From contig JBAIAA010000409.1 of NCBI GenBank assembly GCA_037893245.1, positions 2,409,001 to 2,473,000 on the forward strand: a DNA stretch of 64,000 nucleotides, in the 5' to 3' direction. The notes below the pieces were generated by a model. That model was not told the origin of the DNA and searched no databases. It saw only the letters and a program-made list of their open reading frames with translations. Positions 1 to 64,000 of this stretch are shown in pieces. Position 1 is the first letter of the stretch, and each line of letters opens with the position of its first letter. The translations under genes and the position numbers were made by a program. The DNA is from Crossaster papposus. Taxonomy: Eukaryota > Echinodermata > Asteroidea > Velatida > Solasteridae.

Positions 1-980
1 ATTGCATGACAAACATGCCATGAATGTTATGCATAAATACTTGAGGGAAGTGAACCAATAAAACATAAATTTAAAATTTTCTTCAGAAATTTTCTTAAGA
101 GAGTACCTGCTCATCAAATCAAAGATAGATGCCAGAAACATTTTGAATATAAAATACATTTTAGACTTGGCCTACATGTACGCCGTATGATTATGTCTGG
201 TGAGGGCTTAAACATAATACAGTTTTTAAGGACAACCAATAGAAGCATGAACAGGATTCCTGAAGTCTTCATTAAACTTGAAGGCATGATGTGTGGATTG
301 TTTTCATTCATTCATTCTTCTATTTTAACACATTATCTCATGAAGAAAAAGACATTAGAACATGCATGTAGAGTGTACATGCATGTTTTAATCGTTATAC
401 ATGAGAATATGTGGTAACACCACATAAGAACAAAAATGTCTACATGATATGTAATGTTTTTAGACAATAATGCGGTACGTCTTAATACATTACATTATCA
501 TAGTAATAGGGCTAGGCCCTAGCCAAGGCTATACATTTATACATTTTTTTGTCTATTTTTTTTTCTTTGTATAAACGATTGATTTATCATCAACCGCACT
601 AATTTGGACTACTCTTCCGTATTTTTTTCACTCGTGTTTGCACGAGCTAAACTTTTTCGGTAGGCAGGTTCCAACGTTTACTGCAATGTACGCGTCCACA
701 CACAAACAAATAGCGACCTCTTGTGATCATTCCTCCAAAAGCGCCAACATTTTAGAGCCTATCATTGAATCAGAGGGGTACTGGGTAACACAGTAGAGCA
801 CAGGGCAATGTATTAAACAACAGCTTTTGGGGAGGTACGGGTATAGTTGAATTGAAGAAAAATACCTTTACTTTTGAATATTCCCACGGCCAAAACACTA
901 CATATTTATTGTCGAGGTCGACATAACGTCGCAATTTAAAGGGCAAGCCCCCGAATATCAAATGTTTCCCCTCTATCATC
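1..980. other. Gene-free left edge
   Basis: I see no supported gene here. Open frames are short, lack recognisable motifs and are AT-rich. Bases 480-560 contain poly-T runs. No repeat shared with the rest of the window was recognised. Confidence 0.5.
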
Positions 981-1342
981 CACTCACGCTGCTAAACAAC
1001 GTGCCGCTAAACAACACTCACCGCGCCGCTAGACAACACTCGCCGCGCCGCTAGACAACACTCACCGCGCCGCTAGACAACACTCACCGCGCCGCTAGAC
1101 AACACTCACCGCGTCGCTAAACAACAGTCACCGCGTCGCTAGACAACAGTCACCGCGCCGCTAGACAACATTCACCGCGCCGCTAGACAACAGTCACTGC
1201 GCCGCTAGACAACACTCACTCGCGTTGCTAGACAACAGTCACCGCGCCGCTAGACAACAGTCACCCGCGCTGCTAAACAACAGTCACCGCGCCGCTAGAC
1301 AACAGTCACTCGCGCTGCTAGACAACAGTCACTCGCGCCGCT
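981..1342. repeat. 22-bp minisatellite, about 16 copies
   Basis: The unit CCGCGCCGCTAGACAACA plus CTCA repeats with a 22-bp spacing, for example at 1021, 1043 and 1065. Variants change CTCA to GTCA and GCCGCT to GTCGCT or GCTGCT. The unit closely resembles the 21-bp unit of the foldback arms at 22394-22636 and 24819-25068 (CCGCGCGGCTAGACACTCTC), so it may be a solitary arm of a related element. No open frame is maintained. Confidence 0.9.
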
Positions 1343-1988
1343 AATGGCCCCGTCACACTAGCCTTTAAACAAGGCCACATGTCTGATAGACGCCGAGCGA
1401 CTAAAAAGAGACTAATCGCGAAAACCTGAGTGAACGCCAGTGCGAATTGCCCAGACAAGTGGCCTTTATCAATCTGGTTTGGATTTCTTATGTTAACTTT
1501 GTTTCCGACTGGAATCGCTACCGAAATGGTAGCGTCCAATCAGCGAACGTATCTCCGCGTGACGTCAGCTTATATTTGAGTTGGACTAGTTCATTTTACA
1601 AACAGGGAATGTCCAATCATGTCACTTACAATATTTAGCTCAAATCATCATTTGCTTCCTAATTTATTGCAATTTTGCATGTAAAATAGATTTAAATGTG
1701 ATATCTTGTATTTATCATTCATATATTCAACTCAGAAGCAAAATTTATATTCGTTTTTTTACCTTTTCCTACATGCTTTGATATTGAACGAATCACGAAC
1801 GAAGCCAACTGGGAGATCGCCGTTCTGATTGGGCGTATTGGCATGCTAATATGTATCTATGAATAATTCATGCAGAGCAGTGAAACCTACATTGCAAAAG
1901 GCCTCGTGACATTCGTCACTCGGTCGCGCGTTCACCCCGGGTATCTAGACTCATCTCAGCCGCTTAGCCAGAGTCACGAGGCCTTGTC
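1343..1988. repeat. Gene-free stretch with a short MITE candidate
   Basis: Bases 1342-1365 resemble the CACACCAG-type ends of the next cluster (TAATGGCCCCGTCACACTAG). At about 1897-1988 a 90-bp segment has inverted ends (GGCCTCGTGAC and GTCACGAGGCC), and AAAAGG occurs at both margins. No gene is recognised. Confidence 0.45.
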
Positions 1989-4062
1989 AAAAGGCTACCG
2001 TCACACCAGAACGTTTTAGGCCAACGCGTGAGTAACGTGTTGTAATGTTGACAACACGCTGGCAAACGCTGGCCAAAGCTAGGCCAGCGTTAGCAACCCG
2101 CTTAGCGCGTTACTCACACGCTGTAACACGCTTTCACACGCTGAGGAAAACATATTTGTTTCAACATACCTACAATTTCCAGCGTTTGCCAGCGTGTGAC
2201 TGCATACGCTGGCGGCGCGTTGGAGGTTCGTTACTCACGCGTCGAACACTCTAGACGATCGTTATCAACCCGCTACCCACACGCTGGCGTAGGCTGGCGA
2301 CACGCTGGTTGTGGCCCTGTCACACCAGAACGTTTTAGGCCAACGCATGAGTAGCGCGTTAAAAATAGTTGATACGCTGGCAATCGCTGAACTTTCACAG
2401 AAAAAGTCAAGTGGAACTGTGATTTCAGTGTGTCCATACAGGTTGATAACGGGTTCATAGCGTATGCCAGCGCGTGAGTAGCGTGTGAGAAACGCGCTCA
2501 GCGTGTGAGGAACGCATCACTGATTTATAGTAAAAATATGACAGCGGGTCGCCAGCGTGTGAGTAGTGGGTTGGTAACGATCGTCTAGTGCGTTCGACGC
2601 GCGAGTAACGACTCTCCTGCGCGCCGCCAGCGTTTGCAGCACAGACATATAAACACATAGACCGCCAGGTCCTATTTAAAACTACATGATGATTTTGTGA
2701 TTTCGCGGCGCCCGACTAAAATACCAACTATGGGCAAATTTAGCCCTCGGTATAGGGAATTTGTACACACCCGAACTGTTTCAGTCAAATAATTATATGA
2801 AAGCATTTATCGATTTAAAAGAAAATTACATAGAGTTATACCATATGCCATGTAGATTAAGCATATCCAGTGTCAATCCTGATACCTTCAAATAAAGACT
2901 TTTAGGCCCATTTTTGTGTTAAGCGCGTTGCCCGGTATGCGCACAGAACGTAAAAAACCCGGGGTGCGTTGCCCGTCGAACGAAAGATAGTGTACACAAT
3001 TATATGAACGCGCGTGTAAAGTGCGTTTCACGACAGGCGCGTAATTATACGCGCTTGGCTTTGTATAGCTACACGCGCATGCCGTGCAGCCTACGCGTCG
3101 TTTTGCCCATACTTTGCAAATCACGGTTTTGTGCACACGACTGGCGGTCTATAGGTTTATATGTCTGTGGTTTGCAGTCACACGCTGGCAAACGCTGAAA
3201 ATTTTAGGTATGTTGACAAATGTATTTTTGCCTCGGCGTGTGATAGCGTGTTTCAGCGTGTGGGTAACGCGCTCATCGTGTTGCTAACCCTGGCCTAGCG
3301 TTGGTCAGCGTTTATCCGCGTGTTGGCGAAATTCCAGCACGTTACACACGCGTTGGCCTAAAATGTTCTGGTGTGACAGTGCCATTATGTGTGACCAAGC
3401 CCTAATGGCCCTGTCACACCAGAACGTTTTAGGCCAACGCGTGAGTAGCGCGTTAAAAATAGTTGATACGCTGGCAAACGCTGAACTTCCACAGAAAAAG
3501 TCAAGTGGAACCGTGATTTCAGCGTGTCCATATCGCGTTGATAACGGGTTCATAGCGTTCGATGAACGACTGCCAGCGCGTGAGTAGCGCGTCCCAACGC
3601 GCGCCAGCGTACTGCAACGGCCACATGATTAGTTATATAAAAAGCCGACGCGCTACTACAGTAATGGCCCTGTCACACCAGAACGTTTTAGGCCAACGCG
3701 TGAGTAACGTGTTTTAATTTCGGAAACACGCGGGTAAACGTTGACCAACGCTAGACCAGCGTTCGCAATACACTGAGCGCGTTACCCACACGCTGGAACA
3801 CGCTGTCACACGCTGAGGCAAACATACATTTTTCAACATACCTAACATTTTCAGCGTTTGTCAGCGTGTGACTGCACACTCTGGCGGCGCGTCAAACACG
3901 CTAGACGATCGTTACCAACCCACTACTCACACGCTGGCGACCCGCTGTCGTATTTTTACTATAAATTAGTGATGCGTTCCTCACACGCTGAGCGCGTTCC
4001 CCACACGCTACTCACGCGCTGGCATACGCTATGAACCCGTTATCAACATGTATGGACACGTG
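1989..4062. mobile_element. Nested cluster of TIR elements with CACACCAGAACG ends
   Basis: The end sequence GTCACACCAGAACGTTTTAG appears forward at about 1989, 2318, 3413 and 3670, and inverted at about 3355-3384. TAA or TTA lies next to several ends (3385-3387, 3403-3405, 3662-3664), which suits a Harbinger-type 3-bp target but is not proved. Inside, the motifs CAGCGTGTGAG and CTCACACGCTGG recur many times. Bases 2440-2600 pair in inverted orientation with 3895-4060, and 3180-3386 with 3664-3870. No transposase frame was found, so these look like non-autonomous copies inserted into one another. Confidence 0.65.
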
Positions 4063-4279
4063 GATTTTGGTTTACGAAATTTACACACAAAAACGAGAAA
4101 GTGAAGATGTTTTTCAGAAAGACAATAATTTACACCAAAGTGAACCAATATTCTGCATGAAAAGTGACACCGTTAATGTTATTTTCTAAATTCTTGATTG
4201 TCATACTTACGGCAAAATACGGTGGCCACAAGCACAAAAGGAATCCAACTCGGTGTCATCGTTGCTGTTTATCTGAAGA

Positions 4280-4970
4280 AGAGACAATCTCCAGCAGCAG
4301 TTGGTTCCCACGATGGATGCGGTAAAGACAACGTTATGATCGTCTTGGCTCTAACACAGACCCGTGTTATATAGAGTTAAAGTGCCACAATTGACACATG
4401 GACAACGAATAATATTCTTTGTTACCAGGCGAAGTTCTAAAGTTTCAAACATTTGTCACGCACAGATCATTAATATAATTCAGTCAAAGTACCATTATAA
4501 TTATAATTATAGCCTTAAAATAAATATCAATATATTATGTTACACCAGGCAAAGTTCTGAAGTTTCAAACATCTGCAAAAGTTATGTGTTATGCAGAGTC
4601 GAAATGTCACATAACCCAACGAATAATGTATTTATCACCTGGCAAAGTATTGAAATTCAAATAGTTGTAGCTCACAGATCAGTAAACAGTCAGTGCCAAT
4701 AGATACAGATTAAGATCAATATATTATCTTACACCAGGCAAAGTTCTGAAGTTTAAAACATCTGCCACAGTTCTGTGTTATGCAGAGTCGAAGTGACACA
4801 TAACCCAACGAATAATGTATTTATCACCAGGCATAGTATTGAAATTCAAACAGTTGTTGCTCACAGATCAGCAAACAGTCAGTGCCAATAGATACAGCAT
4901 TACAATTAAGATCAATATATTTATCTTAGACCAAGCAAAGTTTTAAAGTTACAAACATCTGCCACGTTTA
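4280..4970. repeat. Degenerate tandem repeat of about 190 bp, copy 1
   Basis: Units start near CACCAGGCAAAGTTCTGAAG and contain ACCCAACGAATAATGTATTT and GCTCACAGATCAG. At least three partial units are visible (about 4425, 4540 and 4730). The same material, with fewer units, recurs at 7098-7553, including the lead-in GCAGCAGTTGGTTCCCACGA. It probably belongs to the Penelope-like element's untranslated region, because it abuts the 374-bp block shared with that element's 5' side. Confidence 0.75.
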
Positions 4971-5344
4971 CGGTTTCTCGTAAAGTTTTGTACAATATCG
5001 AGGTCAACTTTCATGCTATTTAAACTAGTCCCGGTGTCATATGGAAATCTTGTTTCAATTATTGGTTAAACCCTCTCACGTGACAGGTCACGCTCCTAAT
5101 TATCTCTATACTATTAATGGGTCAGGGCTTCATTGAGTCTGACATTTACGCTACACCGATGTAACGGTCTCACTTCTCCGGTGCGCTACCTTCTCTAGTA
5201 GTATCCAGCAGACATTTGAGCACGTTACAAGCACGTACTTGCGAAATGTTCCCATCGGAAAAGTTAGCAAACCGGATAAGTTAGACCATTACACATGGCG
5301 CAACCGGACCGGTAGAATTGCGCGCGCTGACTGGGCGGAGCTTA
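4971..5344. repeat. 374-bp block duplicated at 14877-15254
   Basis: The block begins CGGTTTCTCGTAAAG and ends GACTGGGCGGAGCTTA in both copies, with the same orientation and roughly 90 percent identity by eye. The second copy lies at the upstream end of the minus-strand Penelope-like element. A direct repeat at both ends of such an element would fit the pseudo-LTR arrangement known for Penelope-like elements; that reading is inference. Confidence 0.75.
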
Positions 5345-6320
5345 ATTATAGCGCTCAGTGACTTAATTTCTGGGTGAATGAATGTAAGCCCCATATATAG
5401 CGAAAATGTACTTTGCTTCGCCCATACGCATAAAAAACAGTTTGATTCCATGTGCGACCAGAGAGAAGGAATGCATAGTACACATTGGTAAGGTTAGTTA
5501 GTAAGTTATTTATTATACAGCATGGGAGATGAGGTCTTGCATGACGACGCCAAGTGTTCCACTCACAGTAAAATACATACATGTATATTATAAAAACCAC
5601 CTCAAATTAGCTTTTGTACAAGATTGTCATAGGTAAAGCCACTTCAAACAGTTATGATACGAATAGCGCAAAACAGAAAGTACAATATACATGTAGTCCA
5701 AATAAGGTTTTAATAAAATATGAAATTGTTATCGAAAATTATTTAAAAACCGCAGAAAGGATGCACAAGGATGGATATGTTCTCCTAGGTACAGATTCTC
5801 CTTCAACAAACAATTCTACCAGGCTTTTCGACTTTGACAACCTGTCCGAGCACAAAACATTTTTGAAGAAATTCGAATTAGGTGTTACACTGCAGCACAA
5901 TGTGATTTGGCACCCTACACTGCCAGCCCAGTGTTGTTCTATACAATCGTCTGTTTTAACTTGATACAGAAACAAACACTGTGCTAAAATGATTTGATGT
6001 ATTTGTCAGAAATTTAATTAAGAACTAATATCATTTAAACTCGAACCAAGTTGAGGATGTTCTTGTGATACAGTTATTCCAACTACATAGGCCTACATGT
6101 AGCTATCTGACTGTAGTAACCTTACCAGGCACAAAACAAAAACAACCGAAGAGAATGGAAGAAGGTTAGACTACAGCACAGTTTTCGAAACCAAAAAACT
6201 GAATTGAAAACATTTCGGTACCAATCTACACTGCTGGCCAAGTGATCTACTGTAATCATCTATTAATTGAAAATATGTTTTAAATAAAATGGAGAAAACT
6301 ATGCAATAATGATCGGACGA
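5345..6320. other. Gene-free stretch with one unsupported open frame
   Basis: A plus-strand frame at 5614-5964 could encode 116 residues, but it has no recognisable domain, no splice context and no homolog I know. The rest is AT-rich with no recognised repeat. Confidence 0.35.
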
Positions 6321-6322
6321 AT

Positions 6323-7085
6323 ATATGTTACATTTGAATTAAAGAAATCCTCATTTCTTTTCTTCTATACGTTTCATAATCAAACAAAATGATTTGGTGA
6401 TCTGACTTCCTGGAATCAGCTGATCCTTTCTTAGCTTTCTTTTCTCTTCTGTTCTGTTCTGTTTTAATCAGTTTCGTTACATACATGTACTTTGTCATCT
6501 GACCACCTGGACCATATCCGATCCTTTCTTTACCTTTTTCTCCGTTTTTGTTTCTCACTATACATAGGGCATCTGACCGCCTGGATCATATCCGATCTTT
6601 TATTTACCTTTTTCTCTGTTTTTGTTTCTCACTACATAGGTCATCTCACCGCCTGGACCATATCCGATCCTTTCTTTACCTTTTTCTCTGTTTCTGTTTC
6701 TCACTACATAGATCATCTGACCGCCTGGATCATATCCGATCCTTTCTTTACCTTTTTTCTATGTTCCTGTTTCTCACTACATAGGTCATCTGACCGCCTG
6801 GACCATATTCGATCCTTTCTTTACTTTTTTTTCTCTGCTTCTGTTTCTCACTACATAGGTCATCTCACCACCCCGACAATATTCGATCCTTTCGTTACTT
6901 TGTTCTTCATTTCTGTTTCCCACTACATAGGTCATCTGACCGCCTGGACCATACCCGATCCTTTTCTTTACTGTTCTCCGTCAAAACAACTTTAATGATG
7001 GAGTCATTAATAATAACGACAACAAACATAAATAAATAAATGGCATGATATCAAAACACCGTTACAGCTTGTTGTGGCTATATCT
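6323..7085. repeat. 72-bp minisatellite block, copy 1
   Basis: From about 6491 to 6985 a 72-bp unit recurs about seven times, marked by CATATCCGATCCTTTCTTTAC and CTCACTACATAGGTCATCTG. Because 72 is a multiple of three, open frames run through it on both strands: a hydrophobic one on plus and a charged 24-residue repeat on minus. The flanks (ATATGTTACATTTGAATTAA at 6323 and AACTTTAATGATGGAGTCAT at 6986) are shared with 19074-20200. Coding potential is not supported beyond the period. Confidence 0.85.
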
Positions 7086-7097
7086 AGAAATTAACTC

Positions 7098-7553
7098 GAT
7101 GAGACAATCTCCGGCAGCAGTTGGTTCCCACGATGGATGCAGTACAGAGTCGAAGTGCCACTAATTTACACATGGACAACGAATAATATTTTTTGTTACC
7201 AGGCGAAGTTCTGAAGTTTCAAAAATTTGTAACGCACAGATCAGTAATATAATACATTAAAATTACCATTATAATTATATAGCTTTGAAATAAATATCAA
7301 TATGTTATCTTACACCAGACAAAGTTCTGAAGTTTAAAACATCTGCCACAGTTTTGTGTTATGCAGAGTCGAAGTGTCAAATAACCCAACGAATAATGTA
7401 TTTATCACTGCAGGCAAACTAAATTCAAACAGTTGTTGCTCACAGATCAATAAACAGTTAGTGCCAATAGATACAGCATTGAAATTAAGATCAATATATT
7501 TTTCTTAGACCAGGCAAAGTTTTACATTTACAAACATCTGCCACGTTTACAGG
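7098..7553. repeat. Degenerate tandem repeat of about 190 bp, copy 2
   Basis: This matches 4280-4970 in the same orientation, from the lead-in GAGACAATCTCC to the end word ATCTGCCACGTTTAC, but with fewer internal units. It ends in a run of 15 C followed by poly-A at 7556-7591. Confidence 0.75.
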
Positions 7554-7591
7554 GTGCCCCCCCCCCCCCCCCACAAAAAAAAAAAAAAAAT

Positions 7592-8345
7592 AAATAAACT
7601 GATAAACCCACTCCCAACAACCAAAAAACGGACAAGCGTACTTGAGGCTAAAACTACTTATACCAATGGATGGACAATCAAGGATATCTTGATTCGGGTG
7701 AGTAGTTTTAGCTCCAGACCGTATTTCAGAAGTGAAGTCAGTGGTTCATTTGCAACGAAAAATAACAAAACTGCGATTTAGTTATGCACGACTGTCTAAA
7801 TTACCTGACCGTACAAGTTGGAACGTGATTGCTCATACACGGGAAAAGGAAGCTTTTGGAAAAACTAGCATGTGAACGAGAAAAATTGAATGACGTACGT
7901 ATGACGCCTATAATCCGTTGCTCTCCTTTTCTCTAATTTTCTATATCGTTATCAAATAAGTCAAGAGGGCCTAATATTTCGATCTTAACAAGATCTTCTT
8001 CAGAGACATAATGGCTGTGTACACGAAACAAACATATATAGGGCAACATGCAGCATGATGCACATCATAGCTAGCAGGAGAAACACAACAGAAAAGGCAT
8101 GTACAGAGTTCTGTGGGAACAACAAAAGGAGGATTAGGCTGAAGGGTTAAAGGGAAAGGTCAGTGTGGGTAGGATCAAAGAAAGAACTAACAAAGAGGTA
8201 TTAATAGGATAAATGTGAAGGGGGGGGGGGGGGGGGGCATAGGACAATAGACAAGGAGAAACCAAAAGAGTGAGAACAAATAAGAACAGACTGAAGACAA
8301 GGATTAAATCTGAAACAGATGACAAATGGGAGAAAAAAATAGAAG
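7592..8345 (-). mobile_element. Penelope-like element 3' region
   Basis: On the minus strand this region follows the GIY-YIG reading frame. It includes a run of 18 G on the plus strand (8220-8237) and, at 7977-8003, a hairpin of the type that closes many Penelope-like elements. The exact 3' boundary is not visible. Confidence 0.5.
7977..8003 (-). other. Hammerhead-like core in the Penelope 3' region
   Basis: Read on the minus strand, this segment has CTGAAGA, then a perfect six-pair stem GATCTT/AAGATC with a GTT loop, then GAAA. CUGANGA, helix II and GAAA are the hammerhead ribozyme core elements, and Penelope-like elements are known to carry hammerhead motifs. One extra A separates CTGAAGA from the stem, and no clear helix III or UH cleavage site is visible, so the copy is probably degenerate or only a structural relic. 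Confidence 0.4.
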
Positions 8346-8846
8346 TTAATCATTTCCTAGTTGGATGTTGAGCCCACGTGGTTGAATAGTCCGAAGACGA
8401 TTCATCCAAACTTTCTCCCGGCTGAGACGGACTGAGTCTTTCCGATGGCCAAGTGATTCTATGCCTTGTAGAATCATATCAGAAATGCAATGGTTAGGAT
8501 GATAAAAGTGGTGACCGACGGGGGTGTCTAGTTTCTTGGTGTTGACAGTCGATCGATGACCGTAGAAACGCTTTTTAGGGCATTTTTGGTCTCTCCGACA
8601 TACTGAACTCCACAAAACCTTCCAAGAGATGAGATATACGACATTAGATGTACTACAAGTGATGTTACCAATAATTGTATGGGTGGAACCAGAAGAGTGG
8701 CCAGAAAAGAAGTCAGACTCCTGGATGTGGATCTGGCAAACTACACATCTGGAACTGCACTTGAAAGTTCCGTGCTGGATGGGAGGAGATGTATCCAAGC
8801 TGGGAACAATGAGGTCTCGTAGATTACAAGGGCGTCTATAAGCCAA
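8346..8846 (-). pseudogene. Penelope-like GIY-YIG endonuclease domain
   Basis: This is the C-terminal nuclease part of a Penelope-like retroelement polyprotein, which nicks target DNA. The 166-residue frame shows the family landmarks in order: AYRRPCNLRDLIV (residues 2-14), a cysteine-rich CSSRCVVCQ stretch, TSNVVYLISW, KKRFYGHRST, TPVGHHF and LSREKVWMNRLRTI. The GIY-YIG signature is damaged where VQYVGE is expected: the frame reads SSVCRRDQ, which suggests a small indel. The upstream reverse-transcriptase part of the same element lies at 12661-14773, separated by an inserted LINE. The fragment is not functional as it stands. Confidence 0.85.
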
Positions 8847-9406
8847 TACAATTCAATTCAATTCATTTATTCATCATGTGACACACATGAAATTTGATTT
8901 CCCTAGTACAGCAGTAATTACACAAAAATTACACAAATATTAAAGATATGCTCACAAAGGCAATACACAAGAGAAATAATTTACTAAATTACATATTACA
9001 AATTAAATTATACAATTTCAATTCCAATTAACTACATGATAACGTACCGGGCCAAGGGATGACCGCCGGCAAAGAAATCTCGCCCTTGGCTCGGCCCATC
9101 ACCATTGGTCACCCCAACCCGGCCCGCCTTCACGACCCGGGCCCTATACCTTGAATATGAAGTTGGTAAAATAATTTAAAAGCCTATTGGTTTGAGACTA
9201 TACACATTGCACAAGGTAAATACAACCTACAATCATCTAGTAAAATTACAGTTAAAATTGTATATATGGCATTAGGTAAAAAGGAATTTTTGAACCTGTT
9301 TGTTTTTAGACTTAACTGACGAATTCTACCCGATTTATTTGTAACAATTAATGGGTTGAGAGGATGTGTGCCGTCAGACAAAATACAGTTGAACTTGTTC
9401 ATGAGA

Positions 9407-10668
9407 CTACTTTGAACCAACTCCTGAAAAGCTCTCATTACCATCACCTATAATCCTATCTGAACGTTTCACAATACGTTCCAGTTTCTTCCGGTTGTTA
9501 ACAGTGAGCGAGTTAAACCAAGCAATAGAACAGAAAGTTAACAATGATTGAATTGTGCTCTGGTAGAACAATTTTAAGATCCGGGTGTTTACATTAAAAG
9601 ATTTCAGTTTCCTCACAAAGTGTAACCGCTGATTAGCTTTTTTGTAAACTGTTGTGGTGTTAGAATTCCAGTTTAACTGATTGTCAACCACAGTTCCTAG
9701 GTACTTGTACTCATTAACTACTTCAACAGGCACATCATTAATTTGTACAGATTGCACAGTTTGTTTGTTCTTTTGAAAATTAAAAACCATTTCTTTAGTT
9801 TTTTGCACATTGATGATCAAATGATTTTCAGCACACCAATTAACAAACCGATCAATGTTACTTCTATAATCCAATTCATCTTTGTCAGTTATCAATCCTG
9901 TCAACACAGTATCGTCAGCGTATTTAACCAAAACACACGAGTCACTGTGTACATTAAAATCACTTGTAAATAAGGAAAACAAAAGAGGCGACAAAACACA
10001 ACCCTGGGGAACTCCAGTACTTAAATATGTAATATCGGAGCTAACACCAGTTACTCTGACCCTCTGTGGTCGTTGGGGTAAGAAGTTATTAATCCAAAGA
10101 GAGAGGTGTGGGTTAACATTCAAATAATTCAATTTGTGCAAAAGAACCGAAGGTCTAATGGTATTAAGCGCAGAGGAGAAATCAATAAATAAAGCACGAA
10201 CGTAGGACTTACAGGTATCAAGATGACTATAAATATTATGCAACAAAGTTATTATTGCGTCATCTACACAACGATGAGCACGATACGCAAACTGAAATGG
10301 GTCCGTTGCCTCTCGTGTTTCATCAAGCAAGAAATCTTTAACAATTCTCTCAAAGCATTTCATCACAATAGATGTGAGGACAACTGGCCTGTAATCATTG
10401 AGAACAGCTGGCTTGGGTTTTTTGGGGATTGGACTAATTATAGAGGATTTCCATATTTTAGGAATATGTGAGTGTCCAAAGACCATTGAAATAACCGCTG
10501 AAAGATACCTGCAAGTTCTTTGTAACATGCTTTCAGAGTCCTACCAGATATCCCATCTGGGCCGACAGCTTTGTTTGTTTTAATAGATTTAAATACCTTT
10601 TCGACTTGAAAGGTTGTAAGAACAATGTTATCATTTATACTTCCTTGGGAGGCTAAATCTGTACACAT
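9407..10668 (-). pseudogene. LINE reverse transcriptase domain
   Basis: This is the RNA-dependent DNA polymerase of the LINE. Two overlapping frames (10438-10668 and 9407-10528) join by a frameshift near 10500. The first begins the domain (NKAVGPDGISGRTLK). The second, 373 residues, shows PIPKK, NDYRPVVLTS (44-53), FAYRAHRCVDDAI (80-92), the metal-binding FIDFSSALN (D116), the VPQGCVLSPLLF turn (173-184) and the catalytic YADD box (203-206), followed by the thumb region with ANQRLHFVRKL. It is intact except for the frameshift and its C-terminal end. Confidence 0.9.
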
Positions 10669-10719
10669 TTGGGTGTAAACTGGGTCCTGGTGAGTATTAC
10701 TGTCAAAACGACCATAATA

Positions 10720-11353
10720 TTAGTTAAGATCATTGACAAACTTATTCAAATCCCCAGAGGGTACCTGTAACTTACTCTGTACACCAAAACCTGTAATGTC
10801 TTTCAGTCCATTCCATGCGCTTTTGGAGTCGCAGTTTTCAAATTTACGTTCAATTCTATTTCCATATTGTTTTTTGCACTGATCAACAAAATGCTTGAGT
10901 TCTTTCCGTAGTTTACGTTTTTCTGGGAGATTATTATTAATATGTGCCATCTGCTTCCTTTTAACAAGTTCCCGTAAATCTGTTGTCAACCACGGTTTGT
11001 TGTTGGGGTAAATCTTAACAGTCCTTTCTGGAACAATGAGGTCCTCACAAAATTTGACGTAATCAGTGATGACATTAGTAGATTCCTCAATTGAGTCAGG
11101 AACCATCAATACATCCCAGTCCGTGCATTCAAAACAGCTACGAAGAGTTTCCATGTTATCTTGATTCCAACTCCTGACTTTCCTGATAGCCGGCTTATTC
11201 TGCTTAAGTTTTTGTTTATATGCAGGAAGTAGGTATATCATGTCATGATCTGATTTGCCGAGTGGTGCTCTACTGTACGGCTTGTAGGCATCGGGTACAT
11301 TTCCGTAACATTTGTCGAGAGTACGGTGACCCCTTGTTGAAATGTTCACATAC

Positions 11354-11354
<1 letters not shown>
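10720..11354 (-). pseudogene. LINE linker between endonuclease and reverse transcriptase
   Basis: The frame reads TRGHRTLDKCYGNVPDAY, SDHDMIYLLPAYKQ, WDVL and NNKPWLTTDLRELVKRK, wording typical of the end of the AP endonuclease and of the linker in CR1/L2-type LINEs. It ends at a stop codon near 10720 just before the reverse transcriptase block. The codons near 11354 are interrupted by the SINE and would continue the frame at 11761. Confidence 0.8.
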
Positions 11355-11395
<41 letters not shown>

Positions 11396-11760
11396 TTCTG
11401 GTAATGAAACCAAGGATCCTTCAAAAGCGCTCAAGGCACTGTAGCTCGTAAGCCAGAAGAAACCCGTAGACAGAGGCTGTGTCAGCCAGGAACACCGGGG
11501 CAAACCCCTTCTCTTAGCGATAAGTGTTCTGGGTTCTTTTACGTGCATTATACAATTTTATAATGTTATAATGGGAAAGATATATACACACATTATAAAT
11601 TATACAACACACGGGACCTACAACTTTACGTCCCATCCGAAGGACGAAGCAATAGTGGTTTAATTGCCTTGCTTAAGGACACACGTGTCCACACCGAGAC
11701 TCGAACTCACGCTCTGCGGAACAGAAAACCAAGCTCTTAACCGCTCGGCCACGACACTCC
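11355..11760 (-). mobile_element. tRNA-derived SINE with (AAT)n tail
   Basis: On the minus strand the element starts with a tRNA-like head (A box near TGGCCGAGCGGTTAAG, B box GAGTTCGAGTCTC). It continues with GTGTCCTTAAGCAAGGCA, a core shared in part with the SINE at 47818-48172, and ends in about 13 AAT units (plus 11355-11394). It splits the LINE frame between the last endonuclease residues and the linker. The head resembles a Ser/Leu-class tRNA. Confidence 0.8.
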
Positions 11761-12585
11761 ACACTGCTGGTAGTGAGGCATCACCGGTTCCAAATCACAC
11801 TTATTAAAGTCGCCCATAATGAATTTAACAGCATCCGGGGATTCCTTTTCCAAGTCTTGAACAAATTCAGCAACAGTAGACGAGGCATTATTTATGTCCG
11901 CTCTTGGATGAATATACACAACAGTGACAAATATCTGTGGGAACTCTCTAGGGAGGTAGTATGGTCGTAGACCTACAGTGATGAGTTCAATGTCCGGTGA
12001 GCAGTGTCGATGTTTAACAGAAATGTTGTTACACCATCGTTGATTGACATAAATACAAACACCTCCATCTGCAGATTTCCCTGACTCTGGAGTCCTGTCC
12101 ATGCGTTTGCAAATAAAGCCATCAATATCGATTTCACTGTTCGTGGTAGAGTCTTTAAACCATGTTTCACTGAAACACATTAAACTGCAGTCCCTATATT
12201 CGTTGAGGTATTTTGTATTAGCAGAAAGTTCATCCAATTTGTTGGAAAGGGACTGTGCATTACCTGTCATTATTGATGGAAGTGCTGGGTTAAATCTACG
12301 GCGATGAAACCGAGCCCGGATTCCACCTTTCCTACCGCGTTTGCGTTTCCGTAAATAGTCCGGAGTGTCCGTGCCGAGTGGGGCAATGGCTGCCGATAAA
12401 CGAAGATCTAAGAGTTCATTTTGTCCATACACAATGCGTTGTTGTTGCAATGGCCACTCACATGCAATAGTGCACTCGGTAGTAGGTAGTGCAAATGTAC
12501 ATTCAAAATTACTCAGGAGAGCCATCAAAAAGACGAAAAACCACACCATCGTGAACATAGATGTCATAATGTAGACATAAAACAA
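11761..12585 (-). pseudogene. LINE AP endonuclease domain
   Basis: This is the apurinic-type endonuclease of the LINE, which nicks the target for target-primed reverse transcription. The frame includes a basic stretch RKRKRGRKGG, then NAQSLSNKLDEL, SLMCFSETWF, DGGVCIYVNQRW, ITVGLRPYYLPREF, TVVYIHPRAD and the catalytic IMGDFNKCDLE. The N-terminal 40 residues before the basic stretch may be untranslated sequence. The frame is cut at 11760 by the SINE. Confidence 0.85.
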
Positions 12586-12660
12586 TCAATACGACAAAAA
12601 ACAAGCACCAATACGGTAAAAAATTGGTGAAGTTCACAAAACTAACAGGAGCTGTACAAA

Positions 12661-14773
12661 AAAGGGCTATCGGGGACGGCACGAACAAGGCGATCTAAAG
12701 TGTGGAGAATGTGATGGCTGTCGTCAGTTATTTTGCGAACCTGGAAGGAAGACTGCGGTGAAAGGTAGTCACCAGGGGGATCATGGGTTTGGCATTAGCC
12801 AGGGAGGGCTTTACTTTTAGAGCCAAATTTCTGGGTACAGCTTTGGCTCTGGCGATGGCACGTTGAACTTGGCGGGAGCTGTGACCCCTGGCAACCAAGT
12901 TATTCTTCAGTATCTGTGAATGGCGGGAGAAATCATAGTCGTTAGAACAAATCCTTTTGAGTCTGAGGGCCTGACTAAATGCTACAACAGTTTTACAATG
13001 TCTAGGGTGACAGCTGGAGGAGTGGAGATACTGGTGTGTGTCTGTGGGTTTAGAATACAGATCAGTGGTTATTAACCAGTTCGCGCCGGATGACGTAATT
13101 CAAAACGGATGACGCATAAACACGCCAAGCTCAAGTTCGGAAATGTATGCCAGCAGCGAGCAAGGCCGGAAATGCGTAGGTGTGCTTCCCGGCACTATCA
13201 GCCTGAACCCGCTTTGGATCGAGTTTCGTTAAAAATAATCCTGCCGCTCGGCTCGGCGATGTTAAAATAAACCCGGCGCGAACTTGTTAAGTTATCCTCC
13301 TTGCGGATGGTGACATCCAGGAAGTGGGCCTGATGATGTGAGTACTCTGATGTGAACTTGATGGTCCTGTGGAAGGAATTCATGTGGTTAGCGAAAGTTA
13401 GCAGACTGTCCTCGTCACTGGTCCAGATAAAACAAAATACATCATCAATGTATCTCCACCAGGTTCAGGGACGGCACGGTGCTGAGGCAAGCATGCGTTC
13501 CTCGAGGTCACCTATGAAGAGGCATGCAAAGGAGGGTGCCATGCGAGTACCCATTGTAGTGCCATGTACCTGTAGATAGAACTTATCTAGGAAGGAAAAA
13601 TTATTCTTCGTTAGTACAAGTTTCATGAGGGCGCGAATGTCACTTATGGGAGGGGTCGTGTGTCCTGCCCCCCCTAGGGGTATGGAACAGGCACAAATAC
13701 CGTCTCCGTGTGGTATGTTGGTGTACAAGGACGAGACGTCAAAAGTCCCAATGATGGCCGTGCTGGGAATCTGGTCCTTGATTCCTTCGAGCTTGCGCAG
13801 GAAGTCTGGGGTGTAATGGATGTATGATGGAATCCTAGGGACAAGGGGTTTAAGAAAACTGTCAATAAACAGGGAGATGTGTTCCGTGGGTGAGCGATTA
13901 CCCGAGACGATGTGCCTACCAGGGTTACCAGTCTTGTGAATCCTCGGGAGAAGATAAAACCTGGCAGTTCTACAGTCAGTTGGTGAACGAAATTTGTGAG
14001 CTTTTTTTGACAGTTGGTCACGTGATCGCATGTCATCAAGCAACTGCTGTATCTCTCGAGAGAATGTACCTGTGAGATCAGAGTCAAGGCAGATATCGTT
14101 AGGACGGTTGTCCAACTGGCGGTGGGCCTCGTCGATGTACTGCTGACGATCCATGATGACCACGGCTGAGCCTTTATCAGCTGGATTGATGATGATGTCA
14201 GTACGAGAACGCAAAGCAGTAATCTTCTCTAGGGATGTTATCATGGGTCCTGTGGGGAAAGTTATAAGGGTTAGTGACTTGGGTATTGACAACTTGAACA
14301 TATGTCTCAAGGGCTGGTACACGATTCTGGGGGGGGGGGGGACCCATGCGCTCTTGACACGGAAGGGCCACAAGGGTCGGAGTCAAGAAAAAACTCACGG
14401 AGATGGATCCTACGATAGTATTCCGTGAGATCTTGGCTGAGCTGTACCTGGTTCACATTACGGGGAGTGGGACAGAAGTTGAGACCCTTGGATAAAGGTT
14501 TGTGTTCAACATCTGATATGAATGAGGAGAACAGGTTAACTACAGTATTCGCAGGGGGTAATGTCGATTGGGGCTTGGGACGTCTAAAACGTCTGTGTCT
14601 GTGTTGATGCTGATTGGCAAGCAAGCCACCGATCTGTTGATAAGAACAGAGTCAAGGTTAGATAGGCCCCTATCAATCTCATCATGGAATTCCCTGTACC
14701 TGGTGTCCGTACAGCTGGATCTGAGTTCTGAGTCAAGGTGGGCTATATTCACGTGACAGGTGAGAGGGTTCAC
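12661..14773 (-). pseudogene. Penelope-like reverse transcriptase, broken
   Basis: This is the reverse-transcriptase core of a Penelope-like retroelement. In order on minus: an N-terminal block (14420-14620) with PLSKGLNFCPTPRNVNQ and LTEYYRRIHLREFFL; a run of G at 14331-14341 that shifts the frame; INPADKGSAVVIMDRQQYI (residues 62-80 of the 13465-14373 frame); RFYLLPRIHKTGNPGRHIVS (138-157); FDVSSLYTNIPHGDG (211-225); GTTMGTRMAPSFACLF (271-286); the catalytic YIDD box at 13441-13452 in a shifted frame; then HFLDVTI. A TTAA-flanked MITE (13076-13286) interrupts the part after HFLDVTI. At 12990-13065 the frame resumes with LYSKPTDTHQYLHSSSCHP. Several frameshifts make it dead. Confidence 0.9.
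13076..13286. mobile_element. TTAA-type MITE (piggyBac-like), copy 1
   Basis: The ends are CCAGTTCGCGCCGG and CCGGCGCGAACTTG, flanked by TTAA at 13072-13075 and 13287-13290. Removing the insert plus one TTAA restores a continuous Penelope reading frame, which directly supports a 4-bp TTAA target duplication. Related copies lie at 30858-31160, 43291-43524 and 48192-48434. Confidence 0.92.
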
Positions 14774-14876
14774 ACTTTGTATATTGAAAGTATTTTAAAA
14801 ACGTTAAAACAAAGTATTTCAAGAAAACTATACTAGCTTTACACGTTGAAGCTCCCATTCGATGTGCCCTGAAGTT

Positions 14877-15254
14877 CGGTTTCTCGTAAAGTCTCGTACA
14901 ATCTCGAGGTAAACTTTCATGCTTTTCATAAACTCTTGTCCCTGTGTCGTATGAATTTCTTTTCTTCTATTATTGGTTAAACCCTCTCACGTGCAGGTCA
15001 CGCTCATAATTATCTCTATACTACCAATGGGTCAGGGCTTCATTGAGTCTGACATTTACGCTACACCGATGTAATGGTCTCACTTTTCCGGTGTGCTACC
15101 TTATCTAGTAGTATTCAGCAGATCATTGAGTACGTTACAAGCACGTACTTGCGAAATGTTCCCATCGGAAAAGTTAGCAAATCAGATAAGTTAGACCATT
15201 ACACATGGTGCATCCGGACCGGTAGAATTGCGCGCGCTGACTGGGCGGAGCTTA
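14877..15254. repeat. Second copy of the 374-bp Penelope-associated block
   Basis: This is a direct repeat of 4971-5344 with the same end points. It lies just upstream of the minus-strand Penelope-like reverse transcriptase and may be its 5' terminal region. Confidence 0.75.
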
Positions 15255-15656
15255 TCCCTATGAGTACCGCACGCGCCACCTGGGCTCCAATTAACATAGA
15301 CGTTGGCAACCAAAGAGCCGAAATGTCCCAATGATAATCGTCGTTACGTGACCAGCGTTCTTTGATGGCACAAGCCCTTTTCTTTAGAACTGAAATGTGA
15401 ACAGCGCCCTCACTTTTTGTGTGGTTTATTATTGGTTTCAAATGGCTTAAAAAGCCAGGACGCGCGCGTGCGAAAAACACTTTGCGTGCCCACGCCACTT
15501 AGCTGCCATCATGACCGAAAACGCTTCCAAGATTTTGAAGGAAATCTTCGCAGATAGCGGTTCAGATATGTCCGATGATGAATCTTCTGTAGCAACATCT
15601 GACGAAAGTGATGAAGAAGCAACTCCTTCATCTTCTTCGGCAAAGCCAATCTACAG

Positions 15657-16591
15657 GTACAGGGAGGTTACTGAAAAGAGTTCAACCATGGAGGAATCGT
15701 ATTCCTCCATGGTGCAACTTGGCTTTTCTCGAAATGTTTCGCATCCGACATTCATAGGCTACTGTACTGTAATGTAACCTTTGCATTTAAATTCCCTTTT
15801 GCAGGAAAAATCATCAAAAGCACCGAACGTTTCAGTTTGCATTGCATAATCCGATGGAATCCAATTAGAAATTGATGAAAATATTTATATTTTTTATTTT
15901 GTATTGATTGGATTTTTTTATTATTTATTTTTTTTAACATGTTTTTTGTTTAGATATCCTTAACTTTCTATTGATTGTAAATTTGTATCTATTTTTCTTT
16001 TTGTGCCCTTCAAACTAATAAATAAAATGAAATGAAAAAAAGTTTATGAACCTGAATTATGCAAAGTCAAATCTAATTTCAGTTGGGACTGCAAATGTAA
16101 ATGGTGACAACAAATTCAATTCCACTGAAGGGGGCCTTCTCCAACTACTGAAAAGACAGGCAGCAATAATAATAATCTTTAAAAAGGAGATTTTATTTCA
16201 GGAGATTTTATTTAGTTAAAAAAGGGGATTTATTTAAGTGGGAACACTAGATACAACCCCCGCCCCCCCCCCCCAAAAAAAAAAAAAAAAAAAAAGAACA
16301 AAAACTTCATTTAATGAATGACCATATTTGACAGTCACGAATGGTCTCGAGCATCCTTTTAAATCAGGGCACCTGGTGTGCTGTTATGTTGTAACAAAAT
16401 TGACATTGTTTAGCAATTTCCAAAGATGGTCAGCCAACGTACGACGTGCAAAGAAATTCTAAACCCCGGTTAAATCCGTTTACCCCCCCCCCCCAAAAAA
16501 AAAAGAGCTAATGTTGTATACTACCCTTAAAATAAAATGTGCCGTGAAATGAATAGTGTCCCATTAACCTTTCTGAATGTTCCTATTTCAG
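15657..16591 (+). other. Intron of the piggyBac gene
   Basis: GT at 15657 and AG at 16590-16591 bound a 935-bp gap that keeps the transposase frame. It contains the 25-bp P-like footprint at 15687, a 3'-end-like A-rich stretch near 16018-16045 and C/A homopolymer runs at 16258-16296 and 16484-16504. The frame without splicing hits a stop at 15775. Confidence 0.65.
15687..15711. mobile_element. P-like excision footprint, 25 bp
   Basis: The segment is CATGGAGGAAT, a CGT spacer, then ATTCCTCCATG. Direct 7-bp repeats flank it (GTTCAAC at 15680-15686 and GTGCAAC at 15712-15718, one mismatch). The ends equal the termini of the 2.7-kb element at 55633-58358. Confidence 0.75.
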
Positions 16592-18264
16592 GTGTGGATG
16601 GAATAAAGCAAGCGCCTCTTACAGCAAGCGTCCACCGATGAAATTCAGTGAAGAGACTGGCTGTACGGAAGATTTCAGTCACCTGTCGCCCATGCGAATC
16701 TTTCAGCTCTTTTTCTGCAAAGCAGTGTGGGAGTTGATGGTGGATGAGACCAATCGCTACGCAGACCAAACAATGGGTGCAGATGTGGCCAATCAACAAC
16801 CTGCATGGAATCCAACTAATGTTCCTGAAATTATGGCATTCGTGGCCTTGCTTCTGTGCATGGGTATCAACAAAAGGCCTCGCTACAGCATGCACTGGTC
16901 AAGGTCCGAAGTTCTGCGAAGTCCCCTGTATTCGGAGACCATGTCTCGCAATCGATTCACTGCGATCCTTCGATTTTTCCACCCTGCCAACAACGCCGCG
17001 ACAGCTGGAGATGCTCCCCCTGACAAACTGTCCAAGGTCCGGCCACTGCTTGACATTGTACTGCCATCCTTTCCTCGCATTTACAAGCCAGGCCGAAATC
17101 TCTCGCCCGATGAGAAAATGATCAAGTTCAAAGGTCGACTTGGTTTCAAACAGTACATGCCACGAAAGTCCGCCAAATGGGGATTAAAATGTTTTTCATT
17201 AAACGAGTCAGAAACTGGTTATACCTGTGCTTGGAAGGTGTTCACCGGCTCCCAGCCCACATCAAAGAAATCCAGTCGACCCTCCATTGGTTATGCTTCA
17301 ACACACCACCCACCTAATATTACATCTGCTGGGCACGTAGTCCTCGACCTAATCACAGGACTCGAAAATAAGGGGCATTTCATTTTCATGGACAATTGGT
17401 ACACTAGCCCAGCTCTCATCTGCAAGTTATCACAGTTAAAAGTTGGAGCCTGTGGAACTGCACGTTACACCACACTGGGGATTCCGGATTTTGCCAACCC
17501 CAAAAAGCTACACATGATAAGAGGTGCTGACCCCCAGTTTTACACCAAAGCCGGCCAACTGTGCGTCGTTTGGCAGGATGCCAAGCGTGTAACTCTTCTC
17601 ACAAATGTTGGAAACTGCAATATCGACACGAAAGACATTCAGAGCAAAAACAGTTTGAGTGGACTTCGTACGATCAAAAAACCTTCTGTCGTTAATGATT
17701 ATAATAAATACATGGGAGGAAGTGATCTCGCAGCACAAATGTGTCAGTACTACTCGCACCCTCAAAAATCGATGAAATGGTGGAAAAGAGTTTTCGTGGC
17801 CATTCTTGACATCTGCTTGGTGAATGCTACCATTGTATACAACAGCATCCCTACAAATCAGTACTTGGCCTCTTTGGATTTCAGAGTGAAGGTCATATAA
17901 GAGCTTATTTTCACTTCAAAGCACAACCCAGTTCAGCATGCCAGTCTAGTGTCACGTGGTTCCAGCCGCTTTCCGACTCATCACTATCCTGGAAGAATTT
18001 CTGCCGGCAAAAAGCGCAACTGTGTTGTTTGCAGTACAAGAGCCAAGCGTAAACAAACTCCATGATTTGTAAACAGTGTGACAAACCAATGTGTGTACTA
18101 CCATGCTTTGAGAAGTTTCATAGTCTGTAATGAGCATTCACCCGAGCAAGTTATTGCAGAATATATCATTTTATGCCATGAAGTATAACATGACGAAGTT
18201 GTTTTTTCTGGAATCATGTTAATTTTCAATTTGTTATTGGGGAGTTTTGCAAAAATTAGTCCAT

Positions 18265-18860
18265 TCTGGCGTTTTTCGGTTCCACGAAGTGACACTGCAC
18301 TCGGTGTCAGTTCGTGAAAACGAAATTGCGGGGGCGCGCTGTGAAAAAGATTTCACAAACTAACACTGTCTATACAACGTACCCAGAGCAATGTTGTATT
18401 ACGCCGTGTATACGTATCACGTTTGTCTACGAAATAAATAAAACTCGATGTTGTCAACACGGCGGCACCCAAGTACTGTGTGCGCGCACAAAGGTTGGTA
18501 AACACCGCCAATCGTGGACGGGGCATTGTCCCACCGTCTTCCCTTCTTTTGTTTATACTCTAACGTTTTCGGATGACCTCCATAGGATTTGTACACGATT
18601 TGGAATCGTGGTCGTTTTGTTAATCGTGGACGTACCCAATTTTTTTGTCTGACGACCACGATCGGCAGTCAATACATACGCACTCCCCGAAAACGCGACA
18701 GTTTTCGTTTTCACGAACTGACACCCAAGCACTGTGTGTGCGCACTCCCCGAAAACGCGTCAATTTTCGTTTTCACGAACTGACACTCACTCACTGCAAT
18801 GTATGCGCGTACTCTCCGAAAACGCGACAGTTTTCGTTTCCACGAACTGACACCCGTCTT
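18265..18860. repeat. Repeats of the word TTTTCACGAACTGACAC
   Basis: Three direct copies of a unit of about 60 bp (CCCCGAAAACGCG, then TTTTCGTTTTCACGAACTGA) lie at about 18684-18852. The inverted word GTGTCAGTTCGTGAAAACGA lies at 18303, and GTGTCAGTTCGTGG at 19051. The cluster directly follows the piggyBac gene and could be its subterminal region, but no TTAA-bounded end was proved. Confidence 0.6.
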
Positions 18861-19073
18861 AATCATTTAATTATTAATTAACTAAGCATATTTTCACAAT
18901 ATAAAAATGGTGTTTTAGCAGTTAACGAATTGTTACGTTTAATGATACCAAAACTCCTCAAGTAGACGTATTTGTTGACTGAGTAAACTCGTGTCAAACC
19001 TTTAAAAGTGTTTTTCTCCGAATGTATTTCTGTAACGGCGACCACTGTGTGTCAGTTCGTGGTGTCGGTGACG

Positions 19074-19745
19074 ATATGTTACATTTGAATTAAAGAAATC
19101 CTCACTTCTTTTCTTCTATACGTTTCATAATCAAAAAATGATCTGGTCATCTGACCTCCTGGGATCATCTGATCCCTTCTTAGCTTTCTTTTCTCTTCTG
19201 TTCTGTTCTGTTTTAATCAGTTTCGTTACATACATGTACTTGGTCATCTGACCACCTGGACCATATCCGATCCTTTCTTTACCCTTTTCTTTGATTCTGT
19301 TTCTCACTACATAGGTCATATGACCGCCTGGATCATATCCGATCCTTTCTTTACTTTTTTCTCTGTTTCTGTTTCTCACTACATAGGTTATATGACCGCC
19401 TGGATCATATCCGATCCTTTCTTTACTTTGTTCTTCGTTTCTGTTTCTCACTACATAAGTCATCTGACCACCTGGATCATATCCGATCCTTTCTTTACTT
19501 TTTTCTTCGTTTCTGTTTCTCACTACATAGGTCATATGACCACCTGGACCATATCCGATCCTTTCTTTACCTTTTTCTCTGTTTCTGTTTCTCACTACAT
19601 AGGTCATCTGACCACCTGGATCATATCCGATCCTTTCTTTACTTTTTTCTCTGTTTCTGTTTTTCACTACATAGGTCATCTGACCACCCCGACCATATCC
19701 GATCCTTTCTTTACTTTTTTCTTCGTTTCTGTTTCTCACTACATA
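19074..19745. repeat. 72-bp minisatellite block, copy 2
   Basis: This has the same lead-in and unit as 6323-6985. About seven 72-bp units occur between 19222 and 19745, giving a charged 24-residue period (VVRNRNREKSKERIGYDPGG) on the minus strand. Unlike copy 1, it runs straight into a Penelope-like fragment. Confidence 0.85.
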
Positions 19746-20092
19746 TATGAGTGCAAGGCGCTCGTCTCTAGGGATGTTATCATGGGTCCTGTGGGGGAAG
19801 TTATAAGGGTTAGTGACTTTGGTATTGACAACTTGAACATATGTCTCAAGGGCTGGTACACGATTATTGGGGGGGGGGGGGGGGGGGGGGGGGTACCCAT
19901 GCGCTCTTGACACGGAAGGGTTCTGGGTCACAAGGGTCGGAGTCAAGAAAAAACTCACGGAGACGGATCCTACGATAGTATTCCGTGAGATCTTGGCTGA
20001 GCTGTACCTGGTTCACATTACGGGGAGTGGGACAGAAGTTGAGACCCTTGGATAAAAGTTTATGTTCAGCATCTGATATGAATAGGAAAGGT
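19746..20092 (-). mobile_element. Penelope-like fragment with expanded G run
   Basis: This matches 14210-14530 of the Penelope-like element at high identity (ALETYVQVVNTKVTNPYNFP on minus). The G tract is 11 long at 14331 but about 24 long at 19869-19893. Copy 1 of the surrounding duplication (6323-7085) lacks this fragment between the 72-bp units and AACTTTAATGATG, so it is an insertion here or a loss there. Confidence 0.8.
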
Positions 20093-22186
20093 TAACTTTA
20101 ATGATGGAGTCATGAATAATATCGACAACAAAAACTAATAAATAAATGGCATGATATCAAAACACCGCTACAGTTTGTTGTGGCTATATCTCGAAATTCT
20201 ACGAATTCTGTGTTGAATGCCTGATACGAAAAACCACAAATACCATATATGAAAAAATGGAAAACGTACACCTGAATTATGCAAGACAACACCTTCTGGC
20301 TAGGGTAGCAATGGTCCATCAAACACAAATCGGATAAAGACGTTAAACAATGAACAGAGTATATGTATGTACCAACAAATTATAACAAGAGTTGAAAGAA
20401 TAATTTATCAGGGGAAATAATAAGCCAGGGATAATGTTAATGTGATCGTTACTAAACACAAGCTTGATCTGGTCTAGCCTCGATCCCAACACAATCATGC
20501 GACATTCCCTGATCAGGAGTCATCGAACCGTGCGTTATATTACTAAATGCTTCACAACAGAGGCATTGAAGAGTGCAGTCGGGCACATATAAGTTATGTC
20601 TATATTTATCTGGACAGGCTCTGGCCTGGCTCTGGCCTGTTCCTTGCTCTATGCTCTGGTCGAGCGATGCGCCGATGCGAGAAGAATTATCGCAGATGGC
20701 TTGAGAAAAGTAAAAGGTTGATCAGCACCAGTCACCTTTTGGATGTCTCAGGAGAAGCAGATGTGATCACTGCTAGACAAGCCCTTGTAATAAAGAATAA
20801 GAAAACGAACACGCGAAAAAAAGAATACGAAACAAAACAGAAAAAGCTTTTTGGGGAGGAAGGATGGGAATCACAAGACATTGCAGTTTAACGAACGAAC
20901 AACACTTTAGCGCGAGTGCGTAGACCTGAAATGGGGAAGATGTGTTGCAATTAGGCCGTGTTACGTGACCCAAAAATATGCTTAGAAAACAAATTCCGCG
21001 GTACCAGTTTGGGAACAAAAACAAAATTGTGTGATTCTACTCAGTTTGATTTCCTGAATCCGAAAATCAATGTTCTCGGATGCAGGGAATGGAACATAAC
21101 CTACTTTTTGGGGTCCAAAATCAGAATTTTGGGCGCAGTCTCTAAATCTGCGCTATCAAAAATGCATTTGCACAAGTACCGTCAGCCTATTTCTTAGTTT
21201 TTACTTCTCTTTTGCAGAACAACCCCCCCCCCCCCCCCCCCCCCTCAATTACTCGTGCATTGGAACTAATGGAAATAGAAGGCAATCAACTGGTGGTGGC
21301 ACGATCGGCCAATTGAGGCACGATCAACCGACAGCGAATGCAGCGCGATCCGATTCGGGCCTACCTGTACCTCCCCATGATGATCACAGCAGCGTACGCA
21401 ATGGACGGTTCGCGCAGATTAGCAGTTCGCGCAGATTAGCAGTTCGTGCAGATTATCAGTTCGCGCCGCGCAGAAAGACTGAATTGCGCCCAACACGAGT
21501 TCTAAATGGATGTAATCTATCCTAAATGTAAAAATGACAGTTGGCTTTTCCAAAAATCTTCATGTAACTTATTTTTGCATTCAATATAGTCTGGTGTAAT
21601 GGACACTTCTTTGAACCCTATAGTTGGTCATGATCTTCATAATGAAGCCTATGAAAGAGGCTATACGTTATTTCAGTTTACCAAAAATCAATCACTTTTT
21701 TCGGTTGATATGTATGCTGTACATGGGATACTTTATTGGCAATTGTACTTCTTACAGGTGGTCGGTAGTAGCAATAATATACAGCATGCCTAAACAATTC
21801 AGGACTATACTATACTGCCTACTGGCATACATAAATTTGAGTCTTGCTGTTTAGTCAGGCAGATTGGTGAAACAAACATGGTAAAAATGATAAAAGCATG
21901 GAATTTGTTACACAATCCAAATATGTCTTTAAAATATAAATGTATACGGCCATCTTAGATTTGTCCCTTGAAAAATATAACAGGTATTTTTCCTCAAGTG
22001 AACAATTCTATCATAATGTTGCGTAGCAGTTGGAGTAAACTGACAAGTACCACAGCTTATACAAAACATCACATGAATGACCCGCACGTACCAACATTCA
22101 GTTTATTTACAGTTTGTCCATTCCAGAAAGATATTTTAATTAGAAGATAATTTCTGAGTGCAATTTAACTGTAAAACGCAGTGTCT
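20093..22186. other. Gene-free stretch
   Basis: Bases 20093-20200 repeat 6986-7085. A plus-strand frame at 20547-20891 is lysine-rich at its end and unrecognised. There is a C run at 21222-21244 and a three-copy 18-bp repeat (GCAGATTAGCAGTTCGCG type) near 21410-21465. I see no gene. Confidence 0.45.
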
Positions 22187-22366
22187 ATCATTACGGTATA
22201 TAGTTGACGAGCTGATTTCCAAACATACCTAGGCCGACACATTGACAATAATATTTGGACGTCGTTCTTGGAACCAGACTGGTTGATACTAGCCAGGTTC
22301 CAAGAGTGAAAGGTCCAGAGTATTGTCATTGTCAGGGAATCAGATCGTCAACTGCCGTAACGATAG
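22187..22366. mobile_element. Palindromic MITE, 180 bp
   Basis: The two halves are imperfect inverted copies: CTATCATTACGG to GGTTCCAAG-type words on the left, and the matching AGGTTCCAAGAG to CCGTAACGATAG on the right, with the centre near 22285. The foldback element starts immediately after its right end. Confidence 0.7.
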
Positions 22367-22393
22367 TATAGTGTACTATTCATGTCATTTTCA

Positions 22394-22636
22394 GCCGCGC
22401 GGTGTGTGTGTCTGTGAGGCCGCGCGGTGAGAGTGTCAAGCCGCGCGGTGAGAGTGTCAAGCCGCGCGGTGAGAGTGTCAAGCCGCGCGGTAAGAGTGTC
22501 AAGCCTCGCGGTGAGAGTGTCAAGCCGCGCGGTGAGAGTGTCTAGCCTCGCGGTGAGAGTGTCTAGCCTCGCGGTGAGAGTGTCTAGCCTCGCGGTGAGA
22601 GTGTCTAGCCTCGCGGTGAGAGTGTCTAGCCTCGCG
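22394..22636. repeat. Left foldback arm, 21-bp minisatellite
   Basis: About eleven units of GCCGCGCGGTGAGAGTGTCA (plus one base). Outer units carry CCGCGCGG and inner units CCTCGCGG, with TCAAG changing to TCTAG towards the core. Confidence 0.9.
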
Positions 22637-23379
22637 TTTTCTTGGCCTTGTCATTGTGTTGAAATTGAGCCGTTTTTTTAACCTTTACAAGGAATGTCAT
22701 TTTGTGGCTCTAATAGACTTGTATAAGTGTATTTGTTTAAAGTTACGCTGCTTTCCGAAAAAAAAACCGTTTTTGTTCAAAGAAATAATGTTCAAGGCCA
22801 AATAAGCCTTTGAAATGTTTGTATACGTCTGATAAACGATTGTTCTTGTCTGTCTCTCGATTGTTAGTGGTTCGGAACTTGAAAGTGACGTATAGGCCTA
22901 TTGCTTTTAATAAAAATCAAGACACGCACTTGGGTAAACGTTGAGAAAAGGGGGTCCGTGCTTTTTTTAATTTCGACTTTCTTTTCCGAACGAATTTTGA
23001 TGGAATATAATGTAATCTAACGAATGTGCTTGTTTGCATATCATTGCTCAAATTGCGCGCCGTAGTTCAGACAGTTTTGAGCAAAAGGTCATAAACCCAT
23101 ATATGCAATTTTGTTTTAATGTAATACAAAAAAGGGAAACAAACAATAGTTAATACAAATCGGACAGCACCGCTGACATGGCACAGGACAGATTGAGGGT
23201 CCGCGCACATATACATCCAGTATATTGCCCGGTCACTCTGTTGAATGCGTACATGCACAACGGCTTTATATAAATACAGTCGGTAAAAGCGCACGCGTAG
23301 TATATTCGGACGCTTCTAATTCAACATTTGAATTCAATTAATTAATTAATTAATTGCCGTTGGTAAATTTCTTTAGTGC

Positions 23380-24140
23380 AATGTCTCATTCTAAAGCTCA
23401 TAACAAATACAATGCTAGACAATTGTCAACTCAATTAGAAAATCTGCTTTTCAGGGCGCAACCCCCCCCCCCCCCCCTCCAACCCACCCAAAAAAGAAAA
23501 AGAAAAAAAAAGAACGGACACACCATCTATAACAAAAAGTTAAAACAACTGTTTAACGTTATAAGAGTGACGGAAAGGTTCGTGAATATAGAGTGCATTA
23601 TAATTCATACACATTGAAGTATAACAAATACAACAAGCTCAACGTTCGATTCACCCCTTGTGTAAGGTTTTGTTTCGTTAAGAAAATTCACCCATCAACA
23701 TCTTCATGATATGCCCTTGATTTTGTTGCAAATTTTGTTGCTTCCCTTAGGCCTAATTATACATCCCTCACAAAAAGAATGTCCCCCTCTAATATTATTT
23801 TCTGTATAATTCAAATACTGCTGAGTAGTTGAATTAATTCATGGGGGCCTAGTCTTCGATGCATGTTCAACGCGCGTTGTATAATGTAGGTACATACCGT
23901 ACCTATGCATTCAAATACATGTAGTAGATGTTATTGAGGGCAGTATAATTCACTATTGACAAATGTTCACTGTTTAGATTCATGTCCAAAACACACCTTT
24001 CCAATAAGTCGGCCTATGTTTTTTCGTGGAATGTCTCATTCGAAAGCTCATAACAAAATATAATGCTAGAAAAATATTAATTCAATTTAAAAATCCATTT
24101 TCAGGGTGGAACCCCCCTAAATGAACGGACACACCAACCT
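23380..24140. repeat. Direct duplication inside the foldback core
   Basis: ATGTCTCATTCTAAAGCTCATAA at 23382 and a close copy at 24031 start matching segments of about 110 bp. Both run through a C-rich tract to GAACGGACACACCA (23512 and 24125). Confidence 0.7.
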
Positions 24141-24144
24141 TAAG

Positions 24145-24400
24145 ATTCAAAGCCATTCATGGTCTTTCTCTAAGATACTTACAGGATCTTGTTTTAAAAA
24201 GCATCAAGATAAAAAGTCAGTTTTGGATTTTTGGTAAAATGTTACCCCTATTGACAGGGCTCTTGCAATGGCAGCCCCTATGGAATGCCTTCCCGGCACA
24301 TATTAAACTCAAACTTGCCTCTTTTAAATTTAAAAGTAAAACCTTTCTTTATAGCATCTGTAGTAACATTAATGTGATTCTTTTTTAGTGGTTTCTTAAT
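24145..24400 (+). pseudogene. 3'-terminal fragment of a CR1/L2-like LINE frame
   Basis: The plus strand encodes, across one frameshift near 24283, DRALAMAAP then WNAFPAHIKLKLASFKFKSK and TFLY. This is the typical last stretch of CR1/L2 reverse-transcriptase ORFs. Only the tail is present, as expected for a 5'-truncated insertion, and it lies inside the foldback core. Confidence 0.7.
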
Positions 24401-24818
24401 GCCTCTTTGGATGTAGTTCTTATTTTTAGTCTCACCGTGTCGGGTAGTTGGTTTAAAAACGTCCGTTTTTCAGGAAAGATTGAGACATAACTGTTGCCAG
24501 CAGGGTTATAGGCTTGGGGCATGCGCATCCCCACACTGCGGATGTTACTTTGTACTACTGTAATGCAAACATTAATTGTGTATGCAAAAGTAAATTTGTT
24601 AATGTTATTATTGTCAATAAATCAGAATTAAAGGCAAAGCTAAATTAATTTGATGCACAGAATGGTAATTAAGGCTGAACGGTGGGCAGTTGGAGCATAA
24701 ATTACAGTTAATATGTTCCCTCAAGCCGCATAATCATGTTTATAATTAATTTGGTTCAGTTTAATCTGAATGTGGAAACGAAAAGCAATAGTCAAACAAA
24801 CAAAACATGCACTTTTAC

Positions 24819-25068
24819 CGCGAGGCTAGACACTCTCACCGCGAGGCTAGACACTCTCACCGCGAGGCTTGACACTCTCACCGCGCGGCTTGACACTCTC
24901 ACCGCGAGGCTTGACACTCTCACCGCGAGGCTTGACACTCTCACCGCGCGGCTTGACACTCTCACCGCGCGGCTAGACACTCTCACCGCGCGGCTTGACA
25001 CTCTCACCGCGCGGCTTGACACTCTCACCGCGCGGCCTCACAGACACACACACCGCGCGGCTGAAAAT
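24819..25068. repeat. Right foldback arm, 21-bp minisatellite
   Basis: About twelve inverted units (CCGCGAGGCTAGACACTCTC). They show the same inner-to-outer change from CCGCGAGG to CCGCGCGG as the left arm, mirror-wise. Confidence 0.9.
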
Positions 25069-25196
25069 GACATGAATAGTACACCATACGATAGCCACTA
25101 CGTTGCTGCCTAAAAATATCAAAACAAATTACCAATGGCAAAACAATTTACGATATATAGTGCTACTACTATAACATAAGGCACCATAGTAGACTA

Positions 25197-25568
25197 GGGA
25201 GAGTCGGCCCAGGGAGAGTCGGCCCAGGGAGAGTCGGCCCAGGGGGAGTCGGCCCAGGGGGAGTCGGCCCAGGGGGAGTCGGCCCAGGGGGAGTCGGCCC
25301 AGGGGGAGTCGGCCCAGGGGGAGTCGGCCCAGGGGGAGTCGGCCCAGGCGGAGTCGGCCCAGGGGGAGTCGGCCCAGGGGGAGTCGGCCCAGGGGGAGTC
25401 GGCCCAGGGGGAGTCGGCCCAGGGGGAGTCGGCCCAGGGGGAGTCGGCCCAGGAGGAGTACGTCGGCCCAGGGGGAGTCGGCCCAGGGGGAGTCGGCCCA
25501 GGGGGAGTCGGCCCAGGGGGAGTCGGCCCAGGGGGAGTCGGCCCAGGGGGAGTCGGCCCAGGGGGAGT
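25197..25568. repeat. 15-bp minisatellite, about 25 copies
   Basis: The unit is AGTCGGCCCAGGGGG. The first units read AGGGA instead of AGGGG, and one interruption (GGAGGAGTACGTCGG) lies near 25452. All frames stay open because 15 is divisible by three, so the long P/G/T or W/A/D frames are repeat artefacts. Confidence 0.95.
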
Positions 25569-25946
25569 ATGTGTCCTCCATTTACACGGAAACAAACGTG
25601 TATGTGCACAAAGTCGCCATCACATACATGTACACTTGTGTATACATACAGTCATCTCCTTTGTATTAATTTTGTGTACCATAATGAATAATTCATGATG
25701 AGGCTCAAACTCGGTCGCTGATTGGATCCCTCGGAAAAGCGAGGGAGAATCGTCAAAGACTAAGGTTAAAGTTAAAAATTGCTTGCCAACTTGTGCTTAG
25801 ACTTGACCCAAGTCGGACTTACCATGGAGTTAAGACTACCATTTTGCTTTCGTCAATCCGGCCGAATAATATTGCGCATGCTTTGTTGGCCTTAGATATA
25901 CGGCGCCCTCATCTGGTTGTCGTTCCGCGATCGGCATCAACGTGGG

Positions 25947-26380
25947 ATGCGTTCCACTCACGCGAACGTTGCCAACGTTGGCCAACGTTAGTGTTGTTCG
26001 CTTGAGTGGAACGCAATGTGCGCCAATTATGTTGGCGAACGTTAGCGAAAACGGCGAACGACATTCCGAGCTGTTCGCTGTTGGCCAGTGACGTATTTTA
26101 AAGTTGGCGAAGAGGTTAGCAGACGGTTCTTTTCACGGTTTTGATTTACGTTTCATACGTTTCGTTTTAAATGGTGGATTGTTTTGAGCAGTTATAGGGA
26201 TCTGTTAAAGAAAAATAATGAGTTGGACAAAAAGCAGCCAACCAAACGATGTCACTGTCAATGGGCGCCGCCATTTTGAAAACGTAGTTTTTAAAATATC
26301 GTTCCACTTCAACTAACGCAAACTCAAAACGTAGGCGAACGTTCGCGCAAACAGTTCGCGTAAGTGGAACGCAGCCCAGA
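25947..26380. mobile_element. Inner inverted-repeat unit with GCGTTCCACT ends
   Basis: The ends read GGGATGCGTTCCACTCACGC and, inverted, GGGCTGCGTTCCACTTACGC. GCGAACGTT motifs recur inside. It resembles non-autonomous Harbinger-like units; no target duplication was fixed. Confidence 0.55.
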
Positions 26381-26414
26381 TGTCATATCATGTCATGATA
26401 TGTCATGAACCAAA

Positions 26415-26963
26415 CATGAGGGCGCGCTACTGATGAGGGCGCGCTACTGATGAGGGCGCGCTACTGATGAGGGCGCGCTACTGATGAGGGCGCGCTACTG
26501 ATGAGGGCGCGCTACTGATGAGGGCGCGCTACTGATGAGGGCGCGCTACTGATGAGGGCGCGCTACTGATGAGGGCGCGCTACTGATGAGGGCGCGCTAC
26601 TGATGAGGGCGCGCTACTGATGAGGGCGCGCTACTGATGAGGGCGCGCTACTGATGAGGGCGCGCTATACTGATGAGGGCGCGCTATACTGATGAGGGCG
26701 CGCTATACTGATGAGGGCGCGCTATACTGATGAGGGCGCGCTATACTGATGAGGGCGCGCTATACTGATGAGGGCGCGCTATACTGATGAGGGCGCGCTA
26801 CTGATGAGGGCGCGCTACTGATGAGGGCGCGCTACTGATGAGGGCGCGCTACTGATGAGGGCGCGCTACTGATGAGGGCGCGCTACTGATGAGCGCGCGC
26901 TACTGATGAGGGCGCGCTACTGATGAGGGCGCGCTACTGATGAGCGCGCGCTACTGATGAGCG
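26415..26963. repeat. 17/19-bp minisatellite, about 31 copies
   Basis: The unit is GAGGGCGCGCTACTGAT (17 bp). A central block (about 26660-26800) uses a 19-bp variant with an extra TA (GCGCGCTATACTGAT). The last units change GAGGG to GAGCG. The embedded CTGATGAG word resembles a hammerhead core, but the GAAA half is absent. Confidence 0.95.
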
Positions 26964-27048
26964 CAGACGTGATGCGTGGGGCACGATGTGGATGACCATG
27001 AGCAATGTTACCACAGAATCCCGACTTGGGTCAAGTCTAACTTGTGCT

Positions 27049-27865
27049 AGACCCTTGAGGGAATCCAAAATCATGTACGTTTGTCAAACGCCGGCTCCAA
27101 TGCGAACATGGATCTAGCTGCATTTTGTAAACTACGCATGCGTGAGACCAGAACGCACACGAAGCCGGGATTTGAAAAAGAGACAGCGTTAACGAATCTG
27201 CGCATACGCGGGCGCCGAAATAACACAAGGGTCTATGAGGCTAGACTAGGATATTCGTTGCTACCTATCAATTTTGGCCGAAAAAAGTGACAAAAAAATA
27301 AGCGACAATTGTTTTTCTTGTAGTGTGTGAAATTGGTTTGAAATAAAACCGAATAAATTAAACGACAGACATTTCATGACACGTTGATATTTTTGTTACA
27401 CTTGCTATTCAGTGCTGTATTTATTTTATTCTACCATTTTCAAACTGGTAGAAGGATTACACTAAACCCCAATTCATTAATGTAACTTTACATTTATCTG
27501 AACTATTACAAAAAACATATACGGTAACAATAAACATATGGATTGTTTATCTTCAATATTCAGCTTCCAACGGACGGATTCAATAATGGAAACCAGAAGC
27601 TAAGATAAGATTTCTGATAAAATATGATTATTTACAACTGAATTTTGTATGTACACATTTTGTTATACCGAAAGGTTCTTTTTAGATAACAGGGTTAAAT
27701 CAATGGAACATTTATAATAACGCAGTTGTAAATAGTATTAAAGCATAATGATTTTACTCTGCATACTTTCCCTCATCTGGACGGATGAATGATTAGTTTA
27801 TAAAGCCAATCAAAACTTGCATCACATTGTATTAAAGATTTTAACTGGTAAAGAAAATAGAACCT
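27049..27865. other. Gene-free stretch
   Basis: AT-rich DNA without a supported gene. A GC-richer part at 27060-27260 has no recognisable frame. Confidence 0.4.
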
Positions 27866-28598
27866 TTTATAGAGAAGACGAGAGAAGACGAGACAAGGTA
27901 AGAGAAGGTGAGAGAAGACGAGAGAAGACGAAAAACGAGAAAAGACGGGAAACGAGAGAAGACGGGAGAAGACGAGGGAAGACGAGGGAAGACGAGAGAA
28001 GACGAGAGAAGACGAGAGAAGACGAAGGGAGACGAGAAAAGACATGAAAAGACTGGAAGAGACGGGAAGAGACTGAAAAAGACGGGGAAAGGCAGGAAAG
28101 ATAAGAGACAGGAAAAGGCGAGAAAAGACAGAAGACAGGAAAAGACAGGAAAGGGAGAGAAGATGAGAGAAGACGAGAGAAGGAAAGAAAAAAAAGGAAA
28201 AGAAAACAAAGACGATAGACGAGGGAAGAAGAGAAAAGACGAGAAAAGACATGAAGAGATGGGAAGAGACGGGAAGAGACTGGAAAAAACGAGAAAAGGC
28301 GGGAAAGATAAAAGACAGAAAAAGACGAGAAAAGACGAGAAAAGACAGAAAAGGGAAAGAAGATGAGAGAAGACGAGAGAAGACGAGAGAAGGAAAAAAA
28401 AAAGAAAAAAAGAAAAAAAGATGATAGACGAGAGAAGATGAGAGAAGATGAGAGAAGACGAGAGAAGACGAGAGAAGAGACAGGAAAAGACGGGAAATGG
28501 GGGGAAAGGGAAAAGACAGGAAAAGACGAGAAAAGACGAGAAAAGACGAGGAAAGACCAGAAAAGATAGAAAATAACAGGAAAAGACAGGAAATCTAC
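27866..28598. repeat. Polypurine tract of about 0.73 kb
   Basis: The plus strand is almost only A and G with periodic C (GAGAAGACGAGAGAAGACGA). A larger period of about 210 bp is visible: the GAGAGAAGGAAAGAAAAAAA block near 28170 recurs near 28380. The long frames on either strand (charged K/R/E on plus, S/F/L on minus) are compositional artefacts. Mirror symmetry makes triplex (H-DNA) formation possible. Confidence 0.9.
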
Positions 28599-29879
28599 GA
28601 GTTGTTTCTATCTGACACGGCAGACTTTTTGCGGCATAAATGTAACTCCCCAATGCAGACGATTCAATGTACGGTAAATTATGTACACAGCACCGATACA
28701 CAAATGTTTCTCCCAAGTCTGCATAATGCAATGCGATGGTGGAACACATGCGTCTGGACTCACAGGTAGCACCCAAAACAGCTCGATTTTTAAGAGTCAC
28801 AATTTTGACCCCCAACATTTGTTCTTGTGCGACAGTCGCAGAAATAACACAAAAACAGTAGATTTTTAAAGGATGGTTGCGTATACGTTTATATATCTTA
28901 CTTTTTAATGCTCTCCAGTTCAAACACCGTTTCGTTTAATAAAACCTGAATGGTAGCCTATTTAGGAGCTTTCACAGACGGAGTCGCCCTTTAAAATTGA
29001 AGGATTCAATTTAGTAGGGCAATTTGGAAGAGTGGTAGGACCAATACATTTCTTTTAGAAAATAACCTTTTTGGAGATTTGGACGGCTTTTGCAAAGATA
29101 ATATTTGAACCAACTGTACATGAAGAGCAGCTAGTGTTTGTGGCTATGGCCTTGTTTCTAGATGCAAACTAATTATATCATGCACTCTTCAGATAATACC
29201 ACCATTTCCAAAGGTACAGTACATACCATTTGCAGCTATCCAAAAAGTAACCAACCAAATTACTTTTGAAAAGCTTAGGCCTACCTGTTGCAAAAATATT
29301 ATTGACACTAAAACTGCCTGTAAAATATTTCTTTCTGGCATGCTGTCATTTTGAGGGAACAAAAACCCATCAAACGAAGGTAATTTCCAAAGATGCATCT
29401 CAGAGACGCATATTTGAAAAATTCCATTAGTAAAGTAAAACGCCGCTACTCCGAACACCGTTACACCGAACATACGGCTATACCGAACACCAACATTGGC
29501 TCTGATTTAACAATATCCACTATCACTGGCTCCCGATTGTTGACCAAACATACCAAACAATGTTGTTGAAAAGATGTCACCAGATTTGTCAAAATCCAAT
29601 GGGTATATCAAGCGCTTTTTGGGCCATTTTTAATTCCTAAACATTAATGGCCAGTGCTTTATGTTAAAGAGTGACGGGTGGTTATTATTTCCCCAATGAA
29701 AAGAAGGGAAAAACCAACCGTTGCTTTAGAGTTTGATGCAATGAATCAGCTTAGAAACTATGTACATGTAATTACATGGTTGGCACCTGTTCAAAGTTGT
29801 TACAGGCAAGGGCAGTATAAGAACAAACGCTGCCTGTGCCCCCCTCTCCTTTTCCCCAAATCCGGCACAATTCTCGTCA
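28599..29879. other. 3' flank of CCDC146
   Basis: This follows the CCDC146 stop codon on the minus strand. A candidate poly(A) signal ATTAAA on minus lies at 29629-29634, about 250 bp past the stop. The rest shows no supported gene. Confidence 0.35.
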
Positions 29880-30083
29880 TCAGATCTCGATGGGCTTGAT
29901 GATGGGCTTGCGGATGTGTCTCATGTTGGCACCCGGCTCCTGGGGCTTGAAGGGGGCGTGGACGCCGTACGGGCGGGGTACCGGCAGCTCGCTGTCGTCG
30001 TCCGGGATGTATGCGTTCGGGCGTGGCTCGGCTGTTGTGGTGGTCCCGCCCACCGTGATGTACTGCTCCTCCTCCTCGTCTGC
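29880..30083 (-). CDS. CCDC146: CCDC146 coding exon 15 and stop
   Basis: 204 bp including TGA at 29880-29882. It reads [39 protein letters not shown] and the conserved tail [19 protein letters not shown]. Acceptor GACACAG. The GC-rich codon use contrasts with the surrounding AT-rich DNA. Confidence 0.96.
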
Positions 30084-33000
30084 CTGTGTCATCAGAAAGA
30101 GAAAAAAACAAAACCAATCTATCAGTATTAACTCCTTCACACAATGCACTGGATTACACAAAAGACTGCATAGCTGCCTTTGGTCAGCAGCTGCACTGTA
30201 CTATGGCCCTGATCGTACACCCGTCACACTGTGAACGACCTGGATGTGATTTTGGTAAATATTACCCAATATCACATACACGCCACTGAAGTCACATCTG
30301 AGCCAGAAATCACATTCAGGATTATGGCGTTAAAGTCCAAGATTAAATCCTGTGTTAGCGCCTTACCAACATCACATCCACTGTCTGGCCACTTTAATAA
30401 CCAAAATCGCATCTAGTGTCTGGGCCCTACCCAAAATCAAATTGTGTTTTCACACCAGTCACCAAAATCACATCCAGGATTAAAGTCATAAGCCCCAATG
30501 GTCAGACGCCCAACTGTAACTTCAATTATACTAATCAATGAACACTATTGACCCTATTAATTATGGGTCAACAGTGGTCATGATAATTAATTTGCCTGTA
30601 GTCAGACCTTGCTAACTGTTATCAGGCCGTGTTCTACGTGTTATCAGGTCGTGTTCTATGTGTTACGAGGCCGTGTTCTAGGACAGGTGACATCATTCCG
30701 GCATCAAGGGGTGAATAAGGCTGGTTTATATTCGGCACGAAAGCATACGCGAGTTCGTGATGTCAGGGCATTTTTTCACACTGTGCATTTCAAACAGTTG
30801 TACAAATTTCAACCCTGGCAAAATTTTGCAGCCAATGCTTCTTGACTTAAGGATTAACCAGTTCGCGCCGGATGACGTATATAAACGCAAAGTTTTCCCA
30901 AATTCAAAACGGATGACGCATAAACACGCCAAGTTCAAGTTCGGAAATGTCTGTCAGCAGCGAGCAAGGCCGGAAATGCGTGGGTTGTCATTGACACGCC
31001 AAGTTCAAGTTCGGAAATGTCTGTCAGCAGCGAGCAAGGCCGGAAATGCGTGGGTGTGCTTCCCCGCACTATCGGCCTGAACCCGCTTCGGATCGAGTTT
31101 CGTTAAAAATAATCCCGCCCCTCGTCTCGGTGATGTTAAAATAATCCCGGCGCGAACTGGTTAACTTGGCTGCAGCTTTCAATTATGCACGCACACAGAA
31201 GAGTGTGCCACTGCTAGCCGTTATTCAGGTTATTTCAGTCAGAAAGCAGCTTGCAGCAGTTTTAATCATTGACAAAATTAGGAAAGTTGAATCCTCTGAA
31301 CCCCATGTAGTGTGCACACCGAATGCTTGGGTCAGATCGCAAAAGTTCCCAAGATTCATCTTTTGCCCTCTACTACCGAAACCACTCGACCATGCTTGGA
31401 AAAGATAATAGAAAAAGCTGCAATAGCTAGGGTAAGACAATCTAATACCCATGTTCTAGTCGATACACCACAAGACCACCACAAGACCACCACAAGACCT
31501 CCAAAAGGCCACCACAAGGCCACCACAAGGCCACCACAAGGCCACCACAAGGCCACCACAAGGCCACCACAAGGCCACCACAAGGCCACCACAAGGCCAC
31601 CACAAGGCCACCACAAGACCACCACAAGACCTCCAAAAGGCCACCACAAGGCCACCACAAGGCCACCACAAGGCCGCCACAAGACCGCCACAAGACCGCC
31701 ACAAGACCGCCACAAGACCGCCACAAGACCGCCACAAGACCGCCACAAGACCGCCACAAGACCGCCACAAGACCGCCACAAGACCGCCACAAGACCATCA
31801 CAAGACCATCACAAGACCATCACAAGGCCATCACAAGACCATCACCTCCAATTAGCTACGTGTATTCAAAATGAGCAGCTATACACAAACATTCCTTTGT
31901 CACTGTTCATGTCCTGATACCCACGTCTGGCGCCAATCTCACGGAGCTGCTAAGCACAAAAATTAGCTCAGCATGAAAATTTGCCCTTGGCAAAAACAGG
32001 GTTACAGACCAAATTCTCACGTGATCTTTATTGTTTGTGATTAATATTGCTTGATCGACATGCTTAGCATGAAAAATGCATGACATTTTGGCTGGCAACC
32101 TGTTTTTAATGAGCAAGAATTTTGTTGTGCTTAGTAGCTTTTGTGCTTGCTCTTGCGTCTAATTAGCTACATGTTTTTTTAAAGGAACAGCTACACAAAC
32201 ATTCCTTTGTCATTGTTACCCACGTCTAGGGCCAGATTCACGGAGCTGCTAAGCACAACAATTTGCTTAGCATAAACATTTGCACTACGCAAAAACAGGG
32301 TTAGAGACCAAATTTTCACGTGATTTTCATTATTGAATAAATGTGTGTTCGAGAAGTTTTAATCACTCTGTTTAATACCGCTTAGAGTCTGGGTGCTGAT
32401 AATTACCCGAGCCGAACACATATTTATTCCAATTCATAAATACCTTTTTTGTAAAATTCAGCCAAAAAAGCCCAGAAATTACCGGGAAAATTGTCGCAAG
32501 TAAATTTCGGTGTTTCGCAATTCTGTGTGTGTCAAATGACATGTTTCTACCTCTGTCGCTCTACACAATACATGCAATAAAGCGTATTTACTATGAACCA
32601 TACTATTACTGCCATTGGCAACCTCGTTCTTAGGGTGTCGAGCTGTTCACGCCCAACACTACCCGCTCTTACTATTGGAGACGAGGTACGGTTGGAAATA
32701 AAGTGAACCCTGGGGACGGGTATAATGCGACATCGGGTGACAGGGTTTTGTTGCCAGCTGGTTTTAAACACTTCCAGTCATGTCTTTATTGTCTGTTTAA
32801 TACCGGCCACGTGACGGTCTCTCGACCAATAGGAATGCCTAAACCGTCCCAGGTATTTATGAATGTTTGTGATTGACATTCCGCGTTTTGTTTGCTTCGC
32901 ATGAAAAACACATGGAATTTTGGCTGGTAAACTGTTTTTTTTACTGAGCAAGACTTTTTGTGCTTAGCTGCTCTTGTGCTTGCTTTTGCTTGCTCTACAG

Positions 33001-36000
33001 TTATTAATCTCTGCAAAGGAGGTTTTGTTTTTGCCGGTGTTCATATGTGACCCAGCACGAGTAAATGAGACACTTTGAGGCCAAAATAAAATTTGAGATT
33101 TAGATTTTATCATTTAAAGCTTGTTTAGCTTTAAATGATGAAATCAAAATCTCAATTTTAATTTTTGCCGCAAAGTGTCTCATTTACTCGTGCTGGGTCA
33201 CATTTGTTTGTTTGTTTGTTTGTCAGCAGGATTACAACAAAACTACCAGAGGGATTTTAACAAATTTTGGTTGGTAGACAATACGGGTCAAGAATAATTC
33301 CATTACATTTTCATATTGATCTGGATCTAGATCAGGAATTTTGATCACTTTTGATGCGCAAATTAGTAAACACTCAATTTCTCACGGCAATTCTCCCCTG
33401 TTCGTTACTTTGACGATAGAATACTATGTATTGGTTACAGACCAAATTTTATTTGTGATTGATATTCAGCTGTTTTTTTTGCTTAGCATGAAAAACACAT
33501 GGAATTTTGGCTGGTAAACTGTTTTTACTGAGCAAGACTTCTTTGTGCTAAGCAAATGTTTGTGCTCAGCAGCTTTTGTGCTTAGCAGCTTTTGTGCTTG
33601 CTCTTGCTACAGTTATTACCTCTGCCAATGAGGTTATGTTTGTGCCAGTGTTCATTTGCTTGTCTGTTTGTTTGTTTGTTTGTCAGCAGGATTACGAAAA
33701 AACTACCAAAGGGAATTTAACGAATCTTGGTTGGTAGACAGCTTACGGGTCAAGAATAATTCCCTTACATTATCAGATTGATCTGGATCTAGATCAGGAA
33801 TTTCAATCAATTGTTGCGAAAATTGGTAAACACTGAATTTCTCACGGCAATTCTCTCTCGTTCTTTTTTGGGGGCAATAGAAAACTATTTATTGGACACT
33901 TTTAGTTGATCGCATACTTACGGTGCAGGTGAAGGCGCATTGTGTTTTTATTCAGGGTACCAGCGAAGCAAATCAGTGTCATATTAGGCACCTGCGCCCG
34001 AAACCGCACATTTGGGCGCACTAGCATTTACTTGGCGTGTGTAGCACAGATTTGTCACTTCCGTAGCCCAAACGACAGCGCAACACTTCAAATGATTTCT
34101 TAACATTGGGAGATATCGTGTTGTGGCGGTCGGTGAGGAGGTCTGCGCTTTCCGAGTGCCCTTTTTCTAGTTGGTCTTGCGTCTGGCCTTGTGATGGACT
34201 TGACTGTACACCGATACTAACCATTTTCCTCATGGTGGTGTCGTCCTGGCGCCGCTTCTCGTCCCGCACTGTTCGCTCCCAGGTGCGGGCGGCCTCCTCG
34301 GAGGGTGCCTCGCCTTGCTCCATGCGCAGGTACGACTGCTCCAGCTCCGCCTCCCGGCTCCGGACCCATTGCTGGAGGCCCAGGGCCTCGGCCTGCCGCA
34401 TGGACAGCTCCGAGACCGCCGCCATCATCTTGCGGGTCACGTCCTTGATCTTAGCCTGAATCTCATTGACCTGGAGGGTGGATGGAGATACGTGACTGGA
34501 GTATTATTGATGTTCCCAAACGTGGCGCAGCCCCTAACTTTGCACACTTTGATTGTTCAACTCTAGTGGCTTGCTAGAGCAAAAGTTTTAATTAAAATTT
34601 AACAGTAAGTGAAATTTTATCAAGCTCTAAATTTATTTTAGTTTATCAATCTAAAAAATCAGCCAAAAATGCATTTTGGCGTGATTTTCAAACTTTTATT
34701 TGGGTGTTTAATCGAGCGATAAAACATGGCCCAGACAGTTTTAAACACTTTTTTGACTTCTATGAAGTCTGATCTATGACCATTTCATTGGTTGAAACCT
34801 CCCAAAGCATGCGCAATACAACCAATGAGTCCATTATATGAATAGTTCCAATGTCATATCACGCGTCTATCTTGCATTCCCTTAGATCTGATATACATGT
34901 AACAGCACGTGCGCGAGGCACATACCATTAAAATACCTGAAAGGGTGTTCAACAAAATTGTTGAACAATTTAAATTTTTGTTTACCTGTTTCGACTTTTC
35001 GACCAATAGGCATTTGTGAATGTGAATACAAAATATGGTTGACCAACTCAACACTGTTACTGCCCTCACTCGGGCATTAAAGCGTCCAGGCCCATGATTC
35101 GTGTTTTCAACATACTAATACTTGTTTAAAGGTTGGATACAACCTTTGCAGATATCAAAAATCTTTACTACGGAATTATTAAGAAAAATCCTACTTATCT
35201 GAAAGTAAATAATGATTGTAGGCATCCAGCAAAATGATTGCGCTAGATATCCTGTAATTAATTGTTTTGAAAAATTGAATTTTATATAAACTAAATTCGC
35301 GATTGCTGTTTGTCTTGCTTTTCTCAGCATCCATGAATGTAAAACTTTGGACAGGTCAGTTAAACGCTATTTACTCTAGAATACAACCCCCCAAATCCAC
35401 CCATTTCTGATAATTCAAGCAAAAACCACATTGTTGATTCCCTTATTGATAACCATTTTTTTTACCGGCCAATTACATTTTTATTTTCTTATTTAAATCA
35501 AATACTTGTTACAAATACATACACTTCTTTTAAATTGTCCAGGAACAGTCTCAAAAAACAAAATGTGATAAATGTTTGACAAAATTGTCAACTAAAGTGT
35601 ACATCTTGACGATACCTTCTTGGCCAGCTGTAATGTATCCTCTTTGCCACTGTCTACTTTGCTCTGGACGGTCTGGGCAAGTCTCTGCACCTGCTCATAA
35701 ACCAGATCCTTCTCTAGAAGTTGCTCCTCCTTTTCGGCAAGACGAACCTCCAGCTTTACATGAAAAAAACAAAACCATACCCAGCGCTAGATGACAAACC
35801 TTTCCTCTATGAGGCCAGATCAGTGTATAGCAGCGGTACATGCCAATTTACTCCAGCTGCAGTGCGTGGAACGGTTTTTTACACGTACAGTGAAGAGCAC
35901 TTCTTTAGTTATTACATGGCATATGGCTTTGCTTACACAGTGTAATACACTACGGCCTCATAGCATGACCCAGTTGACCTTAGTTTCCTATGGGATTTCT

Positions 36001-39000
36001 TGGAGTGATTTTGAGTGCCTTGCAAAAAGCAGAGCTTTTTGGCGTGTGGCTCTTGAAGTGCATTGGAGTGTAAACAAGGGCAAGGGTTAAAGAGCTTGAT
36101 TTAATGCACTGTATAGTTCAATGTCAGTTCTAATTACTCCACACAATTCTGTTACCGATTCCCTCTTACATGTACCTGTTCGATCTTCTTGTTGAGCTCC
36201 GCAGGGCTGAGGTCCTTCCCTTCCAGGAATCGGACCCGGTTCTCATCATACGGATTCTCTATTTCCTTCTCCAGTTCCCCCATACGGTCCTGACATTGGG
36301 AAAGCTACCGAGACAAAATTGACATGAAAAACATTACAAGCAACAAAAACAAAGTAAGGAAGAGACATGGTGATTTTATGAAAACTTGGACCTGCCAAAT
36401 GGCCTATTGTCCTGTCCCCCCAACCTTGAAATGCTATGTACATGTACAGCTGGGCTGATCGGTAAGCCCATTAGTGGTACCTGTATCTGTAGCGTGACCA
36501 GCTCCTGCTCCAGAGACCTCTTGTTGGGCAGCGTCTGTCTCTTCAGTCCGATGGTTCTCTTCTCCTCGCAGACTTGCATCTTGAGGAAGCGGATTTCCTC
36601 CTCCCTCATCTGCAGCTCCACGTCCCCCTTCCGGATCATGTCTTCCTGGATGTTCACCTTCTCGTAGAAGATGCACACCTCCTCGTTTCTTTCGATCAGC
36701 TGCACGCCCCTGGAATGTTTAAAAGTTTTGTGGAAAAAAAACACAAATACTTATTGTTTTTTCTCCCAAAACTGAACCTGAAACTTGAAAATACATTCGA
36801 ACAGTGACATCTGCTGACCCCTAGATGACTTTTGACCTCAGTGACCTAATAAATGATTGTGTCTTCCCACCCTACATCCAAGTTTCCAGAGCCTGACCAT
36901 CTCCTCTTTGGCCTGGGCCCAATTTCATAGAGCTGCTAAGCAAACAAATTTGCTTAGCACAACAAGTCTTGCTTATTAAAAACAGGTTACTAGCCAAAAT
37001 TATACATGTTTTTCATGCTAAGCAAGAAAACAGCTGATTATCAATCCAGAACAATAAAGATCAGGTAAAAATTTGGTCTGTAACCTTGTTTTTGCCAAGG
37101 ACAAATTGTCATGCTAAGCAAATTGTTGTGCTTAGCAGCTCTATGAAATTGGCCCCTGGTTATTAATCAGGTTCAGCTTGGCGATGTCCACATCAATAAT
37201 GCACACCATTTATGCACACCACTAACATACTTATACTGACCTGTCGTTGCGGTGTTGCACGGCCGTCTCGTAGCGCTTCCTGAGCCTCACCATCTGCTCC
37301 TCGGCCTGGTTGATCATTAGGTTCAGCTTGGCGATGTCCAGACGTTGCTGCTCCCGCTTCTCTCGCATCTCCTCCTCTACGCGCTGCTGCTTGGCCAGCT
37401 CGTTGCGCAGCTGGTCCCGCAGCACCACGGCGTTCACGTGCTTCAGCCGCGCCTTCTGCAGCTGCCTGTCAAAAATATGGCATGTCAACGATGATAGTCA
37501 GTTGGGAATTAGTAACCGCTGCTGTAACCTATTCCAACCGGCCGACTGAACCCGGAAAGCTCGTTGGTTGAATGGTGAGATACTGCAATAGAAATGGAGG
37601 TCGTGTGTTCGAATCCCTGCTCTCAGGCTATCAAAACGAGGACTATCACATCTACAAAAAATACCAGACTCATGCATGATGATTTCATGCAAATAACATG
37701 TGACTCACGAGTCTTTACAAAAGAAAATGTACCTTTTAAATACATAATTCCGATGTTTCTTTTCTAAACACACAACAGTGCCAAAACACTTTACCAAGTG
37801 ATTTTGCAAATAATGTTTATTAGCCCTAGTCCTAGGCGTTCATTTGGGGTACAGTACACAGTACTACAAAATACTACTGAATTCTCATCTATAGGCCATT
37901 GTTGAAGTACTGCATATACTGCAGTTTACTCACGTAGTACATGTATAAGGTAACATTAGGGTTAAAAGTTGTATACACAATTTTTTTGTTGCTGTAATTT
38001 TTGCAAATGTATGAGTTGGGGGGTTTATATTTATAGTAAATATTGTGACGCTGACCTATTTTTGTTTAGGTTTGTGTTCATATAAATTTGATGTTTTTTT
38101 GGTTTCTTGACTTCCCTCGGACGAAACGGAACAGTTTGTATAGAAGTCCGGGAAATAAACAAGTTAGGAAACCAGACTAGTTGGCCGGCATATATTCACG
38201 TTTGTGTATTGCAAATAAAATGTGGACCAAACTAGATTAAATAAATTAGGGACAGCATTTGAAAATAGTAAGGTTTTTCCAATGATTGTCGGCCGGCCGT
38301 CCATCGTTGGAAATTGATACAAAATTTCACTTTTCTAAAAACCAGAACATCGGATGGTGTAATTTCACTAGAAGCTTGAAACTGTTAATGTTTGCAAATC
38401 GTGTATACTAACTTTAAAGAAAATATACAACATTTGCAAACATGAAATAAATGACAAAAACAAAATAGTATACTTGACTGTTGGCAGTCTGAAGCATCCT
38501 GTAAAATCATGGCTCCTGGTGTGCTGACATTTTCAAGTAAAGTGGTAGTTTTGTATCAATTTCCAATGCTGGTCGGCCGGCCAGCGTCTATAAAAAAAAG
38601 TGCTCCTAATTTGTCATATTTAGTTTAGTCTGCATTTTCTTTGCAATTGATTACACACCTGTGGAGGGGTTCAACTGATTCTCTGACCTTACAATTCCCT
38701 GTCTACAATTTGCTCCATTTCATTTTAAGTGGGATCAGGTGGGAACCAGACTACAAGAACATTATCGGTTTTCTGGATTTTTCCCGGCATCTACTAAACC
38801 AAAAACATAAAAAAGTAACATACTAAACACCCAAATTCATCTATTTCTGAAAAGTACACTTCCTTAAAAACTGTGCATACTACTACAAAATTAAAAAAAT
38901 TGTTTGACCTTTCTTTAGTCTGGCATGAGGTCCTGAGTATCTCAATCTCATTCTGCAGGATCTTAATCTTCTCTCGCATCTCGGCAGCCTTCTGGGTGCT

Positions 39001-42000
39001 GGCCTGGATCAGGTTCACGCACTTGTTGCGCTCGTTCTTGATCACGTCGTACATCTTCGCAAAGTCTCGCAACCTGAACAAAAATTTAAAATATTCAGTT
39101 TGTCAATGATGAATAATTCTTCGATGTAAGCTTGGAAATTATTTACAACGGGGGTCCAGATACTACACGAGTCTTGAAATCGTTGTTGGGACAAGCACCC
39201 ATTGATTAAGTATTTTGCCAAATTCAAGAATAGTCAATCTCTTTCTTGATTGTGAATTAATTAGCTAGCAAAAAATCGCTTTAAAACTTTAGAATTACTA
39301 GTTGCTAGAAAATTATTTAATTCTTGTAGTCTTTCTTGCACTTCCGATCAGAAACGACATATCAAATGGACCAGAAACCAGTCGGTATCATCACCATTTT
39401 CACTAGAAGCCACAAATGTAAAAAATGAGATTTTTTTTCGATTTTGTTTTTATCTCTCTCACTATTTTGCTTTTAAACACTGTACTTAACCATTTTGACA
39501 TGCTTCTGTAAGCAAAACATCATTAATTAGAATAATTACATTAATGATGCAAGGGGCAGAAATCTCAATAAATTTGCGTTTTCTTGAAGAGACACAAACA
39601 ATACTGCTCCTTGAACGTGTACAAAACGTATTGCACGGAACGGTGTAAAAGTAGGTCCACAGAGATTTTTGTTTTCACGAAGAGTCACACATATCTTTGT
39701 TACATTTTCTGCTGCGCGCGCGTTAACACGGCCCGGCCTTCCATATGGAAAAACACACTTAACAGAAGGGCCTCAATGTAAGAAACGTTAATTTGCATTT
39801 TCACATAGAGCCACACATCTTTACTAATTTATTTAGGCTAATTAACTACGAGTTAATTCTAATTACTGGTCATGTAAACAATTTACCTCCTATAAAATCA
39901 TGTGAAGGTTTCCTTACTGCAGAAGTTGTTTTAAAATAGGAGGAAATCACATACTATTTTTAGTTGGGTGGCACGTCAGTGTTAACAGATCGTGGGGGTG
40001 CAATCTGAGAGTTTTAATACCTGACCATCATCTCCTGGAACTTCTTTTTGTTGTCAATAATGGACAGGTCCTTGGCCTTGAGGTCGTCCAGTGCCCGGTG
40101 GTAGCGCAGCTCGGCCCGCATGAAGTCCCGCGCCTTCTGCTCTCGCTCGTCCCCCTTGATGGCCGCGAGGCGCGTTAGCTCCACCACCTCAATGCGCAGG
40201 TCACTCTGCTCGTACAGTTGTCTCTCCTCCTCGGCGATGCTCTGCTCAACTTTGACCTGCTCAACTGCAGTCAGCGAATTCTGTTGGTGGGGCAAACGCA
40301 GGTAATTTGTATTATTTCATTGCAGTCTTTAAAGGTAGGATACACCATTTGTGACCCGCTCCATCGAAATCAGGAATAAGTCTTTTTGAGATATGCACAT
40401 GGTGAGAAAGGGAATTTCATAATCTTTCTAATGATACCCATCACAAGTGTGTATCTTCTTAGGTTAACAAGTTATGATCTGATGAAGATGACAGGTGTAT
40501 ATTTATTTGCCGAATCCACATTCCGAGAAAAACAGCTTTGAAATAAACAAAATTTACCAAAATCATACGGACAGCGCACACAAATCCTCTTCATTTTCAT
40601 CTTTATTGATCTGTGATAACTACATTTCCTAAAAATACAATGTTCAGAAAAATGACTTGGTCACGATTTTCACCCATTGCGTAAAACGGCCCCAGCGACT
40701 TATTCCTGATTACGATGGAGCGGATCACATTTGCAGATATCGAAAAAATTTACTACCAAATTATTAAGAAGTATCTTATTTGAAAGTAAATAATGATTGT
40801 AGGCATCCAGCCAGACGGCGATTGCGAAAAAACAAGAACAACATAAGAACAATTGCCCGACGCCAGTAGAAAACGAACACCGTTTTTCTTGCTTTTCTCG
40901 GCATCCATGATTTTAAAACTTCGAACATACCAAACCCCCCAAATCAACCAGTTCAAGATAATTCAAGCAATTTTCAATGATGTATCCTACCTTTAACCCT
41001 AACCACCCCAAATGCTCAAAAATACTTTTTGCAAAATGTAGGATTTTGCAGGATTGAGGGCACTTGGAAGTTGATGCATTGGAATATTTTGCAGGATTAA
41101 GGGCCGTTTGGGTTTTCTTGACACTGATCCCGAGTTAAATTTGAATTACATCTGGTACACTGGGTTTGCTCACACAGCTTGGCACATTTTAGCTTTGAAT
41201 TCTCCAGACATAAGACACTGTTGCTATATCACGTGATTCGGGGCAAGCCTTAAGCTAGCAACACCCAGGAATGGTCTGGTTTCTTTTTGCCATTCTCACC
41301 CATTGTGAACAATGTATTGGTACTGAACGTCTGTTACGTAACTATGCAACAAGAGCTTGCCCCGAATCCATTGATATGGCAACAGTGTCTTTGGTCTGGA
41401 GAATTTAAAGTTCAACGGTGCCAAGCTGTGTGAGCGAGTCAGTGTACCAGATGTTATTCAAATTTAACTTGGGGTCACGCACAAATGGCTTATTGCTAAA
41501 CTAACTTTCAGATTTTTATGTTCAGATTTTATTTATCCTTAAAAATACAAATTTATCTTTAAACAGCACAAAAATATATATAAAACAATTCACTTAAAAA
41601 CAAAAAAAATTCAGTGACCTTCACTGAAAATTCCTGAAAGACTGGCTCCCATCACGGAAGACACTTAATACTAACTGGTGTAGTGGTTCGCGATATTATT
41701 TTTTTAGGAGCTGGGTGGTGCGTGGATGTATATACATGAGAAACTCATATACATTAAAGAACTACATGTATAAAGAATTATTAAGAACGGCTTCCTCAAC
41801 CAATTCGCCAATAGCATAGTTGGTAAAGAGGAGAGCTATGGATAGAATGGTTTGTGGTTCAAATCCGACTGTTGTGAATTTTTTGTCTTTTTCTTTAACA
41901 AATTTTCTTATGGATTATTTTAAACCATAGAACAAGGTTGAAGGGAAAACCGGGTTAGGATACATAAGTTTCTTAAAAAATACAACAAGAATCGCTACAC

Positions 42001-45000
42001 TAGTTAGTTTTTAGTGACTTCCTTCCATCACCTACCTGATTGCCCAGCATGCGTTTGTTCTGTTCCACCTCTCTCTGTAGCTCCTTGCGTTTCTCAAGTA
42101 AAGAGCCGTCATCTTTTGGCCCACCGTCAGCCTGGGATTTCACCTTGTCGAAAACAGACTGCAAGAACAAAAATCATTCAGTGACACCCAGTGAAATAAC
42201 CGTGCAGTCTCCAAATTACTAATCCACAATTGTGACCTGGCACCACAAAATGGGTGGAAAGTCGCGAAATTAAAAAGTTGACCTTATTACATTTCTAGAA
42301 AGAGGAGTCCTAAGCTTTCAAATGATGTATTGTGTGTTGCAGTAGCTTATTCCTAGCTACCGCTATATTCTTTTGAAATACCTGAAGTCATGCTCCCTTG
42401 TTTTGAGAAAACGGAGTTCAAAGTCTGTGAACCATGCCAACTATATTATCACTCAGTGCAATTCAGCCACAAAAAAACAAACTTTAGAGTTTAAATTGAG
42501 CTATAACATTTTGGGATATGATAAGAAAGTTTTTGTTGTATGTAAAACAACTCCAAAACGACCTCCCACATAAAAAAATTGACGTTTCGGCCAATAAATC
42601 GTTTTGGCAATGTGCGACAATCCGCTCATTTCGTGGTGCCAGGCCACAAATGTCATACATATTTTTAAACAACGACTGTCGTGATTAAACACAGCCAATA
42701 TTATAAGAGATAGTTTATTGTGACTTTCATGAAACACACGAGTGCACAAGATGGAGGTCGATGATCCTACCCAGTCTTTATAATGAAGAACATTCCCTGT
42801 ATCGTATGCCATAAATCCTCTTATATCAGAACACCTGAGTATTAGTATTGAACCAAGACTAGACAAATTCAAACTGTTTGTTTTGCCCCACCTGCGTGTG
42901 CGCCAGGCCTTCGTTGGCCACCTTCAGTTGTAGCTCAGTCTTCTTCAAGTTGCGTAGGTCCCGATCTTTTTCTCGCAGCTTACGCGCATAGATGTCGTGT
43001 TGGTTCTTCTTCTCCATCTGCACGTGGCGCAGTGTGAGATCTAGTGTAGCTCTGCATAAAAATCATTGAAGAAAAAAAGTGTTAAAAACATAGAATAAAC
43101 CAGCGCAATGAGATTTTAAACAAAAAACCATCCCCAAAACAAGAAAATTCAAGAAAAACATGTTTTTTCATTTTACAAGACGTTGAACAGTGTTTTTCAT
43201 TTTTTCCAGTGGCATAAAGTGTGGAGTGAAAACAAGGCAATCAGCTGATTCAAGGAAAAGTTGCAAGTCTGTTAAAAAAAAGAAGCTTAACCAGTTCGCG
43301 CCGGGATTATTTTAACATCACCGAGCCGAGGGGCGGGATTATTTTTAACGAAACTCGATCCGAAGCGGGTTTAGGCCGATAGTGCCGGGAAGCACACCCA
43401 CGCATTTACGGCCTTGCTCGCTGCTGACAGACATTTCCGAACTTGAACTTGGCGTGTTTATGCGTCATCCGTTTTGAATTTGGGGGAAACTTTGCGTTTA
43501 TATACGTCATCCGGCGTGAATTGGTTAACCTCATTCCAATTTTGCAAGAGCAGGTCAGCCTCCTTAACAAACCGGTGAATTTCTGTTATGAAACAAACTG
43601 TGGATCCTGTGATGTTCTTTATAGCGGCGTTCCACTGTATTCATTGTTCTGCCCTATACCCCACCTGTCGCCCAGGTAGACAGCCTCCTTCTCCTTTTCG
43701 TACTCAAAGTCCTTCATCCGCTGGTCAAACTTCATCTGCGCCTCCTCCAGCGCCCCCTGGCTCCTCTGCTTCTCCCGCTCAAGCTGGAACTTGTCGTCGG
43801 TCAGCTGCTGCTGACGGGACAGCAGTCGCTGCAGCTCGCTGGTGTAGTCGCTGCAGGTCTGGTCCACCTCCGCCCGCTTCTTGTCCACCTCACTGCGTTA
43901 GTTTGTGGGAGTGCAACACAGCAATTAGATATAATATGTGACCTGTCACCACAAAATGAGCTTAAAAGTAGGATACACCATTGGTAATTGCTAGAATTAT
44001 AAGGAACAAATTGGAGACCGCCAACATAGGGTAAGCAGGGTTAAAGCTATGCTAACTGGCGCCGGCTGGCGTTAGCCGGCATTCAGCATCGCGGCTGGCC
44101 CTCGGGTTAAAAATGAAGCTTGCCGGCCGGCACAAATTTGGTTAAATTACATCGCGATTGTGTACTTTTTGCTGCATCGCATCGCAATTTAGTTCCTTTC
44201 GATTTGTATGCTGTATGCCGCAATGACTGATGCACTGGCCGCATGCATGCACCACCACCGTAGGACATGTACAATGTAAGAGCGCTCGCAGGTTTTCTGG
44301 TTCTCATAGAGGGCGTGCTATCATCCAACTGGGCAGACGTTTTTGGCTAGTGAGCGCGCGCTCATTGTTCTTAAAACTGATGGCTCTCGGCCCGAAAAAA
44401 GCTGGCACTAAAACAATTCTAGCTACAACACTGAGGGTAAGATAGCTCAGGTGGTAGAGCGCCAGTCCGGTATTCCAGAGGTCGCAGGTTCAAGTCCCGC
44501 CTTGCCGATTTCTTATTTCACTTTAAAATTAATGCAGAATCTGCAGAATCTAGATATATTAATATCTCAATTCTTAAAAAGTCCAACTTTAACCTTTTTT
44601 GTGGTGACTGGTCACATATATCGATATCAACGAATCTGAGAGGTTTTAGAAACATTGCATTTCCGCTGTGTGCATTGAAAAAGTATACACATGGGCATTT
44701 TTGGGGGGCCAAATATTGAAGTGCGTTGGAGTGTAAACAAGAGTAAGTGTTAAAGGTGGAATATTCTTTTTTTAAACGATACAAATGCACAACTACATGT
44801 AGCGTCCACTTAAAGTTTATTTTAAAAAAATGTTTGTGATTGTTCAAAAATGTACTATAAGGGAATCAAAATGTGGTTAGCTGGTTTTTAAAGGTAGAAT
44901 ACACCGTTGGTAATTGCTTGAATTATCAGGAATGGCTGAATTTTGGGGTTGTATTTTATAATAAATATTGTTTAATTGACCTGTCCGAAGTTTTACCATT

Positions 45001-48000
45001 ATGGATGCCGAAAAAAAGTGTCCGTTTCCAACCAACTTGATATCCTGTAACAATTATAGGATATCTAGCGCAATCATTTTGCTGGATGCCTAAAATCATT
45101 ATTTATTTTCAAAGATTTCAAGATATTTCTTAAAAATGTGGTAGTAAGAAAATATTTGCAAATGGTGTATCCTACCTTTAAACAAGTGCATTCAAAGAAG
45201 ACAAATTTACAGTTGCAGCCTATTATATATCTTGACCATAATGAGGTTTACACTATGACTCAAGTTTGATTGCAATTGGACTTCAACTTTGTATATGTGA
45301 CCTGTCATCACAAAATGAGCGTAAAGTCGGCAAAATCAAAAATTGAGATATGGGTATTTCTAAATTCTGTGAAAACAGAGCTTTCCAATGGTATATTACA
45401 CTTGGAGGTTTGATACTCAATATTTTTTTTATTTTTATTTTTTAGTCTGGAGTCTTAATACAGAGATTATGAGAAAACGGGCATTTCTTGCGAGAAATTG
45501 TGTGAACGCGCAAAGAAAGGAATAATCAAAATTGTCTTAAAAACTTTTTTTAATTTTTTTATCTGATCGTCCTGAAAAATTGGCAATTGATTTTTGGGGA
45601 TTTAGTCTTATAAAAAAACATATAATCTCAAAATCGACCACCCCTTACTGGCCGTACTGGGAAATCACTCTGTGCGACTTTACGCTCATTTTGTGATGAA
45701 AGGTCACATATAAGACAAAGTTTACAAAACTTTATCCAAATGGCACATTTTGTCCCCATGAAGTAAAACTAATACATGTATGTCACGCGACCCACCTCTG
45801 ACAATTTCGCAAAGTAATGCAAAGCCCACAGCTAATACACACAGATAGCGCCACGATGGCGTTACATGTACTTCGTGGAAACGCCAGAATTGTGTCTCGC
45901 GTATCACGTGATAATAGTGTTACTTTGTTGTGACAGTGACACAATATGGACAGACCATGTACGAACCACGTAATGTACAGAAATGTACAGAAATATTGAT
46001 TGTATAGTCTCTTTAGGAACTTTGTTCAGGCGAAGAAAAAAGAAGAGGGGCTCACTTTTTCTGCTTGTTCATTTTGTCCATGTCTTTGAGGAGCTGTCCG
46101 GGCAGTGAGTGCACCTGCACCAGCTCCTCTTTCAGCTTATCCTGCTGCTCTGTCTCCGTCACCACCTCCTTCCTCTCCAGCTCCACCTGCCTCTCCCGGG
46201 ACGCCAGCTCCTCACGCAGGTTCTTGGCCTCCAGCTGCCGCTGGCCGATCTCCAGCCGTAGCTCTTCGGTGTGTTTGCCCAGTTCCTTGGTCTGCTTGTC
46301 GATCTCCTCTTTCTTGGGGAGGCGGCTGTACTCTCGCTCCAGCATGCGCTTTTCCTCTTGCAAGCTGCGAGGAAGATGGTAGAGGAAATATATAATGCCG
46401 TCTGTCAGGAATTATGCATCACTGTGGAAGTGCCAGGACCTAGCTGTCTTGAGCATTGAATTTGTGGTTTGCGGGTAGTACACATTGGGGTTTCAAACCC
46501 ATTCTGGGCTATGGCCCTTCTACGTATAATATGGGTAGAGGCAATATTAATGCCTTGCAGTGAACGAGTTACCCATCCAAAGCCTATTAATAAGAGATCA
46601 GAATGTCTTGTTTCAGTGCGAGGGGCTGGTTCTTCCACACTTTCCACTGTAGCCCTCACCTCAAGTGGCCTTTGGCCTTGTATGATTGGCAATTGGTAAA
46701 ATACAAAAAATCACTGTTTTCAAAGTTGTTATTGATCAATTTGAATTTTTTTTGTTTCAGTATTACATTATAGATACATTTTTAAATCAAATCCAAAACT
46801 AAACTAGCCTGAACTCTCAAAAAACAGCACGACACGACACGACACTACCCGACAAAAATTCATGAAAAAAATATTTAGAAAACAAATTTAACTAACAAAA
46901 ACCAAATCAAAGCGAACCAAACCCCCACCCCCCGAACAAAAAAAACCTCAAAAAACCTCAAAAAAACATGAATTTTTGGCTAGGGCAAATCATTGTATAT
47001 AGTATTTCCCAAAAAGGGCATCTGCGGGGCTTTTTGTGCCAGAATTTCCCCTCATGATATGATGTTTTCAAAAACGTTTTCCGTCAGTAAATGACAAACT
47101 CTTTACGAGACCTACTTGTGGGGGTACATAAAAATACAAACTGCGAGTGGACTAGACTGCAAAACACATGTATAATTGCGTGGGTACAGTACACATGCAT
47201 TTTCAGGCAGAGTGATACTTCAATATTAATTTATGCGAATTTTCGAGAATTTTTGTTTGTTTTTCTGTTTATTTCGGTTTTTCACAAGATGGTCAAACTG
47301 ACCGACCAGACCCGGAATGAACATGGCAAGTGTTAAACTAAAACTGACCCGACCCGATTCAAATGACAAACAAACCGACCAATCTAAAGTCAGTTTTGGG
47401 CCTGTCCAATCCAGTAAATGACAGTCTCGGACAAGTGAATTCCCAACGAGGAAGAAATACACATAGCTCCACATTTGCCTCGCTCGCTGCTCACATCTTC
47501 TACTAGCATTCCAACATGATGATGGACAGCCATACCTCTCAATCTTGAAGTCGTCCTGGTAGTTCCTCTCCGAGGACTGGTCAATCTCGTTGGTGTGCTT
47601 GAGGAACTGGGTGCGCATCTTGGTCACCTCAGTGTTGGAGCTCTCGGGGAAGTTGTCGGCCTTCTCCAGCTCCCCGCGCTGCTTCTCCAAGACCACCGTG
47701 CACTTCTTGGCCTCCTGGAGGAGAGAGGTCTCCAAATCTCGGGTCCTGCGAGAGCAAAGATCATTGGATGATTTCAAACCTTGAAATTTTGCTGGCAAAA
47801 TCACTGTCATTTGTGTGGAGTGCCGTGGTCTCGTGGTTTGGGGCATTGATTTTGTACTCTGTAGGTAAAGCTACAGATTGTGGGTTCGAGTCCGGCCTCG
47901 GATTATGGTGGGTGTGCTCTTAGGCAAGGCACTTTGTCACTCATTGCTTCTCTCCACCCAGGAGTGGATGGGTACCTGTGAGGGCAGAGATAGTTGGTAT

Positions 48001-51000
48001 CATTAGCTGCTAATTGCGTTCGAAATGGCAGCACCGAGCTGTATGAGTTGGGAGTTGAGATGGCATTTGGAATGTTTCGTGGGCCCAGTGAGCAAATGTA
48101 ATAAATGTAGTGCCGCGAGCGAAAGTTTTGGCGGATACGTGCGCTTTATAAATATCCAATATTATCACATGTATCTTCCTTAATCCTTTAACCAGTTTGC
48201 GTCAGATGCCGCGTATACATACAAAGTTTTTCCTAAATTTAAAACGGATGATAAACACGTCACAAGCAAAGCCGAAAATATCTGTCAGTGACCAGCTCGC
48301 AGTGAGTGAAGCAGGAAATACCACGGTGTGCTATACACAGATGCCGTCCTGAACCCGGCTTGGATCAAGGTTCGTGAAAAACAATCCCGCGCCTGGGTAC
48401 TGGTTAATGTTAAAATAATCCCGGCGCGAACTGGTTAAACCCTAACCCTGCCAGACGCTGCAGAGTGCATCAGGTGGGAAAAGTCTGGTGCACTTTGTTG
48501 CATTTAGCTATAAACACCAGTGAATATTACAGGCCACCAGTGAGCAATACAACAGTTGTATCCTGCTGCGTTGCGACCAAAGACACTGAGGCATTTTGGG
48601 CTTGCGATCTATGACCTGCCCCCGATTTCACTAAACTCTTCTTAACTTACGACGCATCGCAGCCCTGCGACACGTCGTATCTCTACGACGCGTCGCAGCT
48701 GCGACGTGTCGTGAAATTCATTTCCCGAAACACATCGTACGTGCGACGCGTCGTAGGTGTATTTATAGCACAAAACAGTGACTGTTGTATGTACCTATTC
48801 AACGCACAGTAAATAGCCGTCTGGTATTCAGCAAAGAGTCGTCGAACCTCTTCTCAAAAAGCTTTTAAAATGTTAATCAAAATGGCTGACGTATGATGCA
48901 TTTTTAACGAAAAGCAAGCTTGCTGTGGACCTCTAGCTAATTTGAAATTTCAAGTGCACTATTCAAGGTTTACACATGACTGCGATGAATGTTTCATTTA
49001 CAACTTTACATACATTGTCCGAGTATTTTATTTAATAGGCGTACTCAAATGTTTTAAGCTAGTACAAATAAAGACGGCAGCTTTTCTAATATACTAAAGC
49101 CCTGAGATTTTCTGGATAATCTGACAATCTTTCGGTGTTTGATATCATTTAGGAACATCGAAATTTAGATTGAAATGTTGATATTTCGATATGATTATAA
49201 AAGTGACATCGGCGATATCGATGTCAAAATAGTATCGAGTATTTGAGTAATATCGATATATCGACGGACGTTAGTGACGAAACAGGGTTTCCCCTTAACT
49301 TTTTTTTTCACTAGCCGGCCGGACCAGTTGTGTCGACTTTTTACTAGCCCGCTAGTATTTTCATTGGTCCGCGTGTTTTTTCACCTTTCAAGCTCCCTGA
49401 ACTGCACTCAAAGGCAATGTAATACAATAGTGTTAGATATATGGCATGGTCTCGTTATTGACTGTGTGGTTCCCTCCCCCCCCTGTACCTACCCACATAA
49501 AAAATAAACCATCCCATAAAAAAGAAACGTCCAATCTTGTTCTTCCTTTTAACAATCTCTTCTTTTCATTGGGTGTAATTGTATGCCACAAAGTGACATT
49601 TCCCAGCCTATTGAAATTCCAAAGTAATGGTTGGCCACATGTTGGCCCGCTTGCTACAATGTAGTACATTTTGTAGGTCAGCTGTCAATCATTGTCTGGA
49701 TTTCTTGCCCCTATTGGAATATATTCGGAAAATACTACCGAATAATTCTCCCGTGGTTTTACTTTATTCCTCTTGCACTATAAAGCGTTTATTATGTAAA
49801 ATTATACCACGGAACCATTATAAATTAAAAAATGTAACAAGCTCTTACAAATTTCCACGAAATAGAACGTTTTTGTTAAAGACAAGAAAAACGGAAAATA
49901 AATCGTATTAAATTCCCCCCTTAAATCTGTTGGAAAAATGTTTAGAAGCTCAAAATAATAGGTGTTAAGGTTCCGTTTTCTTATTTTCACTTTTTTTTTT
50001 TAAACAATGAAACCAGAAATAAATGTTAATAAATAAACCTGGAATTTATTTCGCTAGCCTCGTAATTTAATGGTCAGGTGTATGTCGATTTTAGACATCA
50101 GAAAAACCAAGAATAAATCGTATTATTATTTATCCCTGAAATCGGTTGGGGTTCATTCAAATAAGTCTTTAAGTATTCTTTCTCTTTTTTTCTTTCTTTA
50201 AAAACAAGGACAATAACATAATTAACCTTAGGAATATAACCATTTTATTTGTACATCTTAATACATTTTGTAAATAAGTACGGCAAACTTTTGCAAAATT
50301 ACTTACAGCCAATTTAATGACCATCGGTTGGGTCTAGAGATAAATAAATTCGCTCCAGAAATACACCGACCAGGGCCTTTTAAATAAATTTTGTTGGAGA
50401 TGAGCGGGCCTGGACAACATTCTTTGAGTAGCACTTTGTGGTTAGAGAAAGTCTGCGGTTAAAGAAGAAAGTCAACACCAAATGGCAATGAAGATTTTTT
50501 TAACTGGACATCAGGATTGGATAACAATCTGTCACTGGGGAAGTGATGTAGCGGTGCTGAGGCTTTGATGTTGGTCTTTTCAAGAAACTCGGTCGGGTCA
50601 TCGTAATCTTTTATGAACTGGTATTGCGATTTTCGATTATATCGTGGTATCGCCCAAGCTTACTCTGAAGACGCGTGCGCTTAGGCTTATCTTGGCATTT
50701 TTTTTTTACTAGACCGCCGGACTACTTAAGAAAGGGTTTTGACTAGACCGCCGCTGTTTTGACTAGAATTTGGCTAGCGGACCACCGTTAAGGTCGAACC
50801 CTGCGAAACTAAAATAAACCTTGTGTGATCCAGTTAAACCATGGTACCGCTTTAAACATTTCCCGTAAATTTCACACAGTCATAATGGAACAATACTGCC
50901 TTTTCTACACTGGATGGACCCTACCTGGCTAGTGTTCTGTGTAGTTCTGTGTACTTGGCTTTCAGCTGCGCTACTTTAGTCCCTGTCAGTTTACCCTGCT

Positions 51001-54000
51001 GAAATAACTGAAATTTGAAATAGAAAATTCAAAATCAAAGTTTGGTACCAACATTCTCAAAAACTTCCTGCTGAAAATTCACTGTATACATTGTATACTA
51101 CATTGTATGACTTACATTTGTGTAACTGTGTGATAGGTTAAACCCAGCTAATGGGGGTACCCATTTATACTCCTGGGTGGAGAGAGGCAAGTGGCAGGGG
51201 GTGAAGTGGTTTGCCCAAGGGCTCGGCATATAGACGGCAGCCGGATTCGAACCCCTGATTCTCCGATTGTGAGTCACAAACAAAAACCACCAGGCCACAC
51301 TTCCCCCAGGTTTCATTTTTTGTTCATCTTTTCTTGAGAACAGAATAAAGATAGATAATAGGTCTTTTTTCTGAAACGCATTCAAAACATGAAATTTTTG
51401 GAAATTTCAAGGAGGAATATACCTGTTTAACCCTAACTCCCTCACGGCTTTTACTAGAAAGTATCCTGAATCCGCTAAAATCCACCAATTTTGGTTTGCA
51501 AAAACTGCTGGTGTCCTGAGTCCATCAGACTCCACCAGTATGCATTATGGAGATATCCTGAGTCCATCATAATCCACCAGCAAAAGTTTGATGGACTGTG
51601 ACGAATTCAGGATACAGATCTGGGTGGCATACAACAAAATTGCAGTGCGTTTCTCCATAGAGTCCATCACAGTCCATCACCTAAATTTCTGTATCCTGAA
51701 TCCATCAAACTCCTGCAGTAACGCTAGGCTTAAAATCCTCAATCCATCACACTCCTCCAGTTGTTTAATATGGAGGTATCCTGAATCCGCTAAAATCCTC
51801 CAAAACAGAAAATGGATTTTGATGGACTCAGGGTGGTTAGGGTTAAAGGAAAGGCATTGACAGCCCTGCTTGTAGGGCTAACATACACCCTACCTACAAT
51901 TCCCAAACTCTTAGGGTTTTTACAAACCTTACAGAGACCCCAATTGAAACTTGCTGTGCCACAACATTGTCAAATTCTTTTGCAAAATTTAAATAAATCG
52001 CTTCGGACGAAACCTTTGGACACAGTACATACATAATTTAGTTATGTACTATCCTGGTCCGGATAGGCACCTACGTGTATGGGAGTCATTCAATTGCCCG
52101 AAATTTAAAAAACGAAATGGTAAAATTCACGAGCATTTTGTTCACCGACATCGCAACAATCCACTCGTTCATCTGTCATGGCTTTGAATGAGTGTCAAAG
52201 CGCCCTCAGTCGACAACCAGCAAAGACAGCAAGTGCATATTTTGGCGATGTTGGTGATCAAATTCTCGTAAATTTCACGTTTTTGTTTGATATTTCAGGC
52301 AATTGCAGCACACCCACAGCTATCCGGGCCAAGATAGTACACATGAAATACTGGGTCCAACAAATTTGCTGCATCCCAAATGAGTTACGTGTATATTGCG
52401 CAAACAAATTTTAAAAATGTTCTGTTACAGCAAGTTTTAATTAGGGTCTCCATACGGGGAAAAAAATATTAAAGAAAATATTAAAGAATTTTAGTACTGA
52501 TAACAAAATACAAAATAAAGACCAGCCTCATACTCATAAAGTCACAGGTTTTTTGCACAGGCTGTCACGTGATGTCAACCTGTGAGTTTGTTTTCCTTTT
52601 TTCTGCAAGGTTTATAAAAACCTTACAGTCTGTTTGGAAACTACATGTATGTACACCTAGTCAAAACATGTGGGACTCCTAATACATGTACCATGTACAT
52701 GTAGGAGAGTCCAAAATATTTAAGTGCATAAAACCTGCAACATAAGAAAATAGACTGGCATATAAATCAACTAGTCAAACATGCTTTTAGTGCCGAGTCA
52801 GTCAACCGTGTAAAAAAATAACATGTATGTGGTTGTATCAGTATCAGACCACTCAAGAGATCATTTTAGTGGTCAAATAGATGGACATGAACAAGTCTAC
52901 TCTTAAGCCGTGTTCGCACTGGACTTTTTTGGGGGAAGGTTTTACTGAGACGATGGGAAATAAAAAATGGTCAAATGTTACCGCTGTTCGCACTTGGACT
53001 TTCGACACGGAAAAATTTTACCGAGACCGCGGGAGAAGTAGCCGAGCTGTCATTATAATGACTCGTGAGGGCGCTTTGCGTGACCTTTCTGCATTGACCC
53101 CGGTGTACCCATTTTTGTCCGATCGCATTATTGACGCCATCGTCGGTTTTTAGCCGACGCATCCGTTGTCGTGCTTTCTTTCGTCGTAAGAAACGTTGAC
53201 GTTCTTTATAATCATTTGGAAATGATGCACTGGTAGCACCAATCAAACTTCCGACTGTATCAATAATAATATCTGCAATAATATTGACCAAAGGAACCCC
53301 AACTCTACGTAATCTTTTTGCAGAACCAGGTGCGAATGTGATCACGATGCGATTTGCATGCATGCAGCGTGCCCGCACGTAAACAATGCAAAGAGCGCAT
53401 GCGCGGTGTCTTGTGTAGCGTGACCTTGCACTGGATAGCCGGGTGAACGTTTTCCTGGGCCGCTTTTACCGACACGCGCTGTTCGCACTGGACTTATCGT
53501 CTAGGGAAAAGTGACCAGGGACGTTTTCCCGGGCAGCAGTTGGCCGGTAGAAGTACCCACTGGACTCGGGAGAAGTACCTGAGAGGAAAACGTCCTAGGC
53601 TGTCCGCACTGGATTTAAAATGGGAAAAGGACCCATCGTCTAGGTATGTTTTATCATTTTAAGTCCAGTGCGAACATGGCTTTAGTCTTCAAAATGAAAC
53701 CATACAGCTTTGCAATACTCTCAGGTGAAAAATGTTGAAGAAAACTCTGATTTAAAAAGTGATTTGAGACTTCAAACCTGGCTGGTGTAATACTAAAGAC
53801 CTTTTCTTTACTTTAGACTCATGAAACCTTTAGATAATTTTATCAGTGAGTCAAGTTGGCCTAAACCTTTTTTTGCATGGTTTTCAGCACTCCAGGGTTC
53901 GGTCTGATGTACATTGAAACTAGCCCAGGTTGGACTCCTCCGTTGTATACAACGCGACGGAGTCCAGGGTATCAATGTATCCTGCCATAGCGAACAACAA

Positions 54001-54672
54001 CTTTTTTTCATATTTTTACCTGATGAAGGAAGCCAAGATCTCGCTTATGTCTGGAACTACAGATCGTCATGGGTTATTAAAAATTAATGTGTCTTTGGGC
54101 TACTTATTTACAGAAAATAAATTGCAAATCCACGCTTTTCGGCGTGAACATCATGTACGAACTTCCTATGTCATGTGCGTGCGCGTGCACGCGCGAGGCC
54201 GGCTCATCAGTCGTAGGCCGGCGCAGTTGCCGGGTACGCGCGCACGCACGTAGGAAGTTCGTACAAGATGTTCACGTCCAAAAGCGTGGATTTACAATTT
54301 ATTTTCTGAAATTAAGTTGCCTAAAGACACATTAACTTTTAATAACCTATGACGATCTGTAGTTCCAGACACAAGGAAGACATAAGCGAGATTTTTGCTT
54401 CCTTCATCAGGTAAAAATATGAAAAAATGTTGTAAATTTTTTCGCTATGGCAGGATACATTGATACCCTGGACGTCAGTCGTAATGCAATGAAGAACGTC
54501 GTCCAACCTGGGCTACATTGAAACATGCTATGTACATTACCTCATCTAGACACTGGAAGGCTGGGCTGGCCGAGACCTCCACCTGACTCTCTTCTTGCAG
54601 GATGACCTTGGGGGCCAGAGGAGCAATAGCTGGCTCATACTTCTCCTCATCACTGCTATAGTCTTTACTCAT
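29880..54672 (-). CDS. CCDC146: Coiled-coil domain-containing protein 146, 15 coding exons
   Basis: CCDC146 is a long coiled-coil protein of centrioles and axonemes, needed for sperm flagella in mammals. Exons in transcript order: 54541-54672, 50925-51007, 47536-47745, 46056-46364, 43665-43892, 42892-43051, 42036-42158, 40021-40280, 38909-39073, 37241-37465, 36481-36709, 36176-36304, 35616-35753, 34222-34470, 29880-30083. All junctions are GT-AG and in phase, totalling 947 residues against about 955 in human. Identity rests on remembered family wording such as [69 protein letters not shown] and the C-terminus [19 protein letters not shown]. An acceptor (TTGTAG) lies 5 bp before the ATG, so a 5' untranslated exon lies upstream. 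Introns carry many MITEs. Confidence 0.95.
30605..30690. repeat. Three-copy repeat of about 27 bp
   Basis: GTTATCAGGCCGTGTTCTA recurs three times with small changes, inside the last CCDC146 intron. Confidence 0.7.
30858..31160. mobile_element. TTAA-type MITE, copy 2, with internal duplication
   Basis: Ends CCAGTTCGCGCCGG and CCGGCGCGAACTGG lie between TTAA at 30854-30857 and 31161-31164. A segment of about 70 bp (CACGCCAAGTTCAAGTTCGG to AAATGCGTGGG) is tandemly duplicated inside. Confidence 0.92.
31462..31845. repeat. 11-bp minisatellite, about 34 copies
   Basis: The unit is AGGCCACCACA, changing to AGACCGCCACA in the right half and AGACCATCACA at the end. Three units make 33 bp, so all frames stay open on both strands; those frames are artefacts. 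It lies in the CCDC146 intron between exons 14 and 15. Confidence 0.95.
31928..33605. mobile_element. Cluster of GCTGCTAAGCACA-type MITEs
   Basis: Copies start at about 31928 and 32226 (ACGGAGCTGCTAAGCACA). Right halves (TTTTGGCTGG then GAGCAAGA then GCTTAGCAGC) lie at about 32075-32150, 32885-33000 and 33480-33605. The copy beginning at 32226 is interrupted at about 32335-32865 by other repeat DNA. An intact relative lies at 36905-37160. All are in the intron between exons 14 and 15. Confidence 0.7.
33046..33203. mobile_element. Palindromic MITE, 158 bp
   Basis: TGTGACCCAGCACGAGTAAA at the left is matched by TTTACTCGTGCTGGGTCACA at the right. The arms pair almost to the centre (TTTAAAGCTTGTTTAGCTTTAAA). 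Confidence 0.88.
33204..33900. repeat. Repeat with TTTGTTTGTCAGCAGGATTAC, two copies
   Basis: A segment of about 200 bp (TGTTTGTCAGCAGGATTACA through GATCTGGATCTAGATCAGGAA) occurs at 33210-33420 and again at 33670-33870, with the TTTG run in front of each. Confidence 0.75.
34222..34470 (-). CDS. CCDC146: CCDC146 coding exon 14
   Basis: 249 bp, [20 protein letters not shown] then [14 protein letters not shown] to DDTTMRKM, acceptor CCTCCAG, donor GTTAGT. Confidence 0.92.
34600..35420. repeat. Intronic repeat DNA with a GGTTGGATAC-type MITE
   Basis: Bases 35128-35420 carry AAAGGTTGGATACAACCTTT and the internal words of the GGTAGGATAC family seen at 40327, 44889 and 54714. The far end is not clear in this copy. 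No exon is present. Confidence 0.55.
35616..35753 (-). CDS. CCDC146: CCDC146 coding exon 13
   Basis: 138 bp, 46 codons, [20 protein letters not shown] to EDTLQLAKK, acceptor TGTAAAG, donor GTATCG. Confidence 0.92.
36176..36304 (-). CDS. CCDC146: CCDC146 coding exon 12
   Basis: 129 bp, [20 protein letters not shown] then [20 protein letters not shown], acceptor CTCGGTAG, donor GTACAT. Confidence 0.92.
36481..36709 (-). CDS. CCDC146: CCDC146 coding exon 11
   Basis: 229 bp, [20 protein letters not shown] to [14 protein letters not shown], acceptor ATTCCAG, donor GTACCA, phase 0 end. Confidence 0.94.
36905..37160. mobile_element. GCTGCTAAGCACA-type MITE, intact copy
   Basis: GGGCCCAATTTCATAGAGCT at the left is matched by AGCTCTATGAAATTGGCCCC at the right, and the arms pair for most of their length. 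It lies in the intron between CCDC146 exons 10 and 11. Confidence 0.85.
37241..37465 (-). CDS. CCDC146: CCDC146 coding exon 10
   Basis: 225 bp, [19 protein letters not shown] to [15 protein letters not shown], acceptor TTGACAG, donor GTCAGT. Confidence 0.94.
37540..37625 (+). repeat. tRNA-like SINE relic
   Basis: An A-box-like AAGCTCGTTGGTTGAATGGT and a B box GTGTTCGAATCCC lie about 40 bp apart. There is no closed acceptor stem, so a SINE head or tRNA relic is more likely than a working tRNA. Confidence 0.5.
38283..38592. mobile_element. MITE with GGCCGGCC in each arm
   Basis: TTTCCAATGATTGTCGGCCG then GGAAATTGATACAAAA on the left is matched by TTTTGTATCAATTTCCAATG then GGTCGGCCGGCC on the right. 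It lies in the intron between exons 9 and 10. Confidence 0.7.
38909..39073 (-). CDS. CCDC146: CCDC146 coding exon 9
   Basis: 165 bp, [18 protein letters not shown] then [20 protein letters not shown], acceptor TGTTCAG, donor GTCAAA (a weak donor). Confidence 0.9.
40021..40280 (-). CDS. CCDC146: CCDC146 coding exon 8
   Basis: 260 bp, [20 protein letters not shown] to KKKFQEMMV, acceptor CCAACAG, donor GTATTA. Confidence 0.92.
40327..40997. mobile_element. GGTAGGATAC-type MITE with a second MITE nested inside
   Basis: The outer ends are TTTAAAGGTAGGATACACCA and TGTATCCTACCTTTAA. At 40351-40730 a second element with ends TGACCCGCTCCATCG and CGATGGAGCGGATCA sits between copies of CATTTG, so it was inserted into the outer one. 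The outer element may use a TTAA target. Confidence 0.75.
41120..41480. mobile_element. Palindromic MITE of about 350 bp
   Basis: AGTTAAATTTGAATTACATC, GCTCACACAGCTTGGCAC and GATTCGGGGCAAGC on the left are mirrored by GCTTGCCCCGAATC, GTGCCAAGCTGTGTGAGC and GATGTTATTCAAATTTAACT on the right. Confidence 0.85.
41800..41875 (+). repeat. tRNA-like SINE relic
   Basis: A-box-like ATAGCATAGTTGGTAAAG and B-box-like TGTGGTTCAAATCC are spaced as in a tRNA, but the arms do not fold well. Confidence 0.45.
42036..42158 (-). CDS. CCDC146: CCDC146 coding exon 7
   Basis: 123 bp, 41 codons, [20 protein letters not shown] then [20 protein letters not shown]. Acceptor CTTGCAG, donor GTAGGT. Confidence 0.92.
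42231..42655. mobile_element. GTGACCTG-type MITE, copy 1
   Basis: TGTGACCTGGCACCACAAAA at the left is matched by a diverged TTTCGTGGTGCCAGGCCACA at the right. Related copies lie at 43939-44615 and 45297-45710. Confidence 0.75.
42892..43051 (-). CDS. CCDC146: CCDC146 coding exon 6
   Basis: 160 bp, reading [20 protein letters not shown] and [18 protein letters not shown], which matches the family's LNLQN..LMEKQN and RDFRNLKKMELLLKV block. Acceptor TATGCAG, donor GTGGGG, phase 0 end. Confidence 0.92.
43291..43524. mobile_element. TTAA-type MITE, copy 3 (inverted)
   Basis: TTAA lies at 43287-43290 and 43525-43528. The ends CCAGTTCGCGCCGG and CCGGCGTGAATTGG, and the internal words, run in the opposite direction to copies 1, 2 and 4. 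Confidence 0.92.
43665..43892 (-). CDS. CCDC146: CCDC146 coding exon 5
   Basis: 228 bp, coiled coil with [20 protein letters not shown], acceptor ACGCAG, donor GTGGGG, ending at YLGDR. Confidence 0.9.
43939..44615. mobile_element. GTGACCTG-type MITE split by other repeats and a tRNA-like unit
   Basis: The left end TGTGACCTGTCACCACAAAA and the right end TTTTGTGGTGACTGGTCACA are separated by a partial GGTAGGATAC element (43974-44020), GC-rich DNA and the tRNA-like unit at 44436-44507. Confidence 0.6.
44436..44507 (+). tRNA. tRNA-like sequence, probably a pseudogene or SINE head
   Basis: The 72-base unit has a D arm (GCTCAGGTGGTAGAGC), a T arm with GGTTCAAGTCC and a mostly paired acceptor stem (GGTAAGA with CCTTGCC). 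The anticodon stem is poorly paired (CCAGT against TCCAG) and the T stem has one mismatch. The loop position would give a GGT anticodon if folded like its parent. A working gene is unlikely. Confidence 0.45.
44889..45182. mobile_element. GGTAGGATAC-type MITE, intact copy
   Basis: The ends are TTAAAGGTAGAATACACCG and GGTGTATCCTACCTTTAA. Internal words are GATATCTAGCGCAATCATTT and TGCTGGATGCC. TTAA at both edges is compatible with a TTAA target duplication. Confidence 0.8.
45297..45710. mobile_element. GTGACCTG-type MITE, intact copy
   Basis: TGTGACCTGTCATCACAAAA at the left is matched by TTTTGTGATGAAAGGTCACA at the right, with arms of about 35 bp. Confidence 0.88.
46056..46364 (-). CDS. CCDC146: CCDC146 coding exon 4
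   Basis: 309 bp, coiled coil ([20 protein letters not shown] to MDKMNKQKK), acceptor CTCGCAG, donor GTGAGC. Confidence 0.92.
47536..47745 (-). CDS. CCDC146: CCDC146 coding exon 3
   Basis: 210 bp with acceptor CTCGCAG and donor GTATGG. It contains [11 protein letters not shown] and the diagnostic [19 protein letters not shown]. Confidence 0.93.
47818..48172 (+). mobile_element. tRNA-derived SINE, full length
   Basis: The head has A-box-like GTGGTCTCGTGGTTTGGGGC and B box GGGTTCGAGTCCGG. It is followed by TTAGGCAAGGCACTTTGTCA, CTCTCCACCCAGGAGTGGAT, GGGTACCTG and a tail GCGCTTTATAAATATCC. Parts of the core recur in the SINEs at 11355 and 51125. Confidence 0.85.
48192..48434. mobile_element. 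TTAA-type MITE, copy 4, diverged
   Basis: TTAA lies at 48188-48191 and 48435-48438. The ends are CCAGTTTGCGTCAG and CCGGCGCGAACTGG. It is less similar inside than copies 1-3, so it is probably older. Confidence 0.85.
48630..48755. repeat. Cluster of CGACGCGTCG palindromes
   Basis: TACGACGCATCGCAG, CGACACGTCGTA, CTACGACGCGTCGCAGCTGC and GCGACGCGTCGTAGG recur within about 120 bp, giving dense alternating palindromes. It is probably part of a MITE whose ends I did not fix. Confidence 0.6.
49274..50812. mobile_element. TIR-like pair enclosing about 1.5 kb
   Basis: ACGAAACAGGGTTTCCCCTTAAC on the left (49276) matches, inverted, GTTAAGGTCGAACCCTGCGA on the right (50788). Both are followed inward by CTAGCC/GGCTAG and ACTAG words. 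The interior is AT-rich without a gene, and the exact ends are uncertain. Confidence 0.5.
50925..51007 (-). CDS. CCDC146: CCDC146 coding exon 2
   Basis: 83 bp, [19 protein letters not shown] to RTLA, codons 45-71 plus two bases. The acceptor is AATTTCAG and the donor GTAGGG. An alternative acceptor 9 bp downstream (TTATTTCAG) would drop three residues. Confidence 0.88.
51125..51312 (-). mobile_element. tRNA-derived SINE, inverted
   Basis: On minus the head (GTGTGGCCTGGTGG, B box GGGGTTCGAATCCGG) is followed by CCTTGGGCAAACCACTTCAC, CTCTCCACCCAGGAGTATAA and ATGGGTACC. It lies in the intron just before CCDC146 exon 2 in plus coordinates. Confidence 0.8.
51432..51850. mobile_element. Repeat element with TTTAACCCTAACTCCCTCA end
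   Basis: The left end TTTAACCCTAACTCCCTCAC is answered by GGTGGTTAGGGTTAAA on the right. Inside, five to six degenerate units read TCCTGAATCCGCTAAAATCC or GTCCTGAGTCCATCAGACTC. A 90-bp relative lies at 56735-56822 inside the P-like element. Confidence 0.65.
52906..53681. mobile_element. Harbinger-like non-autonomous element, 776 bp
   Basis: The ends AGCCGTGTTCGCACTGGACT and AGTCCAGTGCGAACATGGCT form a 21-bp inverted repeat with one mismatch, flanked by TTA at 52903-52905 and 53682-53684. A 3-bp TWA target is typical of PIF/Harbinger. GTTCGCACTGGACT words recur inside. A minus frame at 52971-53378 (135 residues, basic [11 protein letters not shown] stretch) is not recognisable as a transposase. 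Confidence 0.85.
53921..54513. mobile_element. Palindromic element, 593 bp, with 11-bp direct flanks
   Basis: The two halves are inverted copies almost to the centre near 54215, for example TCAATGTATCCTGCCATAGC against GCTATGGCAGGATACATTGA. The outer words are TAGCCCAGGTTGGA and TCCAACCTGGGC. TACATTGAAAC flanks both sides (53910-53920 and 54514-54524). The element sits 28 bp inside CCDC146 intron 1. Confidence 0.9.
54541..54672 (-). CDS. CCDC146: CCDC146 coding exon 1
   Basis: Codons 1-44, start ATG at 54672, acidic N-terminus [14 protein letters not shown], ending in FQCLDE before the donor GTAATG. The end is in phase 0. A palindromic element begins only 28 bp into the following intron. Confidence 0.93.
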
Positions 54673-54713
54673 GATAACTACAAGGAATTAAAACTGGTAA
54701 ACATTTTGTTGAA

Positions 54714-55251
54714 GGTAGGATACATAATTTGCAGATATCGAAGAAAAAAATACTTACAAATTTATATTAAGAAATATCTTACTTATTTGAAAGTAAATAA
54801 TGATTGTAATTTGTAGGCATCCAGTAAAATGATTGCGCTAGATATCCTATAATTGTTCCGAAAAGTTGAATTTTATTAACAAAATAACAAAATTTATTAA
54901 CAAAATAACAAAATTTATTAACAAAATATACAATCGCCAGACGGTGATCGTTAAAAAAAACGTTGTTTATCTTGCTTTCCTCGGTCGGCATCCATGACTG
55001 TAAAACTTCGAACAGGTCAGTTAAATGATATTTACTATAAAATACAACCCCCCCCAAAAAAATCTACCCATTCATGTAGACCGAGTTACTGGCCTCTCGC
55101 TTTTTTAACATTTGGACATCATCTGGCGCTACTAGTAGTAGCGCCAGATGATGTTTAAATGTTAAAAAAGCGATAACTAGAGGCCAGTATTAACTCGGTC
55201 TACCATTCATGATAATTTAAGCAATTTCCAATGGTGTATCCTACCTTTAAC
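54714..55251. mobile_element. GGTAGGATAC-type MITE carrying a nested palindrome
   Basis: The ends are GAAGGTAGGATACATAATTT and TGGTGTATCCTACCTTTAAC. Inside is a tandem triplication of TTATTAACAAAATAACAAAA (54873-54928) and the nested palindrome at 55076-55203. It lies just upstream of the CCDC146 start exon. Confidence 0.8.
55076..55203. mobile_element. Near-perfect palindrome, 128 bp, with 7-bp flanks
   Basis: GTAGACCGAGTTACTGGCCT at the left is mirrored to CTCGGTCTAC at the right, with the centre ACTAGTAGT near 55133. CATTCAT lies on both sides. Other copies of the host MITE read straight through this point, so the empty site is known from the family. Confidence 0.88.
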
Positions 55252-55279
55252 CATGGAGGAATAAGAAGGCCCCTCCATG
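55252..55279. mobile_element. P-like excision footprint, 28 bp
   Basis: CATGGAGGAATAAGAAGG followed by CCCCTCCATG, between perfect 7-bp direct repeats CTTTAAC at 55245-55251 and 55280-55286. The first 18 bases equal the left terminus of the element at 55633. Confidence 0.8.
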
Positions 55280-55632
55280 CTTTAACCAACATCCGAGATA
55301 ATAAATGTATATATTTTTACGAACTCCCCTTTTAATTAATTTATACCAAATCTTTCTTTGTCAACATGCCTTTGTGGTTTTTTGGTTTTTTTGTAAGTTA
55401 CATACCTGCTTTTTTTTGTTTTTGTAAACATAAATAAATATATTGTATTATATATATACTGTATTTTTTTTATTAAAAAAACAAATGTAATTTAGTGTAA
55501 TATTTTATAATCAGCAAAAACATACCGGTATTGTATTTGTGCATGTTTATTTTTTTAACATAAAAAAACCCGAAGGCATTGACCAGCACTCGATCAGCAG
55601 ACGTGAGACGGTGATAGTGCATGCAGTGCAGT

Positions 55633-58358
55633 CATGGAGGAATAAGAAGGAATGGAGTTCGAACGGACCCTGCTTCAAACAATTAAGGTTGGCTGCCGTG
55701 GTCGTAAAACGGTCGTAAAAATAGCACCCACAAGAGCTTATCTGTCATCGAGCGCCCGCTGTCAAGGACGGGCTTTCCCGAATTCACGCTCACCGCGCGT
55801 GCGCAGTGCGATCTTCCTTGTTTCAAGATGGCGTCGCACCAGAAGGATGATTTCGTTTCGCGAAAATATATGAACCCTAGGCCTAGCGAACTTTCGTATA
55901 AAAGTTCCGATAGTTTTTGTGGGTTTATGAACGGTATCGGCGCGGCCTGGCTTATCAAAAAATACTGCCAATGTCATTACACTGGTGAGTTCATGCGGGG
56001 GAATGTTTTATTGAGCAACCATGGAGGAATAAGAAGGAATTGAACTAGTTTAAACAGGGACAAGAATTTGTTTCAGTTTTACTCCTCTTTTTGCACTTGC
56101 ACTTTGCAGTCGGCATTGGCATTGCAAAATGTGTAAACACGAAGTTTTGCGGAATCATTTGTGAATAGGCAAAGCAAAATAATTGCTAAAATCAAGATTG
56201 ATAACTATTAAATAAAGTAAGACAAAATAAAATATGTTGGTCAAGTGTATTTCTGCACATAACCCATTCTATTTCTGCTCATTTAAAATAATTTAATTTT
56301 TCAATTCCCCTCTTAAAAATATAACGTATAGCATTATCAGTACAGTAGTTCCAGCACTGAGATGGACCGTCCTTCAGTAAAGTTTTGCCAAGCACAAACA
56401 AAGCAAGTCCAGCAATTGCAAGGAAGCAGAAGCCAGAGAGTCGTGGCCGACCCATCAAAAAAATCGGCAAGAAACTCTTTTAAAGTAAATCACATTTCCG
56501 AGTACTCCTAAAACAGGCCAGTCTTAATCGGTAAAATTATATTCACTTTTTAAAAGTATGATTTTTGCATAATTCCAATACATGTAGTTTGATAACCCTA
56601 AACTTTGAAAATTTATAAGAATTTCAAGTAATAGTACAATATGTTCATTTGAATTACATGTTGGCTTTAAAAAAGGCTTTACAACGACAAGACTTCTTAT
56701 TCCTGTTTGATTCATTTCTCATTACAGCTGTTAACCCTAACTCCCTCACCATTGTTATTGAACAATACAATTCCTCCAAAATCCTCCAACTTCCTTTGTT
56801 GTGTAGGGAGTTAGGGTAAAACGACAACAACTAAAGTTCAAAAGGAAGGTTGCTGTGACAAATGCAACAACAGATGTGAAGACTGTCTTCAGCAGATGCC
56901 TCCTGAATTCATCAAGTTTTTACACAGAATTATAGATGCTATAATCGTGGAGGAATAAGAACGCATGTGGCTCGACGGTGACTTTTCATGCAACTCTGAT
57001 TCAGTTTTTATATACAGAAGATGATTCAAGTGCCAGCTGGATTTTTAACTGCTTTGTATACAATTTCAAATTTATAATAACACAAACTTTCCATGATTGT
57101 AGAATATTGAAAAACTTTCTATAAATGAAATTTTAATTACACACGTATAATTATGCGTTGTACAGGAATTTTTTTTGTTTATTACATTGTACACGGTACG
57201 AATGCACTTCCAAATGATTTCTGTCTTGTACAAAATGTTCAAGTTCACTTTGACTTTAAATAAATTAGTTTTACGTCTGTATATATAGTGAGTTTGTATC
57301 TTAAACTAAATTAATATCACCACGAACAGTCACAAAAAAGTTGTAGCACAGTTCGGTTGAAATTACATTTTTTGGTGCTAATGAACATTTCTTTATTTTG
57401 ATTAACCCATGAAAAACCATGACCCAACTCGATATATCCCTCGCCCCCTGTGCCCTTTGGAACCATCCTCAATCGATTCTGCAAATTCCTCCACCACGTA
57501 CATTTTGATTCATCCTTAATCCTCCAAAATGGTCGGTTATTTCTTGAATTTGTCCATGGATTCTGTAAAGATTAAAACAAAAAAATCACAATAATTTTTG
57601 AGAATGGAATTTCAGAGTGTTGAAAACATTTTTCTCTTTCATTTTTGAAACATTCTATGAAAAATATAACGGCAAAAGTATCCAAAAGACACCAAAATCT
57701 ACTTCTGAAAATAAATACAATGAATATTGTAGATGTCGTTCTGACCGTTCGCGGTCGTTTCCGCGAAAAAAATCGCTAAAAAACAACCAAACAAAATCCT
57801 CAAAAAAATTTGTGGTACAAACTGGTGAGTGAAGCCGAACACACGAACGGATAGAGAAAACCTTAACGAACGAAATCCTCGTGTTTTCAACCACTGCCGA
57901 CATCTGGAAAGCCCCTAAAATCATAAAAATATGAGACATGATTTTCAAAATTTATCACTATATTCTAGAGGTAACAACGAATGTATCTTACCAAAGAAAA
58001 GTCCGATTTTGATGAACCAAACACCAAAAAAAATCGCTTTTTGAGAGCAATTCGTTGAAGAAAATGGCGCATGAAGAATAACGACACAGGGTGACTGCGC
58101 ATGCGAAAACGTGTTCTATTCGTGTGTTCGTGTTTATTGACTCAAGTGACAACCAACGATTCATTCGGCTTCTGTGCAGCGAGTACCGGCAGCCATCTGT
58201 ATGCATCAAAGAACCTTATCGCGGTCGTAAAATCTGTCGCACAGCGGGAGTCCTCCATGCCTTTACCACTGGTCAGCCAGGGTCAGTAATTGGTCATTAA
58301 ATACCCTGCAGGGGGTTTGGCGGGCCGTTCGAACTCCATTCCTTCTTATTCCTCCATG
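55633..58358. mobile_element. P-superfamily-like non-autonomous element, 2.7 kb
   Basis: Perfect 34-bp terminal inverted repeats start CATGGAGGAATAAGAAGG, and GTGCAGT flanks both sides (55626-55632 and 58359-58365). The start resembles Drosophila P-element ends (CATGATGAAATAA), and P elements make 7-8 bp duplications. Degenerate copies of the end lie inside at 56020 and 56946. No THAP domain or P transposase frame was found. CpG-rich promoter-like DNA occurs near both ends (55730-55860 and 58080-58260), possibly captured host sequence. It sits between CCDC146 and RUVBL1. Confidence 0.8.
55828..55984 (+). CDS. Putative first exon inside the P-like element
   Basis: ATG in good context (CAAGATGGCG) opens 52 codons (MASHQKDDFVSRKYMNPRPS, then FCGFMNGIGAAWLIKKYCQC) and ends at a consensus donor, ACTG/GTGAGT. 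CpG-rich, promoter-like DNA lies upstream. I do not recognise the protein and no second exon was found. It may be a captured host exon or a real host first exon around which the element ends happen to lie. Confidence 0.4.
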
Positions 58359-60430
<2,072 letters not shown>

Positions 60431-61064
60431 ATGGCCGGTGTTCACGAGAATATCGCAGAAGACCGGACTTCAGCCGATAATTCTTCGTCAATCAAGGTAT
60501 GTGACATATGGTTTTTCGGTATAAAAAACTTAATGATATACTTTAAAATCAAGTATTTAAAATATTTCATTTGAGATAAACATGAAAATAAAACTTTTAA
60601 TAATTACATTTACATAATAAGTTTTATAATTTAGTACATCAATCAAAGGCTTTAAAAAATAGTCCCCGTATGAAAATGGAAGCGCCCAAGACCTCGTACG
60701 CTCGATTACCAGAGGTGGGTCATTCCATTATGACAAATAGGGTGAGGTAAATGATAAATTAAATACAGTTTAATTAATTAGACTTATTTTGAGTTTTTTC
60801 AACAAGCAACAAATACAGTTTTATTCAAATCGGGGGGAGGGGGTGTTTAGTAAAATGTTTTTATTATTTTATTATTTTTTAATTTTTTTTAAATATTTTT
60901 TTTGATCTTTTGTAAATAAAATTTGCAATTTCTTTTTGAAGTTCAAACATTTTCATTCTTTATGTTGATTGCTTTCAATTCAGATTACAACTCCAGCAGG
61001 GGATCTTGCCACACTGACACGTCATTACCAATGCGGTTCATCGTGTCAAACCGGAAAGAAATGA
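60431..61064 (+). CDS. Weak two-exon candidate gene
   Basis: Exon 60431-60496 (MAGVHENIAEDRTSADNSSS, IK) ends at AAG/GTATGT. An acceptor TCAATTCAG at 60983 could join in phase to 60984-61064 (ITTPAGDLATLTRHYQCGSS to the stop TGA). The result has only 48 residues and no known family. The start context (CAAAATGGCC) and CpG-rich upstream DNA are the main support. It would lie inside RUVBL1 intron 1. Confidence 0.25.
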
Positions 61065-61424
61065 TGTCCCAAGTCTACAATACCTATTTCCCACTGTCGT
61101 CGATCAGAACCAGCTTCAAATAGGCTAGCAAATCCACAGCAAAAAAATGCAGCCGAGTATGAATGCTTGTTCGACAAGGAGGAAGTGCCAACTTTCCAAA
61201 CAATATCAGAAGTTATAACAGATGTTGCAGTTGGAGACATGTTTCTGTACATGTCATAAATCTTATTCTGTGCCATGTTATGAAAAGATCTAAGGCTGCC
61301 CCACTTGATTAAGTCCACAGACTTCCATGTTGATATCTGAAAAACAAAAGAGAATAACACTATTTAATTAAGGTGTTCACAACACAATACTCTCCTAAAT
61401 CATACTCCATTTGAAATTCAAATG

Positions 61425-61560
61425 AAATTTTTGTGGCATTTGGCGGCCATTTTGAGATTTTTGTGGCAATTTTGAGATTTTTGCGGCCATTTTGAAAATT
61501 GTGCCGCCATTTTGAAAATTTGGTGGTCATTTTGAAATTTTGGAGCCCATTTAGGATATA
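61425..61560. repeat. Degenerate minisatellite of about 20 bp
   Basis: About seven units of the type GCGGCCATTTTGAGATTTTT. The minus strand reads F/K/W-rich repeats (FQNGRKNLKIATKISKWPP), a repeat artefact. Confidence 0.75.
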
Positions 61561-63560
61561 ATTTACGGTATCCTGTTTTATTTGTTTGAAACTAAATAGA
61601 TAATACATTTATGTTGAATACTTACACTACTGTATCATATACGCAACAAGCCAATCTCCAAACCGTTGACGTTGGTGTACAAATGCGTTTAAATTATATA
61701 AGATGGCAGCCATTTTGAATATTTAATTAGGCATGTGTTACGAAGTCAAACGTGCACCTAGACATCGACACATTCCACTCCAAATTCCAATCCTTCAAAC
61801 TGTTTTAAAGATAATGTAAGTTGATCAGAAGTGTGTTAATAATAATCTTGCATAGTACGTAATGTGTGCATGGTCACAATATTTTGCCTCATTTTGTCCA
61901 TCAAAACAGGCCAAATAGACGAATAAAAAATTACGATAACTTTAGTTCCGAGAACCCTATGACCATGAGAGACCCCTCATTTTAAACCTCAATACAAGCT
62001 CTTTAGAATGAGACCACAATCAATGTGATCAGAGCAACTTTAAATTTTCATGATTCTGCCTACCAATGTATGTACTTGACATAAGTTCTACAACAAAAGA
62101 TACAGGTTTTATGGCCAAAAAAACTTGAGGCTTCCAAAATCCATTGCTATGGTTTACGAAAAACGCGCGCAGTACGCACTGAATACAAGTCAGTCAGTGT
62201 CGTTTTTGTATTCTTCACGGCCAGGGCTAGTGAAGTGAAGGAACGCACACGCGCCCATGTTGGCGAGGCTGGGGACAACTCGCCTCGATACATCTCGACC
62301 GGTGGGACAACTCGTGAACGTATGCAAGGAACGTCTCGCCATCGGCCTCCTGTATGCGATGTGTTCCTTATCGTGCCACTGGCCTAAACGTCCGTCGATG
62401 TCAGTTTTTATAATAATCGATATATAGGAAATTCAATATCGAGTATACTCGATATATCGATTATTTTCCGTGTGCAAGATGAAGCCTAAAAACAGCGCTC
62501 AATATACTGAAGACCGACAGTTTAATAGGGTTGCATATATACTTCCTACCGGTTTTCGGCTTGATCCTCCGCGCATGTTGTCGGTCCGAACAATATCAAA
62601 TTGCGCCAGCCCGCGTGTTGTTTAACGGCGGTTAACCTGTAAAAACCCTCTCTATCTATGGGTCTCCGCCCTACGGGCGTCGTGAGACCCATAGTTCTAC
62701 GGGTAATGACTGTATACGTCATAGTCGAGTTGTCTCGTGGTGGAGGGTGGGGGGGGGGGGGTGGAAAGAACCGAGTGCGAACGACCGTCTGTACCTCATT
62801 CATTAAACAAATTGTGCATAAGGGAAATGGGGGAAACAAATATCTGTCTTAAAGTCTTGTGTTTTTTTGGTAGCAACAGAGCATTAGGTAAATACAAACT
62901 CGATTGTGGTATTGTGCATGCCTTGTGAGGTTTCAACCAATAAGTGTAAAGCGACCAGATTTTACGGGCATCTAAATTACATGTGACATCGGAAAAGTGT
63001 TTAAAACTGGTTCGATGTTTTTATCATCCGTTTAAAACCGGCCACATGACAGGCTTTTGACGAATAGGAATAGGTAAACTTCTAAAATTTAAGAATGTTT
63101 TATTAATTATACATCTATTCTCGCTGCTGTCTACGAAGGGAATGAGATAACTCCCATGGCCTAAGGCGGCTTACCGAAATTGACTAGCCGTGATTCTGCA
63201 GTCCGTTTGCGTTCTGGCCGATAAGTCTGCAGTTGCTAAGGGAGGCGGGAATCTGCAGACTGGACGGGTGTGTGCGTTCAAGCGCTGCGAGTTTAATGAG
63301 CTCCACCAGCCATGCGCTATTGTCATCTCAACAATGATATAATGAATAAACATGAGTCACTAGAGACCTCATGAATCCGGACGGCCGGTACGCGGAAAGA
63401 CGTGCTATTTAAAAAATAGCACTTGAATTAGAATACGGTCGTTTTCCCAGCTATACTTCTGGATCGCAAAAGAATGTTCCGGCTGCTTTAGGCTAGACCA
63501 ATTTTAGAAAATCAAGTATTAAAAAAAGGTTTAGGATTCCTACCTACATATAGAGTGTTG
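61561..63560. other. Gene-free right part
   Basis: There is no supported exon. Visible structures are AT-rich ATCGATATATCGAT words near 62415-62465 (also at 49195-49262), a hairpin at 62656-62694 (CTATGGGTCT to AGACCCATAG), a G run at 62748-62761, and at 62990-63090 a relative of 32755-32845 (ACCGGCCACRTGAC words). Confidence 0.4.
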
Positions 63561-63567
63561 GACATAC

Positions 63568-63587
63568 CATGGAGGAATTCCTCCATG
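63568..63587. mobile_element. P-like excision footprint, 20 bp perfect palindrome
   Basis: CATGGAGGAATTCCTCCATG lies between perfect 7-bp direct repeats GACATAC (63561-63567 and 63588-63594). It consists only of the two terminal ends of the 55633-58358 element type. Confidence 0.82.
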
Positions 63588-63594
63588 GACATAC

Positions 63595-64000
63595 TAACAT
63601 TTAAAACAATTACTTTTCATAATCTATGCTCTTCTAATTTTGAAAATACGATGTTAAAAAACCAACATCACTTTTCCTAGTTCGGGATCGTTCTAATACC
63701 AGTTCCAGATCGGGTCAAAACTGTTTCGTAAATAACAAAATATAATTGGGCGAAAATAAATTTCAGTTAGAACCAACTTGAATGAAGCAGATTTTTCGAA
63801 ACTGGTATTAAATAATTTATATAAATACAGTTCATTTAAAATATTTACAATAAGTTTAGTTTTCGTTTAACGTTAGATAGAGCATGCCTGCATGGCCGGC
63901 GCGGCAAAACGAAAACTGCCACGTCACATAAATCGCTTACGCACGTGTAGTTGGTATACAATATAAAAGGTATAACAGCCCTGATACTTCACGACGGCAA
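63595..64000. other. Gene-free right edge
   Basis: AT-rich DNA with a GC-richer patch at 63880-63950. No gene or repeat is recognised. Confidence 0.4.

Follow-up and report, generated by a model that had tools for sequence, protein, structure and literature searches.

The window, i.e., the whole 64,000-nucleotide stretch of Crossaster papposus DNA analysed here, very probably harbours, from a P-superfamily transposon with 7-bp targets, a single non-autonomous element and three footprints left by excision. The footprint reading is supported because the flanking repeats are of 7 bp and of no other length, because the end sequence kept by the relics stops at an abrupt limit, because the junctions, like those sequenced for Drosophila P, are blunt, have 1–2 bases in common or contain short inserts, because empty-length copies of one site (site A) exist, because some element tips are partly duplicated, and because a related element carries a P-superfamily catalytic domain. 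On these grounds, the proposal of an earlier sequence-only reading that these are P-type footprints outside insects is supported. Scars of cut-and-paste transposons are usually too short for recognition; here, long tails make them legible, so that excision, and not only insertion, can be counted across an animal-sized genome. Such scars also give the cutting geometry without biochemistry, together with hundreds of natural break-repair junctions to set beside those of flies, and empty, scarred, and differently scarred versions of one site make its history testable.

The sequence-only reading had placed an element and three tiny palindromes in this DNA; all four were found, at the right coordinates, and are given below with the features that accompany them (unstranded unless a strand is indicated).

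15680–15686: target repeat GTTCAAC, left of A
15687–15711: putative footprint A, 25 bp, within a repeat adjoining a piggyBac-type transposase ORF
15712–15718: target repeat GTGCAAC, right of A, 6/7 match
55245–55251: target repeat CTTTAAC, left of B
55252–55279: putative 28-bp footprint B, in which 18 nt from one end and 8 nt from the other enclose 2 unassigned bp
55280–55286: target repeat CTTTAAC, right of B
55626–55632: left 7-bp target repeat GTGCAGT of the element
55633–58358: non-autonomous P-like element, 2726 bp, with inverted ends, related copies elsewhere and no transposase match
55633–55669, plus strand: left terminal inverted repeat, from end-to-end comparison
56020–56041, plus strand: internal terminus copy (CATGGAGGAATAAGAAGGAATT), 387 bp inward of the left end
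56946–56960, plus strand: degenerate internal terminus copy (CGTGGAGGAATAAGA)
58249–58259, minus strand: degenerate internal copy near the right end (CATGGAGGACT); the related C850 element has one too
58322–58358, minus strand: right terminal inverted repeat, from end-to-end comparison
58359–58365: right 7-bp target repeat GTGCAGT of the element
63561–63567: target repeat GACATAC, left of C
63568–63587: putative footprint C, 20 bp, 11 nt per end, AT common to both
63588–63594: target repeat GACATAC, right of C

The inverted ends of the window element, 37 bp in length, are 97% complementary, and its left and right target repeats are identical (GTGCAGT/GTGCAGT). Flanking 7-bp direct repeats had been claimed for all four features, and they are indeed exact at the element, B and C and match at 6/7 positions at A. 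The shared terminus that had also been proposed is present in the element, A and C, while the right half of footprint B has only CCTCCATG, without the full 11-mer. When the window was searched with the bare 11-mer, allowing up to two mismatches, 26 matches were obtained for 16.84 expected, a number reached by 2 of 100 shuffles; this enrichment is mild, and the strong evidence is the paired arrangement across the genome.

Across the 1,023,315,904 bases (1841 contigs) searched, the pattern CATGGAGGAAT-N0-25-ATTCCTCCATG occurs at 1204 sites and its reversed control at 0; these sites do not amount to 1204 events, as the count includes the units of a tandem array on contig C532 and duplicated loci. 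Flanks were compared at 49 sites, namely 46 of 50 listed paired sites and the three window footprints. Exact 7-bp flanking repeats were found at 33 of them, against 0.5% of 2352 cross-paired flanks, and repeats with one mismatch at 5 further sites (38/49 at one mismatch or fewer), against 3.2% of the same cross-pairings (3.7% cumulative). The 49 include three pairs of duplicated loci; counting each pair once leaves 31/46 exact. At other lengths, exact repeats are found at one site each for 5, 6 and 8 bp and at none for 9 or 10 bp. The enrichment of 7-bp repeats around such palindromes, on which the sequence-only reading had staked its interpretation, thus holds genome-wide and leaves the footprint reading unrefuted. 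Sixteen of the 49 sites are without an exact 7-bp repeat, and the 11 that differ at two or more positions are unexplained or damaged.

The consensus target of the 38 distinct sites, both orientations pooled, is palindromic and close to TTGGTTNAACCAA, with G at 0.61 and T at 0.84 in its first two positions; 31/38 targets start with GT or end with AC, and 8/38 do both. A repeat of 7 or 8 bp with a palindromic GT...AC preference is a trait of the P superfamily, in which Galileo, according to the relevant passages of PMC4168063, uses 7-bp targets GTANTAC or GTATTAC within a longer palindrome, with a few of 8 bp. The target palindrome found here is similar, and the canonical 8-bp repeat of the Drosophila type is exact at 1/49 sites; the inverted ends, at 37 bp, set our element apart from Galileo.

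How much of the end is kept is best seen in the AAGAAG-type subfamily. Its end is present with at least 17 nt kept in 479 strand matches genome-wide (241 + 238) and with at least 22 nt kept, at equal maximum span, in a single one, the latter search having used the GAATG continuation only, which GAATT ends would escape. We decoded 75 places, i.e., 80 distinct listed places minus one segmental duplicate and four without readable letters, and all 75 keep 21 nt or fewer, with the window element end as reference. The longest kept end measures 17 nt in 10 places, 18 nt in 29, 19 nt in 8, 20 nt in 6 and 21 nt in 22. Allowing for bases common to both sides of the join, the minimum kept by the longer end in the 62 insert-free joins is 17 nt in 8, 18 nt in 27, 19 nt in 19 and 20 nt in 8. 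Read from these lengths, the cut would lie 20 nt or more inside the end in part of the events but almost never farther in than 21 nt, which suggests a long staggered cut of about 20–21 nt within the inverted end. The commonest minimum is 18, not 20–21, and a shorter stagger followed by the addition of bases could also account for this length.

Footprint lengths in this set range from 28 to 43 bp, and the joins comprise 37 blunt ones, 25 sharing 1–2 bp, 5 with 1–3 extra bp and 8 with 4 or more. In Drosophila, P footprints likewise hold both target copies and parts of both ends, joined bluntly, at 1–3 shared bases or with inserts, in the account given in PMC2895639. The same source gives 58% short classes, 29% homologies of 5–10 bp and 13% inserts of more than 3 bp for 68 fly P junctions, proportions that are not directly comparable with ours, the long-homology products being invisible to the search pattern that we used.

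These joins also bear on the possibility, raised in the sequence-only reading, that the 20–40-bp palindromes are ultra-short MITEs that transpose themselves and duplicate 7 bp. The palindromes are numerous, each with its own 7-bp repeat, and one 30-bp form recurs at 17/75 decoded places, as might be expected of mobile copies. Yet this recurrent join is accounted for by the AT common to positions 20–21 and 10–11 of the two ends, and the 75 places display many combinations of kept lengths, with inserts in 13, instead of one homogeneous mobile sequence; mobile copies should also keep more of the end, whereas the kept part, as measured, never exceeds 21 nt. Several lengths at site A would not result from a single MITE insertion, and the P-MITEs known from Anopheles gambiae measure 205–2450 bp in the parts of PMC1562414 that describe them. 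With junctions that vary, a bounded end and a site of several lengths, we judge the MITE explanation very unlikely.

A second explanation regards the relics as elements with internal deletions, produced when gap repair was aborted after excision. In flies, the break left by an excised P element is often mended by incomplete synthesis (passages of PMC2895639), and a few longer composites are present in our data. Gap repair should, however, leave variable longer stretches, and 26–55-bp gaps between the 11-mers were found at 93 sites against 1204 for 0–25 bp, 29 of the 50 listed places with the longer gap being a single tandem array. The abrupt limit, with only one strand match keeping 22 nt or more, also counts against it, and we hold this explanation to be very unlikely.

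Returning to footprints left by excision, site A provides several versions of one locus. The repeat that contains footprint A lies upstream of the piggyBac-type transposase ORF (PF13843, E = 8.6e-78) and has at least 64 genome matches (best 40 of 292 candidates scored). Among 49 copies with exact anchors on both sides, compared by length alone and not by letters, the site measures 24 bp in 36, the length of an empty site with a single 7-bp target; the 13 longer copies measure 56 bp in 10, including the window, and 31, 41 and 67 bp in one each. Palindromic self-matches of 47–59 bp among the copies of this repeat indicate several footprint lengths. These observations fit an insertion in one repeat lineage followed by more than one excision, the alternative being mutation of a single footprint.

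The tandem array mentioned above (C532:693063–695015), which makes up the 29 listed long-gap places, has a 40-bp step consisting of a 33-bp footprint and the 7 bp ATGATAC, one target copy. Judging from this unit, the minisatellite probably grew from a footprint whose flanking direct repeats would have seeded unequal exchange.

Elements that end in the same terminus do exist elsewhere in the genome, as the sequence-only reading required. The window element used as a query has at least 132 genome matches (best 40 of 831 candidates scored), and 26 exact copies of its 27-nt end are spread over 15 loci, with both ends present at 11. All eight elements that were read with both ends are flanked by exact 7-bp repeats (8/8, where L029 and L030 represent a single duplicated locus); five other end pairings were left out, since what they join to a terminus is an internal repeat or footprint B, not an element end. 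Intact ends are few next to the relics: the AAGAAG-type subfamily alone has roughly 380 relics, a figure extrapolated by applying the ratio of 80 places per 100 listed rows to the 479 strand matches, against the 26 intact ends at 15 loci.

The tip is partly duplicated at 7/24 listed element ends, or 6/23 with the duplicated L029/L030 locus counted once (loci L029, L030, L027, L032, L033 and L041); in one example, after 19 nt of the end, the end sequence resumes at position 7. Such tips may have been formed by a staggered cut at one end, after which this end was joined back to the flank that it came from, both tails being kept. End types vary as well: some elements continue with GAATT, not GAATG (L033), and AAGAGCAG and AAACTAG are further variants. 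The 19-mer CATGGAGGAATAAGAGCAG occurs 360 + 394 times in the genome; six stretches carrying it were read (L116–L121), of which three run into a right half-end no more than 12 nt further on, in one case with a mismatch, and two of the remaining ones are identical copies that keep one end only.

A transposase can be tied to these ends at one locus. C850 is 90–92% identical to the right end of the window element over about 650 bp, and this end sequence is followed by three ORFs, the first of an N-terminal zinc type, the second coiled-coil-like and the third of the RNase H type; by this comparison, the right end of the window element corresponds to the 5' side of the gene. The RNase H ORF matches the TNP-like RNase H domain (PF21787, E = 1.2e-23) and the Drosophila P transposase 6p5a (E = 2.4e-6); this P-superfamily catalytic domain belongs to the related element, the window element itself having no such match. 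The match to the GTP-binding insertion domain (PF21788, E = 0.039) is below the curated cut-off. The end that was read in the C850 copy is without its first 16–17 nt, and a perfect 27-nt end lies at C850 41365–41391, on the opposite strand and facing the gene, 3.5 kb beyond the stretch read. No C850 transposase piece matches the window or the 20 element loci L025–L044 (tblastn, E ≤ 1e-3); it is on this basis that we call the window element non-autonomous.

The N-terminal pieces of C850 and of its relative C525 gave no match to the THAP domain at E ≤ 10. Two P-type transposases (L115:1272–1571 and L122:629–901) have an N-terminal zinc-type domain in common, with 46% identity. One of these two members matches zf-AD (E = 7.8e-4), which is absent from the matches listed for the longer C850 piece, and a PDB search with a single N-terminal protein gave no useful match. 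A RAG1-like origin of this domain, as in N-RAG-TP, was considered and was not significant: the RAG1 importin-binding family (Pfam RAG1_imp_bd) is matched by both members below the cut-off, with a best E of 0.15, and a PDB RAG1 chain at E = 2.3. Text that bears on the RAG1-like idea is found in PMC8355894.

Among the relatives of the C850 transposase are some whose open frames span about 650 codons, and the closest is 69% identical; for the C525 relative, the terminus was not found in 1.9 kb around the gene. Profile searches of the genome gave 71 matches for PF12017 and 131 for PF21787, and at 50 P-transposase loci (20 PF12017 and 30 PF21787, some overlapping), no terminus was found within about 1.5 kb on each side, the sole match, in L047, being poor and chance-like. 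Within that distance of these 50 loci, the abundant THAP/P families are not supported as the transposase source. The sequence-only reading had called for a P transposase with the same ends: C850 provides a related end and a catalytic domain, and the 50 other loci have no such terminus nearby. Several P-type transposase families have copies that are 97–100% identical (L007, L009, L010, L014–L024, L045–L054), which suggests recent activity in this genome.

That a single locus ties these ends to a P-type transposase while 50 others are without them nearby, together with target repeats of 7 bp and not 8, would suit a transposon of another superfamily with a similarly long stagger, whose ends were simply captured by the P-type element on C850. 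Against such a capture, the match with C850 extends beyond the tip, across 600 bp of end sequence, the terminus resembles that of Drosophila P (11/17), and the 7-bp GTNNNAC-like target resembles GTANTAC of Galileo (PMC4168063, relevant passages); we regard a capture as unlikely.

Under the P-superfamily reading, the element would insert at a palindromic site close to TTGGTTNAACCAA, duplicating 7 bp. On excision, one of the two strand cuts made by the transposase would fall at the element border and its partner about 20–21 nt within the inverted end, so that each flank would retain its target copy and a 3' tail of terminal sequence; these tails would then be joined by the host bluntly, at 1–2 shared bases or with short inserts, which would produce palindromes of 20–40 bp. 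The exact stagger and the repair route are those that the relics suggest. The cuts were presumably made by the lineage of the C850 catalytic domain, and relics would outnumber intact elements because excision outran insertion. It is a real possibility, falling just short of probable, that we are dealing with a P-superfamily lineage that has largely erased itself by excision, one that cuts with a two-turn (20–21-nt) stagger, uses 7-bp targets and has a zinc N-terminus that is not of the THAP type and perhaps resembles zf-AD or RAG1. If so, germline break repair has left a natural record in these relics, one of which grew into a 40-bp minisatellite.

The geometry of Drosophila P, which the sequence-only reading had invoked, is retained insofar as both targets and part of each end are kept. 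It differs in its dimensions, with 7 bp and a limit near 20–21 nt here against the 8-bp duplication and 17-nt tails described in the sections of PMC7776569 that deal with them, and in the C850 copy being without a recognisable THAP domain. The end found here begins with CATG and matches the 17-nt P tail, as given in part of PMC2895639, at 11/17 positions (chance 0.0018). Outside insects, the zebrafish P-type Pdre2/THAP9 carries subterminal repeats some 400 bp inward (PMC10983969 and PMC7776569, relevant passages), which recalls the internal terminus copy of the window element, 387 bp from its left end; Pdre2/THAP9 differs by its 13-bp ends and 8-bp repeats, and the corresponding passages of these two papers contain no genome-wide footprint record. 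The P-MITEs of Anopheles gambiae are, like our element, non-autonomous P derivatives; they have 8-bp repeats in the portions of PMC1562414 concerned, the main text of which does not contain the word footprint. No genome-wide catalogue of natural P-type footprints was found among the open-licence papers searched. What is new here is the numbers, the geometry of 7 bp and about 20 nt, and, in the linked transposase, an N-terminus that is not of the THAP type.

Footprint B adjoins a near-perfect hairpin (window 55097–55173) made of two 38-nt arms and a 1-nt spacer. Its flank (window 55190–55251) resembles, by eye and in reverse complement, L122:265–310 and an element flank in L039, and would represent another repeat family. 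Elsewhere in the window, a reverse transcriptase ORF with an ALKBH8_N-type tail lies at 9410–10540 on the minus strand.
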